Origin: a virus
Strand: one strand, 5' to 3'
IMG/VR virus record: IMGVR_UViG_3300050118_000028
Location: 1-40,688 of that record
Length of the DNA stretch: 40,688 nucleotides
Of the stretch, positions 1 to 40,688 are shown in pieces. Made by a program: the position numbers and the translations under genes. The notes below the pieces were generated by a model, which saw nothing but the letters and a program-made list of their open reading frames with translations, made no database searches and was not told the DNA's origin. Position 1 is the first letter of the stretch, and each line of letters starts with the position of its first letter.

Positions 1-10
1 GCGACGGGAG

Positions 11-28
11 AAAATCTAATTTAATTTT
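11..28. other. AT-rich block, candidate DNA unwinding element
   Basis: Seventeen of 18 bases are A or T in an otherwise GC-rich genome. The block sits about 55 bp before the iteron-like array. AT-rich blocks beside iterons and DnaA boxes are typical melting sites of theta-type origins; the assignment here is by position and composition only. Confidence 0.4.
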
Positions 29-79
29 CGCTCCAGGAAGAGCTCGTTCCCCTTTGCTACGGATAATTACCTTCCTTAT

Positions 80-157
80 GGGGTGGCACGTGGTGCCAGG
101 GGGGGGTGGCACGTGGTGCCAGGGGGGGGTGGCACGTGGTGCCACCCGGGGGGGGGG
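80..157. repeat. Iteron-like tandem array with G tracts
   Basis: The 15-mer TGGCACGTGGTGCCA occurs three times, at 84-98, 107-121 and 130-144, with an exact 23-bp period. Each copy is an inverted repeat with 6-bp arms (TGGCAC/GTGCCA) around GTG. Runs of 8, 8 and 10 G separate or follow the copies, so the G-rich strand could also form a G-quadruplex. A period of about two helical turns would put bound protein dimers on one face of the DNA. Iterons for the initiator-like protein encoded at 310-633 are the most likely role. The long G runs are also where sequencing errors would fall. Confidence 0.6.
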
Positions 158-168
158 AAATTAAGGCG

Positions 169-235
169 AAATCCACAGACCCCTGTGGAAACAGTGCAAA
201 AAGGTAACCTATGAAGATTCCCCTTGATTTCCACA
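169..235. other. DnaA-box-like cluster, putative origin
   Basis: Three 9-mers each match the DnaA box TTATCCACA at 7 of 9 positions: AAATCCACA (169-177), GTTTCCACA on the minus strand (184-192) and ATTTCCACA (227-235). The first two form a perfect inverted repeat, TCCACAG (172-178) and CTGTGGA (183-189). Further small inverted repeats follow: ACACA/TGTGT (233-237, 243-247) and GCACA/TGTGC (251-255, 266-270) around a C-rich loop. With the iteron-like array just upstream and a winged-helix gene just downstream, this reads as a replication origin. Confidence 0.5.
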
Positions 236-309
236 CAGCTTTTGTGTAATGCACACCCCCCCCGATGTGCTAGAAGGAACTGCCAGATGAAAACGAAAGG
301 ACACTGCCG

Positions 310-633
310 TTGAGCGCCAAAGCCATGTATTGGTCTATGACCCGCACCAATCTGCCTGCACTCCAAAAACTCATCCTCATTTTCCTCGCCGACAGGCACG
401 ACACCAGAAACGACGAATGTGTTTTTAGTCACGACAGGCTGGCGAGCGAAGCCGGCCTGAGCACCCGGGCGACACGCTACCAACTCGTGAAACTTGAGGA
501 GCGCGGCCTTATTCGAAAACTCCCACAGATCGTCGCCGGTAAAGGCCAGACCTACAACGATTACAGGCTCAATATCGCCGGCCTCCCCTCGTGGGCAAAC
601 AAAAAAAAACGGCCCACCGAAGCGAGCCGTTAG
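310..633 (+). CDS. Winged-helix replication-initiator-like protein (HTH_36 type)
   Basis: This is a 107-residue protein starting at TTG. Residues 5-92 fit the HTH_36/Rep N-terminal pattern: 'AKAMYWS' and 'LPALQKLILIFLADRHD', then the helix-turn-helix 'FSHDRLASEAGLSTRATRY', 'LVKLEERGLIRKLPQ' and a wing ending 'YNDYRLNIA'. Such domains bind iterons in plasmid and phage initiators. Here the gene lies directly downstream of an iteron-like array and DnaA-box-like sites, which supports that role. The protein is short and has no second domain, so it could instead be a transcription regulator. The 3' end carries nine A residues that double as the U tract of the leftward terminator of the neighbouring gene. 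No strong ribosome binding site precedes the TTG, and an in-frame ATG lies at 325. Confidence 0.65.
   Translation: MSAKAMYWSMTRTNLPALQKLILIFLADRHDTRNDECVFSHDRLASEAGLSTRATRYQLVKLEERGLIRKLPQIVAGKGQTYNDYRLNIAGLPSWANKKKRPTEASR
601..631 (-). terminator. Intrinsic terminator of the RHH gene
   Basis: Read leftward, AACGGC (631-626) pairs with GCCGTT (613-608) across a 12-nt loop and is followed by nine T (609-601). It lies 27 bp past the stop of the leftward RHH gene and inside the last codons of the rightward initiator gene, so the two genes converge on it. Confidence 0.75.
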
Positions 634-657
634 GCGGGAGAACAAACACGACAGGAC

Positions 658-840
658 CTACTGTTTAAGCTGGGCACGCGCGGCCTTGATGGTGACCTGC
701 ACAACCCAGGCGTTAAGACTCAACCCTGATACCTTCACAGCGCGCATGACGAGCCTCCGCTGCTCCTCATCTTTGAATCGCAGATCGAAACGAGGCCGAG
801 CCTTATGGGGATGCGAATTTGTACTGGCGACTGACGGCAT
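658..840 (-). CDS. Ribbon-helix-helix DNA-binding regulator
   Basis: The protein has 60 residues from ATG at 840; a GTG at 870 would lie upstream of the predicted -10 and is rejected. Residues 15-57 form an Arc/MetJ-type fold: the strand 'RFDLRF', helix 'DEEQRRLVMRAVKVSG' and 'LSLNAWVVQVTIKAARAQL', where 'LSLNAWVV' is the usual N-cap of the second helix. RHH proteins dimerise and insert the paired strands into the major groove of a palindrome. A perfect 15-bp palindrome, CCGGTATGATACCGG, lies just before the gene over its own -10, so autorepression is likely. Its half-site recurs before the Acb2-like gene at 13743. Toxin-antitoxin antitoxins share this fold, but no toxin gene is adjacent. Confidence 0.75.
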   Translation of the reverse strand: MPSVASTNSHPHKARPRFDLRFKDEEQRRLVMRAVKVSGLSLNAWVVQVTIKAARAQLKQ

Positions 841-859
841 AATGCCGGTATGATACCGG
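836..859. promoter_or_regulatory. RHH operator between divergent genes
   Basis: CCGGTATGATACCGG (845-859) is a perfect palindrome with 7-bp arms. A second one, GGCATAATGCC (836-846), abuts it. The operator covers the -10 of the leftward promoter and the likely -10 (TATGAT, 849-854) of the rightward promoter, so one protein could control both genes. The 10-mer ATGCCGGTAT (842-851) recurs twice in the promoter at 13743-13763. Confidence 0.7.
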
Positions 860-878
860 AAATGGCTCACATCGACAA
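849..878 (-). promoter_or_regulatory. Leftward promoter for RHH gene
   Basis: On the minus strand TTGTCG (878-873) and TATCAT (855-850) are separated by 17 bp, a good sigma70 match. Predicted transcription begins about 843, only 3 nt before the ATG at 840, so the mRNA would be nearly leaderless. Confidence 0.6.
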
Positions 879-1302
879 CGAGAAGCCGGATCCAGCCTAT
901 CGCCGGGAGCGACTGGGATTCGAAATCACCCTCCTGCCCCCTTCAGTGAACCACTACGTCAAACACTCAAAGAAGGGAACCCACCGCAAAACACCAGCGG
1001 CGAAGGCCTTCGAGAACAGTTTTAAGGCGATGATGCCGGCGCGAGCTCGCGACTGCTACGTGGTTGGCAAAAAATTCAAAGTCGAGCTGATCATCATTCC
1101 CGCCCCGGGCGACAAAGGCGACATCGACAATTACCCAAAACTGATCCTCGACTGCTGCGCCAGCGCTGGATTCCTTCGCTCCGCCTCCGGCCAGCGCCTC
1201 TCCGACGCAAACTTCAAAGACCTGCACGTCATCCTCGACGACGAGCCCGAGCAGAGGCAGCGTGGGCCGCTCGTCGCCATCGTCATTGAGGCGCTCTCAT
1301 GA
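862..1302 (+). CDS. rusA: RusA-family Holliday junction resolvase
   Basis: This is a 146-residue protein. RusA hallmarks are 'LPPSVNHYV' near residues 24-33, where the family has PPS.N..w, and 'GDIDNYPKLILD' at 86-97. The latter carries the metal-binding Asp pair D87 and D89; a later Asp (D115 or D120 in 'LSDANFKDL') is the probable third ligand. RusA cleaves four-way junctions as a dimer; in phages it resolves recombination or replication intermediates before packaging. An ATG at 850 is also in frame, but the TATGAT -10 at 849-854 predicts transcription from about 861, which favours ATG 862 and a leaderless start. The stop overlaps the next gene as ATGA, indicating one operon. Confidence 0.85.
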   Translation: MAHIDNEKPDPAYRRERLGFEITLLPPSVNHYVKHSKKGTHRKTPAAKAFENSFKAMMPARARDCYVVGKKFKVELIIIPAPGDKGDIDNYPKLILDCCASAGFLRSASGQRLSDANFKDLHVILDDEPEQRQRGPLVAIVIEALS

Positions 1303-1988
1303 GACAACTCTTCTGCTCCGCTCCCGGCTGCGCCAACAAAATTCCCAACGAGCGAGCTCGCCGCGGCGCCCACACCTGCTCGCATCCGTGCACGATAAAA
1401 ATGCGCGGCTGGCACGCGGTTCATTCCGGCTATGGCTACAACGGCGATCCGCTGCTCGCGAATGAGCTGCCGGTCTGCCTGATGTGTGGGACACCGATCG
1501 AGCAGCTCCGCGCCCAGCGTCAGGGGCAGGGCACCGGAGCAGCTCCAACCTGTTCGCAGCGATGCAAAGACTCATACCGGCAGTGGAGGCTGGAGCGCTT
1601 ACGGGAGCAGCGCTGTCCGAAGTGCAATCACCCATCGACGCCGGAGGAGTGGGAATTATTTCGCGCGTTCCGCCTGCAGACCTTTGGCAGCGTCCAGAAG
1701 GGCTGGAAAACGAGGAAGGGAAATCCGCAATGGGAATCGAAGGCGAAGAGTTTTCGAGGAACCCTCCAGACGGCCGAGGAAGCCCTCGACCAGGCCATCA
1801 TGGAGTTAGACCCCCCCGAGAAGCATGGGGAAAAGATGGAACCCCACCGGGAGCGCATGGTGGCCGCGCTTAGAATCGTGCTGGATCGCGTTCACGATCA
1901 AATCAACGAGGAGCTACCGGATTCCGACTATGCCAAACGAAAAAAAGCTCGCCAGCGCCGCATCGCCAGCAACCCCGGCGGAAGCTGA
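1299..1988 (+). CDS. Cys-rich, multi-zinc-knuckle hypothetical protein
   Basis: The protein has 229 residues and begins at ATG overlapping the RusA stop (ATGA). It has four Cys clusters: 'CSAPGCANKI' near the N-terminus, 'CSHPC' about residue 27, 'CLMCGTPIEQ' with 'CSQRCKDSYRQW' at about 60-95, and 'CPKCNHP' near 107. The pairs 'CxxC...CxxRC' look like HNH or zinc-ribbon structural zinc sites, and the early CxxC pair with RCKxxYRQ resembles zinc-binding nuclease or transcription factor fragments. No catalytic His-Asn-His set is evident. The C-terminal third is basic ('AKRKKARQRRIASNP'). A nucleic-acid-binding role beside RusA is plausible, but I do not recognise the family. Confidence 0.7.
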   Translation: MRQLFCSAPGCANKIPNERARRGAHTCSHPCTIKMRGWHAVHSGYGYNGDPLLANELPVCLMCGTPIEQLRAQRQGQGTGAAPTCSQRCKDSYRQWRLERLREQRCPKCNHPSTPEEWELFRAFRLQTFGSVQKGWKTRKGNPQWESKAKSFRGTLQTAEEALDQAIMELDPPEKHGEKMEPHRERMVAALRIVLDRVHDQINEELPDSDYAKRKKARQRRIASNPGGS

Positions 1989-2232
1989 GAAGGTCCACTG
2001 CGTCTACTGCCGCGCCGAGAATGATCCCAAAGTGAACGCGCGCTGTTGGCGCTGCAACGGCCAGCTCCCCCATCCCGGAGACAAACAAACCGGCGGACTC
2101 TTCCCTCCACTCAGTCGCAGGCAAGAGAGGGCTGCGGTCCGGGTTCGCAAACAAACGGCTCCGCCAGCCGTGCCGCCACCAAGTGGGGTGGGTCGCCACT
2201 TGGCGAAAAAGAGCACAGCAAAAAAAGCGTGA
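1930..2232 (+). CDS. Small zinc-ribbon hypothetical protein
   Basis: This 100-residue protein starts at ATG 1930 and overlaps the end of the previous gene in another frame. 'CVYCRAENDPKVNARCWRC' near residues 23-41 is a CxxC-x12-CxxC zinc ribbon. The remainder is Pro/Ala-rich and ends in a Lys-rich tail. Its start is uncertain because no clear ribosome binding site is visible. Confidence 0.55.
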   Translation: MPNEKKLASAASPATPAEAEKVHCVYCRAENDPKVNARCWRCNGQLPHPGDKQTGGLFPPLSRRQERAAVRVRKQTAPPAVPPPSGVGRHLAKKSTAKKA

Positions 2233-2299
2233 TGGTTGAATCTGACACCATGCTTTAGACTTGTGCGCGAGCGGGTTACCCGCCGCCCAGGAGAAAAGC

Positions 2300-2917
2300 A
2301 TGACACTCAGCCAGAGGCCGTGGGGTCCGAGCAACGGGAACACCACGGGCTTGAATATCAACGCCCTGAACTCAACCAACTCGCCCACCCCGGCTCCGCT
2401 GCCGGCCGTGCAAACCGTCACAGTCACCACCGAGACGCTCATCACCAACCCGGCGCAGGCAAACAATGTTTCTCCTCCGCAAAACAGCGCGCTCATCATC
2501 TCAGTCCCGCCCGACGTTGCACTCAGCGGAATCCCTTTCGAGCTGTGGCTCTCGGGGAAGGTGAAGACCGGAACTACCTCCAATGTGACCGCGAAAATCT
2601 ACGGCGGAAACGCGCTCACCGGCGTGCCGGCAACAGACTCAGCCAGCCAGGTCGCGACCAGTGGAGCAGTGAGCGTCGCCAGCACAACCGAGCCATTCTG
2701 GCTGAAGATCAACGCGGTGTTCGACCTGGTCAGCGGAAAGATGCGGGGCAACTTCAGCGGCCAAGTCGGCAACACGCCGGTTGCGCAAACCACCCTCACC
2801 AATTCACCGACGGGAATCAGTGACAGCGATCCCGTCGTCTCGTTCTATCCCACCATCACCTTCGGCACCGCCAACGCAGGCAACAGCGTCGAAGTCGACA
2901 ACTTCAGCGTCGGGTAA
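2300..2917 (+). CDS. Beta-rich virion-type protein, possible head decoration
   Basis: This is a 205-residue protein with start at ATG 2300, eight bases after AGGAG. It is rich in Ser, Thr, Ala and Asn with alternating hydrophobic strands, for example 'SALIISVP' and 'FELWLSGKVK'. It has no enzyme motifs and one Cys-free beta-sandwich-like stretch from about residue 50 to 205. The segment 'IPFELWLSGKVKTGTTSN' to 'VTAKIYGG' has the same spacing as a segment in the protein at 10610-11251, suggesting distant paralogy with a capsid-region protein. Function as a capsid decoration or fibre protein is inference. Confidence 0.55.
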   Translation: MTLSQRPWGPSNGNTTGLNINALNSTNSPTPAPLPAVQTVTVTTETLITNPAQANNVSPPQNSALIISVPPDVALSGIPFELWLSGKVKTGTTSNVTAKIYGGNALTGVPATDSASQVATSGAVSVASTTEPFWLKINAVFDLVSGKMRGNFSGQVGNTPVAQTTLTNSPTGISDSDPVVSFYPTITFGTANAGNSVEVDNFSVG

Positions 2918-3074
2918 AAGATTTGCCCGGTCCCGCTGGCAACGGGGGGAGCTTTTCAAGGGCCGTATTTGTCACGCATTTTAGTCAGTTTGACAAAAAG
3001 GCCAGTTTGCCTGTTGACAGGCACACTCTGAAAACAGCGGACCCCCCGCACGGCACAAAGAGAGGAGCCTAGCA
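2918..3074. promoter_or_regulatory. Intergenic region with nested inverted repeats
   Basis: This 157-bp gap before the structural genes holds TTTGTCA/TGACAAA (2968-2974, 2991-2997) and GCCTGTTGACAGGC (3009-3022, 6-bp arms). It has two TTGACA hexamers (2990-2995, 3014-3019), but neither has a convincing -10 at 16-18 bp. It is a good place for regulated late transcription, though no complete promoter can be drawn. Confidence 0.4.
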
Positions 3075-3404
3075 ATGCCAAAAAAGGAAAGCGGCGAGGG
3101 CGCCGCAGAGAAAAAAGAACCGAAGAAACACCTTCACCAGATCATCACCGAGCACATCACTGACAAGGATGGAAAAACACAGGGCTACGTCCATCATCAT
3201 GTGTTCAAAGACAAACACTCGGACGCGCACTCACACCCACCGCGCCCCATGGGGATGAGCCAGACGCCGGAGGAAGCCGGCGAACACGTTACCGAGCAGA
3301 TGCAGCAAGCCGCGAGTCCGGCCGGCGGCGGCGGACAAGCGCCAGAGGACGAAGAGCCACCCGAGGGCGGCGCACCCCCCGCGCCAGCAGAAGCAGAGGA
3401 ATAG
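3075..3404 (+). CDS. Small His-rich hydrophilic protein before terminase
   Basis: This is a 109-residue protein with start ATG 3075 after AGAGGAG. It contains a Lys/Glu-rich N-terminus, a His-rich centre ('KHLHQIITEHIT', 'YVHHHVFKDKHSDAHSH') and an acidic Pro/Gly/Ala-rich tail ending 'PAEAEE'. Small phage proteins of this HHH-containing type are seen next to terminase genes but have no established function. It does not look like a classical helix-turn-helix small terminase subunit. Its position three bases before the large subunit suggests co-translation. Confidence 0.65.
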   Translation: MPKKESGEGAAEKKEPKKHLHQIITEHITDKDGKTQGYVHHHVFKDKHSDAHSHPPRPMGMSQTPEEAGEHVTEQMQQAASPAGGGGQAPEDEEPPEGGAPPAPAEAEE

Positions 3405-3406
3405 CT

Positions 3407-5098
3407 TTGATTATCGACACCGACAAACTCCTGGTGGATGGCCAGTACCACCAGGAGATGCGCCATCGCTTCGAGACGGATCATTTCTTTGCCGCGTTGG
3501 TGTTGGGCTTCGATAAATTCAACCGCGAGGTTCACCAGTCGGCGGTGGACCTCTACTTTCCCAAAAACCGCAACCTCAGCCTCCCCGAGCAGCACCACAT
3601 CAAACAGCGGATGCACCTCGATCCGCGCTTTACCTTCAAAACCACGTTGGGCCGCGTCGATGACATGCAGTGGATCTCGGCGTTCCCGGACATCGTCACG
3701 ATTCTGGAGGAGTCGTCGACACAGCCGCTCGCGGCAGAAATTGGGAAGGCTCTCCACTATTTTTGCTGGGCGGGCGCCGGCAAGCGCGGCCATCTCTACC
3801 GGCAGCTCTACCCGGAGCTGGTCTTTGACGGCAAGGAGCCATTTGGAAAATGGAATACTCCAAATCATCGCATTGAAAGCCTCGACCTCGACAGCACCGT
3901 TGATTACACCTCGCCGAAGTCGCCGCAGTCCGGCTGGCACCCGTGGGTGCTGAATCCCGATGACATGGTGGAGACGCTCAACAGTGGCATCAAGGCGAGC
4001 GACGACGTCCGCAAGGGCGTTATCTCCACTTACCGCACCAACAAAAACACAATGCAGGCGGGCGGTTTCATCAACATTCGAGGCACGCGCTATCACCCCT
4101 TCGATCTCTATGGCGATGTGCTCTCGACCATGGATCCCAAACGGTGGAAGGTCCTCATCCGCGCGGCGCTGACAGTGAAAGACGGCGCGCGCCTGATGCC
4201 CGGAGAATTCCCGCGCGAGGAGGACCTCATTCTCCACTTCCCCATGATCGAAAGCCTTCGCTACGCGGAACTGCGCGAGAAGTTTTTCGACGAGTACGAG
4301 AGTTTCATGTGCCAATTAATGAACGACCCGCAGGGCGGCAGTGTGCCGGTATTCGACGAGAGGAAATACACCAGCTCGCTCGCCGATGAAGACCACCTCC
4401 CGCTCGTCGGCGAAACCATCATGGTGCTGCGCCTGCCCTGCCAGAGCAAGAAGTTCATGGCGACCCATGCGGAGTGTGCGGTGGGGCGCGTCGCCGGCGG
4501 CAAGGTCTACGTTCTCGATGCGTGGCGCGGCGTCTACGTCCCTTCGGGCCTGTGCGAGAAGGTCATCAAAACGTACCGGCTGTGGGACTGCGAAATGCTC
4601 CTCATGGAAGACCTGCCTGGAACCGACGACATGCCCGTGCTGATTCGCAATGAGGCCCTGAAAAAAAATCGCAGCATTCGCATCGGGCGGCTTCCCTATG
4701 AGGAGGAGGACAGCGTTCGCAACGGCCGCATCGCCCAGGCGGAGCCCATGATGACCGCGGGCCGACTCATCCTGTCGCACAGCGTGACAGCCGCGGCGGA
4801 GATGCGTCGCCAATTCGTCCACTTCGGCCTGGTGACCGAGAACGGCATTGTAGACTGCATTAGCCGTCTCCTCCAAAGAGTCCCGCTGAGCCTCATGCGC
4901 GCGCAGCTCAGCGAGGAAGAAATTCAGGCACAACTTCGCCGGCGCGAGTCGGCACAATATAACCACGTCTTCCAGCAGCGCGGGATGCCGGTTGTGAACG
5001 AGGAGGCGCGACAGAAGGCTCAGGCCACTGTGGTGGCCTTTGAACGTGCAAGCGAATACGCAATGCTGCCACCGTTGCCCGGTGGCCTGGACGGGTGA
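3407..5098 (+). CDS. terL: Terminase large subunit
   Basis: The protein has 563 residues and a TTG start, with AGAGGA seven bases upstream. In the ATPase half, 'DPRFTFKTTL' (72-81) occupies the Walker A position (usually PRGxxKTT), 'WVLNPDDMVE' (180-189) is Walker B with the DD pair, and 'GTRYHPFDLYG' (226-236) is the conserved coupling motif of TerL proteins. In the nuclease half, 'GKVYVLDAWRG', 'LLMED' and 'GIVDCISRL' match the beta strands and the later catalytic acids. The first Asp of the usual 'DPA' strand is not evident: the corresponding region reads 'VLRLPCQSKKF'. TerL cuts concatemers and pumps DNA through the portal. The gene overlaps the portal gene by 4 bp, and no recognisable small subunit is seen. 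Confidence 0.88.
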   Translation: MIIDTDKLLVDGQYHQEMRHRFETDHFFAALVLGFDKFNREVHQSAVDLYFPKNRNLSLPEQHHIKQRMHLDPRFTFKTTLGRVDDMQWISAFPDIVTILEESSTQPLAAEIGKALHYFCWAGAGKRGHLYRQLYPELVFDGKEPFGKWNTPNHRIESLDLDSTVDYTSPKSPQSGWHPWVLNPDDMVETLNSGIKASDDVRKGVISTYRTNKNTMQAGGFINIRGTRYHPFDLYGDVLSTMDPKRWKVLIRAALTVKDGARLMPGEFPREEDLILHFPMIESLRYAELREKFFDEYESFMCQLMNDPQGGSVPVFDERKYTSSLADEDHLPLVGETIMVLRLPCQSKKFMATHAECAVGRVAGGKVYVLDAWRGVYVPSGLCEKVIKTYRLWDCEMLLMEDLPGTDDMPVLIRNEALKKNRSIRIGRLPYEEEDSVRNGRIAQAEPMMTAGRLILSHSVTAAAEMRRQFVHFGLVTENGIVDCISRLLQRVPLSLMRAQLSEEEIQAQLRRRESAQYNHVFQQRGMPVVNEEARQKAQATVVAFERASEYAMLPPLPGGLDG

Positions 5099-7269
5099 GA
5101 CAGATGGACCACGAGACAGCAGAAACGCCCGCAGTGCCCTCCGGCGAATTGCCGGTCGGCATCGACATTGGCGGAGCGATTCAGAGCGATGAAGTCGAAG
5201 CCCAGGGCGGCGGCGTCACCCCTCCCGTCTTCAGCGATCGCGCAGCCGCGAAAATTGTTTGGGAAAACTTTCAGCTCGCCAAATCCTATCTGGAGCGCAA
5301 CTCGTGGCTGATGGAGTGGCAGGCCACGGACGTCCTCTACCAAAGCCCGAACTACGACAATTGGGTGGGAGTTCGCGACGGGCGGCCCGTTCGAATTTCC
5401 CGATTCCTCATCGCGAAAAACAGCAACACGATGAGCAATCAGACCCATCGAAGCATCTTCGGAAATCAGATTCCTTTCGCCCTGCAGCCCGAAGGCAACA
5501 CCACGGAGCTCGACCTCGAGGCCTGGACGCACCTCATTCACACGCTGATGAAGCGCAGCGACTTCGAATACAACCTTGGACTCATGGGCGAGTCACAGGC
5601 CACGCAGGGCACTGGCCTGGTGCGCCCCGGCTGGGAAGTCGTCGAAAAAATCAAGCGCAGGCGCAAGCGGAAGGCGGCGCCGCAGAACGTTTCAATGCCC
5701 GTGGGCGGCGACCAGGTGGTCAACACGGAAGAGAGCGACGACTTCGAGTTAAAGCAGGACAAGGTCACTCTCAGCTATCCCATCTTCGAGTATCGCCGGC
5801 TGGGCACAACGCTCTATGACCCAAAGTGGAGGACACCGAATCGTCCGGACCTCTCCGCCGGCTGGGTGATCCACGTCGATTACGTCGATTTCGAGGACCT
5901 GCAGCAGCTCCGCGAGCTGCCGTGCTACAAGAACATTCCGAACGATGAGACGCTGAAAGCCTTCTTCATTCAGAACCCGCAGGGCGACGCGCAGCCACCG
6001 TCGCAGACCGCGGATCAGATGAGCTCGCAAAACAGCACGGTGCTGCACGCCGAGGGCGAAGAACGGCAAATGAGCGCTAACCCGTTCGACAGGCCTTTGA
6101 TGCTGCTCGAGATGAACGACAGCGAGCGCACCCGCACCGCCCTGTGTTTCAACGACCGGGTGTATTGCATTCGCAACGACGATCACGAGATGGGCGATCA
6201 CGCGCTCGGCTACGCGGGCAACTGGTGGAACGTTGAAAACTGCGGCTTCGGTATCGGCATCGGCCGTCTCAACTCGGGCGATCAGCGCATGCAGGCCGGA
6301 GTCCTAAACGAAGTTTTGAAGATGATCGGGATGTGGTTCAACACGCCGCTGGTGATCCCGCGCGGCGAGAACTCTCCCACGCAAAATGTGGTGACCGGCC
6401 TTGGAACCTTTTGGGCACTCGATCCGCCGCCCGATGGAGACATGCGGAAAGCTGCGTTCTACCTCGATCGCCCCCTCATCCCGGGCGAGGCGTGGCGCAT
6501 CTACGAGATGGCGCAGCAGGGCGGCGAGCAGCTCGTGGGCGCCGATGCCGCATTCATGCAGGGCAACATCGGCAAGCCCGGATCGAGCGCGGCGCGCACA
6601 GCCACGGGCGCGCAGGCGGTCAGCTCCAAAGCCGAGGACAATGTGGCGCGGCCGGTGTACCACCTCGAAATCGTAATCACTCGCTTTATCGAATTCATCG
6701 TCGAGATGGTGCGCACGAAAATGCCGATCCCCGAAATTCGGGAGATCCTCAAAAAGAAGTACGCCGATGCCATCGTTAAAGGCATCGACATGGATCGCTG
6801 GCTCAACGTGGAATTCAGCTTCAACGTGCTGGCGGGCCAGAAGCTCATCGCGAAACAGGCCATCCTGCAGCTCATCCCGTTCCTTCTCCAGATTCTGCAA
6901 CAGCCACAGTTGCTTGACGGGTTGCACCAAACGGGTCGCACCGTCGACTTCGAAGCCATCGAAGGGCTTTTCATTCGCCTGAGCGAGCTCGCCGGCAACG
7001 ACAACATTTTCCGGCCGATGACACCGCGCGAGCGCGCGATGTACCGCAGCAGCGGCGCGGGCCAGCCGGGGGCTCTCCAAATTGCGCTGGAGCAGCTCAA
7101 AGGCAAAAATCGCCTCGCAGCCGTTCAGGCGAAATCGCAGGGCGACATCACGAAGTCGCTCGCTGACCAGGCTATCGAACGCGGATCCGCCTCTGTCCCC
7201 CTGGAGCGCGCGCAGGCGCTCAACGAACGCACGTCCGACGTGCACATGCTGCAGGAAGGCGTGGAATGA
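5095..7269 (+). CDS. Portal protein
   Basis: This 724-residue protein directly follows terL with a GTGA overlap; ATG at 5104 is an alternative start. Its length, position and composition fit podovirus-type portal proteins: an N-terminal helical region ('WENFQLAKSYLERNSWLMEWQ'-like, residues 50-75), 'SNTMSNQTHRSIFGNQIPF', a stem region with 'GIGIGRLNSGDQRMQAGVLNE' and 'MIGMWFNTPLVIPRGE', and a long helical C-terminus ending 'LNERTSDVHMLQEG'. The portal dodecamer sits at one capsid vertex and is the channel for packaging and ejection. A long basic insert (KIKRRRKRK, about residue 185) is characteristic of this copy. Family placement relies on context and general pattern. Confidence 0.85.
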   Translation: MRQMDHETAETPAVPSGELPVGIDIGGAIQSDEVEAQGGGVTPPVFSDRAAAKIVWENFQLAKSYLERNSWLMEWQATDVLYQSPNYDNWVGVRDGRPVRISRFLIAKNSNTMSNQTHRSIFGNQIPFALQPEGNTTELDLEAWTHLIHTLMKRSDFEYNLGLMGESQATQGTGLVRPGWEVVEKIKRRRKRKAAPQNVSMPVGGDQVVNTEESDDFELKQDKVTLSYPIFEYRRLGTTLYDPKWRTPNRPDLSAGWVIHVDYVDFEDLQQLRELPCYKNIPNDETLKAFFIQNPQGDAQPPSQTADQMSSQNSTVLHAEGEERQMSANPFDRPLMLLEMNDSERTRTALCFNDRVYCIRNDDHEMGDHALGYAGNWWNVENCGFGIGIGRLNSGDQRMQAGVLNEVLKMIGMWFNTPLVIPRGENSPTQNVVTGLGTFWALDPPPDGDMRKAAFYLDRPLIPGEAWRIYEMAQQGGEQLVGADAAFMQGNIGKPGSSAARTATGAQAVSSKAEDNVARPVYHLEIVITRFIEFIVEMVRTKMPIPEIREILKKKYADAIVKGIDMDRWLNVEFSFNVLAGQKLIAKQAILQLIPFLLQILQQPQLLDGLHQTGRTVDFEAIEGLFIRLSELAGNDNIFRPMTPRERAMYRSSGAGQPGALQIALEQLKGKNRLAAVQAKSQGDITKSLADQAIERGSASVPLERAQALNERTSDVHMLQEGVE

Positions 7270-7748
7270 CTCCGAAGCCAGCAGAGCTGGGCTACATCGC
7301 TCCGCCGAAGACGCAGCCCGAAGGCGGAGACGCGTGGGAGAGATTCATCTCCCACGAACCCCTCACGCCGGAACTCGACGAGGCCATGCGGGGCACAGCG
7401 CCGGTCGAACCGGAGGAGCGACGCGCGACCAGGACGGACCGAAAAAATCCAGATCGCGAGCTGCTGCAGGAAGAACGTCAGGCTCTCCATCGCCTGGTCG
7501 CAAAGCGCGATCCTGGCTGGGAAGTTGTACTCCGCATTGAGGAAAGACTCTTGAATGCATTCAGGCGCTCTGCTATGGTCCTCAGTGAGCAAAACCCCCT
7601 CCGGAATCAGGAAAGCGTCGCGACTGCCTGGGCGAACGTGGGGCTTTTAAAGGACTTGCGGAAAACTCGGGACAGGATCATCGAGGAAGAGTTGGCGACC
7701 CTCGAAAACAGGACAGCCAAGAAGAGGGCAGGAGCAAAGGCCAAATGA
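7266..7748 (+). CDS. Hypothetical charged helical protein
   Basis: This is a 160-residue protein overlapping the portal stop (ATGA). It is highly charged: the N-terminal half is Pro/Glu/Arg-rich and the C-terminal half (about residues 65-155) is predicted helical, ending in 'KKRAGAKAK'. It has no membrane segments or catalytic motifs. Its place between portal and scaffold-like gene suggests a head-assembly role, but I do not recognise a family. Confidence 0.6.
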   Translation: MTPKPAELGYIAPPKTQPEGGDAWERFISHEPLTPELDEAMRGTAPVEPEERRATRTDRKNPDRELLQEERQALHRLVAKRDPGWEVVLRIEERLLNAFRRSAMVLSEQNPLRNQESVATAWANVGLLKDLRKTRDRIIEEELATLENRTAKKRAGAKAK

Positions 7749-8596
7749 AGGGCTACTACAGCGACACCAAGCCGACTGGCGACCCAGTAACCGTGGGGCT
7801 GCTCTGTTGGATTTCGGATTATACCGACGAGGGCCTGGGCAAGGTCGCGACCTATGGCCACACGGAGCTCGAAATCACCGAGAAGCTCGCCAGGCAGAAT
7901 GCCCACGCGCAAATGGTCATCGCCCAGCAGCGCGCGACGCCGCCGCCCGCAGCGGCTCCCGCCCCGGCGCCCACGCCTGCAGTTCGCGGGCGCGTCCCCC
8001 TCACCGCCGATCAGAGAATCAAGCTGACCGCAGACCTCGACAATCCAGCGACAGCGGGCCGCGCCGTGGTGGAGCTGCTCGAAGACACCACCGGGCTGAG
8101 CGTGCAGGACCTGCAGCAGGACAAGTTCAACCGGATGTTTCAGGACTGGCTGGTCGCGCATCCGGAGTTTCCGCGCGGCATTCGCGTGAACGTGCGCCTG
8201 CTCCTGCTCGAAGCCGAGCGGCACGCGGGAAGTCATACCAAAATCACACCGCAGACACTCGACGCGGTGTTTCAGCAACTGCAAAGCGGCGGCGACCTCC
8301 TGGCAGAGATGCCTGTGGAGGACGAACCCTCCGACCCTGCAAGCCCTCAACCCTCTGCGACGCGCGCTGGTGAGAGCCAGCCTCCGCCGTCGACAAGGCC
8401 ACGCGTAGTAGCGACGACGACACACCGCACCACCCGGATGGCGTCTGCCGCTGCACCTCAGTTCAAGCCGAAATACACGCGTGAGCAGATCGACGGAATG
8501 TCCGCCGCAGAAAACAGGCGTCTCATCGACGACCCGGACTATAACGCTTCGGTTGAGTACTATTACCCGTCTTCCGCCTCTCGCGCGCGGGCGTAA
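7745..8596 (+). CDS. Putative scaffolding protein
   Basis: The protein has 283 residues, translationally coupled to the previous gene (ATGA). Positions about 60-80 are Pro/Ala-rich; the middle (80-190) is helical; residues 200-245 are low complexity. The C-terminal helix contains 'KYTREQIDGMSAAENRRLIDDPDYN'-type sequence (about 250-275), a pattern often found at the C-terminus of proteins encoded immediately before the major capsid gene. Scaffolding proteins there bind coat protein through a short charged helix. Assignment rests on position, disorder and this C-terminus. Confidence 0.55.
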   Translation: MKGYYSDTKPTGDPVTVGLLCWISDYTDEGLGKVATYGHTELEITEKLARQNAHAQMVIAQQRATPPPAAAPAPAPTPAVRGRVPLTADQRIKLTADLDNPATAGRAVVELLEDTTGLSVQDLQQDKFNRMFQDWLVAHPEFPRGIRVNVRLLLLEAERHAGSHTKITPQTLDAVFQQLQSGGDLLAEMPVEDEPSDPASPQPSATRAGESQPPPSTRPRVVATTTHRTTRMASAAAPQFKPKYTREQIDGMSAAENRRLIDDPDYNASVEYYYPSSASRARA

Positions 8597-8617
8597 CTTC
8601 CCGCAGGAGAGAACAGA

Positions 8618-9799
8618 GTGAGACTCGATCGCATCGAGAAGATGAGCCTGTGGCTCGTCCGATTCGTTTGGTGGCCACTGCTCCAGCTCATCGCCGCGCT
8701 GGGCGGTTCCATCTTCGTGGCTGGCCGGCTGGCGCTTAGCGCCGCCGCGCTCCAGTCGCACGCCGCAATCTGCAACGATGGGCCGTCGCCCACCTCGATG
8801 CAGACCGGCAATATGCCGCAGGCCAAGTACACCATCCACTACAACAAAGCGTTTATGCAGTGGCTGGCGGCTAACCTCGTGCATCTCCGTCTCTGCACCC
8901 GCATGACGATGCCGGAAAAGAGTGGTCTGACTTTCCGCAACTTCATGCTCGTGCCCATCGGCCCGAACCTTCAGCAACAGACCGAGGGCACCATCGGCGA
9001 CCCCATCACCGTCGACGCCGATTTCCGCGATATCGTCATGGGCCAGTGGGCGGACTATCTCAACTTCTCCGACCTCACCTTCATGACCTCGATTTCGGAC
9101 GACCTCACCAACTACCGGCAGATGATGGCCTATCGTCTCGCTCAGACAATCGACGACCTCATCATGGTGAACTTCGACTATCTCCGCACCCTGGACTCGA
9201 ACACCGCCAACCAGGATTCGCTCACGGGTCCGCTCTATCCGTTCACCAAACAAATCATCGAGCAGATGCCGGCGAGCCTCTTCGGCGCAAAAGTACTGCC
9301 GATGTCCGAGGGTGGTTTCCTGGGCAAAATCCACCCGTTCTTTGTCGGCGACATGGTCGCGCTCGACAACAGCAACAATTCGGTGGTGGACATCCTGAAG
9401 CACACCCAGGACGGCCAGGTGATGCTGCGCGAGCTGACGGACGAGGACAAGGGCCAGACGCCGATCAAAATTCTGGAGCTGCAGGGCTGCAAGTGGCTCA
9501 GCTCGACCAACTGCACCCAGACGACGAACTGGCAGGGTTCGGGGCTGACCGCTCTGAGCACCTACTGCGCAGGCTACCAGGCAATGATTTTCGTCAACCT
9601 GCCGAGCGCGCGTCACACCGACCCGCATCCCCGCTGGGAAAACATGGACCTGTGGGCAGGCCAGTATGCCCGTTCGTCCTACGATCCCGCCGGCGTGATC
9701 GCGGCCGGAACCAGCTACAACACCATCCTGGGCATCGGTCCGCCGCCTGACACGGTGAGCCGCGCTCGCATCGCAAAGGCCGTCCCGCAGACGACCTAA
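8618..9799 (+). CDS. Major capsid protein, N4-gp56-like, with hydrophobic N-terminal extension
   Basis: This is a 393-residue protein; GTG 8618 follows AGGAG by 8 bases. From residue 61 ('MQTGNMPQAKYTIHYNKAF') it follows the N4-gp56 capsid family: 'MPEKSGLTFRNFMLVPIGPN', 'LTEG'-like 'QTEGTIGDPITVDADFRDI', 'VMGQWADYLNFSDLTFMTSIS' and 'LAQTIDDLIMVNFDYLRTLD'. Residues 10-47 are an unusual hydrophobic stretch ('LWLVRFVWWPLLQLIAALGG') that looks like a membrane or signal segment. ATG 8798 could be the family's usual start, but it has no good ribosome binding site, whereas GTG 8618 does. A hairpin follows the gene. Confidence 0.8.
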   Translation: MRLDRIEKMSLWLVRFVWWPLLQLIAALGGSIFVAGRLALSAAALQSHAAICNDGPSPTSMQTGNMPQAKYTIHYNKAFMQWLAANLVHLRLCTRMTMPEKSGLTFRNFMLVPIGPNLQQQTEGTIGDPITVDADFRDIVMGQWADYLNFSDLTFMTSISDDLTNYRQMMAYRLAQTIDDLIMVNFDYLRTLDSNTANQDSLTGPLYPFTKQIIEQMPASLFGAKVLPMSEGGFLGKIHPFFVGDMVALDNSNNSVVDILKHTQDGQVMLRELTDEDKGQTPIKILELQGCKWLSSTNCTQTTNWQGSGLTALSTYCAGYQAMIFVNLPSARHTDPHPRWENMDLWAGQYARSSYDPAGVIAAGTSYNTILGIGPPPDTVSRARIAKAVPQTT

Positions 9800-9810
9800 G
9801 CGGTTACAAA

Positions 9811-9840
9811 TCTCACGGGTGCGTCACCGCGCCCGTGAGA
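9811..9840 (+). terminator. Hairpin after the major capsid gene
   Basis: TCTCACGGG (9811-9819) pairs perfectly with CCCGTGAGA (9832-9840); an inner GCG/CGC pair extends the stem. The next bases are ATTTC, not a T tract, so it may protect the capsid mRNA 3' end or act as a partial terminator. Confidence 0.55.
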
Positions 9841-9874
9841 ATTTCAACCCCCAATGTCGGCAAAGGAGCGAGAG

Positions 9875-10561
9875 ATGGCGGAAGACAAAAAGAAACAGGC
9901 CCCCGATGAGATGGCCGCGGAGAACGAGCTGCTTCGGAATCAGATCCTGCGCGTTCAGCTTGAAACGGCGCAGATCGGGCTCGAACAGCAGAAACAAACC
10001 AACGAGGCGTGGCACCAGAAGGAAGAGGAGCGCAAGCGTGGGAATCGTCGCCGGCAGTCGCAATTTGCCGGGGATCGCCGCGGGCGCCTCCAGCGGCAGC
10101 GGATGTGCGCGCACCGCCAGGGCGGCAACGCCGCAAGCAACGATCCACTGAAGGGCAAGGGCGACAGCGCGTTGACTCGCTCGCAGGTTTTCTTCCGGGG
10201 CAACTTTCTCATCCAGTGCAATCGCTGCGAGCTGAAGGTCCAGCGTCCCCACCCGCTCCTGCGCAAGATCGATAAAAAGCTCTACGACGCGGCCATGAGC
10301 GAATACGAGCTGCTGATCGAACTGTCGGAAAGCAACGACCTGCAGCCGATCGAGGGCACGACGTTCTCATTCACGAACGACGCCGGCCTTCCGGTATGGC
10401 CGAAGATCGATCCGAACGCGAGCGAGGGCGAAGAGATTCCCCGGCCGGAACTCCTGGGCATCACGTCCGAATCCCAGGCATACCTGCACTCGAAAAACGT
10501 GAAGCTGCCTCGCGTTCGCGCTCGCCGTCTCTCCGCGATCGCCGTCGCCGAAGAGGACTAA
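9875..10561 (+). CDS. Hypothetical head-module protein with Cys/His pair
   Basis: This 228-residue protein starts at ATG 9875, seven bases after GGAG; an earlier ATG at 9854 has no ribosome binding site. It has a charged coiled-coil N-terminus (about 1-60), a basic linker, then 'RMCAHRQGGN' followed 35 residues later by 'CNRCELKVQRPHP', which looks like a split zinc site (C-x-H ... CxxC). The C-terminal half is acidic with two short repeats of helix plus Pro. It lies directly after the capsid gene and is probably virion-associated, but no family is recognised. Confidence 0.6.
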   Translation: MAEDKKKQAPDEMAAENELLRNQILRVQLETAQIGLEQQKQTNEAWHQKEEERKRGNRRRQSQFAGDRRGRLQRQRMCAHRQGGNAASNDPLKGKGDSALTRSQVFFRGNFLIQCNRCELKVQRPHPLLRKIDKKLYDAAMSEYELLIELSESNDLQPIEGTTFSFTNDAGLPVWPKIDPNASEGEEIPRPELLGITSESQAYLHSKNVKLPRVRARRLSAIAVAEED

Positions 10562-10609
10562 ACAACCAACAGCGGACGCCGGTAGGCACCGCAGAAAGCA
10601 GGTCCGTAG

Positions 10610-11251
10610 GTGTTCGATCAGATCACGGCAGGCCCGAGCGGGCCATCCGGCGGAAACCTCAGTTCTCCCGGACTCATTTTGGACCGGACCAACAATGTGG
10701 TGCTGTCGGTCGGCGATAGCCGCATCGAATCGGCGCTCCAGTGTGTCCTGCTCGGATTGGGTCCGCAACCCGCGCTGATTACGATCACCACAGCGCAGAA
10801 CCTCATCAACCAAAACCTCGGAGCCTGGCTGCTAAACCGCACCGGCCGCCGGCTGCGCGTGCGCGGCAATGGCATCTACACGTCCGAAGGCACCAGCGCT
10901 CCTGTGCTGACCATCGCACTCGCGCTCGGTGGAACTTCGCTCGTTTCGATCGCCGCTGCCGCTGCCAGCACCACGCTGAGCACCAACATGCCGTTCAGCT
11001 TCGATTTCGAGGTGGTGACCATCACACCCGGAGCCGCGGCAGCGTCGGAGCTCGAGGCGCACGGCAGGGTTACCGCCAACATCAGCGCCAACACGCCGGC
11101 GGCAGCAGCAGTCGTCTATCTCGACGCGAACAACGCTGAAATCGCCAACATCAACCTCGAAAGCGTCCTCGCCCTAACGGTGTCGATCGCTGCGAGCGCG
11201 GCGATCACAAGCGCACAGCTTCGTAATGCAGCGATCGAGCTGCTCGCGTAG
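10610..11251 (+). CDS. Putative capsid decoration or beta-sandwich virion protein
   Basis: This is a 213-residue protein starting at GTG. It is Ala/Thr/Ser-rich with long alternating strands: 'LITITTAQNLINQNLG', 'RRLRVRGNGIYT' and 'VLTIALALGGTSLVSIAAAA'. It is low in charge and has one Cys. Position after the capsid gene and the beta-rich pattern suggest a head decoration protein. It shares strand spacing with the protein at 2300-2917. An intrinsic terminator follows, so it likely ends a transcript. Confidence 0.55.
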   Translation: MFDQITAGPSGPSGGNLSSPGLILDRTNNVVLSVGDSRIESALQCVLLGLGPQPALITITTAQNLINQNLGAWLLNRTGRRLRVRGNGIYTSEGTSAPVLTIALALGGTSLVSIAAAAASTTLSTNMPFSFDFEVVTITPGAAAASELEAHGRVTANISANTPAAAAVVYLDANNAEIANINLESVLALTVSIAASAAITSAQLRNAAIELLA

Positions 11252-11263
11252 GATTTTGCAACA

Positions 11264-11299
11264 GGGCGGGTCCCAGGTGGTGGAATCCGCCCTCTTTTT
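11264..11299 (+). terminator. Intrinsic terminator
   Basis: GGGCGG (11264-11269) pairs with CCGCCC (11287-11292), extendable by GT/AT pairs including one wobble, and is followed by TCTTTTT (11293-11299). It lies 13 bp after the stop of the decoration-like gene. Confidence 0.7.
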
Positions 11300-11334
11300 C
11301 CAGAACGGCAGCCAACCACAGGAGGTTTTTCCGA

Positions 11335-11970
11335 ATGTATCGCGACGACACAGTCTTTAAGCGAGTCATGGAGGAACTGCGCGACCTTCGCGCGCATCTG
11401 GAAATCCGCCTCAACGAAAGAGGGCTGCGCGACCTTCGCATCCACCTGGACCGGCGCCTCGAAAAGATTCATGACGAGCTACACCGGCTCGATCCGAACC
11501 CCCACTTAGCCAGCATCAAACTCCGTTTTTCGAAAGGTTCAGCAGCCATGACAGCAGTCGCAGGTCCTCTCACGCTTACAACCGCCGGGGCGAGCGCAAT
11601 CGCGTCCGTTCTCGGCTTCGATCAGTTCGGCAACCCGTTCACCGGGACCATGCCGGCCGTCACCCTCAGCTCCAGCGACACCGCCGGCGATATCGTGACC
11701 TTCGATCCATCGACAGGCCTCGTGACCGCAGTCAGTAACGGCGTCGCGAACATCACCGCATCGCTGACCACCGCGGAAGGCGTGTCCCTCACCGACACCG
11801 AAGCTGTCACCGTGGCGCTCTCTGGCGGCGGCGGCGGCACTCCCGTGCTGTCCAGCATCAAGGTGGCTTTCGACACCAGCGGAGCTCCGGCTCCGGCCAA
11901 CCCGGTTGCCAGCGCGGCAGCGGCCAACGCGGCGAAGGCGCAGGTGGCGGCGGCAGCGGCGCGGAAGTAA
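11335..11970 (+). CDS. Helix plus Ig-like (BIG2-type) virion protein
   Basis: The protein has 211 residues with an AGGAGG ribosome binding site. Residues 1-60 are charged and helical with a repeated 'LRDLRAHLEIRLNERG'/'LRDLRIHLDRRLEK' segment. Residues 68-160 resemble a bacterial Ig-like group 2 domain: 'SAIASVLGFDQFGNPFTGT', 'ITFDPSTGLVTAVSNGVANITAS'-like spacing and a Thr-rich end. A Gly5 linker and Ala-rich tail follow. Ig-like domains decorate many phage heads and bind surface sugars weakly. Role inferred from domain and position. Confidence 0.6.
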   Translation: MYRDDTVFKRVMEELRDLRAHLEIRLNERGLRDLRIHLDRRLEKIHDELHRLDPNPHLASIKLRFSKGSAAMTAVAGPLTLTTAGASAIASVLGFDQFGNPFTGTMPAVTLSSSDTAGDIVTFDPSTGLVTAVSNGVANITASLTTAEGVSLTDTEAVTVALSGGGGGTPVLSSIKVAFDTSGAPAPANPVASAAAANAAKAQVAAAAARK

Positions 11971-11989
11971 AACCCGAAGGGAGACTTGC

Positions 11990-12985
11990 GTGGGCAACAG
12001 CACTCAGACGTTTCGCCAAAAACTCGACGCACTGGCGGCGCGCGGTGTTTTTGACCCACGCAAGGCTCCTTCCGGTTACGGGGATGCGCTCACCTTCGAA
12101 ATCATCAACAATTCGATGGCGGACTTTATCTGCGAGCGCTTCAACTGGCCGTTCAACCGCTCCAACGCTACTCCGTTCGCAACGAACAGTTGGCAGCAGG
12201 ATTACCCGCAGCTCGCGCAACCGGGAGGGCCGATCGCGTGGGGCGAAGACTGCGACCAGGTCGACGTCAACAATTCGATGAACCCGCAGCCGCTCTGGAA
12301 TGTCACCTGGCGGCGAGGTCTCAGCCGGATCCGGACCAATCTCGCGCCCGTGCAGCCTGGCAACTGGCAGATTTGCTGGATGTACAACAAGGACCTGAGT
12401 TTCGGAGCCTGGCCGGGAGCCAACACCACTTACTACCCGCTCATCACCACCGGGGTGGTGCAACAGAATCCCATCATGAGCATGGTGGACAAGAACCAAA
12501 ACCTGCTCATCGTCACAGGCTTCGGCACCACCGGCAGCGTGGCACCGTTCGCGACTGCGAACGCGCTCGAAGGTACCGTCGTGACCGATGGCAGCGTGAC
12601 CTGGACAGTGGTGAGCCCAACGTCGCAGGGATTCCGCGTCTTCCCTCTTCCGAACGCCACCGGCCCCACCTACCTCATCGTGCCGTCCTACCAGCTGGAG
12701 CCGCCTGTAATCTCGGACCTCGGAGCGACCCTCGATCCGATTCCGGACAGCTACAGCCGGCATTTCGTGCGCATCCTCGACTTCCAGTGCCAGATGGCCA
12801 GCACGGACCCGGCAAAGAAGAAGGAAGCGCTGGATGGCTACCCGCTCTACCTGAAAAGCCTGGAAGGCGCCAAAAAGCAGGGCGACAAGACGCCAAACGC
12901 TTACGGACTCGTGCCTGCAAGTTCGCCCGTAGAGAGCACGTGGCCCGGGGCATCCTTCCGGGGGACCGCAGACAGCCCATTCTAA
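11990..12985 (+). CDS. Head-tail adaptor-like structural protein A
   Basis: The protein has 331 residues. GTG 11990 is chosen because AGGGAG lies seven bases upstream; longer in-frame extensions run into the previous gene. The N-terminal 100 residues ('DALTFEIINNSMADFICERF', 'WPFNRSNATPFAT') are helical with aromatic residues. The middle has Thr/Val-rich strands and 'GTVVTDGSVTWTVV', a small beta module also found in the tail protein at 15370. The end is charged. Residues about 30-70 resemble the N-terminus of the next gene product, suggesting a tandem paralogue. Position points to a head-completion or tail-adaptor protein; the exact family is not recognised. Confidence 0.6.
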   Translation: MGNSTQTFRQKLDALAARGVFDPRKAPSGYGDALTFEIINNSMADFICERFNWPFNRSNATPFATNSWQQDYPQLAQPGGPIAWGEDCDQVDVNNSMNPQPLWNVTWRRGLSRIRTNLAPVQPGNWQICWMYNKDLSFGAWPGANTTYYPLITTGVVQQNPIMSMVDKNQNLLIVTGFGTTGSVAPFATANALEGTVVTDGSVTWTVVSPTSQGFRVFPLPNATGPTYLIVPSYQLEPPVISDLGATLDPIPDSYSRHFVRILDFQCQMASTDPAKKKEALDGYPLYLKSLEGAKKQGDKTPNAYGLVPASSPVESTWPGASFRGTADSPF

Positions 12986-13001
12986 ACGTGGAACCCCTTT
13001 T

Positions 13002-13715
13002 ATGAGCCAGGAACTCGTAGTCCAGAACACGATGAAGTGGGCTCAGCCCATCCTCAAAAATCAGGGCCTGCAGATCAATGGCCAGGAACCGGGGCTTACC
13101 TTCGCGAATTTCATCCTGCAGCGCATGATGGGGCCGCCGTTCCGCTGGAGAACCAATCGAAAAAACTTCAGTTTCCCGCTGAGCGCGGGCCTGACCGACT
13201 ACGCGATCACCGTCGCCGACCTGGGCCACATCGAATCCGACTCCGCGTGGATCGTGGACAGCACCGGAAAGCGCTTTGCCTGCAAGGGCCGGCTCACCAT
13301 GGAGCAGAGCAGCATGAGTGATCGGCCGTCCGAGTACGCGCCCGTCTACGACAACGGGGCCGGCCTGATCACTTTCCGTGTGAAGCCGGCCCCCGATTCC
13401 GGCGGCTACACCCTGTACGGCGATTACCAGGTGCGGCCGCCGCTCATCGTGAGCTTTGCTCAGCCATGGGGAACCGTATCCGACGACTTCAGCTACATCT
13501 TCAACGCCGGCTTTCTGTCGATGGGCCTCCTGCTCATCAACAGCACGCAGGCCCCGATCTGGGAGCGGTACTTCGTCGGCTCGCTGCTCAGCGCGCAGGA
13601 AGGCCTCGACCAGCAGGCCATCGACATCTTCCTGGGCCAGTGGACAAACTACTCGCGCACCATCGCCGCCGCGGCCGCCGCGCAACAGGGCGGGACCTCG
13701 GGGCGCGGCCTGTAA
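13002..13715 (+). CDS. Head-tail adaptor-like structural protein B
   Basis: This is a 237-residue protein starting at ATG 13002. Residues 8-60 carry 'MKWAQPILKNQG', 'LTFANFILQRMMGPPFRWRTNRKNF' and 'SAGLTDYAIT', a helix-Trp-Arg-Asn-strand pattern seen in adaptor proteins that contact portal and tail. The remainder has beta strands, then a C-terminal helical region 'FSYIFNAGFLSMGLLLIN' and an Ala-rich tail. It closes the block of structural genes; the accessory cassette begins 46 bp later. No exact family recognised. Confidence 0.6.
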   Translation: MSQELVVQNTMKWAQPILKNQGLQINGQEPGLTFANFILQRMMGPPFRWRTNRKNFSFPLSAGLTDYAITVADLGHIESDSAWIVDSTGKRFACKGRLTMEQSSMSDRPSEYAPVYDNGAGLITFRVKPAPDSGGYTLYGDYQVRPPLIVSFAQPWGTVSDDFSYIFNAGFLSMGLLLINSTQAPIWERYFVGSLLSAQEGLDQQAIDIFLGQWTNYSRTIAAAAAAQQGGTSGRGL

Positions 13716-13726
13716 TTACACCCTAT

Positions 13727-13762
13727 TTGCAGGCCGCGCAAAATGCCGGTATTATGCCGGTA
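13727..13762 (+). promoter_or_regulatory. Promoter and operator of the anti-defence cassette
   Basis: TTGCAG (13727-13732) and TATTAT (13750-13755) are exactly 17 bp apart. Two direct copies of ATGCCGGTAT (13743-13752 and 13754-13763) overlap the -10 with an 11-bp period, one helical turn. The same 10-mer lies in the RHH operator at 842-851. Transcription is predicted from 13762, the A of the ATG of the next gene, which has no Shine-Dalgarno sequence, so the mRNA should be leaderless. It is the only gap of any size between the head and tail genes here. Confidence 0.7.
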
Positions 13763-13983
13763 TGCCAGTCGCCAAAGGAAACCTCGATTTTGTGTTTGCC
13801 CACCACGCACCGGATGAAGCAAAGATAAAAAAGCACGAGATGATCCGGTCCCACGCCGCCGCTTTCGCCTTCGCGATTCTCGAAATGACACCGCAGTGCG
13901 CCGACCAGCAGGCCGCACTCCGCCTCGTCCGCGAAGCTATGATGACCGCCAACGCTGCGATTGCGCTGGACGGTGCTGTGTGA
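13762..13983 (+). CDS. acb2: Acb2/Tad1-hairpin-like cyclic-nucleotide sponge (anti-CBASS candidate)
   Basis: This is a 73-residue, two-helix hairpin protein. Residues 17-41 form helix 1 ('DEAKIKKHEMIRSHAAAFAF', then 'AILEM'). A short 'TPQCADQQ' turn follows, and residues 50-69 form helix 2, 'AALRLVREAMMTANAAIALD'. The helix 2 signature 'REAMMxANAAIA' and the helix 1 pattern match small phage proteins of the Acb2/Tad1 hairpin family. Characterised members form hexamers that sequester CBASS cyclic oligonucleotides, and Tad1 binds the Thoeris signal gcADPR. The gene has its own promoter and starts a cassette that also contains Tad2. Which ligand it binds cannot be told from sequence. It overlaps the next gene by one base (TGATG). 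Confidence 0.7.
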   Translation: MPVAKGNLDFVFAHHAPDEAKIKKHEMIRSHAAAFAFAILEMTPQCADQQAALRLVREAMMTANAAIALDGAV

Positions 13984-14237
13984 TGAGCGCGGCCCGAGTC
14001 GCTCCGCCACAAGACCCCTACTTCCAGTTCCACGTCACGCGCGACTGGACCGGCAAGCCGTTGAACTTCGTGGTTTGGGCGAAGCCGACCGCTCGCAAAA
14101 TCCGTGAGTCACAGTGTCAGGACCCGGCTCATCCGTGGTTCGAAATCGACGAGGATACTCTGCCGCCCGGGTTTGACCCGCCGCCAGTGGGCCACGCTTA
14201 TGTTTGTTGCGCGTGCCTGGGAGAGGTGATCGAATGA
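13983..14237 (+). CDS. Small Cys-containing accessory protein
   Basis: This is an 84-residue protein starting at ATG 13983, overlapping the previous stop by one base. It has 'YFQFHVTRDWTGKPLNFVVW' near the N-terminus, a mid 'SQCQDPAHPWFEID' and a C-terminal 'YVCCACLGEVIE'. The Cys residues plus His could form one zinc site. It is co-transcribed with the Acb2-like gene, so an anti-defence or host-takeover role is possible, but no family is recognised. Confidence 0.6.
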   Translation: MSAARVAPPQDPYFQFHVTRDWTGKPLNFVVWAKPTARKIRESQCQDPAHPWFEIDEDTLPPGFDPPPVGHAYVCCACLGEVIE

Positions 14238-14243
14238 GGCTCT

Positions 14244-14384
14244 GGAAGAGGTCCACGGATTGATTCCCAAATACATAAACCCGCAGGGAGTGGAGATGCC
14301 TGAAGGATTCGACCCGGCAAGCATTGACGCCATCGGAATCAACAGGGATGGCACTTGGATATACGCCACTCAAAAGGAAGAAGC
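14244..14384 (+). repeat. Direct repeat block A, copy 1
   Basis: These 141 bp are repeated at 14602-14742 with one substitution (A at 14270, G at 14628). The repeat includes the ribosome binding site AGGGAG and the ATG of the encoded gene, so each copy can be translated. Confidence 0.95.
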
Positions 14385-14661
14385 GTCGGCGCGTGAACAG
14401 ATGGAGCGAGGCGTGCGTAACATCAATCCCTACCTCACGGATGCCGAACTCGCCGAACTAAAAGAGCCACTGAAAGGCACCCGCGCAGCTTTGGTATGGT
14501 CGCAGGACGAAGCGGGGTGCGGTTATATTGTGGAGCTGTTTGACGAGGGGCAGCGCTTTCGAGGTGTCATGCACCCGAGAACCGCGCTCGAAATGCTCAG
14601 GGGAAGAGGTCCACGGATTGATTCCCAGATACATAAACCCGCAGGGAGTGGAGATGCCTGA
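14296..14661 (+). CDS. Duplicated accessory gene, copy 1
   Basis: The protein has 121 residues; ATG 14296 follows AGGGAG by five bases. It begins 'MPEGFDPASIDAIGINRDGT' and continues to 'WIYATQKEEA'. A variable 12-residue insert (14385-14420) follows, then a second conserved block 'INPYLTDAELAELKE' to 'GTRAA'. The unique tail 'WSQDEAGCGYIVELFDEGQR' may be the original C-terminus. The final 'GRGPRIDSQIHKPAGSGDA' is block A of copy 2 read in another frame, so the original stop was probably lost on duplication. Function unknown; the setting between two sponge genes makes it an anti-defence candidate. Confidence 0.6.
   Translation: MPEGFDPASIDAIGINRDGTWIYATQKEEASAREQMERGVRNINPYLTDAELAELKEPLKGTRAALVWSQDEAGCGYIVELFDEGQRFRGVMHPRTALEMLRGRGPRIDSQIHKPAGSGDA
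14421..14492 (+). repeat. Direct repeat block B, copy 1
   Basis: These 72 bp recur at 14761-14832 with one substitution (C at 14468, T at 14808). Blocks A and B are separated by 36 bp in copy 1 and 18 bp in copy 2, both in frame. Confidence 0.95.
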
Positions 14662-14742
14662 AGGATTCGACCCGGCAAGCATTGACGCCATCGGAATCAA
14701 CAGGGATGGCACTTGGATATACGCCACTCAAAAGGAAGAAGC
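14602..14742 (+). repeat. Direct repeat block A, copy 2
   Basis: Second copy of the 141-bp block, offset 358 bp from copy 1. The near-identity at silent and non-silent sites alike points to a recent duplication. Confidence 0.95.
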
Positions 14743-15187
14743 TCCTTCGAAGGAGGGAATCATCAATCCCTACCTCACGGATGCCGAACTCGCCGAACTA
14801 AAAGAGCTACTGAAAGGCACCCGCGCAGCTTTTTTCGATGATCCGAGCCTGAGTTATTACTGCAACTGGAGGACAATCATGGCAAACGAAGTGACGGAAA
14901 GAGGAAACGATATAGGCTGGGCGGTTGGTGCGCTGAAGGCCGGCCACAAGATCGCGCGGCGAGGCTGGAACGGTCGCGGGATGTGGCTCGCGCTCAGCCC
15001 TGGCAACAAGGCACTGGCAGCCGATAATTTTTGGGCTGGCCCGAACCGCGACTATGCGAACGAAAACGGCGGCACCGCTGAAGTGCTTCCTTCGATCACC
15101 ATGAAAACGGCGACGGGCGAGATCCTCATGGGTTGGCTGGCGTCGCAAACCGACCTGCTCGCAACCGATTGGGAGCTGGCGCGGTGA
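14654..15187 (+). CDS. Duplicated accessory gene copy 2, reading in frame into Tad2
   Basis: Starting at ATG 14654 with the duplicated AGGGAG site, this frame encodes 177 residues. It comprises the copy 1-like N-terminus (1-60, with a six-residue 'PSKEGI' insert in place of twelve), a short linker 'FFDDPSLSYYCNWRTI', then the whole Tad2 protein from residue 76. No stop separates them. Either a genuine fusion is made along with free Tad2 from its own start at 14879, or the upstream part is a decaying gene. The unique tail of copy 1 is missing here. Confidence 0.5.
   Translation: MPEGFDPASIDAIGINRDGTWIYATQKEEAPSKEGIINPYLTDAELAELKELLKGTRAAFFDDPSLSYYCNWRTIMANEVTERGNDIGWAVGALKAGHKIARRGWNGRGMWLALSPGNKALAADNFWAGPNRDYANENGGTAEVLPSITMKTATGEILMGWLASQTDLLATDWELAR
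14761..14832 (+). repeat. Direct repeat block B, copy 2
   Basis: Second copy of the 72-bp block. Homology stops at 14832, 46 bp before the Tad2 ATG, so the downstream junction of the duplication lies here. Confidence 0.95.
14879..15187 (+). CDS. tad2: Tad2-like anti-Thoeris protein (DUF2829)
   Basis: The protein has 102 residues; ATG 14879 is preceded by GGAGG at 6-7 bases. DUF2829 hallmarks are 'DIGWAVGALKAGHKIARRGW' (11-30), 'NGRGMWLALSPG' (31-42), a central 'VLPSITMKTATGEI' and the C-terminal 'GWLASQTDLLATDWELAR'. Tad2 proteins form tetramers that sequester the Thoeris signal 1''-3' gcADPR, and some homologues have also been reported to bind CBASS cyclic dinucleotides. It shares the operon led by the Acb2-like gene. 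The next gene starts within its stop (GTGA). Family membership is clear; the ligand for this protein is inferred. Confidence 0.9.
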   Translation: MANEVTERGNDIGWAVGALKAGHKIARRGWNGRGMWLALSPGNKALAADNFWAGPNRDYANENGGTAEVLPSITMKTATGEILMGWLASQTDLLATDWELAR

Positions 15188-15369
15188 GCGACGGCAAAAT
15201 TGTGAAGGCGGACGAAATCGTGATTGGTCAGTATGCGGACTATCTCGACACCGGCCTGTGGTCATGGGATCAGAAAACCGGCAAGCTCACCCCACCGTCC
15301 GATCTCACGCCCAAACAGGCGCGAGATTTCCAGCGTGTGTTCGGCGAACTTTTTGAGGGGAAGCGATAA
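15184..15369 (+). CDS. Small protein after Tad2
   Basis: This 61-residue protein starts at GTG overlapping the Tad2 stop. It has an acidic, aromatic N-terminal half ('IVIGQYADYLDTGLWSWDQK') and a helical end 'LTPKQARDFQRVFGELFEG'. No known family. The coupling to tad2 puts it in the accessory cassette, and the tail gene follows without a gap. Confidence 0.6.
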   Translation: MSDGKIVKADEIVIGQYADYLDTGLWSWDQKTGKLTPPSDLTPKQARDFQRVFGELFEGKR

Positions 15370-18225
15370 ATGCCAGGACCGATTGATGCTGCGGGCGGAC
15401 TCAAGGAGCCAACCGAATACGCAACACTCTCGATGGACACCCAGTTCACGGGCCTGTGGACGCAGCGCAGCCCGCTCCGCGACGCGGACGTGCCCTACCT
15501 GTACCGGAAGTTTTACAGCGCAAGCCGGTTCGATTCGATACTCGATGGGATCAACCGCGAAATCAGCGCGCGGCTTACGGATGTTCGCAGAGCCGGCAGC
15601 GTGGAATACAACGCGAACAGCTTCCCGCCGGCTAACTCGCTGTTCAGTTTCAAGAGCCTTCAGAACGATGGAACTGAGCACATCAATGTGCTTCTCGACG
15701 GAACAGATGGGAACGTCTACGACGCCACCGCCGGCGGCAGCAATGCCGTTGTGTTCTCAAAGACCGCCGGAGCCGGGAAAGCTCGGTATCTGGCCGTCAA
15801 CCAAACTCTCTACTTCGGCGACAGCATTGAAACTGAGAAGTGGATGCAGCCGGGAGGGTGGCAGGCAAGCACCAAGGTCACACCTGGATCCCTGATTACG
15901 CCAGGCGCCACCGGGGCGAGCCAGAAAATTTTTATGGCGCTGGGCGGCATGACAATCAGTATCATCGCGACCCAGCTCGCGACCAACACACTCACGGTGT
16001 TTTTCGATCCGACCGAGGTACCGGATCAGTTCGCCAACCTGATCAATGCCAGCATGACCTTCTCCGGCCTCACCGGCGCCACCTGGCTCAACGGGACAAC
16101 ACAGGTCGTCGAATCGGTTCCGTCTACAACACTCGGAATTCTGCTGTTCAATGTGGTGCATGGCGATTACGCCTACGCCGCCGAAGCAGCGGGAAGCGGA
16201 ACAACCGGGGACGGTACAACCGGAGCCAGCGTGCCGACCTTCAGCGGAAACACCGGCACCATCACCGCGGACGGCGGCCAGCAGTGGAAGAGCTACGGGA
16301 ATTGCCTGAACCAGTGGATGCCCGCCCCGCCGAAGCGCGCGCCCACGCTGCAGGCGATCAACGGCGCCCGCTTCTGGCAACCGAGATTCCAGGTGACCGC
16401 CTGGTATTCCATTCTCGACCTGCTCGGCAACGTTCAGGTTGCAAACAGCGGTGGGTCCGGTTTTGTGACGGGGCGCTCCTACCCAACATTTGCGCCCCTC
16501 TCAACGACTACCGTCCTCAGCACGCAGGACGGAACGGTCAACTGGACGAATTGGGGCCAAATCGGATCCTGGCTTGGAACCACCCCCTTCGGATCTCCGC
16601 AGAACGTGGGACAGTTCGCGGTTATTGCCGACACCAACGGCAATCTGCAGCTGGTGACGAGCGGAAACGGCGGGAACTCCGGCGGCAGCACCCCGACCTG
16701 GGCAACGGCGATCGGCGCGAACACCAGCGATGGCGCACTCACCTGGACCTGCCTCGGACCCGGATACACGCTCAGCACTAACACCTGGCAATACGCCTAC
16801 TCATGGCACTGCATCGACGGTTCGGTAACAACCGCCTCGCCCGTCTCGATCATCTATGGCGGAATCCTCGGACCGCCGGAGCCGGCCGCTGGTTATACAG
16901 GCTTCATTCAACTGGGAACCGAACCGAGCGGCGCCGACCAGATAGACCAGACCTATATCTGGCGCACGGCGCAGGGACAAGCGACGCTGATCCTCGATGA
17001 TCAGACTGCGCCCAACTTCGACACGTACATCGAATGGGGCATCCCGGATGCCGCCAATGGTGCAGTGCCGGGCCTGGATGCGCTCGTGAGCGCGCCGATT
17101 GCTAAGGCCGGCGATCCACCGCCAGCCAAGCTCACCGCACCGGCGTTCCACAATCTGCGAGTGTGGGGCATCGTGGGGAGTACCGTTCAATATTCGGCGG
17201 GACCGGACACGAACTTTAATCCCTATACGGCATTTCCTCCACTCAACACCGCTCAGTTTCCAGCGATGGCGATCCGGCTGCTCCCGGTAACGGTGAGCAA
17301 CGGCGGCCTGCTGGTATTCACGACTTCCGGCGTGCAGGTCATTCTTGGCACGGGCACAACCAACAATCCCTACTACGCGACCATGTATGAGCCGAGCGTG
17401 AGTCTCGGCGGTTACGATGCGCTCGATGTGCTTGGGAGCGCGGTTTACTTCATGGAGAGCACTGGGAAGGTTTCGAGCTTCGACCCGCAGAACGGCTACC
17501 TCGAAATCGGCTTTCCGATTGGAGATCAATTCAAGAAGGTCACCACCGGCGGCATCAGCGCCTCGCTGTACGACCCCTCGACCGCTTTCCTGTCCTGGAA
17601 CCTCCAGAGTTCAGGCGAGACGGCGATGTACGTCGCCGACGGTGCGGTCGGCTGGTTCCGCATGGCCGCGATCGCTCCGCCGGAAAACGGACTTGTCTGG
17701 TGTCCGCGTGCCGCCATCGCCGGAGGAACGAGCGCGGTGCAGTCCATCGAAACCTCGCCGGGCAACTATGACCTGCTCATCGGACCGGCCGGCAATGGAC
17801 CGATTCTGAAGCGCGACACCACGGGTGCCGTGTTCGGCGACAACGGGACGAGTTATCCGGCCTGGGATGCGAAGGGCGTCGTGCGCCTTTGCGAAAGCGG
17901 CCAGGTTGCCGAAGTGGCGCACATCGCCCTGAAATCGGTGGCAACCGGAGGGCCGAGGCCGAGCGTGTCGATTCTCATGGACGAGCTGGCGCCAAGCGCC
18001 GAAGCTCCCTGGGACGAGCTCGAGATCACCAGCACCGATCCGCCCGATCTGGAGCCGAGCGTGTCGATGTACAGCGATCGGTACCAGGCGCTCCAGAACG
18101 GAGTCACGCCGAAAGGCGACTGCCTTCTGCTCAAAGTGGACTACGGGACTAACAGCTATGCGGACGAGCTCCTGATGTTCTCCATCTATGGCCGAAAACA
18201 GGAAGAGAGGGTGCAGCAGCAATGA
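15370..18225 (+). CDS. Tail nozzle / tubular protein B-like structural protein
   Basis: This is a 951-residue protein with few charged residues and many Gly/Thr/Ser beta strands. The N-terminus has 'FTGLWTQRSPLRDADVPYLY' (28-47), followed by 'SRFDSILDGINREIS' and repeated propeller-like blades, including 'HINVLLDGTDGNVYDATA' and 'KARYLAVNQTLYFGD'. A Thr-rich insert lies between about 160 and 450. The C-terminus ends 'YSDRYQALQNGVTP' and 'YADELLMFSIYGRKQEE'. The N-terminal 'leave no gap' pattern and propeller repeats are typical of nozzle proteins that close podovirus tails (P22 gp10 or T7 gp12 type). Assignment is by size, position and pattern. Confidence 0.7.
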   Translation: MPGPIDAAGGLKEPTEYATLSMDTQFTGLWTQRSPLRDADVPYLYRKFYSASRFDSILDGINREISARLTDVRRAGSVEYNANSFPPANSLFSFKSLQNDGTEHINVLLDGTDGNVYDATAGGSNAVVFSKTAGAGKARYLAVNQTLYFGDSIETEKWMQPGGWQASTKVTPGSLITPGATGASQKIFMALGGMTISIIATQLATNTLTVFFDPTEVPDQFANLINASMTFSGLTGATWLNGTTQVVESVPSTTLGILLFNVVHGDYAYAAEAAGSGTTGDGTTGASVPTFSGNTGTITADGGQQWKSYGNCLNQWMPAPPKRAPTLQAINGARFWQPRFQVTAWYSILDLLGNVQVANSGGSGFVTGRSYPTFAPLSTTTVLSTQDGTVNWTNWGQIGSWLGTTPFGSPQNVGQFAVIADTNGNLQLVTSGNGGNSGGSTPTWATAIGANTSDGALTWTCLGPGYTLSTNTWQYAYSWHCIDGSVTTASPVSIIYGGILGPPEPAAGYTGFIQLGTEPSGADQIDQTYIWRTAQGQATLILDDQTAPNFDTYIEWGIPDAANGAVPGLDALVSAPIAKAGDPPPAKLTAPAFHNLRVWGIVGSTVQYSAGPDTNFNPYTAFPPLNTAQFPAMAIRLLPVTVSNGGLLVFTTSGVQVILGTGTTNNPYYATMYEPSVSLGGYDALDVLGSAVYFMESTGKVSSFDPQNGYLEIGFPIGDQFKKVTTGGISASLYDPSTAFLSWNLQSSGETAMYVADGAVGWFRMAAIAPPENGLVWCPRAAIAGGTSAVQSIETSPGNYDLLIGPAGNGPILKRDTTGAVFGDNGTSYPAWDAKGVVRLCESGQVAEVAHIALKSVATGGPRPSVSILMDELAPSAEAPWDELEITSTDPPDLEPSVSMYSDRYQALQNGVTPKGDCLLLKVDYGTNSYADELLMFSIYGRKQEERVQQQ

Positions 18226-18398
18226 TGACCCAAACCGCAGCCGATTTCGATACGGAAGACGGCCGCATGCGATGCCTGCGCTGCGAGCGCGACATTGCTC
18301 CCGAGCTGAGCCGGCTCCTGCGCGAAGACGCGACCAACGACGGCCGCCGGCACGACATCCTCATCGAGTTTCACCAGAGGGGCGAATGTCTCAGGTAG
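18222..18398 (+). CDS. Small CxxC protein
   Basis: This 58-residue gene starts at ATG 18222, overlapping the tail gene stop (ATGA), and ends at TAG 18396-18398. It contains 'RCLRCERDIAPELSRLLRED' and a second Cys near the C-terminus ('RGECLR'). The next gene starts inside it in another frame. A single CxxC pair suggests a zinc-knuckle microprotein. Function unknown. Confidence 0.55.
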   Translation: MMTQTAADFDTEDGRMRCLRCERDIAPELSRLLREDATNDGRRHDILIEFHQRGECLR

Positions 18399-18664
18399 CC
18401 GGCAAGCCCATCCCCCTCCTTCCTCCGGCGACGGCGAAGCTGCGAACCATGCAGGCGCTGCTGGCGCAGTACGCGCGCGAGAATCCCGCCTACAGTGACG
18501 AGCGCGTATACGTCGCCGCGCGGATGCAGTCGGAGTGGGTTTATCCGATCGCCGAGCAGATGCGCGGGCTGAAGCCCGACAAAGCGGATGACCCGATGCG
18601 CCACGGCCTGCGCCCGTTTTCCGCCGCCGACGCCGCGCGCGAGTTCAGGGAGCGCCAGCGATGA
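18386..18664 (+). CDS. Hypothetical protein in tail module
   Basis: The protein has 92 residues, starting at ATG 18386 inside the end of the previous gene. It is helical with 'ATAKLRTMQALLAQYARENP', 'RVYVAARMQSEWVYPIAEQM' and 'PFSAADAAREFRERQR'. No Cys and no membrane segment. It overlaps the next start (ATGA), so it is part of a tightly coupled small-gene string. No family recognised. Confidence 0.6.
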   Translation: MSQVAGKPIPLLPPATAKLRTMQALLAQYARENPAYSDERVYVAARMQSEWVYPIAEQMRGLKPDKADDPMRHGLRPFSAADAAREFRERQR

Positions 18665-19110
18665 GAAGACAGAAGGTCCTGAATCCGAGCGACAGGCATC
18701 GCGTCGACGGCCGCTTGCTGGGCATGAAATCGCACACCGACCTGCGCGAAGCATGGCGCATCACCGTGCGCTGCAAAAACGATCTTCGCCACGCGAAGAT
18801 TCTCGAATTCCCGATCACCTGGGACGAGGCGGTCATCGTGGCGCTGGCAGACGCGATCGCGGGCAGAGGCGCCTGCTTCGTTCACCCGCCCGGGGAATTG
18901 TCGCCCGTCGGGGCCTGCTCCGCGTGCGGGTCAGAGTTAACAGCAACCACGGAAAGATGGAGGAACGATGAAGCCCAGAAAGCCAAAAGAAGTGCCGCTT
19001 TCGTTGAACGGCTGCGTGCATCAGGATCGCAAAGGCGCCCCGATTTGCTTCAAGATGGTGAGCGCGCCGGGAAAAAAGCTGTGTCCCTACCACGAGATGC
19101 TCGCCGCTGA
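18661..19110 (+). CDS. Hypothetical protein with CxxC pair
   Basis: This is a 149-residue frame from ATG 18661, coupled to the previous gene. Residues 1-105 look coding, including 'DLREAWRITVRCKNDLRHAK', 'WDEAVIVALADAIAGRG' and a 'GACSACGSEL' zinc-type pair. The last ~45 codons overlap the next gene and have a shuffled composition, so either the overlap is real or a frameshift has removed the original stop. Confidence 0.5.
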   Translation: MRRQKVLNPSDRHRVDGRLLGMKSHTDLREAWRITVRCKNDLRHAKILEFPITWDEAVIVALADAIAGRGACFVHPPGELSPVGACSACGSELTATTERWRNDEAQKAKRSAAFVERLRASGSQRRPDLLQDGERAGKKAVSLPRDARR

Positions 19111-19222
19111 AAAAGCACGCCTCGCCGCGGCGAAGGACGCGCGAGACAGAGAAGAACGCAGCGCCAAGCGCAAAGAGGAGAATGTATGTGCGGTGGGCGA
19201 CCAATTTCCGAAGACGAACTGA
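18968..19222 (+). CDS. Small Cys/His protein with charged helix
   Basis: This is an 84-residue protein; ATG 18968 follows GGAGGAACG. 'CVHQDRKGAPICFKM' and 'KKLCPYHEML' give three Cys and two His (about residues 16-43) that could bind one zinc. A highly charged helix 'EKARLAAAKDARDREERSAK' follows. Zinc-knuckle microproteins are frequent in this genome. Function unknown. Confidence 0.6.
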   Translation: MKPRKPKEVPLSLNGCVHQDRKGAPICFKMVSAPGKKLCPYHEMLAAEKARLAAAKDARDREERSAKRKEENVCAVGDQFPKTN

Positions 19223-19252
19223 GGAGGCAGAACGAATGGATATCGAGGCTGA

Positions 19253-19492
19253 ATGCCGAGCCTGAAATCGAGAGCGGTCCAGCTTGCACCAGGGCGCTAC
19301 CAGCCGACGCGCCCGCAGCCGGAGCCGGTGACCGGGCCATCCACGCCGATGCCGACACCCCCGGTGCTGAGGATGAGTCCGTTCATGCTAAGTTCGCTCC
19401 CCTCGATCGCGACAAACGTAACAGTGGGCGCGCTGAATCAGTTTTACGGGGGCCGAGCCCTTCCGCACCGGCAGACGATCCTGCCGGGGTGA
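19253..19492 (+). CDS. Pro-rich small structural protein
   Basis: The protein has 79 residues with a Pro-rich N-terminal half ('PTRPQPEPVTGPSTPMPTPP') and a C-terminal 'TNVTVGALNQFYGGRALPHR' segment. Codon third positions are strongly G/C in this frame, unlike the overlapping longer frame from 19186. Similar short Pro-rich proteins sit near ejection genes in other podoviruses. Virion role is a guess. Confidence 0.5.
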   Translation: MPSLKSRAVQLAPGRYQPTRPQPEPVTGPSTPMPTPPVLRMSPFMLSSLPSIATNVTVGALNQFYGGRALPHRQTILPG

Positions 19493-19495
19493 GCG

Positions 19496-19708
19496 ATGAA
19501 AATGTTTGAGGAGGGAAGCCGTGATGGTGGTGGGGCGCTGGAAGCTCTGGGGAGGAACCATTTGAGCCAAACGAAAGCCGCGACCAGAGAACCGATTGCA
19601 AGCTGCGCATTTTGCGGCGAAGCAGCGACCAACAAGGCGAGCGATGGGACGCTACTCTGTTCGCCGCATTCCGCGATGTACGTTCCCCGTGGCCGCCGGC
19701 AGGGATGA
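19496..19708 (+). CDS. Small zinc-knuckle protein
   Basis: The 70-residue protein starts at ATG 19496, just after the previous stop. 'ASCAFCGEAATNKASDGTLL' followed by 'CSPH' forms a CxxC-x15-CxxH zinc-binding pattern. The stop overlaps the next gene (ATGA). Function unknown. Confidence 0.55.
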   Translation: MKMFEEGSRDGGGALEALGRNHLSQTKAATREPIASCAFCGEAATNKASDGTLLCSPHSAMYVPRGRRQG

Positions 19709-20178
19709 GCGCGGAGCATACATTCCGGTTTCGTGAGGGCCACTTCACCCTGCGGCCGACAAGGAAGGGGGACCTGGACCTCGCGTGGTTGTGGACGATG
19801 CGGGACACCGACCATGCGGGCCGCGTCGAACCGGAATTCTGGCTGGAGCAGAACGCCGCCACGGATACCTACCTGCTGAGCGATCCGCTCGGCCCCGTCT
19901 TTTTCTTCCGCATCGATCGGTTTCCCAAGGGCAGCAGCGAGGCCGGCGAGCCAGCAGCGCAGCTCCACATCCAGTTTTTCCCGGCGCAATCGATGGATGG
20001 AAAAATGCGAATCGCAGAGGCCCTCGCCGAGGGCTTTCGCTGGCTGCTCCCCATGCTGCGCCTCTCCGGGGTGAAAGAGACGTTTTTCGACAGCGCGTCG
20101 CCCCGGCTCATCGCTTTCTGCGTGAGGCGGCTGGGCTTCACCGAAAAAGACGGCATCCTCAAAAAGGCCATCGCCTAA
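19705..20178 (+). CDS. GNAT-like N-acetyltransferase
   Basis: The protein has 157 residues; ATG 19705 is coupled to the previous gene, and longer in-frame starts lie inside it. The N-terminus 'FTLRPTRKGDLDLAWLW' matches the first strand and helix of GNAT proteins. 'PVFFFRIDRF' and 'AQLHIQFFPA' correspond to strands 3-4. 'KMRIAEALAEGFRWLLPMLR' is in the position of the acetyl-CoA binding helix, but the R/QxxGxG/A loop is degenerate. The end 'ASPRLIAFCVRRLGFTEKDG' is typical of the last GNAT strand pair. Such genes are common between tail and ejection genes of podoviruses; the substrate is unknown. Confidence 0.65.
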   Translation: MSAEHTFRFREGHFTLRPTRKGDLDLAWLWTMRDTDHAGRVEPEFWLEQNAATDTYLLSDPLGPVFFFRIDRFPKGSSEAGEPAAQLHIQFFPAQSMDGKMRIAEALAEGFRWLLPMLRLSGVKETFFDSASPRLIAFCVRRLGFTEKDGILKKAIA

Positions 20179-20230
20179 ATCCAGCGCTTACCGTATTCTG
20201 TCGCCAGTCCCAGGAGAGACAAGATCGGCG

Positions 20231-20854
20231 ATGTGTGGCGCCACCTCAGCCCAGACCCAGCTGCAAACGTCGGAGATGCAGACCCTGCAGCAGTACGACT
20301 CCATGATGCAGACCCAGTACGCGAACCAGCAGGGGCTTTATAAGCAGGTCAACTCCGTGCTGCAGCCGATCCTCGCCGCCGGTCCGAACCAAAAGGGCTT
20401 TTCGCAGGGCGAGGAAAACACCCTCAACGCCCAGGCGGTCGAGGGAACCGCAGAAAATTATGCAGGTGCTTCGAAGGCGGTCAATGAGAGCCTCGCCGGG
20501 GAGGGCGGCGGCAATGAGGCGATCAGCACCGGGGGCGCGGCTGAGCTGAAGGGCGAAATGGCCGCTTCCGCCGCGCAGACCGAAAGCGGAGAGGAAACGC
20601 AGATCCAGGAGGCGAACTACCAGGCCGGGCAACAGAACTTCCAGAACGCGGAGCAGGGAGAAATGGCCGTGGCCGCGGGCGAAGATCCCCTCGGCTACAT
20701 GAACGCCACGACCAATCAGGCAAACGCCACCAGCAACACCGCCAATCAAATCGCCCAGGAAGACAACAGCTGGATCAACGCGGCCATCGGCGCGGCCGGC
20801 GCGATTGGTGGCGCTGTGGTGGGCGAGAATCCGGGCGGAATTTTCGGCCCCTAG
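20231..20854 (+). CDS. Ejection-type internal virion protein 1
   Basis: This is a 207-residue protein with start ATG 20231 after AGGAG. It begins 'MCGATSAQTQLQTSEMQTLQ', is rich in Gln, Ala and Glu, and is almost wholly helical up to residue 175. A hydrophobic Gly/Ala segment 'WINAAIGAAGAIGGAVVG' closes the protein. First members of podovirus ejection gene sets often look like this, with an 'MCG' start and a Gly-zipper end. They are packed in the head or neck and enter the cell first to form the DNA conduit. Confidence 0.65.
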   Translation: MCGATSAQTQLQTSEMQTLQQYDSMMQTQYANQQGLYKQVNSVLQPILAAGPNQKGFSQGEENTLNAQAVEGTAENYAGASKAVNESLAGEGGGNEAISTGGAAELKGEMAASAAQTESGEETQIQEANYQAGQQNFQNAEQGEMAVAAGEDPLGYMNATTNQANATSNTANQIAQEDNSWINAAIGAAGAIGGAVVGENPGGIFGP

Positions 20855-20868
20855 AGGAGAGGACACAC

Positions 20869-22827
20869 ATGGATAGCGGCGCGCAAGGCGGAGCGGAGAG
20901 CGGACCGGCAACACCAGCGGCGCCGTCGCCGCCTGCGAATGGTGCGGGGGGTTCAAGCTGGATTGATAAAGCAGCCCAGGCCGCAGACCTGCAGACCTCA
21001 CAGCCGAGTCTCAACGCGACCATTCCCGAGAATGGAACGCCGCGGCAGGGCGCGCCGACGGTTATTACGCCACTCCCGCACAGCGGAGTGCGCGGCTTTA
21101 TCGACAAGGCCCTTGACTCGCTGGCCGGGACCAACCGGCTACAGATCTACACCGACGAGAGCGGGCAGAAGTACATCCAGAAGCCGAACATGACCCGCGG
21201 CCAGCAGTGGCTCAAGCTCGGTGTCGAAGGCGCAACGGGCGCGGCGGCAGGCCTCGCCGCTGGCAAGGGTGCGGGGAACATGGGCCGCGCTGCCGAAGCC
21301 GGCGTTCAGCAGGGCGACAAAATCGGCCAGGAGCAAAAGCAAAATCTGCGCAGCGCCCAGGTGGAAGTAGCGAATAGCCAGATCCTTGCGCACCAGCTCG
21401 CGGAGCAGGCCTTCACCATGGGCCGGCTCAAAGTGAAAGCCGCGCGCGAAGACATGGATTACTCGCAGGGCCAGCTCGACAACGCTCTGAAGCCGCAACC
21501 CGATGGCGGACCCGGTGGAACGCTCATGGGCACGGCCACCGATTTGGGAGCGGCAGCCCGGCTCCTGAAGGAAAGCCCGGAAGTGATGGAGGCGCAGGTC
21601 AAGCGCGGCGACGTGCGGACCATCCCCAACTACGACGCGGACGGCAATCCGGCCGGCTTCCACATCGTGATGATGCCGCCGGGGTGGGGCGAAGAGGTTT
21701 TGCCCCCGGGCAGCGCCTTCACTGTCGCCGTGCCCGATCCCAAAACCCCGGGCCTCTTCATCCGCCAGGAGCAGAAGTCGAGCGAGCCGATGACGCTTCG
21801 CCAGCAGACGCAGTACAACGACGCGGCCACATCGAAGATTCAGGCGGCGGCGCTGGTCAAGCACACCGCAGATTTGAAGCTGCAGACGGAGGGTGACGAA
21901 CACCAGAAAGCGGTGGACGCGCATTCGAAGGAACTGCGCGAGGAACAGGATCAACCGCTGGCCGAGGCTCGTACACGCGCGCAGACGGATGCGGAGAATG
22001 CGGCGGCTGGGCGATCGCGCGCGGCCACGCAGGCTCAGGCCAACGACAACACCGATCTCGTCCACGCACTGGTCACCGGCAATATCGCGCCCGATCGCCT
22101 GGGCTACCTGCTCGGCCGCAAGGACGGTCAGGCGCTGCTCTCTGCAGCCGTGAAGGAGGATCCCAACCTCGACTCATCAAGGCTCGCGGCCTACCCGAAG
22201 GTTTACGAGCAGTTCACCTCGACGAAGCCCGGAACGGCCGGAGCTCAACTCAACGCCGGCGCCACCGCCATCAAGCACCTGAAGGACCTGAAGGCGCTCG
22301 ACACCAACGAGAGCGCGATCTGGGGCACGAACGACTACACGAAGTACCACAACCTGCTCGATACCGTTGTCTCCGAGCTGGGCAAGTTTTACGGCAACGA
22401 CACCATCCCGGCGCTCGAAGGCTATCGAAAGACTCTCGGCGCGATTCGTCCCAGCAACCGCGCCGTCGCCATCGCCGAGCAGGCCCAGGCCATGGGCAAA
22501 AAGTTCGACAGCTACGAGAAGCAGTGGAAGAACGCAGCGCCGAGCCCGTCGTACGAAGCCCCCATGCCACAGATCGACGATGAAGCGAAGGCCGCACGCG
22601 CCGAACTGGATCCGAAATACAAAGACCGGTACGTCGCAGAACAGCAGGCGGCGCAAAAGACCGCGCTCGCATCTCCGACGCCGGCCTCCCAGCCTGGAAT
22701 CGGCAAAAGCATTTCGCTCGATGCCGCAAGAGCTCTGCCGCAGTTCAAAGGACAGACCGATGCGCAGATCGCTGCGCAAGCGAAAGCCCTGGGCTACACC
22801 GTTAACCCGGCGGTGACGCCGCAATGA
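20869..22827 (+). CDS. Ejection-type internal virion protein 2
   Basis: The protein has 652 residues; GAGGAGAGG precedes ATG 20869. The N-terminal ~100 residues are low-complexity Pro/Gly/Ser. Residues 120-150 hold a Gly/Ala-rich helix ('GAAAGLAAGKGAGNMGRAAE'). A long charged helical region (about 330-410) and a lysozyme-like-free C-terminus follow. No catalytic motif is seen. It resembles the middle member of a three-gene ejection set, overlapping the next gene by ATGA. Confidence 0.6.
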   Translation: MDSGAQGGAESGPATPAAPSPPANGAGGSSWIDKAAQAADLQTSQPSLNATIPENGTPRQGAPTVITPLPHSGVRGFIDKALDSLAGTNRLQIYTDESGQKYIQKPNMTRGQQWLKLGVEGATGAAAGLAAGKGAGNMGRAAEAGVQQGDKIGQEQKQNLRSAQVEVANSQILAHQLAEQAFTMGRLKVKAAREDMDYSQGQLDNALKPQPDGGPGGTLMGTATDLGAAARLLKESPEVMEAQVKRGDVRTIPNYDADGNPAGFHIVMMPPGWGEEVLPPGSAFTVAVPDPKTPGLFIRQEQKSSEPMTLRQQTQYNDAATSKIQAAALVKHTADLKLQTEGDEHQKAVDAHSKELREEQDQPLAEARTRAQTDAENAAAGRSRAATQAQANDNTDLVHALVTGNIAPDRLGYLLGRKDGQALLSAAVKEDPNLDSSRLAAYPKVYEQFTSTKPGTAGAQLNAGATAIKHLKDLKALDTNESAIWGTNDYTKYHNLLDTVVSELGKFYGNDTIPALEGYRKTLGAIRPSNRAVAIAEQAQAMGKKFDSYEKQWKNAAPSPSYEAPMPQIDDEAKAARAELDPKYKDRYVAEQQAAQKTALASPTPASQPGIGKSISLDAARALPQFKGQTDAQIAAQAKALGYTVNPAVTPQ

Positions 22828-24803
22828 TCGATCCGTTTGCCGCGATCGCGCAGCCAGGGGGAGGGTCGGGGGACCCGGCTCCGTGGGCAGCGTCCTACGA
22901 TCCAGCGAAAGACCCAAACGCGGCGGGCCTTCCCCAGCCAGCGGGTCCGGTGCGCGGGGATCCGTTTGCCGCGATCGCGCAGCCGACGCCGCCGCCGGCG
23001 CTTCCCGTTTCCGTGCAGTTACACGACCTCTCAGCAAACCCGAGGGGAGAGGGCACCTACAAGATGCAGGGAAAAGATGGAACCCCTTTGGAGGTGCCTT
23101 ACAGCAACGTCCAGCACGCGATGAAGACCGGCTATGACCTCGCCGGAGCCGGAGAGCGCTCACGCTTCTTCGAGGACTACATGGCCGATCCGTCGACGAC
23201 CCACGGCGTCATCGATCGGCTCACGAGCCTGCCCATGGATATGCAGATGGGAGCGGCAAAGGCGCTGCTTCGGAGCGTGGGCAACCTCGCCGCCATGGGA
23301 ATCCGTGCTCCGCAGCTCGGCCTGCCGGAGGGCGCGATCGACAACATCGAGGGGAGTGCGCCGGCAAAGGCCGCTTCGGATTTTGCGAACCAGCCGAACA
23401 AGAATGTGGGCGAAAAAGTCGGCGACGTCGCCGAGAACGTGGCAGAGTACTTTGCCGGCGACGAGCTGCTCAAAATGGCCGGCTCTTTCAAGGGAGCCGA
23501 GACGCTGCAGAAAATGATGACCGAGCGGCCCGTTCTCGGAAAGCTGCTCCGCATCGGCCTCAACACCGCGAAGCAGGCAGCTATCGGGGGCGGTCAGACT
23601 TACGTGCACACGGGCGGCGATGTGGGAGCTACGGCGGAATCCGCCGGGGTCAATGCTGCGGTCGCGGCCGGCCTTGGAGCTGCAGGAGAAGGCACTCGAG
23701 CACTCGTCGAAGGCCAGATGCCCGAAGTCCGCACCGTCGAGGGAACGCGGATCCCGGTTCCCAAGGGCGAAGCGGGACCGACGCCAGCCCAGACCGCTGG
23801 CGCCGAAGCTTACGGCAAAGCTGCCGGCGCGACCGTTGCTCCGCATCTCGCGGCCATGGGAGCTCCGCCGGAATTCATCGAAAACACGCTGAACTCCGTT
23901 CATGATTTCACCGGCGCGGCGGATCGACTGCGCGAAGTGAACCACAGCGCTTACGAGTTTCTGGACCAGGCGACCAGCGGCCGATTCCGCAAGCTCAATG
24001 GCGAGCTGTCGCAGGCGCAGCAGGCATCGTGGGACGGGGTGGAGGGTGCGGACCGTCTCTACACGCAGAAGATGCGCGAGATGGAAGACCTGCTCGGAAA
24101 GGTGCAAAGCGGCAAACCGGACGCGGCCGCCGGAACGGACCTGATGAAGCAAGGCTCCGTGGCGCGGGGCGGAGAGCCTGCTCGCACCGGTGGGATGTCC
24201 GCCGAGGATCTCGCCGCGATCAAAAATTCCTGGCGGCAGTACTACATCCTGCGCGATGCGGGGCGCACTCTGGACGGCGCACTGGACGGTGTGCCCGGGG
24301 CAAGCGCGGTCAGTCAGGAGCAGCGGGGCATCAACGGCGGCCGCCTCATGTCGGGCCTCAAAAAGATGGTCAACCGCTACGGCCGTGCGACGGTGGAGCA
24401 ATCGATGGGACCCGGCCGGCTCGCAAATCTTGAAGCGATCGCCAATGCCACGAGGACTAATGCGGACCGCAAGACGTTCAACACCGGAGTGCGCTATATC
24501 GCCCACTATTTGCCGGGTTACCTGGGCGCTCATTTCGGGTGGACGGAGGGCGGCCCCATCGGAGCCACGGTGGGCGGCATTGCCGGAGAGCGCGTCGGAG
24601 CGATGACGCAGCGCGCACTCAATGCGATCCAGACGGATCCGAAGATCGGCGAGAGCTTCCTCTATGCTCTCGGAGGAAACGCGCGGCCGGAAGCGTATGG
24701 ACCCTTCTACGCGCGCATGATTGTGAACTCCGCCCACGCCGCCGCCAAGGCGCTCCCGGCGGCGACGGAAACAGCGGTTCAGCGGACAGCGAGCGACCAA
24801 TGA
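22824..24803 (+). CDS. Ejection-type internal virion protein 3
   Basis: This is a 659-residue protein starting at ATG 22824. The N-terminus carries the nonapeptide 'DPFAAIAQP' twice (about residues 3-11 and 46-54), as if a short segment had been duplicated. Amphipathic helices dominate, and Gly/Ala zipper segments occur at about 260-280 and 590-610 ('GGPIGATVGGIAGERVGAMT'), suited to membrane insertion during ejection. No hydrolase motif is seen. Role is inferred from composition and order. Confidence 0.6.
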   Translation: MIDPFAAIAQPGGGSGDPAPWAASYDPAKDPNAAGLPQPAGPVRGDPFAAIAQPTPPPALPVSVQLHDLSANPRGEGTYKMQGKDGTPLEVPYSNVQHAMKTGYDLAGAGERSRFFEDYMADPSTTHGVIDRLTSLPMDMQMGAAKALLRSVGNLAAMGIRAPQLGLPEGAIDNIEGSAPAKAASDFANQPNKNVGEKVGDVAENVAEYFAGDELLKMAGSFKGAETLQKMMTERPVLGKLLRIGLNTAKQAAIGGGQTYVHTGGDVGATAESAGVNAAVAAGLGAAGEGTRALVEGQMPEVRTVEGTRIPVPKGEAGPTPAQTAGAEAYGKAAGATVAPHLAAMGAPPEFIENTLNSVHDFTGAADRLREVNHSAYEFLDQATSGRFRKLNGELSQAQQASWDGVEGADRLYTQKMREMEDLLGKVQSGKPDAAAGTDLMKQGSVARGGEPARTGGMSAEDLAAIKNSWRQYYILRDAGRTLDGALDGVPGASAVSQEQRGINGGRLMSGLKKMVNRYGRATVEQSMGPGRLANLEAIANATRTNADRKTFNTGVRYIAHYLPGYLGAHFGWTEGGPIGATVGGIAGERVGAMTQRALNAIQTDPKIGESFLYALGGNARPEAYGPFYARMIVNSAHAAAKALPAATETAVQRTASDQ

Positions 24804-25237
24804 CGACGGGCATCGTGGTGACACGCGTATGCAGGTGTGGCTGCCTGCAAACATTCATGCCGCACAAAAACCGGCCGGGGCAGGAATACAAATACGGCCA
24901 CAAGGTTCGCCCCGGCGGAAAGCGGACCCTCCCCGCCGGGAAGGCGGCCGTATTGTCACAGCCGCGCGCACAAAAACAGGAAGAAGCGCGCGACGGGGAG
25001 CGGCGCACCCTGAATTACAAGCTCGCTCTGATGGCCGTGCGGCGCGAGCTCGAGCTCTGCGATCAGGAAATCGAAAATGCGGACGACGAGGCCGAGTGTA
25101 TCCGCGTGGAGAAAATGAGGCCACTGCAACTCATCATCGAGGGAATCCTCGACCGCAAGGGCCAAATTGTCGACAGGCACGCGCAGCTGACCGCGACTGC
25201 GGAAGACCTGCAGAAGCTGATCGGAGCGCCGGCGTGA
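24800..25237 (+). CDS. Hypothetical protein, Cys-rich N-terminus plus coiled coil
   Basis: This 145-residue protein starts at ATG 24800, inside the previous stop (ATGA). 'CRCGCLQTFMPHKNRPGQEY' near the N-terminus offers C-x-C-x-C and His ligands. A basic loop follows, then a charged coiled coil (about 65-140). This arrangement resembles small nucleic-acid-associated proteins, but no family is recognised. Confidence 0.6.
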   Translation: MTTGIVVTRVCRCGCLQTFMPHKNRPGQEYKYGHKVRPGGKRTLPAGKAAVLSQPRAQKQEEARDGERRTLNYKLALMAVRRELELCDQEIENADDEAECIRVEKMRPLQLIIEGILDRKGQIVDRHAQLTATAEDLQKLIGAPA

Positions 25238-25512
25238 TGCATGGTCTGTTTGTCGGCAGGGGACGAGCTGTGCTGGCTAAGCGTTTTGAGATCGAACTGG
25301 GTAACAAGGAAGTCTGCATCGAGAGGGAAAATCCGAATATCTTCCGGCAGGAGCCGATTCTCGATCAGGTCTTTATCCGCTACGACGAGCAAAGCCAGAA
25401 CGTTTTTTTTCACGGCGTGCCGCCGGGGAACGCCCTCGAAGCGGAGGTCGAAAGCGCGGTGCTCAATATCGGATGCTGGGCGCGGGGCATCGGCGAACAC
25501 GACGGCGCATAA
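25237..25512 (+). CDS. Hypothetical small protein
   Basis: The protein has 91 residues, starting in TGATG with the previous stop. It has alternating strands ('RFEIELGNKEVCIERENPNI', 'QVFIRYDEQSQNVFFHGVPP') and a helix at the end. Compact alpha/beta fold is suggested; no motif recognised. Confidence 0.55.
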   Translation: MHGLFVGRGRAVLAKRFEIELGNKEVCIERENPNIFRQEPILDQVFIRYDEQSQNVFFHGVPPGNALEAEVESAVLNIGCWARGIGEHDGA

Positions 25513-25526
25513 GGAGAAAAAAGCCA

Positions 25527-26471
25527 ATGGCAAAGAACGACGCACCCGCAGTCATCATCCCGGAGCGCCATCAGAGCGCTCCGAAAGAGCACTACGCCGA
25601 TAAAGCCATCAAGAGCGCGGCCGAGGAAATCGATTCCGGCAACTGGCGGCCGGCGGAACAACCGATCGAGAATCTTCCGAACGTCGCCCTGCGCACCGGC
25701 ACTCCGGAAATGCTGGAGAAACCAGTCACGCGCGCCGACTACGCTCATACCGAAAACTCGCTGGTCCTTGCCGAGCATCCGCGCGTGCGGGAGGCGATGG
25801 CGCGCCTCGCGCAGGAGCGTGACGATACGCCCAGCACCCAGGAGTACTTCGAAAAAACGCAGATGCTCCACGAGCTGGCGGAGATGAAGAGCCGAGGGAA
25901 CCAGTGGGACGGTCAGGAGCGCTGGCAGGGCGCGGAGAACATCGCGGCGCGCCGGGGCCAGGTGCTCACGCCGCTGCAGTTCTATCACCAGCTGATGAAG
26001 ACGGTAAATCCGAAAGCACAGTACGCGCACCACACTTTCAAGACGAGCACGGGCTACGTCCGCGTGATCGGCGTCGGCCCCATCTTCCTGGGGCGCGAGG
26101 CCGCGCTGCAGCATCCGGGCCAGAGCGCCGACACGCAAAGCGCGCGCGTGCCGCTGGTGGTGCTCGCCAGCGAAAACAGGCAGATTCTTCTCCCGGGGCA
26201 GGAGGTCAAAAAGGATGAGGCGATGCTTGTGGCCACGCTGCAGTGGCCCGCAGGAACCGAGTGGATGATCATGAACTTCGACGAGTTCAACGTCCCGACA
26301 ACGGCGAAGTTTCTTGGGTGGCGCACGGCACTGCTCTCGATGATGCGCAGCGGGGTGATTACCGAGAAGCAGGCCAACAAAGCTTTCCCGCTGAATCCCG
26401 GCCCGGTTTCGAGTTGGTACCGGCAGCAGATGCAAGAGTGGCGCCATGCGCATCGCGGGAGGCAGGCATGA
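25527..26471 (+). CDS. Hypothetical tail-module protein
   Basis: This is a 314-residue protein; ATG 25527 follows AAGGAGAA. It has a charged helical first half (to about residue 150) and then a globular region with 'YAHHTFKTSTGYVRVIGVGP' and 'QARVPLVVLASENRQILLPG'-like spacing and 'WPAGTEWMIMNFDEFNVP'. No membrane or enzyme motif is evident. It lies between ejection-type and fibre genes, so a structural role is likely. Confidence 0.6.
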   Translation: MAKNDAPAVIIPERHQSAPKEHYADKAIKSAAEEIDSGNWRPAEQPIENLPNVALRTGTPEMLEKPVTRADYAHTENSLVLAEHPRVREAMARLAQERDDTPSTQEYFEKTQMLHELAEMKSRGNQWDGQERWQGAENIAARRGQVLTPLQFYHQLMKTVNPKAQYAHHTFKTSTGYVRVIGVGPIFLGREAALQHPGQSADTQSARVPLVVLASENRQILLPGQEVKKDEAMLVATLQWPAGTEWMIMNFDEFNVPTTAKFLGWRTALLSMMRSGVITEKQANKAFPLNPGPVSSWYRQQMQEWRHAHRGRQA

Positions 26472-26677
26472 TCGAAAGGTGCACGCCCGAAGAAGCTCTC
26501 CAGCGCGCCCTCAAGGAATGCGAAAAAGGGCGCCCCATCGAGTGCCTGGTCATCATGACCGACGAGGACGGAAGTATCGTCACAATTGGATCGACCTCGG
26601 CGCTCTCAATGCGACTCGGACTCCTGGAAATGGCAAAGTGCCACATATACACGGATGTCGCAAAAATGGAGGGTTGA
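26468..26677 (+). CDS. Hypothetical small protein
   Basis: This 69-residue protein overlaps the previous stop (ATGA). 'TPEEALQRALKECEKGRP' is helical and 'IECLVIMTDEDGSIVTIGS' forms two strands with a turn. The remainder is helix. It looks like a small folded protein of the type found in many phages for which no function is known. Confidence 0.6.
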   Translation: MIERCTPEEALQRALKECEKGRPIECLVIMTDEDGSIVTIGSTSALSMRLGLLEMAKCHIYTDVAKMEG

Positions 26678-26679
26678 CG

Positions 26680-27132
26680 ATGGGCATTAACGAGCTGCAG
26701 CGGGCCGCCGCAGTTCTCTTCGCCGCGCGCGAGGTGGGACCGAAGGGCAGCGCGGACGAGATGAAGCTTGTTTGCTACTGCCTCCGCAACCGCGCGCGCG
26801 CCGGCTGGGCCGGTGGTCACTGGCTCAACGTGATCGAGGAGGCCGACGAACACGCCGCGCACGAGCCGCTCGAAACAGGGCCGCTCAGCATCGAGAGCCG
26901 ACCGCTGCAGATCCTCGCGCGCGACATCGACGAGATTTTTTACAGCGAACCGCCGCGCGACGACCTTCCGCTGGGCATCGTCCCTGGTGACCTGGCCGAG
27001 CTCGCCGGCCGCCAGCTTTTCTGGATGTTCATGGATCGCCCGATTCGGCCGTGGTTCCAAACCAACATCGTCCGAGATTCAAGAAATCATCCTCAGCGGA
27101 CAAAGCTGGGCCTTATGATGCTTTTTGAATGA
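26680..27132 (+). CDS. SleB-like cell-wall hydrolase, divergent (virion-associated candidate)
   Basis: The protein has 150 residues. 'LFAAREVGPKGSADEMKLVC' (13-32) followed by 'YCLRNRARAGW' corresponds to the SleB/Hydrolase_2 signature RExxGEp...ac.l.NR; Glu in 'REV' would be the catalytic acid. The remainder departs from the family. It is encoded between ejection and fibre genes, a typical place for a virion-borne peptidoglycan hydrolase that helps DNA cross the wall. A second, clearer SleB-type gene lies at 34117. Confidence 0.5.
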   Translation: MGINELQRAAAVLFAAREVGPKGSADEMKLVCYCLRNRARAGWAGGHWLNVIEEADEHAAHEPLETGPLSIESRPLQILARDIDEIFYSEPPRDDLPLGIVPGDLAELAGRQLFWMFMDRPIRPWFQTNIVRDSRNHPQRTKLGLMMLFE

Positions 27133-27953
27133 GTCCTCTCACCCCAGGCGTCACGCTGAAAGGTACGCTGCAGAATGTCGCCGGCGTGAACGTCGGCTCG
27201 GCCGCCAACCCGTCGAAAGTTCGCATCACGCTGTGCGGCTGGGGGCCGACGCTGCCCTGTGTTCCAGGCGTTGCGAACATGGACCAGCCGGGTCCCATCT
27301 ACATCAGGTCCACCGATGGCACATTCACCACGCCACTGTGGGGCAACGACGCCATCAGCCCCGCTGGCACGTTCTACGAAGTCGCGCTACTGGACGACCG
27401 GGACAACCTGGTGCAGGCCGGGGCTTACCAGTTTTTTCAATCGGACGGCACCATTGACCTGAGCGATGCGCAGCAGCTTATGTTTGGTGCGCCGCAGCTT
27501 TTTGGAGAAGCGCCGCGGGGCGCCTACCCCGGCACCGCCTACACTCTCAGCTATCCGCTTTATTCCGGCCAGGCAGGAATTCTGTTCAACGGAGCATCCT
27601 TTGTCGACCCCACGCAATACACCGTGCAGGGCACGAGCCTGACGCTCAACTTTGAGACCTCGGCCACCGACAGCCTCTATTTTCTGTATCCGGCTTCGAT
27701 TCCCGGAACCGGGATCCCGGTGGCACCTTTTCTTACCTGCGCAGCGCTCACCGGAGGGCCCACCGTTTTCACGTTGCCGAGCACGCCGTGGGCGGGAAAG
27801 ATCATCGCGCTGTTCGATGGCGCCGGCTTCATCGCTCCGATTTACCCGGACGGGACCGCGCAGTACACTCTGAGCGGTACCACTCTCACCACCAGCTTTG
27901 CCATACCAGCAGGAGACACACTCTATGCGGTCTACTCAGCCGTTGGCGCCTAA
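27129..27953 (+). CDS. Tail fibre-associated beta-rich protein
   Basis: This is a 274-residue protein, coupled to the previous gene (ATGA). The N-terminal half is a beta sandwich-like region ('VTLKGTLQNVAGVNVGSAAN', 'VRITLCGWGPTLPCVPG', 'TFTTPLWGNDAISPAGTFYE'), similar to phage fibre or adhesin modules with 'TFyeVsllDd' patterns. The second half has two short repeats of 'GxxFVDPTQYTVQGTSLTLN' type (about 155-175 and 235-265). Tail fibre or receptor-binding accessory protein is likely. Confidence 0.6.
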   Translation: MSPLTPGVTLKGTLQNVAGVNVGSAANPSKVRITLCGWGPTLPCVPGVANMDQPGPIYIRSTDGTFTTPLWGNDAISPAGTFYEVALLDDRDNLVQAGAYQFFQSDGTIDLSDAQQLMFGAPQLFGEAPRGAYPGTAYTLSYPLYSGQAGILFNGASFVDPTQYTVQGTSLTLNFETSATDSLYFLYPASIPGTGIPVAPFLTCAALTGGPTVFTLPSTPWAGKIIALFDGAGFIAPIYPDGTAQYTLSGTTLTTSFAIPAGDTLYAVYSAVGA

Positions 27954-29727
27954 GACGGCATTTTGGATTATCGTCGCGCTCGTCCTGCTGGGCCTTTGTT
28001 TCATGGCAGCGCCCGCGTTTACCCAGTCGCTGGTCAATCCCGTGACCGGGATCCGCTGGTCCCAGACGTCCGGGAGCGGCGCGCCTTCCGGCTCGACATG
28101 CCCCTACACAGCCACCGGCACGCTTGCGATCGGGACGAAGAATGTCACGGCCATCGTGCCGACTTCGCTGTTCGCAGGCCTCGCTGTCACGGGCACCGGC
28201 ATCCCGGCGAACACTACGCTGGTGGGCGTGAACGTCGGACTCTCAACGGCAACGCTTTCACAGAACGCCACCGCAAGCGGCGCGCAGTCACTTTCGTTCT
28301 ATCCGCTAGGCCAGCCTTACGTCGACGTCGCCGGCGGGACGAACTGGTTCTGCACGCAGGCGGGGTGGAAAGCGCAGGCGGGCACAGCCGCGAATCCGGC
28401 GGGAGCTTCAGGGCAGGTGCAGTACAACGCCGGCGGCGTGTTCGGGGCGTACGCGAGCGGTGTGCCGATTGCTTATGGAGGAACGGGAGCGACGACCGCC
28501 GCAGGCGCACTTGCCAATCTTGGAGCGCTCCCGCTGACCGGCGGCACGCTCACCGGAGCTCTGCTGGCACCGTCTATCACGCTGGGATCCGGATCCGGCG
28601 TCGCGGCTTACCTCGACTTTTCGCAAGGCACGGCGCCGCCCACGCAGCCTGCGAACAGCGCACGGCTGCAGGCGCCGGCCTCCATCGCGACTTCGTACGA
28701 ATGTACGTTGCCGACCGCCGCGCCCTCTTCCGGCAACACCTATCTGACTTGTCCTTTGGGCGGTGGGCAGATGACGTGGTCCGCGTCCGTCGCCGCGCCC
28801 CTCGCGCTCTCGATGGCCTCCGGTACCACGACGGGCATGTATGGCGGCAGCTTCACCGGGAGCGGTTACGCCTACGCAATGGAGGCGCTGGCTCCCAGTC
28901 TCCTGTCGGGCAATAACATCAATGTCTTTCTCGGCACCAGTTTTGCTCTCCACGGCGGAACGTTCCTTAGCTGGAATAACGCCGCATTTCCTTATGCTTC
29001 CGTTGGCACCTTCAGCTCGGGCGACCCTGTGGTGTTGCGGGCGAATCAGGTGATCCTGCCCACAACCTATGTGGGCCAGTCGTTCAGCGGCGCAGCGTTG
29101 CTTTCGGGATGCTCGGGCGGCCTGGCTGTAGGCACTTCCGGGCAAACCTGCATTGCCAGCAGCGGCGTTACGACGATCAGCGCGGCGAATGCGGTTCCGT
29201 TGTCGATTCAGAACACGACCAGCGGCGGCGACGCCAACATCCTGTTGACCAGCAATGGCGGCGATGCCTGGCAGCTAACGGCATCGGGCAGCGGGAACGC
29301 CAACCCGGAGGCCTTTGGCTTCTACGACCCGACCTCCAGAGTCGGCCCGGTCGTGATCAATGGGCTTGCGGCGGATCCGTTCCTCGGGACGATTGCCTCC
29401 GGCGTGATCGGATTCACGAGCCAGGCGCAGTATGCCAACCATGCGACGGCCCTGATCACGGGATTGTCGAATTGCTCCAGCGCGCTGGCGGACTGCGCGG
29501 CACTGGGCAATGGAACGGCGACCGATTCGAGCGGCTCCTTGTACCTCGGCGTGCTGGGCGTGACGGCGGCAACGCCGTCTGTCGGCGGTTCCGGGCAGCT
29601 CCTGCTGGGTAATACGACCGCATCCACAGCGACCGCAGGGGGCGCCACGCTGCCAAGCGCGCCTGCAACGTTTCTGAGCATCAACCTCAATAACGCGACT
29701 TATAAGGTTCCCCTCTATGCGAACTAA
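27925..29727 (+). CDS. Tail fibre protein with N-terminal signal/membrane segment
   Basis: The protein has 600 residues; ATG 27925 follows AGGAG and overlaps the end of the previous gene. Residues 9-36 ('KTAFWIIVALVLLGLCFMAA') form a hydrophobic export or anchor segment followed by 'APAFTQS', a plausible signal peptidase site. The body has fibre motifs: 'GGTGATTAAGALANLGALPL', 'TGGTLTGALLAPSITLG' and long Gly/Ser/Thr/Ala beta repeats. Phage fibres normally assemble in the cytoplasm, so a secretion signal is odd. It may instead be a host-surface protein or an anchored fibre. Confidence 0.65.
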   Translation: MRSTQPLAPKTAFWIIVALVLLGLCFMAAPAFTQSLVNPVTGIRWSQTSGSGAPSGSTCPYTATGTLAIGTKNVTAIVPTSLFAGLAVTGTGIPANTTLVGVNVGLSTATLSQNATASGAQSLSFYPLGQPYVDVAGGTNWFCTQAGWKAQAGTAANPAGASGQVQYNAGGVFGAYASGVPIAYGGTGATTAAGALANLGALPLTGGTLTGALLAPSITLGSGSGVAAYLDFSQGTAPPTQPANSARLQAPASIATSYECTLPTAAPSSGNTYLTCPLGGGQMTWSASVAAPLALSMASGTTTGMYGGSFTGSGYAYAMEALAPSLLSGNNINVFLGTSFALHGGTFLSWNNAAFPYASVGTFSSGDPVVLRANQVILPTTYVGQSFSGAALLSGCSGGLAVGTSGQTCIASSGVTTISAANAVPLSIQNTTSGGDANILLTSNGGDAWQLTASGSGNANPEAFGFYDPTSRVGPVVINGLAADPFLGTIASGVIGFTSQAQYANHATALITGLSNCSSALADCAALGNGTATDSSGSLYLGVLGVTAATPSVGGSGQLLLGNTTASTATAGGATLPSAPATFLSINLNNATYKVPLYAN

Positions 29728-31309
29728 GTTGCTGCTGTTCGCATCGCTGCTGGCGGTTCCCCTCGCGGGATGCGCGCAGCTGGCGGCCGGCGGATCACTC
29801 GCGATGGGAGGGACTCTCGGCTCCGGGGCGACGGTCGTTACGCCGGTGATCTCCTCGCTGTCTTCCAGCGTGGACGCCAACACCATCGTGACGGACTGGT
29901 CGACCCAGACTCCCGCGGATTCGCAAACCTCCTGCGGAACCTCGCCGGGAGTTTACACGAAGGCGGCCGTGGACAACGGTGTTTGGAGCGGGCAGTTCGC
30001 TCATCAAAACGTCGTCGCCGGCCTCTCCCCCTCGGTGACCTACTACTGTCAGGTGAGCTCCACTAATACGGCGGGGTCCGCATCTGCGACTTTCACGGCG
30101 ACAACGACGGCGCTTCCCGGCTCGACACCTATAACTGGCTTGTCGCTCGGTAGCATCAGTTCATACAACGCCATCGTCTCCAGCAATCAGGGATGCGCGG
30201 ACACCTATTACAACGCGCGCAGCGACGACGGCGTCACCTACTTTACGGTTGATGATACGACGCCCTGCGGTGCCTGGAAGCAAAGCGGGCTACCCTCCGG
30301 ATGGACTCCCGCCTCGATGTCAGTTGCGAAGTTCACCTCCGAAAGCCCGCTGGCGGGGATCTCTATCAACAACATGACGGCCTACGGCCCCTGCTGCACA
30401 CAGCAGCCTCCCGATTCCGCGGATCAGAAGGATATCGGGCTCTTCGCCATGAACGGCCTGCTGTTCATGACGATTGGGCGCGAGAGCTGGGGCTCTGAGC
30501 CCTACTATCCCCTCACCAACGGCCAGATTATCGAGAGCCCTGACCGAGGGGCGACATGGAATAACTTCCAGCAACCGGGAACCTATCTGGCGGCGGGAAA
30601 TCCGAGCAGCCCGGTCGATGCCACGATGTATGGTACCTGTCCCGGAGCCGGGTGCTTCGGGGCCGCGGCCTTCGTGATGTACGGCGGGGATGATGGCACG
30701 CTGGGTTACACCAGTGCGCTGAACCGGCAGGACGATGCCAACGCCTACGTCTACCTGATCTCGAACGAGGGTGTGAATTTCGCGGGCAACACAACGGGGT
30801 CGGATGGGGCGGGCTCCGACTTGTATCTGGCACGCATTCCGCGCGCGAAACTGGCGGCCTTCGGGCCCCGCGTCGCGGATGTTCAGTACTTCACCGGCGG
30901 CGACGGAAACCTCGACGGGAACTGGTCCGCGACTTCGAGCGCAGCCACGGCGATGGTTACGAACTATGCCTCGATCAGCCAGCCCGCGGTGCAATTTATT
31001 CCCGCCCTCGATCGGTATTTGCTTCTGACCTACTCCATGATCGGTGGCATCAATTCGGACGGGACGCACACGCAGTGGCTTGGCTATGAGGCGCCGCATC
31101 CCTGGGGACCGTGGTCATTGATCTCCACCATGTCCTTCACTTCCTCCAGCACCGTTCCAGGGGCCTACAACCCGATCCCGCTGAATGACACAGCGTGGGC
31201 GGGGACAAGTCCTACCATCCTGTTCACCGGCAATTTCAAGACCGCCGGCCTCTCCGGGCCTAGCTTCCTCTATCAAATGTATTTCGCAACGCTCACGATT
31301 AACCATTAA
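29717..31309 (+). CDS. Phage-encoded lipoprotein with DUF4185-like propeller
   Basis: The protein has 530 residues and overlaps the previous stop by 11 bp. The N-terminus 'MRTKLLLFASLLAVPLAGCA' is a textbook lipoprotein signal with lipobox LAGC (Cys19). Residues about 40-135 form a fibronectin III-like module ('GLSPSVTYYCQVSSTNTAGS'). Residues 140-528 look like the five-bladed propeller of DUF4185 proteins: 'GLLFMTIGRESWGSEP', 'QIIESPDRGATWN', 'YVYLISNEGVNF', 'DLYLARIPRAKL'. Some related proteins act on surface polysaccharide. A phage lipoprotein could exclude superinfecting phages or alter receptors. Confidence 0.65.
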   Translation: MRTKLLLFASLLAVPLAGCAQLAAGGSLAMGGTLGSGATVVTPVISSLSSSVDANTIVTDWSTQTPADSQTSCGTSPGVYTKAAVDNGVWSGQFAHQNVVAGLSPSVTYYCQVSSTNTAGSASATFTATTTALPGSTPITGLSLGSISSYNAIVSSNQGCADTYYNARSDDGVTYFTVDDTTPCGAWKQSGLPSGWTPASMSVAKFTSESPLAGISINNMTAYGPCCTQQPPDSADQKDIGLFAMNGLLFMTIGRESWGSEPYYPLTNGQIIESPDRGATWNNFQQPGTYLAAGNPSSPVDATMYGTCPGAGCFGAAAFVMYGGDDGTLGYTSALNRQDDANAYVYLISNEGVNFAGNTTGSDGAGSDLYLARIPRAKLAAFGPRVADVQYFTGGDGNLDGNWSATSSAATAMVTNYASISQPAVQFIPALDRYLLLTYSMIGGINSDGTHTQWLGYEAPHPWGPWSLISTMSFTSSSTVPGAYNPIPLNDTAWAGTSPTILFTGNFKTAGLSGPSFLYQMYFATLTINH

Positions 31310-31315
31310 GGACGA

Positions 31316-31759
31316 ATGATGAAAACAGCTCTTCTTTTCGCTGCCGCGCTCTTCGCGCTGCCTGTCGTGGCGCAAGCGCCGAAAGGCCCAACCATCGACT
31401 TTACGCAGTCGATCCACACGGTCGACGGTCATCCGATGCCCTGGACGACTGCGGCCGGCTCCCCTGTGACGACGCTGGCCGATCTCGCGATCACCGCGCT
31501 GGAATCGGAGTGCCGCGTGCCAGGTAATCAGCCCGGCGCTCCGCTGCAGTGGTGCACGCAGAAGTTTGTCGAGCAGGATACCTCGATGGCACCGTCGCAA
31601 AAGCTGCACCGGGGTCAGCTCGAGGTTTACATCGCCGGCAACAAAGCGGCCACGCTGGAGGCTGAGGATGTGGCCTTTTTGAAGGAGCGGATCGCCGGCA
31701 TCTTCGGGCCTCTGGTGATGAGCGAAGCCTGGAAAATGCTCGACCCCAACGTTCGATAA
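31316..31759 (+). CDS. Exported small protein
   Basis: This is a 147-residue protein with start ATGATG at 31316 after AAGGA. Residues 1-20 'MMKTALLFAAALFALPVVAQ' form a signal peptide with a likely cut after AQA. The mature part has two Cys ('ECRVPGNQPGAPLQWC', about 65-80), possibly a disulphide, and a helical end. It would be periplasmic. It follows the lipoprotein gene in the same string. Function unknown. Confidence 0.6.
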   Translation: MMKTALLFAAALFALPVVAQAPKGPTIDFTQSIHTVDGHPMPWTTAAGSPVTTLADLAITALESECRVPGNQPGAPLQWCTQKFVEQDTSMAPSQKLHRGQLEVYIAGNKAATLEAEDVAFLKERIAGIFGPLVMSEAWKMLDPNVR

Positions 31760-31775
31760 AAGAAAGGAGCTTTAG

Positions 31776-32897
31776 ATGAAGCGCTATTTTCCCGCAACAT
31801 TGCTGATTGCGGTATCCGTCGCCCCCGCGCAGACACCGCCAGCGAGCTGGTGTACGCCGCAGAATGCGTGCACGTTTTCGCTCCCGCAGAAGCCGGGAAC
31901 CACGCTGAATGGGATCGGAACGTTCGGCGCCAACACGGCAATTCCCACCGGGGCCACTTCGGTGACGGTGACGCTGGTGCCGGACACGGTGACCTCGGCC
32001 TACACGGTGGCGCTCGAAACCGCGCCGATTCCGGCGTCGGGAAGCCCGAGTTACACGAGCTGCGCGACAGGCACCCTTGCGGCGAATCCAGCGGCCCCGG
32101 TTGTGCTTACCTGTACAGCTTCGTCGACCACCGGCGGCTGGAGCTACATGGAGGTGGTTACCAGCGGCGGAAGCGCCGCCGGCGGCTACCATCTCCAGTT
32201 TTCGGCAGTGCTGCCGGGCAGCTTTGCGCGCAATGCGGGACAGCCGAGCGGTACGGCCGGAGGAGATCTGGCCGGAAGCTATCCAAACCCTCAGGTGGCA
32301 GCGACGCATCTCTCGGCGGCGCTGCCGATTAACCAGGGAGGCACGGCAAATACGGCTGGCTTGGCCTCAGGCCTCAATGCCACAGCGCTGGCAGCTGCGA
32401 ATACCTGGACGGGGACGCAAACGTTCGACGGCGGCTTCAACCTGGACCGGCCGAGCAGCTCTGGCTATGCGGCCGTCTCCGCTTACCCTTTCGGCACCAT
32501 CACGCCCACCAACCCGGCGTGGGGCAGCGGAATCTACGGAACCTCCGGCAACAATAACTGGACCCTCTGGTCCTACGACGGATCGACAAACAAATTTCGC
32601 TTCGGCGTCTCGGCAGGCGGGGCGCCTTTCGGAGACATCGGCACTGCGATTGCGTCGGCGACGACCATCGCGCCTATCTCCGCCATCGTCCACGTCACCG
32701 GGACAACTCCGATCTCAACCCTCCTGGTTCCCTCTGGCTGCACAATAGCGGGCCAAGGCTGCCATGTGACACTTATCCCTGACGGGGCATGGAGCACCAC
32801 GACGGGAGGGAACATCGCTATCGGTTCCGCTGCCGTGGTGGGCCAGTCACTGGTTATGACCTACGACCCCGCAACCGCGCTTTGGTATCCAAACTGA
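31776..32897 (+). CDS. Secreted fibre-like protein
   Basis: The protein has 373 residues; AAAGGAG precedes ATG. The N-terminus 'MKRYFPATLLIAVSVAPAQT' is signal-like. 'PSGTAGGDLAGSYPNPQVAA' (about 155-174) is a motif often seen in phage fibres and in Acidobacteriota surface proteins. The C-terminal 100 residues ('ISAIVHVTGTTPISTLLVPS' onward) resemble the terminal domain of long fibres. Two Cys pairs are present. Together with its neighbours it belongs to a fibre/surface block with export signals. Confidence 0.6.
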   Translation: MKRYFPATLLIAVSVAPAQTPPASWCTPQNACTFSLPQKPGTTLNGIGTFGANTAIPTGATSVTVTLVPDTVTSAYTVALETAPIPASGSPSYTSCATGTLAANPAAPVVLTCTASSTTGGWSYMEVVTSGGSAAGGYHLQFSAVLPGSFARNAGQPSGTAGGDLAGSYPNPQVAATHLSAALPINQGGTANTAGLASGLNATALAAANTWTGTQTFDGGFNLDRPSSSGYAAVSAYPFGTITPTNPAWGSGIYGTSGNNNWTLWSYDGSTNKFRFGVSAGGAPFGDIGTAIASATTIAPISAIVHVTGTTPISTLLVPSGCTIAGQGCHVTLIPDGAWSTTTGGNIAIGSAAVVGQSLVMTYDPATALWYPN

Positions 32898-32936
32898 CTG
32901 GCCCTTCTCTCTGGAGACTGGACTGAAGGCTACGGC

Positions 32937-33221
32937 ATGGCAGAATTTACAATTGAGCTGGAGCGTATGCTTCGCAAACTGAAAAAGGACATGTACGACG
33001 GAGACGGCGCGCGCCCTGGCGTGACGACGCGACTGTTTTTGATCGAGAAGGAAGGCGAGGTGGTGGAAGCGAAGTTTCTTGAGCTGAAGGAGTTCACCGA
33101 GAGACTGATCGAAAAACTGCAGGATTCGGTATCGGCCATCAACCACAGCCTGCTCAAAGCGGCCGGGGCCGTGCTTCTGCTGGTCATCGCGGATATCCTC
33201 GTCAGAGTGTTTGTGAAATGA
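32937..33221 (+). CDS. Coiled coil plus C-terminal membrane helix (XhlA/holin-accessory-like)
   Basis: This 94-residue protein has a charged coiled coil (about residues 5-70) followed by a single C-terminal membrane segment 'AAGAVLLLVIADILVRVFVK'. This tail-anchored arrangement is like XhlA-type lysis accessory proteins. It overlaps the next start by 4 bp (ATGA). A lysis role is likely given the nearby hydrolase and membrane proteins. Confidence 0.6.
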   Translation: MAEFTIELERMLRKLKKDMYDGDGARPGVTTRLFLIEKEGEVVEAKFLELKEFTERLIEKLQDSVSAINHSLLKAAGAVLLLVIADILVRVFVK

Positions 33222-33463
33222 CCATCGAACTCAAAGTAAAAGAAGTCCTCGAAAGAGTCCTGCTCCCCGCCGACGACGCCGCCATCACATCGAGCGCCGA
33301 CCTGCGCGAGGATCTCGACGCCGACTCCCTCGATATCGTCGAAATCCAGATCGAACTCGAGGAGATGGGCCTCGAGATCACCGACACCGCGGCCGAGTGC
33401 TGGCGCACCGTCCAGGATGTCATTGACACCGCCGCAGCGGCGGAGAAAGCAACAACTCACTAA
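33218..33463 (+). CDS. Acyl carrier protein
   Basis: This is an 81-residue protein of acyl carrier size. 'DLREDLDADSLDIVEIQIEL' (28-47) carries the DSL motif, Ser37 being the expected 4'-phosphopantetheine attachment site. 'EEMGLEITDTAAECWRTVQD' forms the rest of helices 2 and 3. Host ACPs usually have 'IPDEDAEKI' where this has 'ITDTAAECW', so it is divergent. It sits between lysis-type and tail-type genes and overlaps the upstream gene. Phage ACPs are known but their roles are mostly unclear: an acyl donor for membrane or virion modification, or a mimic that competes with host ACP. Confidence 0.85.
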   Translation: MTIELKVKEVLERVLLPADDAAITSSADLREDLDADSLDIVEIQIELEEMGLEITDTAAECWRTVQDVIDTAAAAEKATTH

Positions 33464-34120
33464 ATGTTCACAGATTCCGATTTCCAGACTTCTCCGTTTG
33501 GGACGCACGTCGGGGGCGGGGATGGGAGCATTGGCCCCAACCCGCCCACAGTCCCCTACGCGCCCTTCCTGCTTCCTAACAATGCTTTCTATTCAGCGAT
33601 CAAGTCGGCGCCGGCTCCGGGCGCATTCCCCACCGCGATGACCTACTGGGACCGCCCGATCCTCGATCCGGGCGCCTCAAAGTTGGTGCTCGACTTCGAC
33701 GCTTACTTCGACGCCGGGATCGCCGCTCAGGCAAACGCGAACGCTTTCGAGACGGACACCATGCTGGTGAAACCAGCCGTATCTCCGGCGAAGAATCCGA
33801 GGACCAACTTCTCGATCCAGAACGTTGACGGGGAGCTGTACGTGATTCAAAAGGGACTGTGGGTGCCGTTTGCCAAACCGGGACCCTTCATGCCGGGGCA
33901 GAAATACCACCACACGATCGGATACAACCTGACAGCGGGCGCCTACCAGTACGTGACCATCAATGGAGCTGTCCACGTGGTGCCTGCCGCGCTGCAGACG
34001 GCGGACGTGATTGCGGATGGGTGGGCCGTGATCGCTGCGATGCAGCTGCAGCAAAGCCTGCTGCCGACCGGCTCAGGGTTCGCGGTGAGTCTGGACCACC
34101 TCACTTACACCTGGATATGA
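33464..34120 (+). CDS. Hypothetical surface/jelly-roll-like protein
   Basis: This is a 218-residue protein beginning directly after the ACP stop. A Pro/Gly-rich N-terminus is followed by strands such as 'SKLVLDFDAYFDAGIAAQAN', 'RTNFSIQNVDGELYVIQKG' and 'YQYVTINGAVHVV' that resemble concanavalin-like carbohydrate-binding folds. It may be a tail or depolymerase accessory; no catalytic motif is recognised. Confidence 0.5.
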   Translation: MFTDSDFQTSPFGTHVGGGDGSIGPNPPTVPYAPFLLPNNAFYSAIKSAPAPGAFPTAMTYWDRPILDPGASKLVLDFDAYFDAGIAAQANANAFETDTMLVKPAVSPAKNPRTNFSIQNVDGELYVIQKGLWVPFAKPGPFMPGQKYHHTIGYNLTAGAYQYVTINGAVHVVPAALQTADVIADGWAVIAAMQLQQSLLPTGSGFAVSLDHLTYTWI

Positions 34121-34569
34121 CCACGCCCGCGATAATTCCGGAGAACATCGACGCTGTCGATAACCAGTTCATGCTGGCGCTCTGCCTGTGGCGTGAGGCC
34201 CGCGGCGAGCTGGCGACAGTTGGTCCGATCGGTTACATCGCGGTCGGGTGCGTGCTGCGCAACCGCGCGGAGCGCGACAAGACGACCATCTACGAGGAAG
34301 TCACCGAAAGGCTCCAGTTCTCAAGTGTTACTGCGCCCGGCGATCCGGAGCTCACCAAGTGGCCGAAAAAGCGCAACGCGGCCGATTTCGCAGCGTGGAT
34401 CACGGCTCACCAGGTTGCCAGCGGCATCCTCTCCGGCGCTTACCTCGATCCGACAGAGGGCGCCACGTTGTACTATGCCGACAGCATCCCCTTCCCGGAG
34501 GACTGGAATCGCGCCAAGGTTCACCAGACCGTGAAGCTGGGAAAGCACATCTTTTTCACCGAGGTTTAG
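34117..34569 (+). CDS. SleB-type cell wall hydrolase (endolysin candidate)
   Basis: The protein has 150 residues, starting at ATG 34117 overlapping the previous stop. 'LCLWREARGELATVGPIGYI' with 'AVGCVLRNRAER' is the SleB (Hydrolase_2) signature, Glu of 'WREARGE' being catalytic. 'LYYADSIPFPEDWNRAK' near the end matches the family's 'A.yyh......P.wa....' region. There is no signal peptide. It lies just before a multi-membrane-segment gene, as expected for an endolysin beside its holin. A shorter relative is at 26680. Confidence 0.75.
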   Translation: MTTPAIIPENIDAVDNQFMLALCLWREARGELATVGPIGYIAVGCVLRNRAERDKTTIYEEVTERLQFSSVTAPGDPELTKWPKKRNAADFAAWITAHQVASGILSGAYLDPTEGATLYYADSIPFPEDWNRAKVHQTVKLGKHIFFTEV

Positions 34570-34581
34570 AGGAGGCAGTTC

Positions 34582-35475
34582 ATGCTTGCAGTTTTGCTTT
34601 CGATCCACGTCGCGTCCGCGCACCTGCTCGGCCTGTTTATGTTCACCTTCGGCTTCGCGCTGGCGGTGCCAACGCCCGTGAAGGCTCTGGCCATCGCAGC
34701 GGCCGTCTACGGTATTCTGCAGGCCGCCAAGGTGTCGCCGTGGCTCGGCCAGTACGTCGCCGGCTGGTGGGCACTTCTGATCAACGCCGCGCTCACCATT
34801 CTGGCGTTCTGGCTGACCATTCCCTCGACGCAGCTTTACACCTGGGGCACACTGACCGCCACAATTGTCACGATCCTCGGAAGTGCCGGTATCCACGGCT
34901 CCGTGCAAAAGCTTGTGCTCCCCGCTCCCCCGCCGGCGACATCCGCGCTGAGCAGCGGATCGATTTACTCCGGGCCTGCCGGCAGCGCGCAGAAGAGCGT
35001 TCCTCCGCTTGTGAAAGCGATTGTGCTCGTGAGCCTGATTTCTTTCACGCTTCTGCCGCTATGCGCGTTTTCCTGCAGTGGATCCCAGCAGCTGCAGGCG
35101 GCTAAGGCGAGCCTGCAGGCGTCGACGGTCATCGCGACCGCGCAGCAGGTCGAAATCGCGCTCCACCAGCAAAGCCTCGAAACGGACGCCGAGCACCAGT
35201 TCATCGAGCAGCAGTTTGACGACGTCGGCCAGATCGGGACGGCCGCAGACGCCTGTATCGGCTCCGCCAGCCAGAAGAACGGGGTGTTTACCTGCCTCAA
35301 CACGGCGATCGCAAAACTCGACGCGATGAACGCGCAGGGCGGCCTGGAGCTGAAATCGGTGCAGGCGAAGGGAACTTTTGAGACGGCGATCGCCGGAGTC
35401 CGCGGGGTGCTCGCTTCCATCGAGGCAACGCTCGGAGGGACGCCGCCGGTCGCAGCGGTGACCACCGCCAACTAA
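34582..35475 (+). CDS. Multi-membrane holin-like protein with second lipobox-like segment
   Basis: This is a 297-residue protein; AGAGGAGG precedes ATG. Four hydrophobic segments lie within residues 1-105 (starting 'MLAVLLSIHVASAHLLGLFM', then 'ALAIAAAVYGILQAA', 'WWALLINAALTILAFWL' and 'WGTLTATIVTILGSAG'). A linker leads to a fifth hydrophobic segment 'IVLVSLISFTLLPLCAFSC' (about 147-166), which resembles a lipoprotein signal with 'SCSGS' after it. The soluble C-terminus has two Cys. It could be a holin fused to a spanin-like or lipoprotein segment, or two genes in one frame. Confidence 0.55.
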   Translation: MLAVLLSIHVASAHLLGLFMFTFGFALAVPTPVKALAIAAAVYGILQAAKVSPWLGQYVAGWWALLINAALTILAFWLTIPSTQLYTWGTLTATIVTILGSAGIHGSVQKLVLPAPPPATSALSSGSIYSGPAGSAQKSVPPLVKAIVLVSLISFTLLPLCAFSCSGSQQLQAAKASLQASTVIATAQQVEIALHQQSLETDAEHQFIEQQFDDVGQIGTAADACIGSASQKNGVFTCLNTAIAKLDAMNAQGGLELKSVQAKGTFETAIAGVRGVLASIEATLGGTPPVAAVTTAN

Positions 35476-35509
35476 GGAACCTCACCCCCAAAAGAACGGA
35501 GCATCGCCA

Positions 35510-35710
35510 ATGAACGAAGCAGCAATCGTGAACCTTCTCGCTCAGCTCATCCCGCTGGGCATCACCCTTTATCAGAAAGTCGCAGCGAACGTGCCCGGCG
35601 CGGCCACCATCGAGCAGGTCCTCGCGCAGGCGGACGCGAACTGGAATGCCATCGAGACCACGGCGCAGCAGCAGCTGGGAACCGCAGCCGCGCAGGCGGC
35701 CACGAGCTAA
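35510..35710 (+). CDS. Small helical protein
   Basis: This 66-residue protein begins at ATG after GGAGC. 'IVNLLAQLIPLGITLYQKVA' is amphipathic; a short linker precedes 'IEQVLAQADANWNAIETTAQ'. Low in charge, possibly membrane-associated. It ends the lysis-type string; a 200-bp structured gap follows. Confidence 0.5.
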   Translation: MNEAAIVNLLAQLIPLGITLYQKVAANVPGAATIEQVLAQADANWNAIETTAQQQLGTAAAQAATS

Positions 35711-35722
35711 AAGATTCACCGA

Positions 35723-35808
35723 GGGACGGGCCTAACCTGGGGCCGCTCACCGACAGATGCAGTGACCGTCTTTGGGGAATCCTGCAGGGGTTTGAGATTC
35801 CCGTCCCG
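35723..35808 (+). ncRNA. Candidate structured RNA with tRNA-like closing helices
   Basis: GGGACGG (35723-35729) pairs perfectly with CCGTCCC (35801-35807), enclosing 71 nt. GAATC (35777-35781) pairs with GATTC (35796-35800) and abuts the closing stem with no unpaired base, as the T stem does in tRNA. CGCTCAC (35744-35750) pairs with GTGACCG (35762-35768) at six of seven positions. The 14-nt loop and lack of a proper D arm mean it is not a normal tRNA. It could be a regulatory RNA or an RNA motif; it is unproven. Confidence 0.35.
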
Positions 35809-35812
35809 ACAT

Positions 35813-35840
35813 GAGGGGGTGGCCTTCGGGCCGCCCCCTC
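35813..35840 (+). terminator. UUCG tetraloop hairpin
   Basis: GAGGGGGTGGCC (35813-35824) and GGCCGCCCCCTC (35829-35840) form a 12-bp stem with one G-T pair, closed by TTCG. No T tract follows, so it may be a partial terminator, processing signal or mRNA end protector. Confidence 0.6.
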
Positions 35841-35867
35841 GCTGCTTCAAACGTGGAACCCCATCAC

Positions 35868-35896
35868 AGCGTTACTGCACTATAACGCTGTAACGC
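35868..35896 (+). promoter_or_regulatory. Inverted/direct repeat before 35912 gene
   Basis: AGCGTTA (35868-35874) and TAACGCT (35883-35889) are inverted 7-mers. TAACGC recurs at 35891-35896 as a direct repeat. TATAAC at 35881-35886 is -10-like but no -35 is seen. Operator-like in shape. Confidence 0.4.
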
Positions 35897-35911
35897 CGCA
35901 AAGGAGCCAAA

Positions 35912-36190
35912 ATGCCACTGAAGAAGGGCAGCAGCCAGAAAACCATCAGCACGAACATCGAGGAGTTCCATCACGGCCCGACCTTCGCGAAGACCGCCGC
36001 GAAGTTCGGGAAGAAGACGGCGAACAAACAGGCTATTGCGGCGGCGGAGTCACAGGCGCGGCGCAGTCCCGGGAAGAAGGCGGCCGACGGAAAAGGCGAT
36101 CGCCATGGCTGCCACGGCAGGGGGAGCTGCAGCTCGAAGGCGGCTCACGAACCCCACAGCGCGATCACGAACCAAAAAGGCAAATACTAA
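35912..36190 (+). CDS. Small basic phage protein (MPLKKGSSQKT type)
   Basis: This is a 92-residue, strongly basic protein; AAAGGAG precedes ATG. The start 'MPLKKGSSQKTISTNIEEFH' resembles the N-terminus of a widespread family of small phage proteins of unknown function. 'KFGKKTANKQAIAAAESQAR' continues the pattern. The last ~30 residues are Gly/Ser/His-rich and less typical, so a small frameshift near codon 55 cannot be excluded. Confidence 0.55.
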   Translation: MPLKKGSSQKTISTNIEEFHHGPTFAKTAAKFGKKTANKQAIAAAESQARRSPGKKAADGKGDRHGCHGRGSCSSKAAHEPHSAITNQKGKY

Positions 36191-36196
36191 AAGCGC

Positions 36197-36225
36197 TTGC
36201 AATACCGGCAAAATGCCGCTACTCT
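36197..36225 (+). promoter_or_regulatory. Promoter of the ATPase operon
   Basis: TTGCAA (36197-36202) and TACTCT (36220-36225) are 17 bp apart. The stretch GCAAAATGCCG before the -10 matches the promoter at 13727-13755 at the same position, and ATACCGGCA (36202-36210) is the RHH half-site reversed. Transcription would start near 36232. Confidence 0.5.
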
Positions 36226-36330
36226 GCATTCGGGTATGGCGGCTATTTGGTCCAGGGAAACCGGCGCGCGGGAATCGTCCAGCGCGCGGGGGAATGCAAA
36301 CAGTCGCCATCCTCTCGAGAGGAGAGAACG

Positions 36331-37680
36331 ATGCGACTGCTTGAATTCGTTGCGGAAAACTTTAAGAAGGTCCGGGTGGTGGGGATCGTACCGAAGCACC
36401 GCGTGGTGCAGATCACCGGCCGGAACGGCGTGGGAAAGACCTCAGTACTCGATGCGCTGTGGGTGCTGTTCGCCGGCAAAAAGGCCATCCCCGAAAAACC
36501 TGTCCGCAGAGGCGCGGACCGAGCCAAGCTCAAAGCCACCATTGGCGACGATGACGGTAAGCCGATCCTGATCGCGCGTCGCATCGTGCAGCAGGACCGC
36601 ACGACCCAGCTCACCATCGAAGCGGCGCCCGGAGCGGAGCGGCCCGCCGGCACGCCGCAGGCGATTCTGGACCAACTTACCGGCGTGATGAGTTTCGATC
36701 CGGTCGCGTTCATCCACATGGACTCGAAGCAGCAGGTGGAGATCCTCCGGGCTACGGTGAAGCTGGATGTGGACCTCGATGCGCTTACGCTGGCAAACGC
36801 CGAGGACTACGACAAACGACACGGCATCAATCAACGCACAGAGCAGCTCACCGCGGACATCGCGGCGATCCAGCTCAGTGTGCCCGACCTGCCGGCGGAG
36901 AAGCTCGACGAGGCCGCGATCCACACCGCTCTCGATAACGCAAACAACAAGAACCAGGCGGCGCACCTGCAAACGCACATCAAGGCGGAGGCGGACGCCG
37001 CGCTCGCTCGCGTGGATCAGTCCATCGCCACCGCCGAGGAAAAAGTTCGGGACGCGGAGCGATTGATCGAGGAAGCGGAAGAGAGACTCGCTCGCTCAAA
37101 AACCATGCGCGGCGAAATGGTGACCGCGCTGGCGGAACTGAAGCAGACCCGCGAGGAGCAGGCAAAAAAGGTAAAGAAGCTTCCCGCCGGCGAGCTCGTC
37201 GACGTCACCGCGCTCCTCAAGCAACTCACCACGGCGCAGACGATCAATGCGGAGATCGACCTGCGCGCCCGACAGATGAAACTGGCGCAGACCCGGCTGG
37301 AGCTGCAGCGCGAATCTGAAACCATCACTCGCCGCATGGAGCAGCGCGAGGAGCGCAAGCGCGAGGCCTTCGTCAACGCGAAGTTCGCGGTGCCGGGGCT
37401 CACGTTCAACGAGGAGGGAGTACTGTGGAACGGGCTGCCCCTGGAGAACGCCGGCGAAGCCGAGCAAATCAGGATCAGCGTCGCGCTCGCGATGGCATCG
37501 AAACCGAAGCTGCGCATGATCCCGATCCGCCACGGCGAGGCTCTTGACGATCACTCCCTCGCCCTCATCGAGCAGCTCGCCGAGGAAAACGACTTCCACG
37601 TCTTCATGACTCGCGTCGACTCCAGCGGCAAGGTCGGGGTGGTCATCGTCGACGGCGAAGTGGAAAGCGACAACCAATGA
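36331..37680 (+). CDS. Rad50/RecF-like AAA ATPase
   Basis: The protein has 449 residues; ATG 36331 follows GGAG by six bases. 'GRNGVGKTS' (30-38) is Walker A. The middle (about 190-350) is coiled coil. Near the end 'LENAGEAEQIRISVALAMA' is a loose ABC signature and 'IRHGEALDDHSLALIEQLAE' is the Walker B/D-loop region, as in phage SMC-like ATPases whose Walker B varies. Such proteins aid recombination or replication in phages. A 12-bp palindrome, CCTCTCGAGAGG (36311-36322), overlaps the Shine-Dalgarno sequence and could limit translation. A GTG at 36247 would extend the frame without a good ribosome binding site. Confidence 0.85.
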   Translation: MRLLEFVAENFKKVRVVGIVPKHRVVQITGRNGVGKTSVLDALWVLFAGKKAIPEKPVRRGADRAKLKATIGDDDGKPILIARRIVQQDRTTQLTIEAAPGAERPAGTPQAILDQLTGVMSFDPVAFIHMDSKQQVEILRATVKLDVDLDALTLANAEDYDKRHGINQRTEQLTADIAAIQLSVPDLPAEKLDEAAIHTALDNANNKNQAAHLQTHIKAEADAALARVDQSIATAEEKVRDAERLIEEAEERLARSKTMRGEMVTALAELKQTREEQAKKVKKLPAGELVDVTALLKQLTTAQTINAEIDLRARQMKLAQTRLELQRESETITRRMEQREERKREAFVNAKFAVPGLTFNEEGVLWNGLPLENAGEAEQIRISVALAMASKPKLRMIPIRHGEALDDHSLALIEQLAEENDFHVFMTRVDSSGKVGVVIVDGEVESDNQ

Positions 37681-37937
37681 GCGCCGCCGATATCAACGTT
37701 GCCAACGTGGGCAACGCGCGAGCTGCGAACATCGCCAGCCAGCGTCTCTCCGCCGCCAGTGGTCAAGGCTTCATCCCGGGTATCTGCCGCTTCTGCGGCT
37801 GCACCGAGAGCATGCCCTGCACCGTGCAATTCAATCCTCCCGCCTATTGCTCGTGGTTCGACGCGCCGGAGAATACGGTGTGCAGCGCTGCAGCCTGCAT
37901 CGACGCAGCCTTTGAAGAGGAGGAAGCGCAGCAGTGA
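37677..37937 (+). CDS. Cys-rich zinc-binding protein
   Basis: This 86-residue protein is coupled to the ATPase (ATGA). 'CRFCGCTESMPC' (37-48), 'YCSWFDAPENTVCSAAAC' (57-74) give seven Cys, the layout of small phage proteins of the 'CxxCGCxxxxxC...CSW' type. An acidic tail follows. The family is linked to DNA metabolism genes in phages; role unknown. Confidence 0.75.
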   Translation: MSAADINVANVGNARAANIASQRLSAASGQGFIPGICRFCGCTESMPCTVQFNPPAYCSWFDAPENTVCSAAACIDAAFEEEEAQQ

Positions 37938-38203
37938 GCGCACCATCCGAATGGCCACAATGGTTGACAACACCGCATCTCGTCGCGCAGGCCCTGAACT
38001 GGCTGCGCTGGAGAACCCGGGAGAGCGCGCTGCTGATCGTCGCAATCGGCGTGAACTCGATCGCGATCGCAAAGGATCCGAAACTGGACCCGGAGGACGC
38101 GATCGCGCTGCTGGAGCTCGAGCAGGACACAATTGCGGAGCTGCTGCGCCGACTCATGGACCAGCGCAACGCGTACGGCTCCAAACAGCGGCCCCAGCGG
38201 TGA
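37934..38203 (+). CDS. Hypothetical helical protein
   Basis: The protein has 89 residues and a GTG start overlapping the previous stop. It is helical throughout ('LVAQALNWLRWRTRESALLI', 'EDAIALLELEQDTIAELLRR'). Coupled to both neighbours by 4-bp overlaps. No family recognised. Confidence 0.6.
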   Translation: MSAPSEWPQWLTTPHLVAQALNWLRWRTRESALLIVAIGVNSIAIAKDPKLDPEDAIALLELEQDTIAELLRRLMDQRNAYGSKQRPQR

Positions 38204-38490
38204 AGCACACCGAGATGCCTACCCTCGACGGCAAACTAAGCCCATTCACCAGACTTCAGCGCCGCGAAACCATCATCGCAAAGAACAAGCCGCCGGCTCG
38301 CCCATCAACGAAGGTCAACAACGGCGCCGGCCGATGGATCGAGCAAAGCACCGGGAAGGCCGTGATCTATTGCGGGCACTGCCACGCCCCTGTGGTGGAC
38401 AGCGTGGAAGCGCGACTCCGACACGGCCAGATGCGTGGGGACGCCTGCGCGCACGCCCTGTACGCACAGCGCATGGGCGTGCTAGGGTAG
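38200..38490 (+). CDS. Hypothetical protein with CxxCH pair
   Basis: The protein has 96 residues and a GTG start overlapping the previous stop (GTGA). A basic N-terminus ('RLQRRETIIAKNKPPARPST') precedes 'IYCGHCHAPVVDSVEARLRH', where CxxCH plus later Cys/His could bind zinc. It is the last gene before the terminator at 38527. Confidence 0.6.
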   Translation: MKHTEMPTLDGKLSPFTRLQRRETIIAKNKPPARPSTKVNNGAGRWIEQSTGKAVIYCGHCHAPVVDSVEARLRHGQMRGDACAHALYAQRMGVLG

Positions 38491-38526
38491 TGGCAGGCAG
38501 ACGCAAATCGGGTGAGACGAGCGAAA

Positions 38527-38566
38527 GGGCCAGCGGACTGAGAAACCGCTGGCCCTCAGCTTTTTT
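38527..38566 (+). terminator. Strong intrinsic terminator
   Basis: GGGCCAGCGG (38527-38536) pairs perfectly with CCGCTGGCCC (38546-38555) and is followed by TCAGC and six T (38561-38566). It ends the rightward ATPase operon against the oncoming leftward operon. Confidence 0.9.
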
Positions 38567-39111
38567 CAGTAGCCTTTTCCCGTGGGTTTGTAGCGGTTGA
38601 GTGCGTTGGCAATTCGACGCGCGGAGGTGTGAGAGACGGCGACTGCAACGCGCTCCGGCAACTTGCCGGACGCGCGCTTCGTCCGCATCACCACATCCTT
38701 CACGGCGACGAACCGCGCGCCATTCGCGCCCGATTCACTTGCGTTCGCCGCGCAAAAAGTGGAAAGGTTGCTCGGTGTACAGCTGGCAAGCCCGCATGCC
38801 GCGCACAGTGGATTCGTCGCGATTTCCTCCTCATGTTTTCTCGGCTTTGGCCCGTGATCGCGCCACCATACCAATGCATCATAGGCAGAAGGCAATTCGT
38901 CATGCGGAATATTCTCTTCCATTCGGTCTATTTCCGCTTGAATCTCTATCGGATCTATTTCGGTCAATTTCTTGCGCGGTTCTCTCAAGGCGTCCATAGG
39001 TTCCTCTCCGTTCGATTGGCTACCACTAACAGGTAGGCAGGTTTGCCGCATCCTGTTTTCGACCCGTGCCATAAGGGTCTTCATCAGGTGGCTACTCCGG
39101 TGCTTCGCCAT
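38566..39111 (-). CDS. Hypothetical protein of the leftward operon
   Basis: This is a 181-residue protein; ATG 39111 follows AGGAGG. It overlaps the ArdC stop by 20 bp. It is hydrophilic, with 'PIEIQAEIDRMEENIPHDEL' in the middle and 'CAACGLASC' (about 103-111) as a Cys cluster. The C-terminus is basic. No family recognised; co-expression with ArdC suggests an early role. Confidence 0.6.
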   Translation of the reverse strand: MAKHRSSHLMKTLMARVENRMRQTCLPVSGSQSNGEEPMDALREPRKKLTEIDPIEIQAEIDRMEENIPHDELPSAYDALVWWRDHGPKPRKHEEEIATNPLCAACGLASCTPSNLSTFCAANASESGANGARFVAVKDVVMRTKRASGKLPERVAVAVSHTSARRIANALNRYKPTGKGY

Positions 39112-39868
39112 CGCTGGCCTCCTGAGTTTTGAATGTGCGTCCGAGAATCAAATCCGCTGCGCGCTGCGCGCGCTGCGCGGCACCTACCACGAGGGACCTA
39201 TCGTTTTTGAGAGCGCGGAGCCAGCCAGCCAGATACGCCGCGTGCTGCTCGTCCAGGCGATCATTGCGGATGCCCGTTTCAGCGCAAATGAATGCGGCGG
39301 TAAACTCCGCGACCAACTCCTCTTTCGAGTAGCGCGAGCTGCCGAACGCGCCGCCCCGCCCCTCTTCCCTGTTGAGTAGGGTGGGGTGCATCGTGGAATG
39401 GCCAAACTCGTGGAAGATGGTCGCGTAATAGCTCTCCGCATCGCTGAACGTGCCAGGGTGCGGCATCGTGACCGTGTGATAGCCCGGGGAGTAGAACGCG
39501 CGATCACCGCCATGTGTGAGCGAGGGATGATGGGCGTGAGCGAGATAGCCAGCAACGACGCGCTCCGCCGATTCAATAGGATCCGCGTCCTGGTCCTTCC
39601 CGATGCGCCAGAACACGACGCGCGCGCCATGCTCGCCCTTGCGAACCTGCGCCCCGATGTCGCGCGCTTGTTTATAGGTGATCCACTGGCGCGACGGAAA
39701 CGGGGAGCACATCAGCAGCCAGACATTGACGCCACGGTACGACTTGCGCGACGCGAAGTTAGAAGGAACATTCTCCGTCGCGCGCGCTTTCCACGGTTGA
39801 CGCCACGGCACCACGCCAGCTTCTAAGCTGGCGACCATTCGATCAGTAACCTCTTGATAGACATTCAT
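39092..39868 (-). CDS. ardC: ArdC-like antirestriction protein
   Basis: The protein has 258 residues; GGAGGGG precedes ATG by seven bases. The N-terminal domain ('EVTDRMVASLEAGVVPWRQP', 'WITYKQARDIGAQVRKGEHG') is the single-strand DNA binding ArdC/DUF1738 module. The C-terminal part is a metallopeptidase domain with 'HEFGH' (153-157), and the Glu in 'EELVAEFTAAF' (about 183-188) as third ligand. ArdC proteins protect incoming DNA from restriction. The gene is in the operon of the strong right-end promoter, as expected for early expression. Confidence 0.9.
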   Translation of the reverse strand: MNVYQEVTDRMVASLEAGVVPWRQPWKARATENVPSNFASRKSYRGVNVWLLMCSPFPSRQWITYKQARDIGAQVRKGEHGARVVFWRIGKDQDADPIESAERVVAGYLAHAHHPSLTHGGDRAFYSPGYHTVTMPHPGTFSDAESYYATIFHEFGHSTMHPTLLNREEGRGGAFGSSRYSKEELVAEFTAAFICAETGIRNDRLDEQHAAYLAGWLRALKNDRSLVVGAAQRAQRAADLILGRTFKTQEASDGEAPE

Positions 39869-39905
39869 ATTTCACCCCTCCGGGGGTGGTACGGGAAAAA
39901 TCCCG
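39869..39905 (-). promoter_or_regulatory. Hairpin leader of ArdC
   Basis: Read leftward, CGGGA/TCCCG (39905-39901, 39896-39892) forms one hairpin. CACCCC/GGGGTG (39888-39883, 39878-39873) forms a second one that pairs directly with the Shine-Dalgarno sequence. The same arrangement occurs at 40570-40541. Confidence 0.6.
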
Positions 39906-39928
39906 CTGGATTTGTAGGCTAGAAGTGG

Positions 39929-39954
39929 AGAGCGCGCGTTACTCCGCGCGCTCT
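39929..39954 (-). terminator. Hairpin over the stop codon of the 68-aa gene
   Basis: A perfect 10-bp stem, AGAGCGCGCG (39929-39938) and CGCGCGCTCT (39945-39954), spans the TAA of the upstream gene. No T tract follows, so partial termination or RNA processing before ardC is more likely than full termination. Confidence 0.5.
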
Positions 39955-40145
39955 ATCAGGGTTTCGCAGTCGTAGTCACGCAAATCTAAAGTTTGGTCAA
40001 TGTCAACATCGAGGACCAGCTCCAGTCGTTTCAGCGCCCGCCAAAACACATCCTGCGCTTCGCGCGCCTGTTTTAAAGCGGACTCTTGGGCTATCCTTTG
40101 CGCGCTCGCGCGCGCTGCGATTCGCTGCGCCTGTGCATTAGCCAT
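39939..40145 (-). CDS. Small helical protein
   Basis: The protein has 68 residues, Ala/Arg/Gln-rich at the start ('MANAQAQRIAARASAQRIAQ'), then an acidic end 'VDIDQTLDLRDYDCETLIER'. It is almost all helix. It overlaps the previous gene by 8 bp. Possible early protein; function unknown. Confidence 0.6.
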   Translation of the reverse strand: MANAQAQRIAARASAQRIAQESALKQAREAQDVFWRALKRLELVLDVDIDQTLDLRDYDCETLIERAE

Positions 40146-40398
40146 TGGAAACCTCAGAGTGACGGATCGCGTTAGCCATTGCTATCCGCTGTGAAGGGTT
40201 AGAAACAAACTCCGCCGGATGTTGGCCATAGATGATGACCCACGCGCCAGACGGAGCGCGGAACGCATCAGCCAATGCGCCCCAGCGCGAGCGGGCCCAA
40301 CCGCGCAGCTCTGTCTCAGTGAACGCGGCACAATTGGCGGATACATGGTCAATGATTGCGACCCATGCATCCAGTTCAGGTGAAGGATTCAGTTCCAT
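40138..40398 (-). CDS. Hypothetical early protein
   Basis: This is an 86-residue protein starting at ATG 40398, with GAGGGG nine bases before it. It has 'ELDAWVAIIDHVSANCAAFT', 'ELRGWARSRWGALADAFR' and 'GAWVIIYGQHPAEFVSNPSQ', i.e. a small globular fold. It is the second gene after the right-end promoter. No family recognised. Confidence 0.6.
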   Translation of the reverse strand: MELNPSPELDAWVAIIDHVSANCAAFTETELRGWARSRWGALADAFRAPSGAWVIIYGQHPAEFVSNPSQRIAMANAIRHSEVSNG

Positions 40399-40419
40399 AG
40401 GTTTGCCCCTCTTTCATGG

Positions 40420-40536
40420 TTAAAGGTTAGGAAAAAAGGGGACGCAATCGCGGCGGAGAGCGGAGCGGAGCGCATCTTTCAGCCAATTGGAAACGGAGGG
40501 CGAAGATAGCAGCTCTTGCGCGGTGGGCACTTTCAT
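40420..40536 (-). CDS. 38-residue first gene of the leftward operon
   Basis: This short gene begins at ATG 40536 after GAAGGGG and ends at TAA (40422-40420). The product is 'MKVPTAQELLSSPSVSNWLK' plus 18 residues, with a basic 'LRSALRRD' and hydrophobic 'VPFFPNL' end. Its leader shares sequence and hairpin structure with that of ardC, which supports its being translated. Function unknown. Confidence 0.55.
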   Translation of the reverse strand: MKVPTAQELLSSPSVSNWLKDALRSALRRDCVPFFPNL

Positions 40537-40540
40537 TTTT

Positions 40541-40570
40541 CACCCCTTCAGGTGGTACGGGCATAGCCCG
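40541..40570 (-). promoter_or_regulatory. Hairpin leader of 38-aa gene
   Basis: Read leftward, CGGGC/GCCCG (40570-40566, 40562-40558) forms a hairpin, and CACC/GGTG (40554-40551, 40544-40541) can pair over the Shine-Dalgarno sequence. The upper-strand text TTTCACCCC...GGTGGTACGGG is shared with the ardC leader; the stem bases differ but still pair (A-T there, C-G here). Confidence 0.6.
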
Positions 40571-40582
40571 CGATTCGACTGC

Positions 40583-40619
40583 GATTCCGTTTATAGTGGA
40601 ACGGCATCACCTCTGTCAA
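40583..40619 (-). promoter_or_regulatory. Strong right-end leftward promoter
   Basis: On the minus strand TTGACA (40619-40614) and TATAAA (40595-40590) are 18 bp apart, a near-consensus sigma70 promoter. Transcription would start around 40583, giving a leader of about 47 nt before the first gene. This is the strongest promoter in the window and reads the ArdC operon. Confidence 0.85.
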
Positions 40620-40688
40620 GCGAAAACGTGGAAACCCATTACAACCTTATGGGGATATGTCTGGACTCGTGGCCTTGCGCGGATCATG
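40620..40688. other. Right end without genes
   Basis: No gene is visible in the last 69 bases. They do not repeat the left end, so no terminal redundancy is seen in this window. Confidence 0.5.

Follow-up and report, generated by a model that had tools for sequence, protein, structure and literature searches.

The segment at 13.7-15.4 kb of the window (that is, the whole stretch of DNA analysed, which is the IMG/VR virus record with its 40,688 bases) forms an accessory cassette that underwent rearrangement recently, as indicated by an empty site in one relative (L169) and by a sister phage (L001) with the hairpin gene and without the Tad2 gene. We put at roughly 60% the probability that it is a counter-defence cassette carrying two sponges, housed in a slot between the adaptor and nozzle genes of a probable Acidobacteriota soil phage. 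The features involved are listed in Table 1.

Table 1. Features of the cassette and its borders (positions in the window).
Feature	Coordinates	Strand	Remarks
Left border, SU10-adaptor-like head-tail gene	13002..13715	+	PF24175 at 1.2e-4, below cut-off
Inverted repeat, 10 bp stem GCGCGGCCTG/CAGGCCGCGC	13703..13739	.	Spans adaptor stop codon, overlaps promoter-like -35
Promoter-like site TTTGCA-18-TATTAT	13726..13755	+	6 nt before ATG 13762
g1, Acb2/Tad1-hairpin superfamily protein, 73 aa	13762..13983	+	Divergent YHxP/D48/R54/R57 subfamily
g2, near-orphan, 84 aa	13983..14237	+	C-terminal CCxC; elsewhere found in L001 only
g3, near-orphan, 133 aa	14260..14661	+	TTG start, Shine-Dalgarno GGAAGAGG; C-terminal half present in L001
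g4, second, shorter g3 copy	14618..14878	+	Two blocks at 99% identity; runs into Tad2 without a stop
g5, Tad2 (DUF2829/PF11195), 102 aa	14879..15187	+	Own Shine-Dalgarno GGAGG 7 nt before ATG
g6, near-orphan, 61 aa	15184..15369	+	Relatives only in L001 (80%) and L163 (52%)
Right border, large nozzle-like tail protein, 951 aa	15370..18225	+	Homologue directly after adaptor in L169

Judged by its sequence, g5 is clearly a Tad2. It matches PF11195 (Tad2-like) at 3e-22 (79.4 bits, for a gathering score of 25), retains the GWNGxGMW and WLASQTDxLAxDW motifs and, among solved or studied Tad2 proteins, matches SptTad2 (2e-15), HgmTad2 (1.2e-14), SPO1 Tad2 (9e-10) and ModTad2 (3.8e-9). The sequence-only reading of this DNA, which had seen a clear DUF2829 protein here, was thus right. 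When set beside the known structures (SptTad2, 8wjd; HgmTad2/AcrIIA7, 8kbi; SPO1 Tad2, 8sme), g5 is the same in its whole-domain match, its motifs and its similar length, and differs in an insertion of intermediate length and in a possible N-terminal extension of 87 residues contributed by the duplicated gene. We take 14879 as the main start, as it has its own Shine-Dalgarno sequence. From TTG 14618, g4 is open in frame into Tad2, for 190 codons to 15187 with the stop included; the two starts lie 87 codons apart, and a Tad2 form of 189 residues with g4 as its N-terminal extension is possible. N-terminally extended Tad2 proteins occur in the relatives L122 and L127 (PHROG 872 matches residues 86-171 of 172), but their extensions show no recognisable relationship to g4.

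The second putative sponge, g1, is a member of a divergent subfamily of the Acb2/Tad1-hairpin superfamily and should not be called Acb2. It passes the profile check against PF24729 (Acb2_Tad1_hairpin) at 7.3e-10 (39.3 bits, cut-off 27), and so do all 61 members of an alignment made of g1 and 60 IMG/VR relatives (E up to 0.01); the strict MTANAAIA conservation in this alignment stems in part from the patterns used for searching and is given no weight here. The AlphaFold2 model (pLDDT 96) bears out the helical hairpin predicted earlier: a short helix (5-11) precedes two long ones (19-42 and 47-68), which is the topology described for Acb2, namely a short N-terminal helix followed by two long antiparallel helices (PMC12043709). 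The label "Acb2-like" given to this protein thus holds as far as the superfamily is concerned, but not for Acb2 proper, as the 61-member profile retrieves no solved Acb2 chain from the PDB at E up to 10 and a threonine of Acb2 is absent. Searched against the PDB alone or as this profile, g1 finds designed helical bundles only. A Foldseek search of the model against the PDB gives no significant match; T4 Acb2 ranks second with the best TM-score (0.63, E 4.0), and chains of T4 Acb2, PaP2 Acb2 and CbTad1 are found among the best 50 of 59 matches. With Acb2 (PaP2, 8h2j; T4 Vs.4, 7uq2), g1 shares PF24729 and the model topology and, as far as a weak alignment shows, an aromatic residue and Lys/Arg at the positions of Tyr11 and Lys26; it differs in its length of 73 residues, in lacking, apart from the Pfam match, any detectable sequence similarity to solved Acb2 and in its signature YHxP...D48...R54..R57. 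With Tad1 (CbTad1, 7uav) it has the C-terminal PF24729 hairpin in common; the N-terminal beta-sheet domain of Tad1 is missing, the model of the 73 residues containing helices only.

Read from the alignments, the pocket of g1 differs from that of Acb2. In the weak hhalign alignment of the subfamily with Acb2 (E 0.043, probability 1%), the column of the Acb2 tyrosine (T4 Y8, PaP2 Y11) holds Tyr in 55 of the 61 members and His in the six others, including the window protein (His14), and the column of PaP2 K26, which we take to be a pocket residue, holds Arg in 60 of 61. Mutation Y8A makes T4 Acb2 binding-deficient and T68M lowers its binding (PMC12657230). The threonine concerned (PaP2 T74, equivalent to T4 T68) is invariant across nine Acb2-side sequences, and g1 has no Thr within residues 44-61; its position is occupied by the invariant Arg54 of the subfamily in an ungapped alignment and by a gap in the hhalign alignment.

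It may be asked whether Tad2 is the sole active sponge, g1 sharing the Acb2 fold only and playing another role, such as that of a scaffold or of a regulator binding DNA or protein. We consider this somewhat unlikely: PF24729 is matched throughout the subfamily, Acb2 and Tad1 chains recur among few fold matches (best 50 of 59), and aromatic and basic residues align with the Tyr and Lys of Acb2, even though the profile finds no solved Acb2, the hhalign score is weak, the threonine is not conserved, the Foldseek E-value is about 4 and chance matches are easily obtained with helical hairpins. The distribution of g1-type hairpins also fits a separate role, as many phages that have them lack Tad2. 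The subfamily is found in many environmental phages and a few cultured ones (one relative, gp101, belongs to the cultured acidobacterial phage Tunturi_1). On our preferred reading with two sponges, g1 may well bind a nucleotide.

Under the two-sponge reading, g1 would be made from the start just downstream of the promoter-like site, and Tad2 from the same transcript. Acb2 hexamers hold cyclic di- and trinucleotides, and Tad2 tetramers hold gcADPR (PMC12043709); for MoTad2, PMC13299392 reports binding of His-ADPR. The hairpin protein would likewise oligomerise and sequester a cyclic nucleotide, and g5 would sequester gcADPR or His-ADPR, ADP-ribose signals made by TIR proteins, and possibly also cyclic dinucleotides. 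With these signals lowered, CBASS- and Thoeris-type effectors would not be activated and host death would not be triggered. The view that each sponge serves one system may be wrong, since certain members of the Tad2 family have cyclic dinucleotides as additional ligands, bound via a long insertion between beta2 and beta5 (PMC12043709). Over the matched stretch, g5 is 8 residues longer than SPO1 Tad2, but 4 residues shorter than SptTad2 and 10 shorter than HgmTad2. The Tad2 proteins that bind cyclic dinucleotides are presumably of the type of SptTad2 and HgmTad2, to which g5 is closest among solved structures. Both sponge-family proteins could then cover a single signal class, cyclic dinucleotides, and provide redundancy rather than protection against one system each. 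We regard this as unlikely; the stretch, shorter than in SptTad2 and HgmTad2, need not include the dinucleotide pocket.

The location of the cassette points to an accessory slot. In L169, the adaptor gene (6001-6708) is followed by the nozzle homologue from 6712, leaving the slot empty, and these abutting homologues support the earlier proposal that the genes were inserted between head-tail and nozzle genes. Other cargo occupies the slot in L167 and L026; L026 carries a g1-type hairpin gene directly upstream of the tail gene, and in L004 and L005, whose neighbour genes match those of the window, the hairpin gene has another place, immediately behind the portal gene. Over 7790-14237, L001 and the window share 92.6% identity, and the adaptor protein of the window shares 92% amino acid identity with that of L001 and 44% with that of L026. 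The L001 cassette contains g1, g2, one partial g3 copy and g6, and Tad2 is absent both from it and from the rest of the 31,855-base record. Window positions 14835-14878, which include the GGAGG, precede Tad2, and their L001 equivalent leads into the TTG of a g3-type gene. Furthermore, the g6 homologue of L001 begins with a repeat of the first 48 bases of the tail gene. As L001 differs in junctions, order and content, the segment is evidently being reshuffled. Synonymous differences between the window and L001 amount to 2 of about 50 sites in g1 and about 39 of 167 in the adaptor gene (Fisher p 0.0016), and this low divergence of g1 suggests a recent exchange around it. The dN/dS of 0.89 obtained for g1 against L001 rests on two synonymous changes and was not interpreted.

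Between the adaptor and the nozzle-like gene, the plus-strand genes form an overlapping run. g1 and g2 overlap by TGATG (13981-13985), an ATG overlapping the stop of g2 (14234-14237) opens a mini-ORF of 9 codons that ends in TTGA at the g3 start, the end of g3 overlaps g4, Tad2 and g6 overlap by GTGA (15184-15187), and the nozzle ATG directly abuts g6. These overlapping stops and starts confirm that the gene set is tightly coupled. The additional claim that it has its own promoter fared less well: the promoter-like site is well placed and ATG 13762 has no Shine-Dalgarno sequence in the window or in L001 (most of 30 other relatives have one), but two such patterns were found for 0.8 expected, so that the site is only suggestive. 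Its position so close to the ATG suggests that the g1 transcript may be leaderless. The inverted repeat is identical in L001 and is possibly a terminator stem for adaptor transcription, or an operator or regulator site.

The duplicated gene noticed earlier is real, with two pairs of blocks each 99% identical (14244-14384/14602-14742, 141 bp; 14421-14492/14761-14832, 72 bp). Scans for relatives found g2 in L001 only, g6 in L001 and L163, and none for g3, whose L001 relative comes from the locus comparison. g2, g3, g4 and g6 have no family match in Pfam, PHROGs or NCBIfam, a search of the cassette against PADLOC and NCBIfam returned nothing useful, and the cassette DNA has zero matches in 50,697 phages. 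A weak match of g4 to a type II restriction enzyme (0.006) was set aside, and the AlphaFold2 model of g3, built from three sequences, is uninformative (pLDDT 50). The extra small genes, for each of which no more than two relatives and no matching family were found, received no support as candidate inhibitors. One may also view the locus as a decaying recombination hot spot, in which g2, g3, g4 and g6 are fragments or read-through products and the cassette is not selected as a unit. The near-orphan genes, the tandem copies, of which the second is truncated and open into Tad2, and the altered order and content of L001, including a second nozzle-start copy inside the g6 homologue, are consistent with such decay. 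Nevertheless, both Tad2 and g1 are whole genes that keep the conserved motifs, stops and starts overlap throughout, and g2 and the C-terminal part of g3 keep their frame, with dN/dS values of 0.53 and 0.29 against L001, which makes this explanation improbable in our view.

The general pairing of hairpin and Tad2 genes recurs, and the window version, with a divergent hairpin and genes in between, is so far unique. A Pfam search of 50 whole records with a g5-type Tad2 identified a PF24729 gene over cut-off in seven, and in all seven this gene lies close to Tad2 and has the same orientation. Immediate same-strand pairs are present at 9 of 80 loci with Tad2 and at 4 of 80 with Acb2, a count made with hairpin profiles that include some paired sequences (the Pfam search of the 50 records is independent of this). 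The samples consist of the nearest relatives of the queries and are not random, and many of the records are fragments. By DNA similarity, the paired loci fall into five groups (L091; L099-L101 and L145; L122, L133 and L148; L127; L198, L199 and L209). A profile built from the hairpins of these pairs finds solved PaP2 Acb2 at 6.5e-19; in the L099/L145 group the hairpins are shorter and have no GY motif. The g1-subfamily profile alone found no co-occurrence outside the window, the pairs being found by the Pfam-wide PF24729 search. As Tad2 is present in none of the 67 records chosen for g1-type hairpins or phage relatedness, the exact pairing of the window is not conserved.

Two sponges in one phage are already known from SPO1, which carries Tad2 plus Acb4 (PMC11722364); both cases involve two nucleotide-signal sponges, but the fold of Acb4 is unrelated to those of Acb2, Tad1 and Tad2. 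The cassette also resembles phage anti-defence islands (dbAPIS, PMC10767833) in that small accessory anti-defence genes lie in one cluster, and differs from them in its specific hairpin-Tad2 neighbour pair, of which the open papers searched gave no description. What is unusual is that the hairpin subfamily is divergent and that the pairing recurs. It is possible, though we hold it doubtful, that the YHxP/D48/R54/R57 subfamily is a distinct sponge whose pocket, with Arg in place of the Acb2 Thr, holds another immune nucleotide than Acb2 does, and that the pair is a recurrent counter-defence module against two signals that arose several times independently. The repeated side-by-side position of genes from the two sponge families suggests that CBASS-type and TIR-type signalling confront phages in combination. 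The hairpin subfamily being widespread, with Tunturi_1 gp101 available in a cultured phage, ligand specificity beyond the few studied Acb2 proteins is directly testable. Moreover, as Panoptes-type systems sense sponges (PMC12657218, PMC12657230), near-identical phages that differ by having gained or lost Tad2 offer a natural comparison.

The window comes from a tailed soil phage whose host, judged by three matches, is likely in Acidobacteriota. Its portal protein has a sole match among 50,697 phage records, to Tunturiibacter phage Tunturi_3 (26% identity), the g1-type hairpin protein also matches phage Tunturi_1, and among the closest g5 relatives in the bacterial genomes scanned is one (62%) in an Acidobacteriaceae MAG. 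On the host side, a search for the ThsA domain (PF18185) gave no match with a control that was silent too, and is thus uninformative. The CBASS marker PF18144 (SMODS) is rare in the probable host family, being over cut-off in 3 of 100 genomes, which counts against the two-sponge reading. The Acidobacteriaceae MAG with the 62% Tad2 relative also encodes an SMODS nucleotidyltransferase domain.

The two copies of the cassette's duplication differ at 14743-14760: where the first copy has 36 bases of its own, the second has a stretch with the palindrome CTCCTTCGAAGGAG, and this substitution gives rise to an AAGGAGG site. In the sister phage lacking Tad2 (L001), the tail gene's opening 48 bases are present twice (6825-6872 and 7027-7074); the g6 homologue begins with the duplicate, a further recombination trace in the adaptor-nozzle slot. 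Other features of this slot, of the remaining record and of other phage loci are listed in the table.

Features of the window and of other phage loci (L-prefixed)
Feature	Position	Strand	Remarks
Inverted repeat, 10-bp stem	13703-13739		Spans adaptor stop codon; overlaps promoter-like -35
Low-complexity Gly/Tyr/Asp repeat frame	L167:7050-7232		Within adaptor-nozzle slot of relative L167
Short PF24729 hairpin (about 66 aa), without GY motif	L099:6276-6479, L145:6282-6485		Immediately after Tad2
ArdC-like anti-restriction gene	39092-39868	-	PF08401 (6e-30), PF18818 (4e-35); PHROG 7245, anti-restriction protein
Acyl carrier protein gene	33218-33463	+	PF00550 (5.6e-6); PHROG 5934, acyl carrier protein

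Outside the window, the short GY-less hairpin of L099 and L145 represents an additional uncharacterised hairpin subfamily. A relative of the cassette's own hairpin protein (g1), with 41% identity, is gp101 of the cultured acidobacterial phage Tunturi_1 of Tunturiibacter (L266:2501-2716), which could serve as an experimental model.

Toward the opposite end of the record from the cassette, the ArdC-like gene is a predicted additional counter-defence gene. This phage record of about 40 kb also encodes an acyl carrier protein.
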